A stretch of 35,715 nucleotides of DNA from a virus, in IMG/VR virus record IMGVR_UViG_3300020180_000062, positions 1-35,715 of that record, one strand, 5' to 3'. Of the stretch, positions 1 to 35,715 are shown in pieces (position 1 is the stretch's first letter; each line of letters opens with the position of its first letter). The position numbers and the translations under genes were made by a program. Under the pieces are notes generated by a model, which had not been told where the DNA came from, did not search any database, and saw nothing but the letters and a program-made list of their open reading frames with translations.

Positions 1-10
1 ACTTTACACG

Positions 11-31
11 CTGAGTCTAAAATAGACTCAG
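11..31. repeat. Perfect inverted repeat after the leftward replication operon
   Basis: The arms ctgagtcta (11-19) and tagactcag (23-31) form a perfect 9-bp stem with a 3-nt loop. It lies about 30 bases beyond the stop codon of the last leftward gene (RuvC-like). It could be a transcript-end hairpin, but the ten visible bases beyond it on the minus strand are not T-rich, so an intrinsic terminator is not demonstrated. A protein-binding dyad is the alternative. Confidence 0.5.
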
Positions 32-60
32 GCTGATATACTAGCACCAGTGGATAAAGT

Positions 61-525
61 TCAGAAACTCAGAGCGGCCCCCCGCAGAGACAGCGTGTGC
101 GTAATGGCGATAGAATCCGCAGCGTCCTTGTACAGCTTTATGCCCGGCTGGGCGTAGAGGTCGGTCATTGTGGCGTGGACCCAGTTTTTACGGTCAACCT
201 TATTCTCGAAACGTGGTACGCCTAACGATTTTTGCCAAGCCTTTGGTTCTACTAAAAGTGGTTCAACCCCTAGTTCATCAAACATTCCTAGGGCTAGCCC
301 ATAAGACTCGCCAAATTTAAAGGACATTGAAGCCCCCTGGCCGAGAAAGCCATGCACACGTTCGATTACGCCCGTAACAGGAGCCCTTGTCATGCCCATG
401 GTAATCAACTCTTTAGCCGCTTGTGACGGTCGCATCCGGGCAAATCGGAAGACGGCTATCAACTTCCCGCCTCCGATGACGGAGACCGCCCCTGTCGCCC
501 CGGGGTCACATCCAATGAATATCAT
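61..525 (-). CDS. RuvC-like Holliday junction resolvase
   Basis: This predicted RNase H-fold endonuclease would resolve Holliday junctions or branched replication intermediates before packaging. With the ATG at 525 it is 154 residues, typical of the RuvC class. The acidic residues are in the expected order: Asp7 in GCDPG, Glu55 in VIERV, and Asp134 and Asp137 in DAADSIAI. An in-frame TTG at 549 exists, but the ATG at 525 is preferred. That ATG has an AAGG element about 6 bases upstream and overlaps the polymerase stop codon as ATGA, suggesting translational coupling. It is the last gene of the leftward replication operon. The family call is inferred from motifs; substrate specificity is not visible. 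Confidence 0.8.
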   Translation of the reverse strand: MIFIGCDPGATGAVSVIGGGKLIAVFRFARMRPSQAAKELITMGMTRAPVTGVIERVHGFLGQGASMSFKFGESYGLALGMFDELGVEPLLVEPKAWQKSLGVPRFENKVDRKNWVHATMTDLYAQPGIKLYKDAADSIAITHTLSLRGAALSF

Positions 526-2459
526 TTGCGATACCTTTTTCCGGTCCAACTTTCAACCTTCAACGGCAATCCAGCATACACGGGGGGCTGACGGGTCAGA
601 CAACTTTCAACTGCCCCCATTAACGTGTTACCTTCCGCCTCCGCCACTAATACGACTACTTCGTCATGGACCTGAAGAATCGTTTTAAAACCCTCGCTAT
701 GGAGGTTGATTAGCCCTTGGACGATAAGGTCTCGAGCGATGGCTTGACAGACGTTTTCAACCAGAGAACCGCCCCAGGTGCTTTTTTTAACCAGACCCGT
801 GTTCTCTTTATTAATATAATGTAGCTGGGGAGAGGTATCTCCCGTGCCCCATTTATCGGACCGGCAAACCGTCGGTTTGTAGTAAAACAGTGGGCGGCCG
901 CTTGGTAGGTGGCATTCTAAAAAGTCCCCTACCCTGATGTAGGAGATGAGACCGCAGTGATACCATTGGCCATGGGATAAGACGGCTTGTGTGGCTGCTT
1001 TTTCCAACCCCTTCCAGAGGCGGGGGATATGGGCGTTTTCATGCCGGTAGCTGCTTACTGCGGATACGGCCATCTCGATGGAAACCTTGTTTTCTGCTGC
1101 AAACCGGGTCGCCCCCATTCCGTACCCACAGCCAAGAATCGTTGCCTTGCCGATGCGGTCGCGTTCGCTTCTTGTGACCTCTTCGACGGTTTTCTTGAGG
1201 ATTTTGGCCGCCATCGGGATATAGACGTCTCCCCCTGCCTGAAAAGTTGCCAGCATGTCGTGTTGGCCTGAAAGCCATGCCAGCACTCGACATTCTATGG
1301 CGTTGTAGTCTGAGACCAGAAGCGCCTGACCTTCCGGGGCAAGGATGACCCCCCTGATGGCTGCTGACAGCCCCTTACCCCAAGGCACACCCTTTGGCAA
1401 GGCTAAGGTGGTGTGGAGCGATTCGGCGAGAGTATCGTTTTTAAACCCTGCGATCAGTCCCTTGGGCATGTTTTGCGTTTGCACCCCTCGACCCGCCCAG
1501 CGGCCAGTAAAAGCGCCGTAGTGGCGGAGTGTGCAGCGCACCCGTCCATCCAGCTGGAGGCGGGTTTTAAAGGCTTTGTATTTATTGACGCTAGCGTTAC
1601 CCCCGGCACGCCGGATTAGCAGAACCTTACGTAGGATGGCCGGGCAATCGCGCTGGCTAATTAACGTATTAATGGATTCTGCGTTCACCGACACCACGTT
1701 TGGGTAAAATTCCTGGGCGAGTTTAAGGATTCTGTCAATTTGGCCCACCGTTGTTATACGACCCTCGGTGAGTCTAGCGAGAGTGTTGTCGAGCACGGTC
1801 TTCATTCCGCCGCTGAGCCCGATGGCCGCGTTCACAGCACGCAAATCAACGGGTAAGCCAAGTTCGTTCATCGCTAAATCAACTCGCCGTGCCCAGCGCT
1901 CAAGGGGGCTCTGCTGGAGTTTCATCTGGGCGGGTAGCCGCAGGGCTACTTCTCGGCAGAGCTCAACGTCGTGGGCGGCATAGGCGGCAAACTCAAATAG
2001 CCGGAGGGGGCTATTGCTGAACGACCCGTCTACTCGGGGTTTACAGTACAAGGTTATTAGGTTGGCACCGGATTTCATTTTATGCCCGATGTCGAGGGCT
2101 TTAGTGACGTGGTCAAGCTTACCCGGGAGGCCCGCCATATAGGCCGCTGTCTGGGTGCAGCTCCATTGCTCGATAGGGACATCTGGCCAGCCAAACACCC
2201 TGCGTATTTTCTGGTAAACCCGGTAATCGAAGTCAATGTTATGCGCAACGATGATGTGGCCAGCCCGGAGCGCGGCGACCAGCTCTTGGTGGTACTCATA
2301 ATTTAATAAACAGCCTTGGTAGATTGCCCGGGAGGGGCCGTCATCAACCGCAAAAGCGATGACAAGTGGCCCAAAATCCGGGCAGTCTATGTACAAAGGA
2401 ACCCCAGACTCCAAAATGTTTTCTCGAGACCGCGTTTCAAAGTCGAGGTAAATTGTCAA
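522..2459 (-). CDS. Family A DNA polymerase with 3'-5' exonuclease domain
   Basis: This is the replicative phage DNA polymerase, 645 residues and related to PolA. The N-terminal DEDD exonuclease shows DFE (Asp6, Glu8), AHNIDFD (72-78) and YAAHD (160-164). The polymerase domain shows QTQNMP (327-332), motif A DYNAIECR (Asp384), motif B with Arg435, Lys438 and Tyr446 in RDRIGKATILGCGYG, and motif C HDE (598-600). At the motif B position where E. coli PolA has Phe762 this protein appears to have Leu. No 5'-3' exonuclease domain is present, as is usual for phage enzymes. The start is TTG at 2459, four bases after the stop of the SSB gene, with only a weak G-rich ribosome binding site; no better start is visible. 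The gene overlaps the resolvase by ATGA. Confidence 0.95.
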   Translation of the reverse strand: MTIYLDFETRSRENILESGVPLYIDCPDFGPLVIAFAVDDGPSRAIYQGCLLNYEYHQELVAALRAGHIIVAHNIDFDYRVYQKIRRVFGWPDVPIEQWSCTQTAAYMAGLPGKLDHVTKALDIGHKMKSGANLITLYCKPRVDGSFSNSPLRLFEFAAYAAHDVELCREVALRLPAQMKLQQSPLERWARRVDLAMNELGLPVDLRAVNAAIGLSGGMKTVLDNTLARLTEGRITTVGQIDRILKLAQEFYPNVVSVNAESINTLISQRDCPAILRKVLLIRRAGGNASVNKYKAFKTRLQLDGRVRCTLRHYGAFTGRWAGRGVQTQNMPKGLIAGFKNDTLAESLHTTLALPKGVPWGKGLSAAIRGVILAPEGQALLVSDYNAIECRVLAWLSGQHDMLATFQAGGDVYIPMAAKILKKTVEEVTRSERDRIGKATILGCGYGMGATRFAAENKVSIEMAVSAVSSYRHENAHIPRLWKGLEKAATQAVLSHGQWYHCGLISYIRVGDFLECHLPSGRPLFYYKPTVCRSDKWGTGDTSPQLHYINKENTGLVKKSTWGGSLVENVCQAIARDLIVQGLINLHSEGFKTILQVHDEVVVLVAEAEGNTLMGAVESCLTRQPPVYAGLPLKVESWTGKRYRK

Positions 2460-2463
2460 GGTG

Positions 2464-3162
2464 CTAGAACCCCGCCGTAACAGGAGTGCCGGGCTGCTCG
2501 AACGCTCTGGGCTGGGCGGCTACAGGCGCCGTGATTGGCTGACCATTTATGCTTGACCCATCCTCGCGCTCCTGACCCACGGGGACGGCCATAATGTAGC
2601 CCGCGGGCAACTGGGCCTGAATGGCGTTCATTTGGGCGATTACTTTAGCGCTACTGCGGGTTTCAATAACGGGTGCGTCTTGAAAGAATTTGACCCCATT
2701 GCAATAGGCGGTAATCCCAAAGTTGACCCCGTTTTTATAGTGCACAAAGCTTAGCCCTACCTGCACCAACGCCCCACGGTAGAAGCCGCTGACATCTTTC
2801 GCCCGGCCGTCTGGGCCCGTTAAATAGGGTGGGTATATACTGCTGCAACTAAAGCTGATTAAGTCCGGAAAGCTTTCGTCGCCCCCGGGGGTTAAGGGCT
2901 TGCACAGCTCACCGGGCGCGCCGGGGTTAAGCCGTTTACATTCAAGGACGGCGTTCCTTATTTGTTCTAAAAGGGCCCCTTGTGTTTTTGGGTCGATTAA
3001 GAAGCTGACCCGATACTTCTCTTTGTTAATAGTGTGGCCAGCGCTGCGGATTCGGTCTGCGGCTTCCGCCGCTTGTGCGGCCGTGAACGCAAAATAATTA
3101 AGCCGCACAGGTTGGTCCATTGAGAGCTGAACGGGGACTGTGACCGGGTGGGTTTTAGACAT
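2464..3162 (-). CDS. Probable ssDNA-binding protein (DUF2815/Enc34 SSB-like)
   Basis: This 232-residue protein is probably the phage single-stranded DNA-binding protein that coats template strands for the adjacent polymerase. It shows the DUF2815 (Enc34-type OB-fold SSB) pattern: a central FYRGALVQVGLSFVHY strand block followed by GVNFGITAYCNGVKFFQDA. The last residues are a Pro/Ala/Gln-rich tail ending GTPVTAGF, a flexible C-terminus as in other SSBs, though not the acidic tip seen in E. coli SSB. The ATG at 3162 is chosen over an upstream GTG (3180) because GAAGGA lies about 8 bases upstream. The start overlaps the end of the nuclease gene by 8 bases. Gene order SSB-polymerase supports the call; DNA binding itself is inferred. 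Confidence 0.72.
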   Translation of the reverse strand: MSKTHPVTVPVQLSMDQPVRLNYFAFTAAQAAEAADRIRSAGHTINKEKYRVSFLIDPKTQGALLEQIRNAVLECKRLNPGAPGELCKPLTPGGDESFPDLISFSCSSIYPPYLTGPDGRAKDVSGFYRGALVQVGLSFVHYKNGVNFGITAYCNGVKFFQDAPVIETRSSAKVIAQMNAIQAQLPAGYIMAVPVGQEREDGSSINGQPITAPVAAQPRAFEQPGTPVTAGF

Positions 3163-4201
3163 TGGCTTTTCCTTCTTCACTTCTGGTTAAGATATACTGC
3201 TGAGTTTCTTTAATCAGTGAGCCGATCTTCTCTTCGAGGTGTGGGCTTTTTAAAAGCACCTGTGTGGGGCTCAGTAGTGTTTTGGCAAAGCGGCCATCCC
3301 CAATAAGCAGCTCCAGCTCAAAGTTTGCCAAGTCTGGGTCTTCCCACTGCCGGGGCCCCCGCCGGGTTTTTAAATTCCAGCCTGGAACCGGATGGCCCAT
3401 TTTCATGCTTTGTTTAACGTAGGTTTTTAAATCATCGGCGTACCGAGTGGCGAGGGTGGCTAAGTCCATTAGACGGCCCATTTCGTGCAGCGAGAGTTCG
3501 CGTAGAGGCGGGGCCGTTGCGAGGGGTTGGATGACCTCCTCCTGAAATACGGGGCATATACTACGTCCCGGGCAGATTTTACACCATGTCCCCGGGACGT
3601 AGGGGGCGTTAACCGCTTCTGCCTGAACGGCGGCGTCCAAGAGGAAGTTTTCAAAAACCAGTAACTGCTCAATTGTGACGAAGACGCTGCTGAAAGCGGC
3701 TCCAAAAAGGCTACGGGGCTGGTAAATAAACAGCGTCACCCCGCTATACTGGCCTGCTGCATCGCCAAACGACCTTAACTTAGTGACCGCCGTCGCTAAC
3801 AACTGCTCATTACTTTCGGCGTTGACTGGGGAGCCTTGCCCGTATTTATAATCGCCCACCACAAAGCTCTCCTTACCGTAGGAGATAACATCTGCATCGC
3901 CACGCACCTGGGGATTTGCCGGGTGCGCAATGCGCTGCTCCACTTCGCGGTTAGGGGCCTGATTAAGCTGCTCGAACGCCGCCACAACCCCTAAGTAATC
4001 GATTGCGTGTTTGACCATCTCTCGAGAGTCGTCATCGGTGGGCAAGGGTTCCCCCCTTAACGCCATTGCTGCTATACGGTGCGCTTCCGTCCCTTCGAGC
4101 TGCTCTTTCGAAGACGGCATCCTTGTGGCTCGGAGGGATAGAGACCTCGACCCCGGGCAATGCGCCCAGCGTGAGGTCCCAGAGAAACTAAGACCTGCCA
4201 T
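3155..4201 (-). CDS. PD-(D/E)XK nuclease, DUF2800 family, with probable Fe-S cluster
   Basis: This 348-residue protein resembles the RecB/Cas4/AddB-like exonucleases found in phage replication modules. Visible elements are EGTEAH (Glu37 region), GDAD (102-104) and GDYKYG with Asp117 and Lys119, forming the D...D-x-K core. One Cys near the N-terminus (Cys15, in HCPGS) and Cys207-x2-Cys210-x5-Cys216 match the split four-cysteine 4Fe-4S arrangement of Cas4/AddB nucleases. It probably processes DNA ends for recombination-dependent replication. The ATG at 4201 follows the preceding stop directly. It sits between the DUF6378-like gene and the SSB, with overlaps indicating one operon. Polarity and metal cluster are inferences. 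Confidence 0.8.
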   Translation of the reverse strand: MAGLSFSGTSRWAHCPGSRSLSLRATRMPSSKEQLEGTEAHRIAAMALRGEPLPTDDDSREMVKHAIDYLGVVAAFEQLNQAPNREVEQRIAHPANPQVRGDADVISYGKESFVVGDYKYGQGSPVNAESNEQLLATAVTKLRSFGDAAGQYSGVTLFIYQPRSLFGAAFSSVFVTIEQLLVFENFLLDAAVQAEAVNAPYVPGTWCKICPGRSICPVFQEEVIQPLATAPPLRELSLHEMGRLMDLATLATRYADDLKTYVKQSMKMGHPVPGWNLKTRRGPRQWEDPDLANFELELLIGDGRFAKTLLSPTQVLLKSPHLEEKIGSLIKETQQYILTRSEEGKANV

Positions 4202-4495
4202 TTATATACCCCGGCTCTCCATTAATTTCATCTGCTTGACCGACGTATCGTGGTTAAGGATGTGGTTTTCGGCGAGACGTGCATACCCACTGATGTCCGT
4301 CCAATGGTCCTGAAAAGTTTCGTCCCCGGCGATGATGCGCGAAACTTTATCCAGAATTAAATCGAGCGAGTTCAACAGCAGAGGGTCGAAACCCATCCGC
4401 TGGCAGTGGTAAAGCTCTTTCATGTCGTAAAGAATCCGAGTGCGCGCAAGGCAAGAGCCATGGGTCGCTTCCCGGTTTGCCAACAGGTCTTGCAC
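4202..4495 (-). CDS. Small MazG/DUF6378-like all-alpha protein
   Basis: This 97-residue, apparently all-helical protein starts with GTG four bases after the previous stop, under a G-rich ribosome binding site. The C-terminal half reads ILDKVSRI, then an acidic stretch and DHWTDISGYARLAE. That is the signature of DUF6378/Nmad1-type small phage proteins (family pattern: DK-x-x-R then D-W-x-D-I-x-G-Y-A). Some relatives are linked to nucleotide metabolism or modification, but no catalytic set can be confirmed here. The position inside the replication operon fits a nucleotide-pool or replication accessory role. The family assignment is from pattern only. Confidence 0.5.
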   Translation of the reverse strand: MQDLLANREATHGSCLARTRILYDMKELYHCQRMGFDPLLLNSLDLILDKVSRIIAGDETFQDHWTDISGYARLAENHILNHDTSVKQMKLMESRGI

Positions 4496-4497
4496 CC

Positions 4498-4992
4498 CTA
4501 GAACCCCCCAGTGCTTGCAGCAGACTGAGCTGCAAGTTCATAGGCCGCCCCAGTGCAGTGCTGGACCATTGCGTTTGCGTCGTCGATTGTTATGTTCGCT
4601 TTGGTTAAGCCCCGGCTGGCACAGTACTCGCCACTAAAGGTACCGATGACATCACGGGCGATACCTGTGGTTGCTGCGAGCGCATCTAGACGGGATTTAA
4701 TCATCTCGGTCGCCATTGCCTCGCCTAACGGCGCAGCGTTTGTGGAGGGGCCAGCGGGGGTCGCTGGTGGGGCAACGCTGATTTGCGTTAGAACTAACCC
4801 TTCTGGGAGCTCTGGTTCCAGGGCATCGGCTTTACGTGCACGTCGAGCTGGAGGGGTTTTGGGGGCGGCGCCACCGGCTGCAAGGTCCAGAGCGTTTACT
4901 CTTTCGTATAACTCCTCCAGCACCTGGGCCGATTTCTCGACAGTCAAAAAGATATTGTTGACCTGGGCAACCAAGTCCTCTACTATAGGCAT
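4498..4992 (-). CDS. Hypothetical protein with N-terminal coiled coil
   Basis: This 164-residue protein has no recognised family. Residues about 1-38 look like an amphipathic coiled coil (VEDLVAQVNNIFLTVEKS). An Ala/Pro/Lys/Arg-rich linker (about 40-58) and a Pro/Ala-rich stretch (about 72-88) lead into a helical C-terminal domain. Its length and place between SNF2 helicase and nuclease genes suggest a replication accessory or DNA-bound scaffold protein, but nothing specific can be claimed. The ATG is preceded by AAAGGAA. Confidence 0.7.
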   Translation of the reverse strand: MPIVEDLVAQVNNIFLTVEKSAQVLEELYERVNALDLAAGGAAPKTPPARRARKADALEPELPEGLVLTQISVAPPATPAGPSTNAAPLGEAMATEMIKSRLDALAATTGIARDVIGTFSGEYCASRGLTKANITIDDANAMVQHCTGAAYELAAQSAASTGGF

Positions 4993-5029
4993 TAGTAAAA
5001 ATTCCTTTACTTTACTTCACTTTACTTTA
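4993..5029 (-). other. Repetitive A+T-rich leader (TTTAC repeats)
   Basis: The short junction between the SNF2 gene and the coiled-coil gene is built from repeated aaagt/gtaaag pentamers on the minus strand, ending in the ribosome binding site AAAGGA. A very similar repeated leader lies ahead of the amidoligase gene (about 15797-15830). It is probably a simple-sequence translation initiation region; no further signal is evident. Confidence 0.4.
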
Positions 5030-6263
5030 ATATACCCCGCGCTGCTGCGCGTTTGCGCTCCAGCGCGGCTCTCATTCGGCTTTCGATATCAGAGCCTCGA
5101 GCTTCCACAAAATAAAACGTACATTCATCGAGTTGTCCATTGCGGTCTAAGCGTCCCATTGCTTGGTCTATTTGGGCCGGTGTCCAGTCCTGTTCTAAAA
5201 ACATACCCGTTGAGCACGCAGCCTGAAGGCCATCGAGCCCAGTACCACCAGCTCTGATTTGTACGACTGCTAATTTTCTAAAACCACGAACAAAGCTGTC
5301 TATCATTTGTTTTCTTTGGGCAATGCTTTGTCCTCCTTCTATTATCGCCGCCATAGGGAAACGGGCAACGATTTGTTGCAAAACGTTTCGGTGATGTGCA
5401 AAAACTACAAGGTTCCCGTGGTGTTTTAACACCGCTGCAATGGTCTCCAAAGCCTCTGGGGTCTTGCTTTCCGCCGATACTCGCCGAGCGGTTATATGGT
5501 TCTCCTGGTCGAACTCTAAACGCTGTAAGTCTATTGGCGCTGTGATTTTATAAACACTTGGCGGAACCCAATCGCCGAGCACCTGTTGCCGGGTGCGCCG
5601 GAACATAAAATTATTGAGCCGCAGTGCTAACTCCTCCACCTCGCTGGCTCCGGAGTCCTCGAAATGCGAGCCCTCAAAATGCGCAGCGCAGAATTTACGC
5701 GCGTAGGCTTCATACCCATGGCAATCGTATAGAGCATCCGGCCAGAGGGCGTTGAGCAGTGGGTAGAAGTCTCTGGGCCCACTCAAAATGGGTGTGCCGG
5801 TTAGAGCGAAAACTTTCCTAGCCACGGTATAAAGCCCCGTGCCCTTACCGAGCACACGCTGGGTTCGTTTCGAGTTGCCGCTTGCCAGGTAATGCGCTTC
5901 GTCAAGGATTAAGACGTCGTAACCTGAACCGGCTTTGTTCATCCGCTTAATCGTTTCATAGAGCGAAAAGCTGCCACTTTGTGAGCGGCTCAGGTGGTCG
6001 TAATTCCAGATGCATACGCTTGTGTTTAGGCTGTTTACCCCTACATTTGTGTAGCCCTCACCCCGGAACGTGTTGGCCCAATGCTGTTTCACCGTAGCGG
6101 GGCAGAGCACTAGAATTCGGGAGGCCCCTAATCGGCGGCAAGCGTGGACGGCCGATAGGGTTTTACCCACGCCCATGTCATCGGCTAAAAGCCGGTTTGG
6201 GAATCGAGGGTCACAAAGAAAATCGACTGCGGGTTTCTGGTACTCGTAAAGCTCCACTACCAC
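5022..6263 (-). CDS. SNF2-family (DEAH-box) DNA helicase
   Basis: This 413-residue superfamily 2 helicase is of the compact SNF2 type common in phage replication modules. Motif I is DDMGVGKT (28-35), motif II DEAH (121-124) and motif III TGTP (155-158). The C-terminal RecA-like domain shows GGTGLDGLQAA (motif V) and QAMGRLDRNGQ (motif VI). It would act as an ATP-driven translocase or remodeller at forks or recombination intermediates. The start is GTG at 6263, or GTG at 6257 overlapping the TAG of the primase gene; GAGG lies just upstream of both. It sits directly between the primase-helicase and the recombination genes, in the same operon. Confidence 0.92.
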   Translation of the reverse strand: MVVELYEYQKPAVDFLCDPRFPNRLLADDMGVGKTLSAVHACRRLGASRILVLCPATVKQHWANTFRGEGYTNVGVNSLNTSVCIWNYDHLSRSQSGSFSLYETIKRMNKAGSGYDVLILDEAHYLASGNSKRTQRVLGKGTGLYTVARKVFALTGTPILSGPRDFYPLLNALWPDALYDCHGYEAYARKFCAAHFEGSHFEDSGASEVEELALRLNNFMFRRTRQQVLGDWVPPSVYKITAPIDLQRLEFDQENHITARRVSAESKTPEALETIAAVLKHHGNLVVFAHHRNVLQQIVARFPMAAIIEGGQSIAQRKQMIDSFVRGFRKLAVVQIRAGGTGLDGLQAACSTGMFLEQDWTPAQIDQAMGRLDRNGQLDECTFYFVEARGSDIESRMRAALERKRAAARGILK

Positions 6264-8575
6264 GCCTCGCGCTGGCTATACGGGCGGTTGGTCAAGACTA
6301 CATGACGGGTCTGGGTGTCATTATCCCAGTGACGTACCCCAGTGACTCCTTCGTGGCGTAGCCACTTTGACACTGTCGCACGCTCAAACTTGTTCAGGTC
6401 TGGCATGCCCATCTTTTCATCGATAAAGGTGTTTAAGGTTAAGTGGTCTTCGTGGAAGTTGGCCAAGGCCTTTTTAAAAGGCTCCCATGAAGGGGGGCGG
6501 AGGGCATCCGAGTTCTTGGCAAACACCTTTCTGGTAACTTTCGCCACCATAATGTTTCGGTAAGAGAGGCCCATAAGGTGGAGGCACCTATTAATTCTTG
6601 CCGCCACCTGGTTAGAGAGGTCTGGCCCGTGAATTCCCATCGCATCACGTGCGACATCCGCCACGGTGAACTTTGCGTCCTCTGGCTGGAGCGCCATCCA
6701 GTCGCTTAAATTGTCTACCCATGCATCGGTCAGCATTCGTGCTTGCGTCTCCACTTTCCCTAATTCTTCTAATCTTTCAAACGGAAACTCTGCGTAGCGG
6801 CCAGCCCGGTAAGCCACCACGGCTTCAGCGTATAACTGCGGTATAATCTCGCGCGCAAAATCAATATCAATCAGCTGGACTTCAACGGGTAGCATCCGCC
6901 GGTTGCCCGTGATGTCCCTCAAGTAGCCCTCGCCGTCAGGGTTATACGTCGCAATCATTAAACACTGTTTTTTAAAATCAGTTGCGACTTTATCATACGG
7001 GGTACGGAAGCGTAATGTATCGTCGGTCAAAAACTTCTTAAGCCGGTCGCCGTCAGCTTGCTTGAGGCCTGCCAGTTCAGGCAGCTCGATGATCCACTTG
7101 CCTTGGAGGTTCATAAACATGTCTTTATCCCGGAAATCAAGGCTTAGAGAGCCATAATACCGGGGGATTGGCGCAAGGGCCTGAATGAGTGCTCCCTTTT
7201 TTGTGCCTTGGCCGCCTTCGAGAATCAGCAGTGAATCCGCTTTGCACCCGGGTTCATACGCCCGGGCCACCGCAGTTAGAAGCGTCACCTCTGAAGCGAG
7301 GCGGTTGAACTCATTATCATCCGCATCGGCGACCATGTGCAGCCACTTGGTGATTCGTGGAATCCCGTCCCATTTAAGGGCGTTCAGCCAAGCTTGAATC
7401 GGGTGGTACTCGCTTTGCTTGGCGACGTAACGGGCGGCCTTCCACGTCTCATCGCCTTTCATTTCCATGCCATATCGCTGGCCTAGGTAATAAATCAGCT
7501 CAAGGCATTCGTCATCGGTAAAGCGGTAGCGCCCTTCATTAAAGACCTTGTGCCATGGGGGGGTAATGTTAAACTCAATCTCGCCCGATAGAACGTTGAA
7601 CCTCAAAAGCCGGTGGAGTTCGTTGTGCCAGCTTTCGTCCACCGAGGGGAGCATCATTAGGGTGCAAAGGTTTGCGAAGGTGGGCTTTATCTTCCCGTGG
7701 GTATCCCGGTTAAAAGTACGGTTGGTGTCCTGCAAAGACTCTTCAACCGCTTGGATTTCTATGGGCGTAAGTGGGCTGGTAAAGTCCTTGTACCGGGCGT
7801 AACCCCCAGCATATTTACCGTATTTATAGGCGTTGTCTACCTTTTTTTCCATTTCGGTGTCGCTCCACGCGGGGAGACAACGGGGGTTATAGTGGTAGAG
7901 CATTAGCTCTAGGGTTTTCTCGGGCGTGAGGTGCTCTTCGCGGCCTTGGCACGCCACGATATAGGTCTGGTGGTCGCCACTCTCGCCCTGAAATGCAGGG
8001 GGGCACCCTTTTAAGTACTCTACGTATTTGGCGATGGCTACTTCGTGGTCGACCAGCTCCATATTAGCAACCGCAGTGCGGGGGCTTTCCCCCTGGGCGA
8101 TAAGGATGGAAACCAGCTCCGGAGGGGCATCGGTTATCTGGTTTACCCAGCCCTCGCTAACCCTATACGCTACGTGGGTTTCGTAGTGAATGGACTCCGG
8201 GCCAACCACATAATGGCCCGCCGATAGAAAGTCAATCCCCGGGTATTGGTCGAGGTTTTTTTTCACCCGGAATTCTGGGATTTTATAGTAGTGATGGCAC
8301 CCACCACCGCCCGTTGTCACCGTAAAAGTGTCTGGGAAGCCCCCGATATCCTCAGCAAGCTCAAGGTAAGAGTTGCGGCCATCCGGGTAGTTTCGTGGGT
8401 CGGAATCCACAACCAAAATGCCTAGGGGTAGGTTCACCCCATAGTTATCCTTCCTAATGGGCTCCGCATTTTCAGGGGTGGTCAACTGCCACTCTTTGAT
8501 AAGCGCCCGTTTTCCAGCGACCCGAAAAGTGCCAAATCCAGCCGCCCGATAAGCGGCTTGTATCTCAAGAGTCAC
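6257..8575 (-). CDS. Primase-polymerase / VirE-type helicase fusion
   Basis: This 772-residue replication initiator/primase-helicase combines an archaeo-eukaryotic Prim-Pol domain with a VirE/D5-like ATPase. Prim-Pol signs are VVDSDPRN (Asp57, Asp59), TTGGGGCHHYYK (His94, His95) and GIDFLSAGHYVVGPES. A PriCT-like region follows at about 227-253. The VirE-type motor shows EGGQGTKKGAL (453-463) in the Walker A position, KWIIELPEL (493-501) as Walker B, ATYNP (sensor) and GNRR (557-560, probable arginine finger). The Walker A is odd: the usual GKS/T is KKG. The start is GTG at 8575, two bases after the previous stop, with GGAG 7-8 bases upstream. Only the C-terminal codons overlap the SNF2 gene. 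Confidence 0.9.
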   Translation of the reverse strand: MTLEIQAAYRAAGFGTFRVAGKRALIKEWQLTTPENAEPIRKDNYGVNLPLGILVVDSDPRNYPDGRNSYLELAEDIGGFPDTFTVTTGGGGCHHYYKIPEFRVKKNLDQYPGIDFLSAGHYVVGPESIHYETHVAYRVSEGWVNQITDAPPELVSILIAQGESPRTAVANMELVDHEVAIAKYVEYLKGCPPAFQGESGDHQTYIVACQGREEHLTPEKTLELMLYHYNPRCLPAWSDTEMEKKVDNAYKYGKYAGGYARYKDFTSPLTPIEIQAVEESLQDTNRTFNRDTHGKIKPTFANLCTLMMLPSVDESWHNELHRLLRFNVLSGEIEFNITPPWHKVFNEGRYRFTDDECLELIYYLGQRYGMEMKGDETWKAARYVAKQSEYHPIQAWLNALKWDGIPRITKWLHMVADADDNEFNRLASEVTLLTAVARAYEPGCKADSLLILEGGQGTKKGALIQALAPIPRYYGSLSLDFRDKDMFMNLQGKWIIELPELAGLKQADGDRLKKFLTDDTLRFRTPYDKVATDFKKQCLMIATYNPDGEGYLRDITGNRRMLPVEVQLIDIDFAREIIPQLYAEAVVAYRAGRYAEFPFERLEELGKVETQARMLTDAWVDNLSDWMALQPEDAKFTVADVARDAMGIHGPDLSNQVAARINRCLHLMGLSYRNIMVAKVTRKVFAKNSDALRPPSWEPFKKALANFHEDHLTLNTFIDEKMGMPDLNKFERATVSKWLRHEGVTGVRHWDNDTQTRHVVLTNRPYSQREAW

Positions 8576-8577
8576 GG

Positions 8578-8913
8578 CTAGCTCCTAGCGGCCACACGCG
8601 CGGCCTTGCGGCGAAGGCGCGGGTCGGTTATAACCACGGGTTCAGGCTCAACTTCATTTAACGCTGGGCAGCCGGTCTCTAGCTCTTTTCGCAAGCTCGA
8701 GCCGTGGGTAACTAACAGCGCTAAGTTGAAGTCGTGGATTATGGGGTCACGGAAAGTTTCATCTAGCCGCCCGAGCACTCGCATTAGCTCCCGCTCAAGG
8801 TCAAGTAGCACCCATTCCCCTAGCTGGAGTGGCGTTCTCGGCCGATAATGGACTACGCTTTTAAAAAAATTGTTGCCAATCTTTTGCCGCATTATAAAAC
8901 GCAAAAGGTGCAT
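8578..8913 (-). CDS. Hypothetical protein
   Basis: This 111-residue protein (104 if the internal ATG at 8892 is used) is not recognised. A helical middle (LGEWVLLDLERELMRVLG) is followed by an acidic/proline segment and a basic tail (RLRRKAARVAARS). It is the first gene of the tightly packed replication operon and ends two bases before the primase start, its last codons supplying the primase's AGGAG site. Neither candidate start has a clear ribosome binding site, so the N-terminus is uncertain. Confidence 0.65.
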   Translation of the reverse strand: MHLLRFIMRQKIGNNFFKSVVHYRPRTPLQLGEWVLLDLERELMRVLGRLDETFRDPIIHDFNLALLVTHGSSLRKELETGCPALNEVEPEPVVITDPRLRRKAARVAARS

Positions 8914-8970
8914 AAAAAACGCCCATATAAAATTACTTCACTTCTTCTATTTAAACATAGCAAACAATAA

Positions 8971-9408
8971 TTACTGTGTGTCGGTATTTTTAACCATCCA
9001 AGGTAAAAGTTTACCGATTTCGTTTTTATAGCCGTGCAGCCCCGTTGCCAGGTGGTCGTGTACGGCCCATTTTGCGTAGGCCGAGCCAAGCAACGTGGAC
9101 AAATGGGAGAAGCGTACAAATTTATAGTCCGGGTACTCTTCTTTAAAGTGTAAAATCGCGATTTTAGCCATGTGGTGGGTTCGCCCACCGGGGTACAGGT
9201 GGAAAGCAGTCCGCCCGGCCTTGTCGGTGTAAACTGCGTACCTCAGCGGTGCACGGCGGTAGTCCGCTACGGGGATTTCTTCGTAGCTAACGTGCCCTAG
9301 GGGGCTAGCTACGATACGGTAAAAGTGGCCCCGGATGCCAAAGCTATAGCCGGGGGGGTGGTCTCTCATATACGCTTTTATTAAAGCGTCAAAAATCGGG
9401 CGTTCAGA
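8971..9408 (-). CDS. Hypothetical protein
   Basis: This is about 145 residues from the GTG at 9408, which has GGAAAG about 7 bases upstream and overlaps the preceding stop (GTGTCTGA). An in-frame TTG at 9429 would add seven residues. The protein is rich in aromatic and His residues (HPPGYSFGIRGHFYRIV, FHLYPGGRTHHMAK), without a recognisable motif. The end lies at the edge of a short A+T-rich gap (8914-8970) in which I see no gene. Confidence 0.65.
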   Translation of the reverse strand, partial: SERPIFDALIKAYMRDHPPGYSFGIRGHFYRIVASPLGHVSYEEIPVADYRRAPLRYAVYTDKAGRTAFHLYPGGRTHHMAKIAILHFKEEYPDYKFVRFSHLSTLLGSAYAKWAVHDHLATGLHGYKNEIGKLLPWMVKNTDTQ

Positions 9409-9601
9409 CACGGGTTTCTTTCCAGACAACGTTTCTTTTAATATGACTGATTAATGTACGGTGGACACAGAACTCTGCGGCTAACGCCACGTGGTCAGCC
9501 TCGCCGCCAAAAAGATCCAAAACCTCGCGGATCATTTCAACTTCTATCCCCGTTAACTTAGGGCCTGCGTATACGCCGTCAGGCATTTTGCGTCTAGGCA
9601 T
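9404..9601 (-). CDS. Small HTH-like DNA-binding protein
   Basis: This 65-residue protein begins at the ATG at 9601, with GAGG 7 bases upstream; the in-frame TTG at 9607 is disfavoured. Residues near the C-terminus (ALAAEFCVHRTLISHIKR) fit a helix-turn-helix with Ala-Ala-x-Phe-x-Val then a recognition helix and a trailing Trp, as in small phage HTH proteins. It could be a transcription factor or a DNA-recognition module; the target is unknown. It overlaps its downstream neighbour and starts three bases after its upstream neighbour, so it is probably co-translated. Confidence 0.65.
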   Translation of the reverse strand: MPRRKMPDGVYAGPKLTGIEVEMIREVLDLFGGEADHVALAAEFCVHRTLISHIKRNVVWKETRV

Positions 9602-9603
9602 CG

Positions 9604-9933
9604 TCAACCTCTTTCATATAAGCTATTAAGGAAGTTGTCATACTCGATTTTCCGGGATTGGTTCCATAGGACGCTGTCGACCTCTTGAAACACGGGTCTT
9701 CTAGGGCGCGGCGGCGAGCTCCGGGTGAGAGCCAATACACTTGGATGCACAGGCGGTAGCGGTTGCGGGGGGCGGTTTCTGAATGCCGCGATGCCCTCGG
9801 TATCTAGCTTGTGTTGGTCGCGTGCATGGGCGGGGCAGAGCCACCAGTCTTTTATTTTTTCGCGGGCGGATATATAAATGAATTTGGGGTCGTCGCATCG
9901 GCAAAGAACGCACCCGTCGCTACTCTCAGGCAA
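9604..9933 (-). CDS. Hypothetical protein with N-terminal Cys cluster
   Basis: This 109-residue protein starts at TTG 9933 behind an AAAGGGGGG tract; no ATG or GTG is available in frame. The N-terminal CVLCRC and a later CPAH suggest a small zinc-binding knuckle (C-x2-C ... C-x2-H). The rest is Pro-rich (PPQPLPPVHP, SSPPRPRRP) and probably disordered, ending in a short helix. No function is recognised. The unusual start makes the N-terminus uncertain, but the Cys motif supports a real gene. Confidence 0.6.
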   Translation of the reverse strand: MPESSDGCVLCRCDDPKFIYISAREKIKDWWLCPAHARDQHKLDTEGIAAFRNRPPQPLPPVHPSVLALTRSSPPRPRRPVFQEVDSVLWNQSRKIEYDNFLNSLYERG

Positions 9934-10000
9934 GGGGAACCCCCCTTTGTATGACTTGGAAAGGGGGGGCCATGTGTTTATCCTTCTGCTGGGGGCATAA

Positions 10001-10465
10001 CTAGTTATCCGAAACGTCTTGCCCGGTTTTGGACCGTTTAAGGGTTCTAGCCATCCGCACCCGTAACGCCGTATGTAACGCCTCTAGCTCTGTGGGCCCG
10101 TCAAATGCGGGCTCTACCACCTCCGGGCCAGCAGGGTTATTGAGTTCATGGTACCGGTACATGGCTACTCTTTTAGCCTTCGTTGTTAATTTAGCATCGC
10201 GCAGTATGGTTTTGACTTCTTCAGGTATGCCATCCCCTGTTAATACTGCGTAGGCGTCGTCGTCTAGGGTTAGTTCTCGGATAATGTCAAGAACGATAAT
10301 CGGGACCTCAGTGACGTTATAGGTGACGCCCCCGCAAGTAACAGCGCTGCCGATGACGATGGAACCCTCCTCATTATAGAGGGATTCGACGACGGTTATA
10401 TCCTTTGCGTTTAGTGCAACTCTAGCGCCCCCGGCGAGGAGTACGCCTTCAAAAAAACCTGGCAT
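10001..10465 (-). CDS. Hypothetical protein
   Basis: This 154-residue protein is not recognised. The N-terminal half looks beta-rich (GVLLAGGARVALNAKDITVV) and the C-terminal third is a basic helix (ALHTALRVRMARTLKRSK). The ATG is preceded by AAGGAA at good spacing. It is flanked by A+T-rich gaps of 50 and about 67 bases. The leftward gap (9934-10000) contains G/C runs (cccccc, ggggggg) but no gene. Confidence 0.7.
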   Translation of the reverse strand: MPGFFEGVLLAGGARVALNAKDITVVESLYNEEGSIVIGSAVTCGGVTYNVTEVPIIVLDIIRELTLDDDAYAVLTGDGIPEEVKTILRDAKLTTKAKRVAMYRYHELNNPAGPEVVEPAFDGPTELEALHTALRVRMARTLKRSKTGQDVSDN

Positions 10466-10515
10466 ATTTAAGATTCCTTATTAATTAAATAACATTAATT
10501 ACCAATTAAATTTTG

Positions 10516-10893
10516 TTAATACTCTTCTGGTAATAGCAAAACGGTACGTTTTTCAGAGGTATAATCGCCGGAGCTGCTACATATTGCCCAAAGCTTTATA
10601 GGCGTTTCTAAGGTGGTTTGGATCCGCTGGGTGATGATAACGGCGTCATTATCTTTGATGGTGAAGTCCATTTCGCCGTGGTACCCGCTGGGTGTGAGTG
10701 CCACAACAAGGAGGTAACCAAGCCCTTTGATTTTCCCTAAGCTCATAACATAACTAGCTAGGGTGTCAAGGAACCAATAACATTTTAAGTCGTTACACAA
10801 TTGCATCACGCCGGGGGTAGCTACCCAGTTACGGGCGAAAGGGCTAAACGCGTAGTACCGGCCACTTTCATAAGTTGTTTCTAGGGTTTCCAT
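10516..10893 (-). CDS. DUF6876-like protein
   Basis: This 125-residue protein matches the pattern of the DUF6876 family: GVMQLCNDLKCYWFLDTLAS (family: G-V-x-x-L-x-x-x-x-x-C/A-Y-W-L-x-D-x-I-A-S), followed by strands and a QRIQTTLETPIKLWA block near the C-terminus. The family is widespread in phages and plasmids, but its function is unknown to me. The ATG is preceded by GAGGAAG. The 97-base gap upstream contains an 18-bp palindrome and possible promoter elements, so this may start a transcription unit. Confidence 0.7.
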   Translation of the reverse strand: METLETTYESGRYYAFSPFARNWVATPGVMQLCNDLKCYWFLDTLASYVMSLGKIKGLGYLLVVALTPSGYHGEMDFTIKDNDAVIITQRIQTTLETPIKLWAICSSSGDYTSEKRTVLLLPEEY

Positions 10894-10990
10894 TTTTAAA
10901 CTTCCTCTACTTACATTAAATATAGTAACAAGGGCATTTTAAATTAGAACTAATTTATTAAGTTTGTAAAGTTATAGACTGTTTCAATAG
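10894..10990 (-). promoter_or_regulatory. A+T-rich intergenic region with operator-like palindrome
   Basis: A perfect 18-bp dyad, taaattag and ctaattta around a central aa, lies at 10940-10957. On the minus strand a TTTACA-like element overlaps its upstream side and TAATTT (spacing about 18) lies within it, with TATATT further down. This looks like a promoter carrying an operator for the DUF6876-like gene. The promoter hexamers are weak matches; the palindrome is certain. Confidence 0.4.
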
Positions 10991-11350
10991 TTAATTCTTG
11001 CAGTACTCTCCGGGATGTAGCGCATCATAACGCTCCGCAATGGTCTCAACCTCCGCATCACTCAAAGCTATCTCTCTAACCTCGCACGTCGAATCAAAAT
11101 AAAGCGCACTCACCGCGTCACCGTCTGCGTTATAGGTTATGTCTAGGTACCGCGTTGGCCCCCCGCAACTCAATAGCACCCGGTAAATGGTTCGCACCTC
11201 GACAGCTAACACGTCGCTCTGCGTGCGCTCTTCAAGGAGGAGTTTAAATTCTTTATCAGTCGCCGTTTTTGCGCCTAGCTCCGCCGTTATTTCATATTTC
11301 AGGTTCCGCTGCTCGAGTTCCGCAGCCAGTTCTTTGCAAATGTCTTTCAT
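10991..11350 (-). CDS. Hypothetical protein
   Basis: This 119-residue protein is not recognised. It has a charged N-terminal helix (CKELAAELEQRNLKYEI), a strand-rich middle (VLAVEVRTIYRVLLSC, YLDITYNADGDAVSALYF) and an acidic helix near the end. A strong AAAGGAG ribosome binding site precedes the ATG. It lies between two other small early genes in the same orientation. Confidence 0.7.
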   Translation of the reverse strand: MKDICKELAAELEQRNLKYEITAELGAKTATDKEFKLLLEERTQSDVLAVEVRTIYRVLLSCGGPTRYLDITYNADGDAVSALYFDSTCEVREIALSDAEVETIAERYDALHPGEYCKN

Positions 11351-11383
11351 TGTGTTTGCTCCTTTATTTCTATTTACTAATTA

Positions 11384-11767
11384 CTAATAACCGCCTGCAC
11401 GGCGTGCATCTCTTGTTGCGCGTGCGTTGTCGCCCCTATTATGCTTTTCATCCAAGGCCTCGCCCCGCAAGGCCTCATCAGGCCAGGGCTTGCGCCATAC
11501 GCCGTTACGGTATAGGTTACGGCCTTTGATGGTGGTTTTTGTGCCGTCCTCAAGCAACAGAGTAAAAGTGTGTTGTTGCTTAGCGGCGCCGTAGCCATCA
11601 TTCACAAGCATTGCGGTAACAATCTCAAGATGGCTAAAGCGTGGGCTTTTGTAGCTCCCTGCAAAAACCGCTTTCTGAAACCGGACACTATCGCCTGTGC
11701 AGCAGTCACCCGTAGCGTTGATTGTGTAAACAGTATCACCCTTATAATCTGGGTTAGTGTACGGCAT
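11384..11767 (-). CDS. Hypothetical protein with LLEDGT...KGRNLYRNG block
   Basis: This is 127 residues from the ATG at 11767, chosen because GGGAGGAG lies 8-10 bases upstream; the open frame extends further but without a site. The middle segment reads KQQHTFTLLLEDGTKTT then IKGRNLYRNGVWRKPW. The tail is basic (NARATRDARRAGGY). The LLEDGT-x-T-x-I-x-G-x-x-L stretch resembles the LLEDGTLTIIQGDPL stretch in the paralogous pair at 12859-13729, so a shared domain is possible. Function is unknown. It starts two bases after the previous stop codon. Confidence 0.72.
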   Translation of the reverse strand: MPYTNPDYKGDTVYTINATGDCCTGDSVRFQKAVFAGSYKSPRFSHLEIVTAMLVNDGYGAAKQQHTFTLLLEDGTKTTIKGRNLYRNGVWRKPWPDEALRGEALDEKHNRGDNARATRDARRAGGY

Positions 11768-11768
11768 T

Positions 11769-11981
11769 TTATTGCTCCTCCCTCGCCTTATGCACAAACT
11801 CATCCCATTCGCATGCTATGGCCTCCACCCTAGCCAGCCTTGAATATAAGCGTGCTAGCTTGACTTCCATCTCTGGTGTTTGTTTAGGGCTATCTACGAT
11901 ACGCTGGATGGCATTGGACAACTTAAACGCTTTGCTTATCAAATCCACCTCACTTAGCGTGTAGTAGTGGTCTCTAGTCAT
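11769..11981 (-). CDS. Small helical hypothetical protein
   Basis: This 70-residue protein is predicted almost wholly alpha-helical and charged (LISKAFKLSNAIQRIVDS, KLARLYSRLARVEAIACE). The ATG is preceded by AAGGAAC. Its stop TAA is two bases before the start of the next gene, and its last codons contain that gene's GGAG site, so the two are coupled. No family is recognised. Confidence 0.7.
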   Translation of the reverse strand: MTRDHYYTLSEVDLISKAFKLSNAIQRIVDSPKQTPEMEVKLARLYSRLARVEAIACEWDEFVHKAREEQ

Positions 11982-11993
11982 TTTGTGGGTTCC

Positions 11994-12344
11994 TTATACA
12001 ATGGATAACGTGTACGTGAAGTAAAATTTGGTGTGATACCGGGTAATAACAAGCTTTAGGGTCTTGCCGTCCAGTGTTGTGCCGTCCTCATCGGGGTAGG
12101 TGACAAGCCAACCTCTTGCAGCCTGCGGATTCCGTGAATCGGCATCGACTAGGACAAACTCACTCCGGCGTAATTCTCTAACGGCCTTGAGGAGTCCAAT
12201 TTGCGGGCAAGTCTTGACGGTTTCCCGGACCAGTACGGGGGCTTCACCCGGCGGCGACTCAATATGGTGGATGTCGGTAAGGGTTAAGGTTTGCCCCTCC
12301 CTGGCTAGTAAGGCTTTAAGCTCTTCCAAAGTTAGAGTTTCCAT
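11994..12344 (-). CDS. Hypothetical protein, distant member of the three-gene paralogue family
   Basis: This 116-residue protein begins TLTLEELKALLAREGQTLTL and ends with a LDGKTLKLVITRYHTKFYFT block. The layout matches the pair at 12859-13263 and 13295-13729 (TLTRQALQDLL ... VTLTLT ... LLEDGTLT ... HHLVYTV). I take it as a diverged paralogue. The ATG is preceded by AAAGGAACC. Three 29-bp repeats lie immediately upstream. Function unknown. Confidence 0.7.
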   Translation of the reverse strand: METLTLEELKALLAREGQTLTLTDIHHIESPPGEAPVLVRETVKTCPQIGLLKAVRELRRSEFVLVDADSRNPQAARGWLVTYPDEDGTTLDGKTLKLVITRYHTKFYFTYTLSIV

Positions 12345-12359
12345 TTTTTGGGTTCCTTT

Positions 12360-12446
12360 CTCAGGATAATAAAAGTTGAGGGCATCACCTCAGGATAATA
12401 AAAGTTGAAGGCCTCACCTCAGGATAATAAAAGTTGAGGGCATCAC
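12360..12446. repeat. Three tandem 29-bp repeats
   Basis: Copies lie at 12360-12388, 12389-12417 and 12418-12446; copies 1 and 3 are identical and copy 2 differs at two bases. On the minus strand each unit reads GTGATGCC...TTATTATCCTGAG and can fold into a short TGAGG/CCTCA hairpin. The third copy contains the stop codon of the gene at 12443-12781. There are no unique spacers, so this is not CRISPR. Confidence 0.95.
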
Positions 12447-12781
12447 CTCAGGTGACGCGGGCCGAACCAGTCCATAAATTCCTCAGGGGATGCGGCGTAG
12501 ATTGACCCACGCACGGCTTTTTGTTGAGGCCCGCGCCAACCATCATCTTTATAAACATCGCCAGAATGACTGTCTATAAAACAATAAGCAGATTTAACGC
12601 CTTGGTCATCGGTCCGCACGATCCGCACAAAGCGCCTGCGATCTCCTGAAACTAGCGGGTCAAACCCTAAAATGGGGCAAGGCCAAGAATATCCCTGATG
12701 ATTTGCGGCAACTAGCGCCTGGCATTTGTTTATAAAAAGTTGTATTTTCTGGTTAAGCGTTTTTAGCTCCTCGGCTGTCAT
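12443..12781 (-). CDS. Conserved-looking phage protein, function unknown
   Basis: This 112-residue protein contains RRFVRIVRTD, AYCFIDSHSGDVYK and GWRGPQQKAVRGSIY. The order F-V-x-I-V ... F-I-D-x-x-x-G-D-V-Y-K ... W-x-x-P ... R-G-S-I recurs in small proteins of many unrelated phages and gives a family-level match without a function. An N-terminal helix (ELKTLNQKIQLFINKCQALV) precedes the domain. A copy of the repeated promoter lies immediately upstream, with AAAGGAG directly after its -10 box. The gene ends inside the 29-bp repeat array. Confidence 0.75.
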   Translation of the reverse strand: MTAEELKTLNQKIQLFINKCQALVAANHQGYSWPCPILGFDPLVSGDRRRFVRIVRTDDQGVKSAYCFIDSHSGDVYKDDGWRGPQQKAVRGSIYAASPEEFMDWFGPRHLR

Positions 12782-12799
12782 CGGTTTGTCTACTCCTTT

Positions 12800-12828
12800 A
12801 TAATAACTCGGTACGTGTAATTTAGCAA
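12800..12828 (-). promoter_or_regulatory. Repeated early promoter, copy A
   Basis: On the minus strand TTGCTA (12823-12828) and TATTAT (12800-12805) are separated by 17 bp, a good sigma70 match. AAAGGAGT follows the -10 box directly, as in copies B and C (AATGGAGT in copy D). The start codon of the downstream gene is only 18 bases past the -10 box. A transcript starting at the usual distance would therefore be nearly leaderless and would lose most of that Shine-Dalgarno sequence. Confidence 0.7.
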
Positions 12829-12858
12829 TAGGTTTGTAACGGTTTGTGAAGTTATGTT

Positions 12859-13263
12859 TTATGGGCCTTGCGTCGTGGCGACGGTATAAACTAGATGGTG
12901 AGTTATGCCGCCTACTTTAAGCGGATCCCCTTGGATGATTGTTAAAGTGCCATCCTCTAGCAAAGCGTTACCCTTAGCGGGATAATCGATCCAAGCTTTG
13001 ACACTCTCCCCGTTACGGTCAATTGTTGTTAAACAAAAGTCTTTGCTACGGATGCCGGATACTTTACGCGCTACGCCTAACGCAGGATGATTATTAGCAT
13101 CTTGCTTGATATAATCCCCGATAAATGTATAGTTTGGGTATTGACTTTGACCCTCCAAGGGGACATAAAAAACCCTATAACTTTGGGTTAGTGTGAGAGT
13201 TACACTATTGCCCTTCGTGCCTGTTAATAAGTCTTGTAACGCTTGCCTAGTCAATGTTGCCAT
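12859..13263 (-). CDS. Hypothetical protein, paralogue 1 of tandem pair
   Basis: This 134-residue protein begins with the same 14 residues as the next upstream gene (MATLTRQALQDLLT). It shares the layout VTLTLT-x-SY-x-V-x-Y, F-x-GD, HP-x-x-G, a V-x-G-I strand, YP-x-K, LLE-x-G-x-LT and VY-x-V. It is probably a compact beta-rich domain. The leader and first codons are nearly identical in DNA to those of the neighbour, showing a recent tandem duplication. The start ATG follows AAGGA. Function is unknown; early host-takeover or counter-defence is only a guess. Confidence 0.72.
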   Translation of the reverse strand: MATLTRQALQDLLTGTKGNSVTLTLTQSYRVFYVPLEGQSQYPNYTFIGDYIKQDANNHPALGVARKVSGIRSKDFCLTTIDRNGESVKAWIDYPAKGNALLEDGTLTIIQGDPLKVGGITHHLVYTVATTQGP

Positions 13264-13298
13264 TTTATTGTGTCCTTATCAATTAATAAACGATTTAT
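13261..13298. repeat. Duplicated 38-bp leader, copy 1
   Basis: This block is identical to 13727-13764. It contains the start codon, AAGGA ribosome binding site and upstream A+T-rich leader of one paralogue, plus the stop codon of the gene before it. The duplication therefore took the entire translation initiation region. Confidence 0.9.
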
Positions 13299-13729
13299 AC
13301 AGGTTTACTGGTTAACTGCCATTGTTTACCACGCGCCGATTTAGTCACGCTATAAACCATGTATAGCGTTACCGTGTTTGCCATTATTGGGTTGCCAGTC
13401 ATTAGCGTTAACCTCTTTCCCTCCAATAAAACGCCATGCTTAGGCGGATAGGGTTGTTGCTCTTGCGTCATCGTGCCGTCGCTCCCTACACGCAATAGGC
13501 TAAAATAATCATTAGCAACCCCACAAACTTCATAAGGTATGCCGATTGATGGATGATCGGGATGGTTTAACCTTGCGTGATCTCCAGTGAATTTATATCC
13601 TGTATGTTTGTATTGCTCTGCTTTGGGAGCGTACAAAACACTGTAACTTGAGGTTAGTGTGAGAGTTACAATATGGTAAAGCTCTGCTGTTAATAAGTCT
13701 TGTAGCGCTTGCCGTGTTAGTGTTGCCAT
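13295..13729 (-). CDS. Hypothetical protein, paralogue 2 of tandem pair
   Basis: This 144-residue protein is the partner of the gene at 12859-13263, with an identical N-terminal 14 residues and similar strands throughout (VTLTLTSSYSVLY, GYKFTGD, GVLLEGKRLTLM). It has a longer basic C-terminal tail (KSARGKQWQLTSKPV). Its stop codon lies inside the downstream copy of the duplicated leader. ATG with AAGGA upstream. No known family is recognised. Confidence 0.72.
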   Translation of the reverse strand: MATLTRQALQDLLTAELYHIVTLTLTSSYSVLYAPKAEQYKHTGYKFTGDHARLNHPDHPSIGIPYEVCGVANDYFSLLRVGSDGTMTQEQQPYPPKHGVLLEGKRLTLMTGNPIMANTVTLYMVYSVTKSARGKQWQLTSKPV

Positions 13730-13764
13730 TTTATTGTGTCCTTATCAATTAATAAACGATTTAT
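13727..13764. repeat. Duplicated 38-bp leader, copy 2
   Basis: Second exact copy of the 13261-13298 block, in the same position relative to the second paralogue. A shortened, diverged relative lies just upstream of the gene starting at 13931 (aattaataaataatttgtgg). Confidence 0.9.
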
Positions 13765-13931
13765 GCCGGTTTGCCTTTGATGTATTTAGCCAGTTCTCCA
13801 GCTACGTACTGTTTAAATAAACTTTTGGCTTCTTTTTTTGTGTAACCCATGTACTTCTGTATATACTTCTGGTTACCGATGATAGCGCTTATTTCCAACG
13901 CGCCAGATGGATGCGCGTAATCAATTATCAT
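13761..13931 (-). CDS. Small hypothetical protein
   Basis: This is 56 residues from the ATG at 13931, with GGGAG 8 bases upstream; an in-frame TTG at 13949 is less likely. The sequence has two strands followed by YIQKYMGYTKKEAKSLFKQY. The Y-x-G-Y-T-K-K-E-A stretch is a common feature of very small phage proteins of unknown function. Its stop codon lies in the duplicated leader of the following paralogue. Confidence 0.65.
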   Translation of the reverse strand: MIIDYAHPSGALEISAIIGNQKYIQKYMGYTKKEAKSLFKQYVAGELAKYIKGKPA

Positions 13932-13972
13932 TTGTTTGCTCCCTATCAATTAATAAATAATTTGTGGGGTAG

Positions 13973-13995
13973 TGGAGCAGGATTAACCTGCTCCA
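13973..13995. repeat. Repeated hairpin, copy 1 (after the amidotransferase gene)
   Basis: Arms ggagcagg and cctgctcc flank attaa, extended by one T-A pair: a perfect 9-bp stem, 5-nt loop. The same hairpin occurs at 16171-16193 and 16482-16504. All three lie just after a leftward stop codon but lack a T tract, so they may be RNA processing/stability hairpins or protein-binding sites rather than intrinsic terminators. Confidence 0.85.
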
Positions 13996-14004
13996 TCGTG
14001 GGAA

Positions 14005-14838
14005 TTAAATGCTTATCATGTTGGAGTAGTCCCCTCTTCGATCCTCCTCCTCCTCCTCTCCTCTTAATAGACTGATTGCCTCCTTGATATAGGCGCGCAT
14101 CCTTACGATATTTGCGACGCTTAAAGCATCCTCTAACAGTTCAATAGCGGCAAAACTGCGATCATCAGATGGCCACGCGTCACGGTCGATTAGTTGATCG
14201 TCGTCATATCCGTACGCTTTGCATGTGCCTCCGACGTCGTACAGGTCAAATTTATGATAGGTATTAGAGTAATAACAACCATTAGGCTCTAACGTGTGTC
14301 CGGTTTGGTCGATCATGACGTCAAACGTTTGGTTTTTGTTTATTATTTGTTGCCAAACTATAAATTTACCGTGTCCTAGTTTGGTTAATTGCTCTAGGTA
14401 CGGCATGCGTTGAACCGGGTCGCATTTTGCTAGCACTTCCGCCAAAATTGCGGAGTCACTCTTTAACGCATTTTGCCAGTATGGGCCTTGTAATATGCCA
14501 TTGTGGGCAAAATATGTTTTATTACCTAAATTAAATGGGTGTATATTGTTTGTGTCGATTAGCCCATGTGTTGCCTGCCTCCCGTGTAGTAAAAACGCTT
14601 GCCCTTGGATGGCGCTTGCAAACACTTGATCCAGTACTTGCGGATCGTAAGTTGTTTTTTCTACGCTCCAGCCTTTGCTTGACCCTTGTTTTTTTATGGG
14701 TAAGGGCAATAGTTTTATGGGTCGATCTAGTGCCGTTGACATTATCCCTAAACCGTGTGGATAAGTGTTTGCGACTTGCTCCAGCTCCTCCCTGTCAAAC
14801 GTATGATGATTTACGTCACTTGCTACAATTACGCACAT
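14005..14838 (-). CDS. Class II (Ntn-type) glutamine amidotransferase
   Basis: This 277-residue enzyme would hydrolyse glutamine and deliver ammonia to a partner synthase or ligase. Cys2 directly after the initiator Met is the expected N-terminal nucleophile. HGRQATHG (Arg87, His91), NNIHP (His100), AHNGIL (Asn113, Gly114) and KSDS (Asp128) reproduce the glutamine-binding pattern of GlmS/PurF-type domains. No synthase domain is fused, so a separate partner is needed. The overlapping upstream gene encodes an amidoligase, which is the obvious candidate. The C-terminus has a poly-Glu run from GAG/GAA codons. The ATG overlaps the stop of the amidoligase gene by 10 bases. Catalysis is well supported by motifs; the pairing is inference. 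Confidence 0.88.
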   Translation of the reverse strand: MCVIVASDVNHHTFDREELEQVANTYPHGLGIMSTALDRPIKLLPLPIKKQGSSKGWSVEKTTYDPQVLDQVFASAIQGQAFLLHGRQATHGLIDTNNIHPFNLGNKTYFAHNGILQGPYWQNALKSDSAILAEVLAKCDPVQRMPYLEQLTKLGHGKFIVWQQIINKNQTFDVMIDQTGHTLEPNGCYYSNTYHKFDLYDVGGTCKAYGYDDDQLIDRDAWPSDDRSFAAIELLEDALSVANIVRMRAYIKEAISLLRGEEEEEDRRGDYSNMISI

Positions 14839-15782
14839 GCTGTTACTAGCTCCCTATCTACTGTTAAGTTATAAAAGCGGTTAGCCCATTTTGCAAAGTC
14901 TTGTTTTAAATCCGCGTCGATCGGGACTAGGATGTTTTGCGCGGGAATGCCTAGCTCTTTGACGTGTGCATAGATATTATTGAACACGTGTGCGCTGTTC
15001 GCGATTATTAGGCTTAAACGCGTTATATCAACGCTCGGAGCGGGTAGCCTGAATTCGATCCGGTCATCTTTTAGTCCTACCGCGCTAAATTTGCGATGAG
15101 GTGAAAAGCCAGATTGACAATAGTCATTATAATCACGGCCAAAGTATCGGATCCTCTGGTCAAACCCTAGTTGATCGATAAATAGCGTGGCCTCTTTTGC
15201 GACGGTATATAGATCATTGTGTGTGTGGTTGTCCCACGACATGTTCACGTGTAGCCCACAACGATCACTAGTCCGTAGCCTGTAAAAAGTTAATATGCTT
15301 TCCATTAATTCAACTTGTTTAATCACGCTTAACGGTCGCGTTTGGATCTCGATCCCGTCGTCGCCTAAACTACTATCACTAGAGACTTCGACCTTGCCGG
15401 GGTACTCATGTATTAAGTAGTCTTTTGCCTCCCTTGGAGTGTCGTTCTCTGAATAACATTCGTATTCTAAACCGATTGCTAAAGTGCCGGGTTCCGTGTG
15501 TTCATCTTGACGCTTAAAACTACAACTTTGGTAGCTTATCGTTCCACCACCATCATAATCATCATCATCATCATCATCTTCTGCATCAAAATGATAGCTT
15601 TCTGTGCTATCGTGGTAGTGCACTTCTCCGCGATTGTAGTATAGGTTTCCTTCCCCTTCGACGTTTACAAATTCATCCTCCATGCAGGTAGGGCAATTGA
15701 TGATCGTCGTTGAATTGTCCTCTCGGATTAGTAGGTAATTAGCGCAGTTTTGACACTCGACCGCACGATAAGCTTGAGGCAT
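14829..15782 (-). CDS. Zinc-ribbon amidoligase (GS-like COOH-NH2 ligase)
   Basis: This 317-residue putative amidoligase (Amidoligase_2/GS fold) would join a carboxyl to an amine using ATP. After the linker come IGLEYE (Glu106, Glu108), DSSLGDDGIEI (Asp136, Glu145), CGLHVNMSW (His178, Asn180) and RIEFRLP (Arg241, Glu243, Arg245), the family's metal, nucleotide and substrate positions. Residues 1-40 form a zinc ribbon (Cys10, Cys13, Cys30, Cys33), and a poly-Asp stretch at about 67-76 forms a linker. The ATG has AAGGAG upstream. The downstream class II amidotransferase overlaps it, suggesting ammonia from glutamine is ligated to an unknown carboxylate, or that the pair modifies a peptide. The zinc ribbon could bind a nucleic acid or protein target. 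Confidence 0.85.
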   Translation of the reverse strand: MPQAYRAVECQNCANYLLIREDNSTTIINCPTCMEDEFVNVEGEGNLYYNRGEVHYHDSTESYHFDAEDDDDDDDYDGGGTISYQSCSFKRQDEHTEPGTLAIGLEYECYSENDTPREAKDYLIHEYPGKVEVSSDSSLGDDGIEIQTRPLSVIKQVELMESILTFYRLRTSDRCGLHVNMSWDNHTHNDLYTVAKEATLFIDQLGFDQRIRYFGRDYNDYCQSGFSPHRKFSAVGLKDDRIEFRLPAPSVDITRLSLIIANSAHVFNNIYAHVKELGIPAQNILVPIDADLKQDFAKWANRFYNLTVDRELVTACA

Positions 15783-15847
15783 TTTAGAACTCCTTATTAC
15801 TTTACTTTTTACTCATCACTTTACTTAATTTGTGGGGATGGCGCAGG

Positions 15848-16039
15848 TTAAACCGGGTCGCATTTTGCCATCACGTCGGCGGTCACGCGCATTGCCCAAA
15901 TTGCGTTTTCTTGCGCCCATATTTGTTTATCTAACGCATCGATGCGGTGAACATCCGGATCATCTTTTATTGCCTCGCTTTGGGCTAACCTGCGTAAGGC
16001 TTCCAGCGCGTCGACTAGTTGCGGGTCATCTTGTTGCAT
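15848..16039 (-). CDS. Small helical hypothetical protein
   Basis: This 63-residue, helical, acidic N-terminal protein (LVDALEALRRLAQSEAIKDD) is preceded by AAAGGAG and by promoter copy B. Its last nine residues, ADVMAKCDPV minus the first, nearly match AEVLAKCDPV inside the adjacent amidotransferase, and 18 bases of DNA are identical there. Its stop codon lies in a decayed copy of the repeated hairpin. Function unknown; promoter B probably drives it together with the amidoligase pair. Confidence 0.65.
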   Translation of the reverse strand: MQQDDPQLVDALEALRRLAQSEAIKDDPDVHRIDALDKQIWAQENAIWAMRVTADVMAKCDPV

Positions 16040-16099
16040 TGTTTTGCTCCTTTGTTTTATCTGATTTATTTGGTGTGTTGTGCTCCCCTCGACTCCTTT

Positions 16100-16128
16100 A
16101 TAATAGCGCAGTACGTGTAATCTAGCAA
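16100..16128 (-). promoter_or_regulatory. Repeated early promoter, copy B
   Basis: On the minus strand TTGCTA (16123-16128) and TATTAT (16100-16105) are 17 bp apart. Conservation with copies C and D continues upstream (gttacaaac and aactgg blocks) and downstream (GGAGTC). It lies ahead of the small gene at 15848-16039 and, further on, the amidoligase pair; no other promoter is evident for these. Confidence 0.75.
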
Positions 16129-16170
16129 TAGGTTTGTAACAACTTGTTAAGTCCAGTTTTAAGGGAGGGA

Positions 16171-16193
16171 AGGAGCAGGATTAACCTGCTCCA
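16171..16193. repeat. Repeated hairpin, copy 2
   Basis: Same 8-bp stem and attaa loop as copies 1 and 3, about 10 bases after the stop of the gene at 16203-16361 and about 40 bases upstream of promoter B. Together with the promoter it forms a roughly 110-bp block almost identical to the one at 16402-16511. Confidence 0.85.
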
Positions 16194-16202
16194 TTGTGTG
16201 GT

Positions 16203-16361
16203 TTAGGCGGTTAACGTACTTAATAGCTCTTCCGCGTCGCGTCGACTCCCTTCAACCGATCGCCTTGTCGCGTCGTTGATATCTAACGCTAGGTAATCGG
16301 TCGCGATGACAATAATTTTTCTTAGCGCAACGATTGAAGCGGTTTTGCGTGTATCGTTCAT
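16203..16361 (-). CDS. Very small hypothetical protein
   Basis: This is 52 residues from the ATG at 16361, which has AAGGAG about 8 bases upstream; the open frame runs further but without a site. It is mainly helical (TASIVALRKIIVIATDYLAL, then a basic/acidic helix). Its own promoter (copy C) lies about 50 bases upstream and its own hairpin (copy 2) follows. No family is recognised. Confidence 0.62.
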   Translation of the reverse strand: MNDTRKTASIVALRKIIVIATDYLALDINDATRRSVEGSRRDAEELLSTLTA

Positions 16362-16410
16362 TGTGTGGGCTCCTTGTTTGTTTGTTTGGTGTGTTGTTCT
16401 TGACTCCTTT

Positions 16411-16439
16411 AATATAGCGCAGTACGTGTAATCTAGCAA
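16411..16439 (-). promoter_or_regulatory. Repeated early promoter, copy C
   Basis: On the minus strand TTGCTA (16434-16439) and TATATT (16411-16416) are 17 bp apart; the spacer is identical to that of copy B. It is followed by AAAGGAGTC and then, about 35 bases on, by the true ribosome binding site of the gene starting at 16361. Confidence 0.75.
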
Positions 16440-16481
16440 TATGTTTGTAACAACTTGTTAAGTCCAGTTTTAGGGGAGGGA

Positions 16482-16504
16482 AGGAGCAGGATTAACCTGC
16501 TCCA
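16482..16504. repeat. Repeated hairpin, copy 3
   Basis: Same stem-loop as copies 1 and 2, directly after the stop of the gene at 16515-16841 and upstream of promoter C. No T tract follows. Confidence 0.85.
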
Positions 16505-16514
16505 TTGTGTGGGG

Positions 16515-16841
16515 TTAGGCGCTTAACTCCTTTGTGATGGCGCTTAACACCCGTAGGCTTAAACCAGAGCGGCACAACCTAAAGTTCCCTGTCTGTATCG
16601 CGACCATACCGCCGATTGATGCGCCATCGGTACCCCATACCGATCCGGGTTGTGTCTGGTCGATTGAATGCAAAATGTTGTTTGCAAGGCTTTCCGCTTG
16701 CCCGAACTCTTCGACCCCATTTATTTTAATAGACACACACAAAACCCCTTCACCGGGTTGTGAAAGCGTCGCTCCTCCTGCTTTGGCCATTGCGATCACT
16801 TCTTGTGCGGTTTGGGTTGCGGTTGGTGTTGGTGTAGGCAT
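16515..16841 (-). CDS. Hypothetical protein, first gene of the leftward arm
   Basis: This 108-residue protein has a Thr/Pro repeat at its N-terminus (MPTPTPTATQ) and a compact alpha/beta domain (VLCVSIKINGVEEF, AESLANNILHSI, GSVWGTDGASIGGM, NFRLCRSGLSLRVLSAIT). The ATG is preceded by AAGGAG and lies about 45 bases after promoter D. As the gene closest to the outermost leftward promoter it is probably among the first expressed after infection, when host-takeover proteins are made. No family is recognised, so this role is only positional inference. Confidence 0.68.
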   Translation of the reverse strand: MPTPTPTATQTAQEVIAMAKAGGATLSQPGEGVLCVSIKINGVEEFGQAESLANNILHSIDQTQPGSVWGTDGASIGGMVAIQTGNFRLCRSGLSLRVLSAITKELSA

Positions 16842-16892
16842 TTGTGGGCTCCTTGTTGTTGTGTTGTGTTGTTGTTTGTTGTTGACTCCATT

Positions 16893-16921
16893 AATATAAT
16901 CGACTGCGTAGGATATAGCAA
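16893..16921 (-). promoter_or_regulatory. Repeated early promoter, copy D (outermost leftward promoter)
   Basis: On the minus strand TTGCTA (16916-16921) and TATATT (16893-16898) are 17 bp apart. The spacer has diverged from copies A-C while both hexamers and the upstream gttacaaac block are retained, which argues for selection on the promoter elements. It should start the leftward early transcript. Confidence 0.75.
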
Positions 16922-17380
16922 TAGGTTTGTAACAACTTGTAAAGTCCAGTTATAAAGCTTAAAGTTGTATGCTAATGGCATTTTAAAATTACCTAACCAA
17001 TTAGTTGATCCGGCAATCGGCGCTTGCTTTGTGGGTCGATTACAAAGGTACCTTAATTTGACATTTTATAAAAATAGTAGTGTAGGGTAGTATATACGAT
17101 ATATATACGATTTGTAGTAAGTGTTTAAAGGCCTTTTTTGACCCTTTTTTGACCCGTCACCAGAACATGCACAAGGCGCCACTTTGCATCCCCTAATGGC
17201 TAGAGACTCCAGAAAACACGTTTTGCTAGACAATGCCCATACACTGCCTGCCTAAACAGTCATAAAACCCTGGTTGACCGACATGCATCATTATTTAAAC
17301 AAACTATGGATTCACTCTCCTTTTAGCATACAAAATGGGCGGACCTTCCCACTTCCCTTTATATAGTAATTGATTCCATT
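16922..17380. other. Long non-coding divergent region, candidate origin
   Basis: No credible gene is seen here. It contains tatatacgat twice with an 11-bp period (17091-17111) and ccttttttgac twice with an 11-bp period (17132-17153), both A+T-rich. A TTGACA (about 17059) has only a weak -10 partner. Helically phased A+T-rich direct repeats between divergent arms would suit a replication origin or a regulator-binding region, but nothing proves it. Confidence 0.4.
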
Positions 17381-17384
17381 GGGT

Positions 17385-17413
17385 TTGCGACCCTAAATAA
17401 CGTCTGATAATAT
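17385..17413 (+). promoter_or_regulatory. Candidate rightward (late) promoter
   Basis: TTGCGA (17385-17390) and TAATAT (17408-17413) are 17 bp apart, resembling the repeated leftward promoters. Initiation near 17420 would give a roughly 300-base leader ending at the terminator at 17721 before the first late gene. The -35 matches consensus at four positions. Confidence 0.5.
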
Positions 17414-17720
17414 TAATTCTGTTCGTTTTCCCTATTTTTGGGCGGGTCGGACCCAAAAAATGGGGGGTGCCCCCCCCTTGACAATAAAAACAGTACCCCC
17501 AGGGTAGGGCGGTACCACGATATTTCTGAGTGTACCCTTCTGAAAATAAATACGGGGGTACTATGCTTCACCATTTGGAGACATTTACGGGGGCCACAAT
17601 ATGAGCCGGATATTTTTCGAAACTTCCACCCCACTTCCCCTTTACCAAACATGGGAGACAATAAAAGCAGAACAAGTGAAGTTGTTTTAATTTTTACTCT
17701 CCCTCTTTTTTAAACGTTAC
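17414..17720 (+). other. Structured, non-coding late leader
   Basis: I see no believable gene on either strand. The region has nested palindromes: tttttggg (17435-17442) with cccaaaaa (17452-17459), G6 (17462-17467) with C8 (17470-17477), and agtaccccc near 17491 with gggggtact near 17553. These would fold strongly in RNA. With a promoter before it and a terminator after it, it could be an antitermination leader or encode a small RNA. Confidence 0.4.
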
Positions 17721-17759
17721 GCCCAGTAGCCGTCAACCGCTATTGGGCTTTTCTTTTTT
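17721..17759 (+). terminator. Rho-independent terminator ahead of the late genes
   Basis: Arms gcccagtagc (17721-17730) and gctattgggc (17739-17748) form a 10-bp stem with one G-T pair and an 8-nt loop, followed by ttttctttttt. It is oriented for rightward transcripts and stands 54 bases before the small terminase gene, so late transcription must read through it or begin after it. A TATAAT at 17769-17774 has no good -35. Confidence 0.88.
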
Positions 17760-17812
17760 AAAACAAGATATAATGGGTTGAGTGAAGTGGACCTCTGTGG
17801 AGTTTTTTTAAA

Positions 17813-18367
17813 ATGCTCACGCCTGGCCAACAGACGTTTGTTGAATACTACGCGCGCACGAAATGCCTGAAAACTGCTGCGGTAGCCGCAGGAGTGCCCA
17901 TCAATATGGCCTTGGCGCAAGCAACCCAATGGTTAGGTAAGGGCGAGGTTATCAAGGCGGTTCAGCAGTCCCAGACCGAGCAGTCCAACAATCTTGATGA
18001 GCATCGTAGAAGACTTTTGCAGCACACGATGGCCTTGGCTACATCTGATGTCAGCAATGTGCTGTTTGAAGATGAGAGCGGCGAGCTGCAACTGCGCAAG
18101 CTTAATGACATGACCACCGAAGCCCGATGGGCCATTAAAAAAATACAGATAACTGAATCCCCCGTCCCGTATTCTGACACCCCACGGCGGAAGATATCGC
18201 TAGAGATGCACTCTAAGACTGACGCGCTGAACAACGCTATTAAAGTGTTGGGCCTGGACAACACAAATATTACCCACCATTTCAGTGCCCGTGAAATCGA
18301 ATCCATGGACTCCGTCAAACTAGATGACCTGATGAAAGGGCTCACCCGTGCAGGAGGCGATGATTAA
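17813..18367 (+). CDS. Terminase small subunit
   Basis: This 184-residue DNA-recognition subunit of the packaging motor has the Terminase_2 N-terminal pattern: LTPGQQTFVEYYARTKCLK then TAAVAAGVP, a helix-turn-helix region. A helical oligomerisation region follows and then an acidic tail. It would bind the packaging site and load the large subunit. The ATG has GGAG about 11 bases upstream and follows the leader terminator. Its stop codon overlaps the start of the large subunit gene (TAATG). The role is inferred from position and the N-terminal pattern. Confidence 0.85.
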   Translation: MLTPGQQTFVEYYARTKCLKTAAVAAGVPINMALAQATQWLGKGEVIKAVQQSQTEQSNNLDEHRRRLLQHTMALATSDVSNVLFEDESGELQLRKLNDMTTEARWAIKKIQITESPVPYSDTPRRKISLEMHSKTDALNNAIKVLGLDNTNITHHFSAREIESMDSVKLDDLMKGLTRAGGDD

Positions 18368-19902
18368 TGGCCTCTAAGGTTGAACGGGTGAAAATCCTGC
18401 TCGCAGCAAATAGCGACTTAGCGCTTCAAAAGTGCTTGAAAAAGCGGTGCAGCGAAGACATTTTCTTTTGGTTCGACTGGTTTGCGCAGACGTTTGACCC
18501 CAGGCTAGTTGACCAGTTTGACGTTGCCGCTGGTGAAATGAAAAGAGTGCCCATAGGCATTATCCCCTTCAATCTTTACCCGTTCCAACGGGACTTTATC
18601 GCCGCGCTTGAGCTCAACGCCAAAAAGAACTGTGATACCGCAGTCGAAAAGTCCCGAGACCAAGGTGTTTCGTGGGCGGTGATTTGTTGGTGTTACTGGA
18701 ACTGGTTGTTTACCCCCAATGCGCAGTTTTTGATAGGCTCTATGACCGCTGATGACGTGGATATCGGGGAGCACGAAGCCAGTATTTTTGGCAAGTTGCG
18801 AATTCTTGTGAAGTACACCCCGCCGTGGATGATGCCCAAAGGGTTTCGCGACGACATGCACAACACCTTTATGAAACTGCTGAACCCTGAAAACGGGGCG
18901 AAGATTAAAGGCCGGGCTCCGGTTACGAACTTTGGTCGTAGCGGTCGGTATATGGCGATTATTTTCGATGAAGCGGCCTTTTGGCGGGACTTTGCGGCGT
19001 CGTGGGCCTCCTGCGGTTCTGTTACTTCGGCTTCCCGCATCGCTATCAGCACCCCTAACGGGCGGGAATTTTTTTACAAATTGATAACCGGCGCCGCTCA
19101 AGAGCAAATCCACCGCATTACAATGCCCTGGCACCTTAACCCCCAGCACACCGAGGAGTGGTACAACGAAACAAAGAAGCGGTATTCTCCGGCGAAGTTC
19201 GCCCGGGAAATCGAAATCTCCTACTCCGAGTCGTTGGAAGGCCGGGTCTTCCAGTACGTCCCAGCTATTCATAACGTGCCCGGCGAGTATGAGTTCAACC
19301 GAGACTTTAAAACGATTGCCTCCTTTGACTTTGGCAACTGCTCCGCCGTGACCTTCCACCAGCTCACCCCTTGGGGCCAGCTTCGGACATTTAAAGAAAT
19401 TGTGTTCGGCACAAAAGGCGAAACCCACAACCTAGCCTCCGCTGCATCGCATTACCTGTCGACGCTCAACCTAAAGCCCGGCGACGTTCTGTGCTGCGCG
19501 GATCCGTCTGGGAACACGAAAAACAACCAGACCGGGTTCAGCGAGTGCGACATCTTGCGGAGCCCGTACAACTTTGCGGTTCGCACGGACCGGATTAGCG
19601 CAATACAGGCCCGGCGAAAGGTAGGAGTCAGCCTCCTGCAAACAATGATGGGCACGTTGGTTCAGGGAGTCCCTAGATGGCAGGTATGGGGGGACAAGTG
19701 CCCCACCATTATCGAGGCCTTGCAGGGTGAATACCGTTACGCAACCAGCGACGCCGGGGATGAATCGAACCATATCATCGAGGAACACCCTTGGGAAGAT
19801 GTGGTCGACTGCTGTCGCTACGCGGCTCTCCAGTTTGCAGACTACGAAGTCAGCACCCGGAAAGAAGTTACAACCAGTTCAACAATAAGGTTTGCAATAT
19901 GA
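18367..19902 (+). CDS. Terminase large subunit
   Basis: This 511-residue ATPase/nuclease drives genome packaging into proheads. The N-terminal ATPase shows the deviant Walker A EKSRDQGVSW, Walker B MAIIFDEAAFW and coupling motif IAISTPNG. The C-terminal RNase H-like nuclease shows SFDFGN (first Asp), CCADPSG (second acidic region) and HPWEDVVDCCRYA near the end. The full family length is present. It starts by ATG overlapping the small subunit stop and ends with ATGA shared with the portal start, so the packaging genes form one coupled unit. Confidence 0.95.
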   Translation: MASKVERVKILLAANSDLALQKCLKKRCSEDIFFWFDWFAQTFDPRLVDQFDVAAGEMKRVPIGIIPFNLYPFQRDFIAALELNAKKNCDTAVEKSRDQGVSWAVICWCYWNWLFTPNAQFLIGSMTADDVDIGEHEASIFGKLRILVKYTPPWMMPKGFRDDMHNTFMKLLNPENGAKIKGRAPVTNFGRSGRYMAIIFDEAAFWRDFAASWASCGSVTSASRIAISTPNGREFFYKLITGAAQEQIHRITMPWHLNPQHTEEWYNETKKRYSPAKFAREIEISYSESLEGRVFQYVPAIHNVPGEYEFNRDFKTIASFDFGNCSAVTFHQLTPWGQLRTFKEIVFGTKGETHNLASAASHYLSTLNLKPGDVLCCADPSGNTKNNQTGFSECDILRSPYNFAVRTDRISAIQARRKVGVSLLQTMMGTLVQGVPRWQVWGDKCPTIIEALQGEYRYATSDAGDESNHIIEEHPWEDVVDCCRYAALQFADYEVSTRKEVTTSSTIRFAI

Positions 19903-21803
19903 TCGAGCCCCAATCAGCTGAAGATGAGCTTATGGCCGCCGCTAACCCCGTGCCATCGCCTTTCCAGACCAAAGAGTTCACGGACGACGACGACAAAGTG
20001 GTTAAGGTGCTTGAGCACGCATGGGCGACGTTTACCGGCTATTACGGAGATGTCGACAAAACGACTGCGAAAGTCCTTAATTTTTATAACGGCACCATTC
20101 CGGAAGAGTACACCAGCGTCTACGATGAAACCAAAAAAGAGTGGGTTAAAGGCATAAACAGCTCGGCCAGAATTGGCTGGACCCACAGGGGTGTTAACCA
20201 GCTGGCCGATGAGGTCAGCTCGACATTAATTAGTACGAATGAGTTTTTTGATATTGCCCCCACCCCCGGGAGCGAAACAGCGATAAAGGTGTGCGAGCGT
20301 GTCTGCACCTCGCTCCTGCACAATGCCGGAATCCAGTCGTTCATGAACGACACAATCCGCACCTGGCTGCTGTTTGGCGAAGTGGGGGTATATGTCGACT
20401 GGGCCGGAGGGGGCCGTGAAGCCATATCCCTATGCCGCATCCCCTATCGGTATATCCGCCACACCCCCGTTTATGAGCCCGAAGACCGTGCAAACTTAAG
20501 CTATGTCAAGCTTTGCACGAAACAAGAGCTACTAGATTCAGATGATGGTTATTATTATAATGTTATGGAGCTAGAAGACCCACCGGCCGATAGCATCCCC
20601 CAGTCTAACCCCAGCACCTCGCAGGTCTCTGCGGCGGTTTACCCGCAGCCAGGGCCCGGGGAAATACGGGTGGTGAGCAGCTACATTCCGGAGATTACGA
20701 TAGGCGAAAGAACATACACTAACGTGTTCGCAGTGGTTGCGGATGAAAAAATCCTCTTGCAATTTGAGCCCAACATGAGCCATGAAGAGTTCCATAGCCG
20801 GGCGCATATCCGTGCTTGCCGTGAGAAGTTTGTGGATGCCGTATGGGGCCCAGTCAACGTTGGCCAGAGCGTGGCACACCAGGCGATTGACCTAGAGCTT
20901 GCGGCCTACGTAGTACATAACCTTTCGTTAGACAGCGCCAAGCTGAACGTGCACGCCCCACGAACCTACGACGTACAGGACACCACTTTAAAAACGTATA
21001 TTGAAGCCCACCCGCTGGATGCATTTGCCCCGGGCGCAATGGTACCGAGAGGCATGCCGGGCCAGCCGATTGAGACGCTGGCAACGGGGGTGGACATGCT
21101 GAGTTTTAGTATTCAGTACCTTCAAAAACTAGAGCAGGAATTTATTCTTGCCATCGGCGTCCCCGGGTTTAACGGTGGGGTTGGAACCGACGATAAACGG
21201 GTGGCTGCTACTGCCAAGCAGATGCAAGCCAGTTACGCCGCCGTCCGGATGAAGGCGCTGATAGAAGAGGCCAATCGACAGATTCTCCTGCCTATCGTTT
21301 ACCGCGTTTACTACCTTGTGGCGATGGCGTTCAACGCTGGGGAAATGGACGAACTGGCCCAGCAGATATGCCCCACCGTGCTGAACGAAGCGATGATGCG
21401 TGGGCAAATTGCCCCGTTGCTACGGCCTGAGAAGTTTAAAATGACCACGTACGAAAGCCCTATCGCCCGTTCTGAGCGGATACAAGCCCTCCAAACCATG
21501 ATGCCCCAGCTGATGCAGCTGGAGCAAGCCTACCCGGGAATTATACAGGCATCGGGGCAGAACCCCCCTGACCTATTACGGAAATTATTTAGCGACTTGG
21601 GCTTTGAACCTTCAGCCCCCTTAGGAGTGAACAATGCTCAACCTGACCAACAAGCCATGGGCCCAGCTGCCGGAGACCCTGCGGCTGGTGGAGCGGCTCA
21701 AGCAGGAAGTCCGCCTAATCCGGGGCTTCCCCCAGAGTTTGGACCAGCAGGTGGCGTTCCAGGCCCAAGCGGTCCGAGCGTCGTTGGCCCAGCAATTAAT
21801 TGA
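19899..21803 (+). CDS. Portal protein (head-tail connector)
   Basis: This 634-residue portal forms the dodecameric channel for DNA entry and exit. The start is ATG 19899 with AAGG upstream and ATGA overlap with the terminase; the longer open frame upstream lies within the terminase gene. A podovirus-type connector is indicated by length, the helix-rich core (IDLELAAYVVHNLSLDSAK, then a helical clip and stem with TDDKRVAATAKQMQASYAAV) and gene order. The C-terminal 50 residues are Gly/Ala/Pro-rich and probably disordered. Their DNA also encodes the start of a second gene in another frame (21634). Confidence 0.9.
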   Translation: MIEPQSAEDELMAAANPVPSPFQTKEFTDDDDKVVKVLEHAWATFTGYYGDVDKTTAKVLNFYNGTIPEEYTSVYDETKKEWVKGINSSARIGWTHRGVNQLADEVSSTLISTNEFFDIAPTPGSETAIKVCERVCTSLLHNAGIQSFMNDTIRTWLLFGEVGVYVDWAGGGREAISLCRIPYRYIRHTPVYEPEDRANLSYVKLCTKQELLDSDDGYYYNVMELEDPPADSIPQSNPSTSQVSAAVYPQPGPGEIRVVSSYIPEITIGERTYTNVFAVVADEKILLQFEPNMSHEEFHSRAHIRACREKFVDAVWGPVNVGQSVAHQAIDLELAAYVVHNLSLDSAKLNVHAPRTYDVQDTTLKTYIEAHPLDAFAPGAMVPRGMPGQPIETLATGVDMLSFSIQYLQKLEQEFILAIGVPGFNGGVGTDDKRVAATAKQMQASYAAVRMKALIEEANRQILLPIVYRVYYLVAMAFNAGEMDELAQQICPTVLNEAMMRGQIAPLLRPEKFKMTTYESPIARSERIQALQTMMPQLMQLEQAYPGIIQASGQNPPDLLRKLFSDLGFEPSAPLGVNNAQPDQQAMGPAAGDPAAGGAAQAGSPPNPGLPPEFGPAGGVPGPSGPSVVGPAIN

Positions 21804-21840
21804 ACTGATTGAAGACCCAAAAATGACATTAAGCAGATAG
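21634..21840 (+). CDS. Small helical protein overlapping the portal 3' end
   Basis: This 68-residue protein lies in a different frame from the portal, overlapping its last 170 bases. Support comes from a strong TTAGGAG 7 bases before the ATG, a continuous helical sequence (LVERLKQEVRLIRGF, QAVRASLAQQLIELI) and its end 10 bases before the scaffold start. Function unknown; a small head-assembly or connector-associated protein is plausible from position. The overlapping portal tail is low complexity, as expected if this frame is the constrained one. Confidence 0.7.
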   Translation: MLNLTNKPWAQLPETLRLVERLKQEVRLIRGFPQSLDQQVAFQAQAVRASLAQQLIELIEDPKMTLSR

Positions 21841-21850
21841 AGGACACCCG

Positions 21851-22846
21851 ATGCCAGATACGCAAACACAGGCTGTAGAGGATTCTACGCCGCTTTTAGT
21901 CGAAGACTGGGGCAGCCCTGAGGGCTACGGCCAGGAGTCGGAGACACCCACGGAAGACAATAACGAAGACTTTAGCGGGTCGCAAGAGTACGAAACTGAC
22001 GCTGAAATTGAACCCGAAACAGAAACTGAAACAGAACCCGAAACAGAAGCCATGGTCGAGGGGCCTGGGGAAGCCGCAATTGCCGCCGCTCGCAAACAGA
22101 TAGAGCTTGAACAGCGTGAGGCGCTTTTAAACGACCCAGTGAAGCTAAGGGAGCATCTTGACGGCCTTGAGAGAGCGAACACGCCCCCAGAGGCCCATAC
22201 CGACGAAGATTACACCGCAGAAATCCAGAAAATTGATGCCCGATATAAGGATATTCCCGACGTCAAGGGCATGCGGATTCCGCTCAGCTCCCTACTGGGT
22301 GAGCAATTTATGAAGGACAATTTTATTGATGAGCAGGAGTGTGCTCCCGCAATGGTGCAGATCGCATTCGCGTCGGTGGCCCCAGAATTGCGCAGGATGG
22401 AGCGAGAGCATGCGGAGACCAAGCTTGCGCTTAAGACAGTCCTTGGATATATCGTCGACCAAAACCAGAGTACCCAGCAGCAGACGCGTGACCAGGCGAT
22501 TGTCCAGCAAATTAGCAAGGAAATTCCGGATTACGCGACAAACCCAGCGTCACAGAAGCAGTTGAACGCTGCGTACAACGCAGTAATCGAGTCAGAGGCC
22601 AAAGAAACCGCCAATAGAACCGGTCAGTCTTGGCAGAAAGTGGCCCAAAAATTAGCAGATGATCCCACTATGTCCAATATTTTATTAAAACAAGCTATAA
22701 TGAAATTGAAACCCCAAGGCAGAGTGACCCGTGCGCCGAGGGGGGGCGAGCAAACCGGTGTTGCCTCACGGCCCGGAAATGGAAGCGTAACCCAAAGTCA
22801 GCAGAAACCAGCCCAATATGAGGACGATAACCTCGATTGGGTATGA
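21851..22846 (+). CDS. Capsid scaffolding protein
   Basis: This 331-residue protein lies between portal and major capsid genes, the usual scaffold position. The N-terminal 75 residues are strongly acidic with a repeated Glu-Thr stretch (PETETETEPETEAM). A long helical/coiled-coil middle (EREHAETKLALKTVLGYI) follows, and the C-terminus has a basic patch (KLKPQGRVTRAPRG) then an acidic end. Such charge separation is typical of scaffolds that guide capsid assembly and leave before maturation. The ATG has GAGGA 7 bases upstream. Confidence 0.85.
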   Translation: MPDTQTQAVEDSTPLLVEDWGSPEGYGQESETPTEDNNEDFSGSQEYETDAEIEPETETETEPETEAMVEGPGEAAIAAARKQIELEQREALLNDPVKLREHLDGLERANTPPEAHTDEDYTAEIQKIDARYKDIPDVKGMRIPLSSLLGEQFMKDNFIDEQECAPAMVQIAFASVAPELRRMEREHAETKLALKTVLGYIVDQNQSTQQQTRDQAIVQQISKEIPDYATNPASQKQLNAAYNAVIESEAKETANRTGQSWQKVAQKLADDPTMSNILLKQAIMKLKPQGRVTRAPRGGEQTGVASRPGNGSVTQSQQKPAQYEDDNLDWV

Positions 22847-22870
22847 AGACTTTGAGGAATTATCCTTACC

Positions 22871-24154
22871 ATGACTATGCTCGCAACCGATGTTGGCCTT
22901 TACGGCTTAACAGCTAAAGGTTTACGCTACAACCTCGAAAATACGTTAGCGATGGCAATGCGAAACGGCGGTAGGGTTGCCCCTATCCTAAGCATAATCG
23001 CTAAAACGCATACCGTACCCCCCATAAACGCTCAGCGTAAAGGTGGGCCGCAAATTATTCAAACCCCCGGGTCTAATGACTTTAGTAGAGGCGGCAAGCC
23101 AGTACTGGCCTTTAGCCACTCGATGCCGGAATTTGGTGCCGGGGGCGTGAAAAACTACATATGCGAGTGGGACGACTACAATAAGCCGCCTGATGAGACC
23201 ACGACCAGCGGCACCTTCGCGACCACAGCGACTTCGTTGTCCATAAACAACGGGGCGACTTTGAATATCCAGAACTCCAGTTCGGGCCGTCGGTGCTTCC
23301 TCCAGTTAGCCGGGTTGGAAATTGTTGAGGTGACTGCTGGCGCAGGAACCGACACTTTAACCGTTACCCGTGCGCAGTTGGGCTCAGTCGACCCAGGTAC
23401 TACCTACGCAGTCGGAACCCGGGCTGTAACCCGCTTCAACCACGGTGATGGTAACGATTGGGTTGCTGGTTTACAGTCGGCTTCGGCACGTGTGACCAAC
23501 AACACACAGGTTCTGCGGCGCGATTATGCTTTAGGTGGAAGCACCCAAAGCTATGATACGACTGGGAACCTGGGCTCAATGGGCTTTCAGCGCAAAATGA
23601 AAGCACATGAAATCATGAACCAGCTGGCCCACGACGCCATCTACGGTTTGCGGTTTGACAACGGGCTATTGGGCGCATCGAGAATTGCCAACATGGGCGG
23701 GGCAAGGTTTTACGGGACAACCGTAAGCAGCCTAACCCTGAACAAGGCGAACCTCCGTACCCAGCTTGACCTGTATGCGACAAACGGCGGAAATCTATCA
23801 GAGTGCATCGCCCTCTGCGGAATAAACGTCTACGCTAAGGTGTGCGACCTAAAGGATCTGTACGTGTTAAGCGGCGGGCAGGATATGGAGAAAGAATCGC
23901 TGAACTTTGACATTAAAACGTTAAAATTCTTTGATTTTCAAATTCCATTCGCCACCGACAACACCCTAAACCCAGACGACATGCTCATCATTAACCCAAA
24001 ATACATTGACCTGGTAATGGTCAAGGGTAGGGAACTGATGGCCATTCCTCTGGCAAAAACGGGTGACACGGATAAAGAAATGATGCTGACCGAGGCGAGC
24101 CTGAAAGTTCGTCTGGGTGCGGTGAATATCCGTTACTATCCCTTAGTAGCATAG
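22871..24154 (+). CDS. Major capsid protein (SU10/DUF5309-like)
   Basis: This 427-residue protein is the main shell subunit. The sequence RVTNNTQVLRRDYALGG followed by a helical KMKAHEIMNQLAHDAIYG is the hallmark order of the DUF5309/SU10-type HK97-fold capsid family (tQ-x-x-x ... G ... K-x-x-E-L-x-R-D-x-E). An inserted Gly/Thr-rich beta segment (VTAGAGTDTLTVTRAQLGS) resembles a surface domain. GAGGAA lies about 12 bases upstream of the first ATG; a second ATG is two codons later. Position after the scaffold supports the call. Confidence 0.88.
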   Translation: MTMLATDVGLYGLTAKGLRYNLENTLAMAMRNGGRVAPILSIIAKTHTVPPINAQRKGGPQIIQTPGSNDFSRGGKPVLAFSHSMPEFGAGGVKNYICEWDDYNKPPDETTTSGTFATTATSLSINNGATLNIQNSSSGRRCFLQLAGLEIVEVTAGAGTDTLTVTRAQLGSVDPGTTYAVGTRAVTRFNHGDGNDWVAGLQSASARVTNNTQVLRRDYALGGSTQSYDTTGNLGSMGFQRKMKAHEIMNQLAHDAIYGLRFDNGLLGASRIANMGGARFYGTTVSSLTLNKANLRTQLDLYATNGGNLSECIALCGINVYAKVCDLKDLYVLSGGQDMEKESLNFDIKTLKFFDFQIPFATDNTLNPDDMLIINPKYIDLVMVKGRELMAIPLAKTGDTDKEMMLTEASLKVRLGAVNIRYYPLVA

Positions 24155-24170
24155 TATATCAGGAGTATAT

Positions 24171-24539
24171 ATGGCAATCGTCACCTATAAAACGTCGGGG
24201 CAGGCAGCGCACACCGAAATCTGCCTGCCAAACAATCAGCAGCTGCGGCTTGCAGTCAACGTCCCTAACGAAATTCCGGATGAGCAAGCCCGGCTCCTCG
24301 ATAAAAATATCGCAGGGCTAAGTGTGACACTTTCTGACGGCAGCGTTCCGGGCCAAACCCCGGAAACTGTTTTAGGGCAAGTGTTACAGACTGCAAATTA
24401 CACAAAAATGCAAGACGAAGCCCGGGCAGAATCGGACGCAAGAGTGGCCGCCGAAGCCTTGGCTCGCGATAGCGCAAGGAAGCGCTCTACCAAGGGGGCC
24501 CCGCCTCCCGTCGAAATCGAAGAACCTGAAGGGTTTTAA
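24171..24539 (+). CDS. Hypothetical structural-region protein
   Basis: This 122-residue protein is encoded between capsid and adaptor genes. A beta-rich N-terminal half (TEICLPNNQQLRLAVNVP) is followed by a charged helix (EARAESDARVAAEALARDSA) and a Pro/Glu tail. CAGGAG precedes the ATG. It could be a head decoration or head completion protein by position, but no family is recognised. Its stop codon abuts the GTG of the next gene. Confidence 0.7.
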   Translation: MAIVTYKTSGQAAHTEICLPNNQQLRLAVNVPNEIPDEQARLLDKNIAGLSVTLSDGSVPGQTPETVLGQVLQTANYTKMQDEARAESDARVAAEALARDSARKRSTKGAPPPVEIEEPEGF

Positions 24540-25187
24540 GTGAACTTTTTAACCGCAGTGAATACCGTAGCTCGGGGCGTGGACGTTCTGGATACTATCA
24601 CTGCGGCTCAATTAGGAGCACTGACCAGCCCGGAAGTGCGCCGTATTGCTGACGAAGTCAATACGGCGTATTTCTATTTCTACAGCCATTTAACGGCTGA
24701 AGAATGCCCCCGGGTCTTCGATTCCCTAACTATTAACACGGCCCAGGTCACTTTTTTACCCGACAGCCAGGTGGACACCCGGAGGATCACTCGAGTCGTC
24801 CAAAAGAACACGAATACCACCCTTTACGAAAAGCAGTATGAAGACCTCTTTATGGTTCCGGGCGGCATTTTTCAGCAGACCGGCACCCCTGTTTGTTACT
24901 ACACCCTAGGGGACCGGCTGGGCTTCGCCCCCAAGCAGGACAAGGATTACACCTACTTTATTATGGGCGCAAGGAAGGCCACACGGCTGCTTGTGGCCAC
25001 TGAAGACCTACTGGTTCCGGAACAGTACTCTACCTGTGTTACTGATTTAGCACAGGGCTATTTAAAGCTTTATCACCGCGACCCGGATGCCAAATCGTAC
25101 GTTGAGCGGGCGATGGCAACATTTAAAGTACTACAAGGCGAAGCGGCGGCCGTGCTGCCAGTTCGCCGCATGTACGGAATGCTTTAA
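24540..25187 (+). CDS. Head-tail adaptor / tail tubular protein A-like
   Basis: This 215-residue protein starts at GTG directly after the previous stop, with AAGG 8 bases upstream. A helical N-terminus (VNTVARGVDVLDTITAAQLG, IADEVNTAYFYFYSH), a beta-rich middle (ITRVVQKNTNTTLYEKQYED) and a C-terminal helical region (YLKLYHRDPDAKSYVERAMA) give the architecture of podovirus gp11/gp4-type adaptors, which ring the portal and receive the nozzle. The call rests on length, layout and gene order rather than a diagnostic motif. Confidence 0.7.
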   Translation: MNFLTAVNTVARGVDVLDTITAAQLGALTSPEVRRIADEVNTAYFYFYSHLTAEECPRVFDSLTINTAQVTFLPDSQVDTRRITRVVQKNTNTTLYEKQYEDLFMVPGGIFQQTGTPVCYYTLGDRLGFAPKQDKDYTYFIMGARKATRLLVATEDLLVPEQYSTCVTDLAQGYLKLYHRDPDAKSYVERAMATFKVLQGEAAAVLPVRRMYGML

Positions 25188-25188
25188 G

Positions 25189-26724
25189 ATGCCAGATTTT
25201 AAGGATTTTAGCAAAGGGCTGACCCTTCAAGCCCCTCGGGATGCGTTTTCTACTGGCCCGCTATCGGGTTTTGCCACTGCCGCAGTAGCCGATAACGTGC
25301 GGGTGACAGAGCTGGGGGTTTCCGTGGCCCCGGGCTACGTGCGAGCCAGTGCGACCCCGTTTCCGGCTAGGCCTAGAGGCCTGCACCGCTATAAGCGGGC
25401 AACAGCAACTGCATTTGATAAGATTTTGGTGGTAGCCGATGGGAGCCTTTACCAAGCGGATTATGGGGCTACCTCTTTTTCCACTGTAACCGGGGCCTTC
25501 AACACCACGGCGAGAACCCGGATGGTCACTTTCGGGAGCGACTGCCTAATCACGAATTCAATCGACGGCATGCGCAAATTTGACGGCACAACGCTCGGGG
25601 CCATCACCTTTACAGGCAGTCTTTTTGACCCAGCACTGGACAAGCCAACGATATTGGCTGTTCGAGACAATAGAGTGTTTTTTACCGGCGCGGCCAGTAA
25701 CCCCTTTAGGATTTGGACCCCTAGACCCAACACCTACACCGATTTTTTGAGCAACCTTGCCGATGCGTTTGATGTTAATGTGGGCGACGGTTTTGGCGTA
25801 AACGGACTTTACGCAACTACAGCGGGCAACCTAATAATTTTTAAACCCACTAACGTGCACGTGTTGACCGGTGTTGGGCCCAGTGACTCTACGGTCAGCC
25901 CGTTTAACCTACTGACCTACTCTCGGGAGACTGGGCTAGTTGCAACCGATGCAATTCAGCCAGCTTCTTCGGACCTGTTTTTCCTCTCGCCTACTGGTTT
26001 AAAACAGCTGGGCTACACCAAGGACAAAGGGGGAGCCGTCAGCAACACGCTGCAAGACACCGACCCTATGGCGAGGATACAGCCGGTTTTTGATGCGGTG
26101 ACTCCTGAGAGTCTTAAAGACTCCTCGCTGGTTTTTAACCGCCAAACCCAGGAGCTTTACCTATCGCTGTCTAACTTAACCCGGCGAGATGCATATACTT
26201 ACTATATCAAAAAAGAGGGGATTGCCCGCCGTCCAGCGATGGACATCGACCTTCAATGGGCTGATCGAGATGGTCACTATTTCACCACGGTGAACCCTCC
26301 GTACTACCTCTACAAAATGGACCCCTCGGCGGCAAGGTTTGATACGGCGAGCTTTCCGGTTCTCTGGCAGACTAAGTTCTTTTCTGCTGGGGAAAGTAAT
26401 CTGCGGAAAAACTTTTCTAAATTGGCAGTTTACTTCCGCCGCGCCCCTGCCACCGCCACTAAGGTGGTATTATTGTATAAATTACCGGATGGATCGATTA
26501 ATATCGATGTGCTTTTTGCCAGTTCGCCGCAGTTAAACGATGTTTGGGATGCAGGTCTGTGGGACTCGGCGCGGTGGGATGCTTTGGCGGACGTGGTTAC
26601 AAGACGATCGAGATTGCAAAAATGCAACTCTATCGCAATACAAGTCCAGGCGGATTCGACCTCCGGGGTGAGATTTGATTCAATTTCGATCGAAGTTGAG
26701 GCCAGGGGATCCAATCAACGATGA
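25189..26724 (+). CDS. Tail nozzle / tubular protein B-like
   Basis: This 511-residue, beta-rich protein has repeated propeller-like blades (KILVVADGSLYQADYG, RTRMVTFGSDCLITN, ILAVRDNRVFFTGAAS) and a terminal WDAGLWDSARWD stretch followed by a lectin-like strand block. This fits the podovirus tail nozzle (T7 gp12/P22 gp10 type), but the assignment is by architecture and position. ATG 25189 follows the previous stop by one base; the open frame upstream is inside the adaptor gene. Its stop shares ATGA with the next start. Confidence 0.75.
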   Translation: MPDFKDFSKGLTLQAPRDAFSTGPLSGFATAAVADNVRVTELGVSVAPGYVRASATPFPARPRGLHRYKRATATAFDKILVVADGSLYQADYGATSFSTVTGAFNTTARTRMVTFGSDCLITNSIDGMRKFDGTTLGAITFTGSLFDPALDKPTILAVRDNRVFFTGAASNPFRIWTPRPNTYTDFLSNLADAFDVNVGDGFGVNGLYATTAGNLIIFKPTNVHVLTGVGPSDSTVSPFNLLTYSRETGLVATDAIQPASSDLFFLSPTGLKQLGYTKDKGGAVSNTLQDTDPMARIQPVFDAVTPESLKDSSLVFNRQTQELYLSLSNLTRRDAYTYYIKKEGIARRPAMDIDLQWADRDGHYFTTVNPPYYLYKMDPSAARFDTASFPVLWQTKFFSAGESNLRKNFSKLAVYFRRAPATATKVVLLYKLPDGSINIDVLFASSPQLNDVWDAGLWDSARWDALADVVTRRSRLQKCNSIAIQVQADSTSGVRFDSISIEVEARGSNQR

Positions 26725-27215
26725 GTGCAGCTGGATTAGTCCCCGTAACAAGGGCAGACATATCGTTTCTTCGCCTTGCGGTGTCTCGAATTGAGCTGCC
26801 AGAGTACGTGGACGAACGGGTTCGTAAAATTCTTGCAGTTAACGAAGCAGCGGTTACGCCGATGTTTTATCGTAACCCGGGGGTAGCTAAGTTTTATGTG
26901 GGCGGTTGGGTAGACAGCCGGAACGTCTGCACCGTTGAAACAAGTTCTGTTGGGCCGAGTCCAGTATATATTCCGTCTATATTCCGAGAGTTTAAAAACT
27001 TGATTATGGCGGTAATCCCGGTTCATAAATTTAAGGTCGAAATTGCCACTCCCCCTGGGTGCCCTGCGGGGGCGTTGGAGAAGGTTTTAAAGCGGCACAT
27101 GGGTTTCAGCCGTGAGGGGTGTTTAAAAGGCGAGGGTTTTGACCCAAACACCCGCACCCTTACAAATGCCGTAGTTTTAGCTTATTTTCCGGGGAGTCGT
27201 AAAAATGGGCGGTAA
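26721..27215 (+). CDS. GNAT-like small virion-region protein
   Basis: This 164-residue protein carries an acetyltransferase-like segment: YVGGWVDSRNVCTVETSSV, a helix with PAGALEKVLKRHMGFSREG, and a closing strand NAVVLAYFPGS. The R-x-x-x-x-x-G/A acetyl-CoA loop is not evident, so it may be a non-catalytic GNAT fold, as occurs in podovirus structural modules. Start ATG overlaps the nozzle stop (ATGA) with a GGGG element upstream. Its end overlaps the next gene by 11 bases. The fold call is tentative. Confidence 0.55.
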   Translation: MSAAGLVPVTRADISFLRLAVSRIELPEYVDERVRKILAVNEAAVTPMFYRNPGVAKFYVGGWVDSRNVCTVETSSVGPSPVYIPSIFREFKNLIMAVIPVHKFKVEIATPPGCPAGALEKVLKRHMGFSREGCLKGEGFDPNTRTLTNAVVLAYFPGSRKNGR

Positions 27216-27954
27216 AGATATCCCGGAGCCAACAGCACCTAAGCCCGTCAGTGGGCAGACGTTCACCAATGGGCGCCTATCGTCGAGCTCAATGTACAAC
27301 GACAAAAATGAGACTTACACCAACCGGATAGACCAATCCCCCGGGGAGTTGCAAATCCAAGGGCAAGCAGAAGCTAACATGCTGCGGTTATTGCCCATGA
27401 TTGGCAACACCGCCGCCACGACACCCGAAGACCGCGCCCGGTACTCAGACGACCTGTATAACCCGATTGCCCGGCAGTTAGTGGTTCAGCAGCAGCAGGA
27501 CCGGGATGCCGCTGCAACCCGCTTTACGGAGTCCGGGTTGGGCAACAGCGCTGGGTTTGCCCGATACAACACCGATCGGATTGACGATAAATACGCAGGT
27601 CAAATGTCGGATGCCCGGAGCCGGGCAAACATTCAGGCTGAAAGCCTTGCGGGGATACGATTAGCCCCCATGATACAGGCCGCGCAATTTAGCGGTGCAG
27701 CAAACCAGCAGAATTTTGCGAACGGAATCACCTCGCTTGCGCCGTCGTTTGAAGGCCAGCAAGCCGGGGCGACACAGAGCCAACAGGCGTTTCAAAACCG
27801 CATGGACACGCGCCCGGGTGAAGGATTTGACGGCCTGAGCGCTGGTACTGGGCTTGCAGGGATGGCCCTTGGGAGTTTCTTTGGCCCTGCGGGGACCGCC
27901 ATTGGCGGGAGCTTAGGGACATTAGCTGGCAAGGCCATTGGAGGCAAATTGTGA
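27205..27954 (+). CDS. Probable internal virion / ejection protein (small)
   Basis: This 249-residue, Gln/Ala-rich protein has a mostly helical centre (AEANMLRLLPMIG, QDRDAAATRFTESGLG, DARSRANIQAESLAG). Its C-terminal glycine-zipper segment (GLAGMALGSFFGPAGTAIG) looks membrane-active. That fits ejection proteins that help DNA cross the cell envelope, encoded after the tail genes. GGGGAG precedes the ATG. No family is recognised; the role is inferred from composition and position. Confidence 0.62.
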   Translation: MGGKDIPEPTAPKPVSGQTFTNGRLSSSSMYNDKNETYTNRIDQSPGELQIQGQAEANMLRLLPMIGNTAATTPEDRARYSDDLYNPIARQLVVQQQQDRDAAATRFTESGLGNSAGFARYNTDRIDDKYAGQMSDARSRANIQAESLAGIRLAPMIQAAQFSGAANQQNFANGITSLAPSFEGQQAGATQSQQAFQNRMDTRPGEGFDGLSAGTGLAGMALGSFFGPAGTAIGGSLGTLAGKAIGGKL

Positions 27955-29411
27955 AAAGTTTACCCGTTTCGGCCCCCACAGGGGCGTTGCCGCAACAGAC
28001 CCCCGGTTTTTCGTGGGGTCAGACTTTGGCAAATGCGCTTTCGGCGGCGACTGCTGGGGGCCAGACCCCCATACGTGGGGCAGGGAAGTATGCTACCCCT
28101 AAGTTTAATATGAACGCGGCGATGTCCGGGCTGACCTCCAGCTTTGCGGAAGCAGGCCAAAAGAAACGGGAGATGGAGGCCACTCGAAACTACGAACTAG
28201 CCAAAGGACAGGCGCAATCTAGTTTCTACTCTGGCACGGGGCAATCGGCGCCCGCTTCTGTATATTCTGGCACTCCCGGCGGTGCTGGCGCTCCCGGCGG
28301 TGCTGCTCCGGGCCCTATCCTTCCTCCGGGCTACGGCCCAATATCCCAGAGTCAGGCGATGGCGTTCACGCCGGGGGAAATTGCTGCGTTTACTCAGGCC
28401 AACAAGCCGCAGTACGATAACGCAGCAAGCACATACTTTGTTAACAGCCTACTTGGGGCGAATCTACCCATGGTTCCAAGTAGCCTCGCGCAGGGTGTGC
28501 TAACCGAAATCGCAAAAAACACCCAGAATGGCGCGACTATCGGCGCGCTACCCAGGGCGATAACCGACGGCAGTGATGCTCGGGGCAACCCGCCTACGGG
28601 TCAGCTACCGCTGGTGCGCCCTCCTGCACCGGCGAGTGTGCCCCTCCCAAGCTATACCCCCCCGCAAGCGCAAGGCTTTATTGGCCCAGCGAGCACTAAC
28701 CCCCGGGGGATTGTACAATTGCCGCAGCAGCCAAGACCTAGTGTGTCGCAGTATTCCAGCGGCCCCGGGCAGCCGATCATGACTACTGGCAATTACGTCC
28801 GCCCACCCCTTGAAGGGGGAACGGCGATGGAAGTGTTGCCCCCCATTTTACCCGAGCCGCAAGTTGCGCAGACACCGCCTGTACAGCTCCCGGTTTGGCA
28901 GAACCCTTATCGGCCAGAGACCAGCAACCCTGACCCGACGCAGGTACTTGCGGGCTTTACCGCTGGGAGCGAGACCCAGGGCGGCCGCAATAAGGACCAG
29001 CAGAAGGCCAACGACGGCGTAACAGAACGGGAAAAGAACCTCCTGCTGGATGAGTACAGGGCTAAGTTCCTTGAAATTATGGAATATAACTCGAGGAGCA
29101 CCCGGATAAACGCAACGAAGCCCGCCGCAAGCGCTGGTGGGGGGCAACTGTCGGGGGCGCAGCTTAAGTTGCAGTTACTGAACGAAATGCCCCGCGAAAA
29201 GCGGGAAGCGGCAATACAAGCGTTGTTTGGCGTTACAGACTTCACGCAGTTTCTCAAGGCAGTAGGACAAACAGGCACCCCGGTAACGCCAGAAGTCCCC
29301 CCGGTAACGCCGATACGGGGATTGCCCCCCCAGGACCAGAATGGCGCTGGCTGGCTTGAATGGTTCTTTGGGGGGGGTCGTGGGGGCGCATTAGAACCCA
29401 GTGATGAATAA
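27951..29411 (+). CDS. Pro/Gln-rich probable internal virion protein
   Basis: This 486-residue protein starts with GTG (GGAGG upstream) overlapping the previous stop. It is low complexity: Pro/Gly/Gln-rich, with a short collagen-like patch (GTPGGAGAPGGAAPGP) at about residues 107-125 and a proline-rich middle. A single ordered helical block near the C-terminus (KNLLLDEYRAKFLEIMEY) precedes a Pro-rich tail. Probably one of the ejected internal proteins, by its place between others; no known family. Confidence 0.6.
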   Translation: MKSLPVSAPTGALPQQTPGFSWGQTLANALSAATAGGQTPIRGAGKYATPKFNMNAAMSGLTSSFAEAGQKKREMEATRNYELAKGQAQSSFYSGTGQSAPASVYSGTPGGAGAPGGAAPGPILPPGYGPISQSQAMAFTPGEIAAFTQANKPQYDNAASTYFVNSLLGANLPMVPSSLAQGVLTEIAKNTQNGATIGALPRAITDGSDARGNPPTGQLPLVRPPAPASVPLPSYTPPQAQGFIGPASTNPRGIVQLPQQPRPSVSQYSSGPGQPIMTTGNYVRPPLEGGTAMEVLPPILPEPQVAQTPPVQLPVWQNPYRPETSNPDPTQVLAGFTAGSETQGGRNKDQQKANDGVTEREKNLLLDEYRAKFLEIMEYNSRSTRINATKPAASAGGGQLSGAQLKLQLLNEMPREKREAAIQALFGVTDFTQFLKAVGQTGTPVTPEVPPVTPIRGLPPQDQNGAGWLEWFFGGGRGGALEPSDE

Positions 29412-29414
29412 AAA

Positions 29415-31211
29415 ATGGATGCCAGCTCTAAAAATTTCAAGGCGGCAACGCCTCTACCCGTCTACCAGCTGCTGCCAGAAGCGCAAGCGGTATTACCTTA
29501 TGCTGCACAGAGTCGTAGCTTTAATAACGCTGATAAGGTTGGTGAGCTGCTGCAAAAGTTTGACCCCAAATTTAAGGCGCTTCCTCCGGAAGCCCGGGCA
29601 AAAGTGGTTCAGGACACCGTCATCCCGAAGCTTTTTGAACTGCACCAACAGTACAATGAGCCTAGAAGTGCCCCCGAAGCCTTCGGCGCAGGCTTTGCCC
29701 AGGAGGCAAACCCAGCAGATTACAGCGCCCCTCGACAGGGAGACGTGGCTGAGGGATTTGGCAGACTTGCAGGTGCTCTAGCCGGGGGCTTTGGGGCCTC
29801 GCTTGCCGGGGTAGGTTTGGGAGCCAGATTTGGGCCTATAGGCGCAGGCATAATGGGCGCCGCTGGTGGGGGTCTGTATGGGGCCGCTAGTGGCGCTCGG
29901 GCTGAAGTGCGGCATGCACTAGAGCAGGGACAAACGGTAGACCCACTAAAAGTGGCGAGTATGGCGGGGATAGAGGGCTTAAGCAACATAGTCCCCGTAA
30001 ACGGCGTGGGGGCAACGGCTCTACGGCGGGCGCTAAATGCGGGGCTAAAAGGCGGGGGTATTAACGCCGTCAGCTCTATGCTTGGGCAATGGGCCAGTGA
30101 TGGCAAGATAGACCCAAACCGAACACTAGCGGCGACTCTTTTGGGCGCAGGGGTATCTGCTGCACCGCAAGCAATCCCGTCGATTATGTCGCGTATCGCA
30201 AAATCCAAGCCTAAAGGCGCACCAGACACGGTGGGTACCCTTTTTGACCCCCCTCCGGATTTGTTGCCACCTGTTGTGGACGCTCCGGGAGTGTTGCCAC
30301 CTGTTGTGGACGCTCAGGGAGTGTTGCCACCTGTTGTGGGCGCTCCGGGAGTGTTGCCACCTGTTGTGGACGCTCAGGGAGTGTTGCCACCTGTTGTGAA
30401 CGCTCCTCGAGAGGTGTTACAGGGCTCGGTGGATAACGCAAGCCCCCCTGATGCGGGTTGGGTCGACTTTTTGGCGCCCTACCGGAATGACCCCAGTTAT
30501 ACGGTTGCATCAACCTACCCTGCTGGTTTTGATGGGCTAGACGGGCTACAGAAAGAGATGTATAAAGCGGGTGATGGCCACATGGTCGCCACGCTTAGCT
30601 TTGCTAAAATGGATGCTGACGCTGCGATTGCGAGCGAGGATTTGGTCAGGCGTTTTGGCGTAACGCGTACGGGAGCCATCTTAACAGAGTATATCAACAC
30701 CCTGCCACGGGACGCGACTACTGTGCAGCACGCATTCAGCGAAATGATTGCTGGGCAGTACCTGCACCAGAATTCAGGCCACTACACGATTGCTGATGCC
30801 ACTTGGCTACAAGAGGCGCTTTTTAGACTGCGCACCCCCTCCGCTCAAAAGCTGGCAGCTTCGGGCGGTGGTTGGAACCCCTACACCCCGAAGGCTATTG
30901 AAGATTCAACCGTTCCAGCACTCAGCCCTGAAGAAGCGCTCCCCATAGCGCAGGCGCTCCAAGAACACAAAATGGGTTTATTAACGGAAGCGGAAGCCTT
31001 GCCGGAACCAGAAGTTGTTGCGCCACCCCCGGTGGAGATAGACCCCCGTCCAGTTGACCCCGGGTCGGGTATTAGCAAGGAGCAATACGACACTCTCGAA
31101 GAACTAGTGGAGGCTCTTGTAGCCAATATGAGCCTTAGGGCTTTTAAAAAAGCCATGAAATCCTTAACCCAGGAGCAAATTGACGAATTAGGTTTGAGGA
31201 ATGATTGCTAA
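29415..31211 (+). CDS. Probable internal virion / ejection protein with decapeptide repeats
   Basis: This 598-residue protein has a helical N-terminus, a long hydrophobic Gly-rich segment (GRLAGALAGGFGASLAGVGL and following, about 117-160) that could insert in membrane, and five tandem decapeptides VLPPVVDAPG-type (about 283-332). The helical C-terminal domain ends in KEQYDTLEELVEALVANMSL and a short helix-hairpin (FKKAMKSLTQEQIDEL). Ejection-protein role is inferred from membrane-like segments and position. No strong ribosome binding site is seen before the ATG; the next gene starts at TAATG on its stop. Confidence 0.62.
   Translation: MDASSKNFKAATPLPVYQLLPEAQAVLPYAAQSRSFNNADKVGELLQKFDPKFKALPPEARAKVVQDTVIPKLFELHQQYNEPRSAPEAFGAGFAQEANPADYSAPRQGDVAEGFGRLAGALAGGFGASLAGVGLGARFGPIGAGIMGAAGGGLYGAASGARAEVRHALEQGQTVDPLKVASMAGIEGLSNIVPVNGVGATALRRALNAGLKGGGINAVSSMLGQWASDGKIDPNRTLAATLLGAGVSAAPQAIPSIMSRIAKSKPKGAPDTVGTLFDPPPDLLPPVVDAPGVLPPVVDAQGVLPPVVGAPGVLPPVVDAQGVLPPVVNAPREVLQGSVDNASPPDAGWVDFLAPYRNDPSYTVASTYPAGFDGLDGLQKEMYKAGDGHMVATLSFAKMDADAAIASEDLVRRFGVTRTGAILTEYINTLPRDATTVQHAFSEMIAGQYLHQNSGHYTIADATWLQEALFRLRTPSAQKLAASGGGWNPYTPKAIEDSTVPALSPEEALPIAQALQEHKMGLLTEAEALPEPEVVAPPPVEIDPRPVDPGSGISKEQYDTLEELVEALVANMSLRAFKKAMKSLTQEQIDELGLRNDC
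30261..30410. repeat. Five tandem 30-bp repeats encoding VLPPVV decapeptides
   Basis: Five exact-length 30-bp units run from 30261 to 30410 in frame with the virion protein. Units alternate ctccggg/ctcaggg (Pro-Gly/Gln-Gly), which suggests growth by 60-bp duplication. The antisense strand reads as an apparent repetitive protein but is a shadow. Confidence 0.95.
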
Positions 31212-34200
31212 TGCCTAGAGCTGGACACCACTGCGACCTTGAGGGGCTCTATAACGCGATTAAGGCCCGTAGAGCGGCGCGACCGAATAAACCCGCCGAA
31301 GCGGGTGAGCCAGTCGTAGCAGGCAAACCAGCGGTGCGGGCAAGTAGAGCCGCCGCAAATAAACCAGCGGCGGCGAATAAACCCGCCGAAGCGGGTGAGC
31401 CAGTCGTAGCGGGGAAACCAGCGGCGGCGAATAAACCCGCCGCAAATAAACCAGCGACTCCCGCCTCGGATAAACCCGCCGCAAGTAAGCCCATAGTGGT
31501 CAAGGCCGTTAAAGCGCCAAAAGATGAGTACCAGAGGATCATTAATAGAGTGGCCTTGGCTTTGACCACTGATGGGTCGGTTCCCCCGCCCGGGGTGCGG
31601 GTAGAGCTACCGCCGGAGGTTGCGCACGTCAAGCGTTTTGCTGACCAGCGAATCGCCGGGAAGCAGGAAATAAAGCGTTTATTGCTCAATGAGAAACCTA
31701 CTGCGAAAGCTGAACCTAGCCCAAAGCAACTTTATGAGGCCGGGCTGACGGAACGGGAGCAGAAAATACTGTTCGATGCGCGAGAAGGCCGCAAATTTGA
31801 AAAGCTCCACTTGGAGTGGGAAAAGGGCATCCAATCTACGCAGGACAAAACCCTCGGGCTGCCTGAAAAACCTGTGGCCCCCGCAAGAGAGCGCCCAAAC
31901 CTTACCCAGCACGAGGCGTATTTAGACAAGATGAAACCCTTACGGCTGAAGGCTTTAGCCGTCGCCAATCGACTAGTTTATGGGGGGACTAAAGAGGTCG
32001 CTACGGACGGCGGGGAGTTTAAGTTTAAGGACTATTTATCCCCAGAAGAACTCGAGGTTGTAACCGCAAGGGAAAACGAAATCGGGGCGCTGGCCACGAT
32101 AAGGAAAGACGCCGCAGCAGCAGCCCAGAAGGTGAAAGCCGCACAAAAGAAGCTGGATTTAGAGCGCGAAAAAGCGGAAGCTGATGCGATTTATGATGGC
32201 CCGCCAAAGCCCGCAAAATTTGACGACGCATATAACGCCGCAAAGCAGACCCGGCTTAAAAAAGCGTGGCTAGAAAAAACGGAGCGCATCTTAAATGAGA
32301 AGCTCCAGCCACCGACTTTCCTCGCCGTGATGCGCGATAAAGTGAATTTGTCTATATCACAAAATGAGATGGGTGTCGAAGGAAAGAAACGCATGAAAGC
32401 CTTGGGAATTGCCCGGAGGCTGGCATATGGTGGGTCTCGCGCAGCGGTGGGGGAGAAATTCCCTTGGCGTGATTATATGGGGCCTGAAGAGCTGGCATAC
32501 GTGGACGCGGCGGTCGTAAAAACGGATGGCACTCGAAAATCGTTGGAGGCTAAAATCGAAGCCTACATTAAACGCGCCGGTTTGCCGGGCCGGGTAAAAC
32601 CCTCGACAATCACCGATAGGATTATGGAAGTGACAGCGGATGGCGGGGCCATTAGTGAGGGCTCTGTAAAATACATGCTGCGGGCCGAAGTAGGCTCAAT
32701 CCTTTGGACGGAGACCGATAGAGTCGAACTGCGGGGTCTTTTAAAGCAGCTAGACACTGCCAGGGCCAACAACAACCCTAAAGCGTTTGCGATGACAAAA
32801 GGGCGTATCAACAACTTTATTAGTAAAAAGCATGGGTTGACTTTTAAAGACTTATTAAACAGCAACATGAACATGGTCATGTTGTCAAACATTCCGACGC
32901 AAACGGCAAACCTTATAGCCCAGTATACGTACGTCGCTGGTAAAATCGCCACAAAACCGCTAGCCGTGGTGATTGACCGCGCGTTCAGCATGCTTCGGGG
33001 GGGGTTTGACCCGACGCACCGTTTTAACCTAAGCGCGGAAAGTGAAGGCTACGCCAATAACGTGTTCCCCACGGTTGCTGAAGACTTGGAGAACCTTGGC
33101 ACTGACTTCAAGGAGGGCGGGAACTCACGTCCGATAGGCGCTAACAGCGAACAGTTTACTAATGGGCTGCAAAACCACCCCATTTGGGGTATGCCGGCTC
33201 GGGGGACGAACTTTATTGCCGGGCTAATTGACAGACCCATTGTAGTGGCCGCAGCGAGGCGGTTTTTCCGCGAGGATATTGAACCGATTATCAAAGCCGG
33301 CCGGGTACCTACTGAGCTGGAGCTCCAGAGTGCGTACTCCCGCGCTACGGTCAAGGCGCTCCACCTGGTCTTTCAGGGCGAGCCCGGGATGGCGGCTAAG
33401 GCGATGCTTGGGCTACACCAAGGAATCAGGAAGCTTTTAGATAAGGTACCCGTGGTTAACCGCACCATCGGCCCAACAATAGCGACCATATTAGTCACTT
33501 TCCCTAAAACCATGGGCGAGTTAATGTTCCGCTGGACAGAAGCTTTCCCCAGCGAGTTTTTGGTGTTTCTAGCTCGAGGGGGCAGATTCGAAAGCCGCGA
33601 GGCGCAAGCGAAAGCCGCTAGCCAGTTGGCTACTGCCTTCACGGGGCTCCCTATGATGAGTGTATATTTGACCATGGCCTACTATGGCGCATTAAGAAAC
33701 CGCTACTTGCCTGAAAGGGGGCCGGAGTTCAACGAAGCGCGCCGAGAGCAAGGGCAAATCGACCAAGGGATCAACTTATCGGCTCTCGCAAGGCTTGCGA
33801 CCCCCGCAGGGATACAGAACCCGGCGGTAGCCTGTAAAGAGCACGAAGGCGACCTATGGCAGTCCACGAACCAGTTTGCGCCTGAAAAACAGAAAATGTA
33901 CCTGGCAACCGCTTTTGTGACCAGCCTAAAGCGTGGGGAGCCGATACTTAGGGCCATCGGCGATGGATTGCTAGCCACGGTAGAGCAGGAAACCCAAGGG
34001 GGCATAATCGGGAACATTAACCGTGCCAACCAATATGTCGACCAGAATACCGGGGAAAAGCACCCCCTGGGAGGTGTGTTCGTGCAAGTCGCTAAGGGTA
34101 TGGCAACCGCCGCTTCGTTTCCGTTTGCATCAGACGCTTCAAGGCTCCTAACGACTATCCTCCCTAACACCTCGGCGGTCGCCCTCGAGAATGCGTTTTA

Positions 34201-34879
34201 TAACACCTGGGCGTCAAGGATACCGATTTTACGAAGCCAGCTTGACCCCAAACGGGACCCTTGGGGGGCGCCTTGGAAGCAAAGCCCTCTGGTGCTGCTA
34301 CCGGGGGTGCGTGCGTACGTTAAAGGGCCGGGCGAGGAGCCAGAAAAGGCAGAGCACTTAAGAATCGCCAAAGCCTTGCATAGCACGGGGACTATCCCTA
34401 AAGTGTTCTTTCGGTCGGAGCCCATACTCGACCCCACCGGGAAACCCGTTATTGACGCTAATGGCGACAAGGAATTGCGTAGGTATACGGACACTGAGCG
34501 CACGGCGGCCCTAGTTGAGCAGGGGCGGCTATACCTTGGGCTGAGCAGCATGCTGATGAAATCCGGAATTTACGGGCAGCTGACGGACACACTAAAAGAG
34601 CGTATTTACAAGCGCTACTTGAGTGACAGCCGCAAGGCGGCGACCATTAAGGTGCTGGGTAGGGGAGCCAATTTTATAAGCCCATCGGGCAAAATTAAAA
34701 TGCCCCCAGAAATCCTATTGCTGCAAAACCCGGAAGCCTATTTTAAAACCGGGCTCGCCCAGGGCGTGGAAAGCGCGGCAAAATCCTTCGTGACGGCTGA
34801 AAAAAAAGCGCAGGTAGCGCCGCTAAACAATAAGTTCACTAAAAGCGTGGTGAACTCACCCAAAAAACCAGCGAAATAG
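31211..34879 (+). CDS. Large internal virion (ejection) protein
   Basis: This 1222-residue protein is the largest in the window, in the usual place of the T7 gp16-type ejection protein. The N-terminal 100 residues are Ala/Lys/Pro-rich and histone-tail-like (ANKPAAANKPAEAGEPVVAG), probably DNA-binding or disordered. The middle has repeated charged helices including two similar units (LKALAVANRLVYGGTKE/MKALGIARRLAYGGSRA). The C-terminal half has hydrophobic helices (MMSVYLTMAYYGAL, AKGMATAASFPFASDASRLL). No lysozyme or peptidase motif is seen. The ATG at 31211 overlaps the previous stop, with GAGGA about 10 bases upstream. Confidence 0.75.
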   Translation: MPRAGHHCDLEGLYNAIKARRAARPNKPAEAGEPVVAGKPAVRASRAAANKPAAANKPAEAGEPVVAGKPAAANKPAANKPATPASDKPAASKPIVVKAVKAPKDEYQRIINRVALALTTDGSVPPPGVRVELPPEVAHVKRFADQRIAGKQEIKRLLLNEKPTAKAEPSPKQLYEAGLTEREQKILFDAREGRKFEKLHLEWEKGIQSTQDKTLGLPEKPVAPARERPNLTQHEAYLDKMKPLRLKALAVANRLVYGGTKEVATDGGEFKFKDYLSPEELEVVTARENEIGALATIRKDAAAAAQKVKAAQKKLDLEREKAEADAIYDGPPKPAKFDDAYNAAKQTRLKKAWLEKTERILNEKLQPPTFLAVMRDKVNLSISQNEMGVEGKKRMKALGIARRLAYGGSRAAVGEKFPWRDYMGPEELAYVDAAVVKTDGTRKSLEAKIEAYIKRAGLPGRVKPSTITDRIMEVTADGGAISEGSVKYMLRAEVGSILWTETDRVELRGLLKQLDTARANNNPKAFAMTKGRINNFISKKHGLTFKDLLNSNMNMVMLSNIPTQTANLIAQYTYVAGKIATKPLAVVIDRAFSMLRGGFDPTHRFNLSAESEGYANNVFPTVAEDLENLGTDFKEGGNSRPIGANSEQFTNGLQNHPIWGMPARGTNFIAGLIDRPIVVAAARRFFREDIEPIIKAGRVPTELELQSAYSRATVKALHLVFQGEPGMAAKAMLGLHQGIRKLLDKVPVVNRTIGPTIATILVTFPKTMGELMFRWTEAFPSEFLVFLARGGRFESREAQAKAASQLATAFTGLPMMSVYLTMAYYGALRNRYLPERGPEFNEARREQGQIDQGINLSALARLATPAGIQNPAVACKEHEGDLWQSTNQFAPEKQKMYLATAFVTSLKRGEPILRAIGDGLLATVEQETQGGIIGNINRANQYVDQNTGEKHPLGGVFVQVAKGMATAASFPFASDASRLLTTILPNTSAVALENAFYNTWASRIPILRSQLDPKRDPWGAPWKQSPLVLLPGVRAYVKGPGEEPEKAEHLRIAKALHSTGTIPKVFFRSEPILDPTGKPVIDANGDKELRRYTDTERTAALVEQGRLYLGLSSMLMKSGIYGQLTDTLKERIYKRYLSDSRKAATIKVLGRGANFISPSGKIKMPPEILLLQNPEAYFKTGLAQGVESAAKSFVTAEKKAQVAPLNNKFTKSVVNSPKKPAK
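31285..31425. repeat. In-frame 90-bp repeat in the ejection protein N-terminus
   Basis: A roughly 50-bp block beginning gaataaacccgccgaagcgg at 31285 recurs at 31375, a 90-bp period in frame. Shorter gcaaataaaccagcg copies lie between and after. It encodes the repeated NKPAEAGEPVVAGKP peptide. Confidence 0.9.
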
Positions 34880-34908
34880 CTGTTAAAATATTGTTAGAGG
34901 TAATCCTA

Positions 34909-35664
34909 ATGCCATTTAATAGCCCGAATCAGTTCGTCCCCCAGACGGGGCAAAAAATAGACAGCCAGCAGATGGACGCGAATTTCGCTTACCATGACGC
35001 TTCGCTGGGGGCTTTGGAAAGTCAGATATTTGGCGCTGGGGGTAGCGCAGACGCAGTAACCACACAAAAAACCTTCACCGTTTGGCCCCTCTGCGTAGAC
35101 ACATCCGCAGTGCCAGCTTCGGCAATGATTACCCGTGCGGTTCTGGATGTGGTGTGCCCAATCGGGTCGGTAATCGTTCTACCGGTGTTAAAGCTCCCCA
35201 CGGCACTCTATGGCTTTGAGTATAAGTGGCTGAATGGTCAGGAGCTCGACCAGCTGACTTATTTGCCACTATGGACATATCTGACATCAGGGGTGTCCCC
35301 GGCCTTGCAGGGAGTGGCGGTGGTTCCGGCCAGTTCACCCGTGCGTTTTACCTTGCCAGACTGGACAGGCTGCCTACCTATGGGCGCCAACAGTTTTGCC
35401 GGACTGGGGGCCAACCGCATAAACGGCGCTCGGGCAGATATGGCAAATATCGGCACCCCGGGGGCATTGGTCGGGGCGCAAGGATTTACTATAATCCCCA
35501 ACCAGCTGCCAACCGGGACCATAGTTAAATCGAGCAGTGGGGCGTATTCGATGGTTCCTTTCTCCCCAGCAACAGGCTTCCCTGCCTATGAAAGCACTCC
35601 TCAAGTCCCGATACTATACTCGCCCTTTAGCCGGGTGGTTTATTACGCCATGAGGGTCAAATAG
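34909..35664 (+). CDS. Tail collar-domain protein (tail fibre/tip)
   Basis: This 251-residue protein begins at ATG 34909 with GAGGT upstream. The N-terminal part looks like an attachment segment (QFVPQTGQKIDSQQMDANF). The middle has the Phage_Tail_Collar signature order: CPIGSVI, KWLNGQELDQLTYLPLW and FTLPDWTGCLPMGANS. The final third (GTPGALVGAQGFTIIPNQLP) matches the loop after it. It is a likely receptor-binding or fibre-attachment component. It is encoded after the ejection proteins, and its stop overlaps the next start. Confidence 0.78.
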   Translation: MPFNSPNQFVPQTGQKIDSQQMDANFAYHDASLGALESQIFGAGGSADAVTTQKTFTVWPLCVDTSAVPASAMITRAVLDVVCPIGSVIVLPVLKLPTALYGFEYKWLNGQELDQLTYLPLWTYLTSGVSPALQGVAVVPASSPVRFTLPDWTGCLPMGANSFAGLGANRINGARADMANIGTPGALVGAQGFTIIPNQLPTGTIVKSSSGAYSMVPFSPATGFPAYESTPQVPILYSPFSRVVYYAMRVK

Positions 35665-35715
35665 TGGCGGATAACCTTTTTACAACCCGCTACACCGACG
35701 CTTTTTACGCCATGC
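35664..35715 (+). CDS. Start of a further late gene, cut by the window end
   Basis: A GTG overlaps the TAG of the tail-collar gene (TAGTG) and opens a frame through the last base, reading MADNLFTTRYTDAFYAM. Overlapping start/stop pairs are the rule in this arm, so a real coupled gene is likely. It is probably another tail or lysis-region protein; nothing more can be seen. Confidence 0.5.
   Translation, partial: MADNLFTTRYTDAFYAM

Follow-up and report, generated by a model that had tools for sequence, protein, structure and literature searches.

The two genes analysed here lie on the minus strand of a 35,715-bp virus contig (hereafter the window, meaning the whole stretch of DNA that was analysed), where a gene for an amidoligase of the glutamine synthetase (GS) fold overlaps one for a class II glutamine amidotransferase (GATase) (Table 1). 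The source virus is a tailed phage, with genes for DNA polymerase A, primase and helicase on the minus strand of the window and terminase, capsid and further structural genes on the plus strand. No relative at the DNA level was present in the phage collection we searched, no full-length relative was found in searches of viral sequences, and end repeats were not recognised in the record. The record is possibly a fragment, and the absences of cassette genes reported below therefore hold for the ORFs of the window. G+C content is 0.42-0.47 in the early accessory region (window 10500-18000) vs. 0.51-0.59 elsewhere in the genome, and a scan of the window with Rfam and ARAGORN found no ribosomal or other RNA feature.

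Table 1. Features of the ligase-GATase locus and its surroundings (window positions)
Feature	Position	Strand	Details
Ligase gene	14829..15782	-	317 aa: zinc ribbon, acidic linker, GS-fold amidoligase core
Zinc ribbon of ligase	15684..15755	-	aa 10-33, C10xxC13, C30xxC33
Acidic run EDDDDDDD of ligase	15558..15581	-	aa 68-75, joins zinc ribbon to core
Ligase core	14877..15503	-	aa 94-302; E106, E108, D136, E145, H178, R216, E243, R245
Class II (Ntn-hydrolase) GATase gene	14005..14838	-	277 aa, Cys2
Overlap of ligase and GATase genes	14829..14838	-	10 nt, from ORF coordinates
63-aa ORF, function unassigned	15848..16039	-	Head of the unit with ligase and GATase
Promoter-like repeat, ~99 nt	16063..16161	-	Core TTGCTA-N17-TATTAT (16128-16100); lies 5' of the 63-aa ORF and both enzyme genes
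Hairpin GGAGCAGGTTAATCCTGCTCC	13974..13994	-	Directly 3' of the GATase stop codon
Hairpin GGAGCAGGTTAATCCTGCTCC	16172..16192	-	Upstream boundary of the pair's unit
Hairpin GGAGCAGGTTAATCCTGCTCC	16483..16503	-	Third identical copy
Four promoter-like repeats, ~99 nt	12763-12861, 16063-16161, 16374-16472, 16856-16954	-	Shared core TTGCTA-N17-TATWWT, then GGAGTC

The early region is divided by promoter-like repeats and hairpins. The core shared by the four repeats has exactly these four matches, compared with none in 100 shuffles, and the repeats are probably the phage's early leftward promoters. All three 21-nt hairpins come right after a stop codon, two of them directly before a promoter-like repeat; they carry no U-tract, and a role as terminator or in processing is possible. 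The order within the pair's unit—repeat (16161-16063), 63-aa ORF, ligase, GATase, hairpin (13994-13974)—places the pair in a small early transcription unit bounded by a promoter-like element and a hairpin. Elsewhere among the early genes, two adjacent paralogous proteins (12859-13263 and 13295-13729, both on the minus strand) each start with MATLTRQALQDLLT and match nothing in Pfam or PHROG, and a 29-nt tandem repeat is present in 3.2 copies at 12360-12452 (CTCAGGATAATAAAAGTTGAGGGCATCAC).

The 63-aa ORF was considered as a possible carrier peptide and set aside: neither phages nor any of the loci fetched gave a homologue, so it is not a conserved substrate. A 34-nt stretch of the GATase gene (14409-14442, minus strand; AEVLAKCDPV) recurs with 85 % identity at 15847-15880 on the same strand, which is the extreme 3' end of this ORF (ADVMAKCDPV, then stop). 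DNA hypermodification was likewise rejected, with thymidylate-synthase-like, base-modifying and queC-type genes all absent among the window ORFs. The absence of an adjacent substrate gene, noted in an earlier reading made from the sequence alone, thus extends to the window as a whole, among whose ORFs neither a DNA-hypermodification gene nor any other substrate gene was recognised.

The ligase ORF is intact, with an AAGGAG ribosome-binding site 5' of its ATG. Compared with Pfam Amidoligase_2 (PF12224), the window ligase gave nothing above the gathering cut-off, while the same model is matched by 50 of 57 ligase relatives (best E 2.9e-32), and proteins of distant relatives from the viral contig search (L001-L003, 28 % identity) also exceed the cut-off. 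A leave-one-out profile, built from 92 non-redundant relatives with the window ligase excluded, recovered it at 61 bits (E 9e-17). The motif series of the protein, GLEYE - IEIQTRP - CGLHVNMS - RIEFRLPAP, runs in the same order as in E. coli GlnA, where the matching motifs are GPEPE - SGMHCHMS - RIEVRFPDP, and its residues are, we presume from knowledge of the fold, the equivalents of the metal and ATP-site residues of glutamine synthetase. Across 66 aligned relatives, E106, E108, D136, S138, E145 and H178 are invariant, E243 and R245 are kept in 65 (the remaining one having a gap), and R216 is conserved in 63; the ExE, D/E...E, H, R and ExR pattern of the GS fold is complete in the window ligase. 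Because single-sequence hhalign comparisons with E. coli GlnA and PuuA gave no signal, the residue mapping onto GlnA is founded on motif order and fold. The AlphaFold model (residues 94-299) superposes on glutamine synthetases with a best Z of 13.5 over 178 residues, and the third-ranked Foldseek match is YbdK, a glutamate-cysteine ligase; rows from annotated phage records were omitted from the alignments used for structure models. Judged by sequence and model, this protein is an Amidoligase_2-like GS-fold ligase with predicted ATP-dependent amide ligase activity.

Upstream of the ligase core, the zinc ribbon described by the sequence-only reading is indeed present (C10xxC13...C30xxC33), but it is not the added module it was taken for: 41 of 66 relatives have at least two CxxC motifs N-terminal to the core, and the ribbon, being this common, is not special to the window phage. 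The acidic linker is less general, with an acidic run of at least five residues in 12 of 61 relatives vs. approximately 2 expected from shuffled linkers, and the AlphaFold model has low confidence in this region.

The GATase ORF is also intact and begins with MCVIV; its domain spans aa 2-198, followed by a tail (aa 200-277) that forms the low-confidence part of the AlphaFold model. Its score against Pfam GATase_4 is 21.0 bits, slightly below the cut-off of 23, and a leave-one-out profile that excluded it retrieved it at 82 bits (E 5e-23). The Pfam check suggested by the sequence-only reading thus returned neither protein above threshold, whereas profiles built from relatives recovered both. 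C2, H85, R87, T90, N113, G114 and D128 are invariant in all 56 aligned GATase relatives; they include the nucleophile (C2), the glutamine-binding arginine (R87) and the NG oxyanion pair (N113, G114), so that both enzymes keep the expected catalytic residues, and the loss of such residues in relatives, named beforehand as grounds for refutation, was not seen. Among solved folds, the AlphaFold model is closest to EgtC (Z 13.4, also Foldseek rank 1), followed by GlmS (11.5), YafJ-like (11.2) and PurF (10.4), while sequence profiles rank two ammonia suppliers, GlmS (E 3e-10) and PurF (E 3e-9), nearest among GATases of solved structure. The EgtC model TIGR03442 of NCBIfam gave 16.8 bits, not reaching its cut-off of 218.65, and of 50 family members, 41 have GATase_4 as their numerically best Pfam model; the profiles from Pfam, NCBIfam and the PDB are discordant or too weak to sort EgtC-like from GlmS-like by sequence. 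We classify the protein, from its residues and modelled fold, as a stand-alone class II GATase with predicted activity, in which the gamma-glutamyl-binding site is secure and the leaving group could be ammonia or another amine. ORFs, leave-one-out profiles and AlphaFold folds therefore agree on the overlapping GS-fold amidoligase and class II GATase genes originally called at this position.

Survey of related loci revealed that the two genes are seldom apart. A GATase gene lies within 5 kb of the ligase bait in 51 of 54 non-redundant viral loci, two of the three exceptions being at contig ends, and a ligase gene lies within 5 kb of the GATase bait in 46 of 51. The ligase comes first, on the same strand, in every viral pair surveyed, with a spacing below 50 nt in most. 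Bacterial genomes, mainly of gut Clostridia, hold the pair in 69 of 79 related loci, and Clostridium prophages carrying it have been reported (PMC11318856); a search of plasmids for the GATase gave no match. Homologues lacking the partner throughout, the other ground for refutation named in advance, were accordingly not what we found. Even between very distant viruses and mobile elements, the pairing is near-obligate and its order does not change, and together with the fold and residue evidence it bears out the proposal that ligase and GATase act together in the early region of this phage. Protein distances of ligase and GATase correlate (r = 0.39, with permutations reaching at most 0.08), for which shared virus ancestry may be the cause. 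No ligase-GATase fusion protein was seen among the relatives surveyed. PADLOC matched neither the pair nor its relatives, and we rejected the idea of a known defence system on that basis.

The bacterial copies reside in mobile elements, since a serine resolvase family gene (approximately 37 loci), a tyrosine integrase gene (17 loci) or relaxase genes lie near by. Under a strict phmmer count, large serine recombinases are found near few of the bacterial pairs, and the recombinase cluster consists mostly of small resolvases. In loci from gut Clostridia (L213-L291), a small serine resolvase gene often lies 3' of the pair on the same strand, which suggests a recurrent integrative element that carries the pair.

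Most viral pairs have no further enzyme of the known cassettes in reach: 75 of 99 non-redundant pairs are bare, with an ATP-grasp gene near 18, a gamma-glutamyl cyclotransferase (GGCT) gene near 6 and a COOH-NH2 ligase gene near none. The subset flanked by at least 4 kb in each direction (n = 38) has 29 bare pairs, 7 with ATP-grasp, 2 with GGCT and again 0 with COOH-NH2 ligase. All three are absent from the window ORFs, as judged by Pfam and by profiles from phages tf and RIO-1. Clustering of neighbours gave no third obligate partner but lineage-specific genes, in addition to the ATP-grasp and GGCT genes just counted. Individual loci depart from the bare form, such as MW202828 (L014 4001-5218), where a GATase fused to a GGCT lies directly 3' of a divergent ligase, or two large viral contigs (L018 and L042) in which the pair has an additional GATase copy and an ATP-grasp gene near it, and in which the N-terminus of the ligase is rich in CxxC motifs.

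The idea that such a pairing is remarkable in a phage does not survive comparison with the literature, since the pairing is widespread and already published (PMC5498523, PMC3890496, PMC10580990), in many cases accompanied by genes for ATP-grasp, GGCT and COOH-NH2 ligase enzymes. The pair has been described in phages tf, LUZ24, RIO-1, Marvin and MEP401/402, several of which have it within a five-enzyme "peptidoglycan modification" cassette. In PSA-HP1 and RIO-1, the cassette comprises a GGCT, a GATase, a gamma-glutamyl amidoligase, a second amidoligase and an ATP-grasp enzyme, and is presumed to change the peptidoglycan and guard against superinfection (PMC5498523); that paper traces the peptidoglycan hypothesis to Iyer 2009 and Hardies 2013. 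LUZ24-like phages have a similar cassette (PMC3890496; PMC11945000), the amidoligase-GATase pair of OM43 phages and Marvin has been discussed (PMC10580990), and phage-ZRK32 has amidoligase, GATase, glutathione-synthase-like and GGCT genes (PMC10945688). When a Pseudomonas phage was put through directed evolution, its amidoligase and GATase genes each acquired missense changes (PMC11450229). The ligase-GATase unit is thus already described in phages, and the window pair is a divergent further example. Our literature search, whose reach did not extend to Iyer et al. 2009, found no paper demonstrating a substrate or a benefit. That study is reportedly the founding analysis.

Our preferred explanation, which we hold tentatively and at nearly even chances, is that the pair forms a two-enzyme, glutamine-dependent amide-forming module. 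The GATase would hydrolyse glutamine to ammonia, supplied directly or nearby; the ligase would spend ATP on turning a carboxylate into its activated form, an acyl phosphate, and attack by the ammonia would convert the carboxylate into a carboxamide. A conserved cytoplasmic carboxylate seems the most plausible target, because no export signal was seen in either protein and very different bacteria have phages and elements with the module; it could be, for example, a glutamate or diaminopimelate residue in a peptidoglycan precursor, whose amidation early in infection might put competing phages or lysins at a disadvantage. Peptidoglycan precursor as target is a hypothesis of the literature and a reasonable inherited guess. 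The high proportion of bare pairs means that the two enzymes must be useful without a third, which suits a glutamine-to-amide reaction, and the closeness of the GATase to GlmS and PurF in sequence profiles argues for amidation as well. Against it stand the EgtC-like fold, the preference of most family members for the GATase_4 model, the GATase-GGCT fusion, which suits gamma-glutamyl chemistry, and the lack of any ligase-GATase fusion, a form that might be expected if ammonia were channelled.

These opposing observations keep gamma-glutamyl cleavage in play as the main rival to amidation, although we consider it doubtful. Here the ligase, or a host enzyme, would make a gamma-glutamyl amide that the GATase-fold enzyme cleaves, in a protect-and-release or salvage scheme. 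There is precedent in ergothioneine synthesis, where EgtA and EgtC make and cleave a gamma-glutamyl amide, EgtC being the enzyme that takes the gamma-glutamyl group off. The EgtC-like fold of the GATase, the rank of YbdK among ligase matches, the GGCT genes near six pairs and fused to a GATase in MW202828, and the enzyme set of phage-ZRK32 (PMC10945688) are all consistent with such a cycle, but the bare loci offer no enzyme that could act between bond making and breaking, GlmS and PurF models outscore EgtC by sequence, and TIGR03442 scores far below its cut-off. With the bare pair as the commonest form, a complete two-enzyme reaction is favoured over a make-and-break cycle needing a third enzyme.

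Two further alternatives concern the target. The ligase's zinc ribbon and acidic linker, and the 63-aa ORF that opens the unit, would be compatible with modification of a host or viral protein—for instance an RNA polymerase, a translation factor or the ligase's own acidic linker—with the ribbon as recognition part; given that the acidic run is limited to a minority of relatives and that the small ORF is without homologue in other loci, this appears improbable. A role in auxiliary nitrogen metabolism, in which the pair would shift host glutamine, glutamate or ammonia pools with no specific modified target, has been proposed for phage-ZRK32 of deep-sea Planctomycetes, a phage that affects growth; those effects were seen for the whole phage and not for the genes singly (PMC10945688), and the N-terminal zinc ribbon and the spread over all kinds of host point instead to one particular macromolecule or precursor as the target, making this role quite unlikely. 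Returning to amidation, we also entertain, as a long shot, the bolder version in which the pair is a self-sufficient weapon or shield of mobile elements, amidating one conserved host molecule that need not be peptidoglycan and serving both lytic phages and the integrative elements of gut Clostridia by excluding competing elements or blunting defence. If so, the five-enzyme cassette would be an elaboration of the bare pair.

Phage amidoligase and GATase genes have been annotated repeatedly, with their role given by analogy alone. In our survey, the minimal unit proved to consist of two genes, near-obligate and in fixed order, common to viruses and integrating elements, and its bare two-gene form offers the simplest system for a direct test of the assumed role in peptidoglycan modification or superinfection.

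Among known systems, EgtC (the gamma-glutamyl hydrolase of the ergothioneine pathway, 4zfj) provides the solved fold nearest to the window GATase and shares its Cys2, yet the two are 16 % identical and the other ergothioneine genes are absent from the window. MurT/GatD, in which GatD is a class I-type glutaminase, serves as an analogy alone for how the window pair might work, the enzymes being unrelated. In Staphylococcus aureus, MurT, a Mur-ligase homologue, and its glutaminase partner amidate a carboxylate of peptidoglycan precursors (PMC3267633). Closer to the window, the five-enzyme cassette of phiEco32, RIO-1, PSA-HP1, tf and LUZ24, whose modification of peptidoglycan is a literature hypothesis, likewise combines an Amidoligase_2 enzyme with a class II GATase among early or replication genes, and in phage tf the amidoligase lies immediately 5' of the GATase, as in the window. 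The window differs from this cassette in having no COOH-NH2 ligase, ATP-grasp or GGCT gene, and its ligase carries a zinc ribbon that the tf and RIO-1 ligases do not have. The nearest counterparts in layout are MEP401/402 of the OM43 phages, Marvin gp105/106 and the Manatee Spring podovirus MW202733: their proteins are only 17-28 % identical to those of the window, but all have the two-gene unit in the same order, adjacent or overlapping, and several share zinc-binding CxxC motifs upstream of the ligase core.
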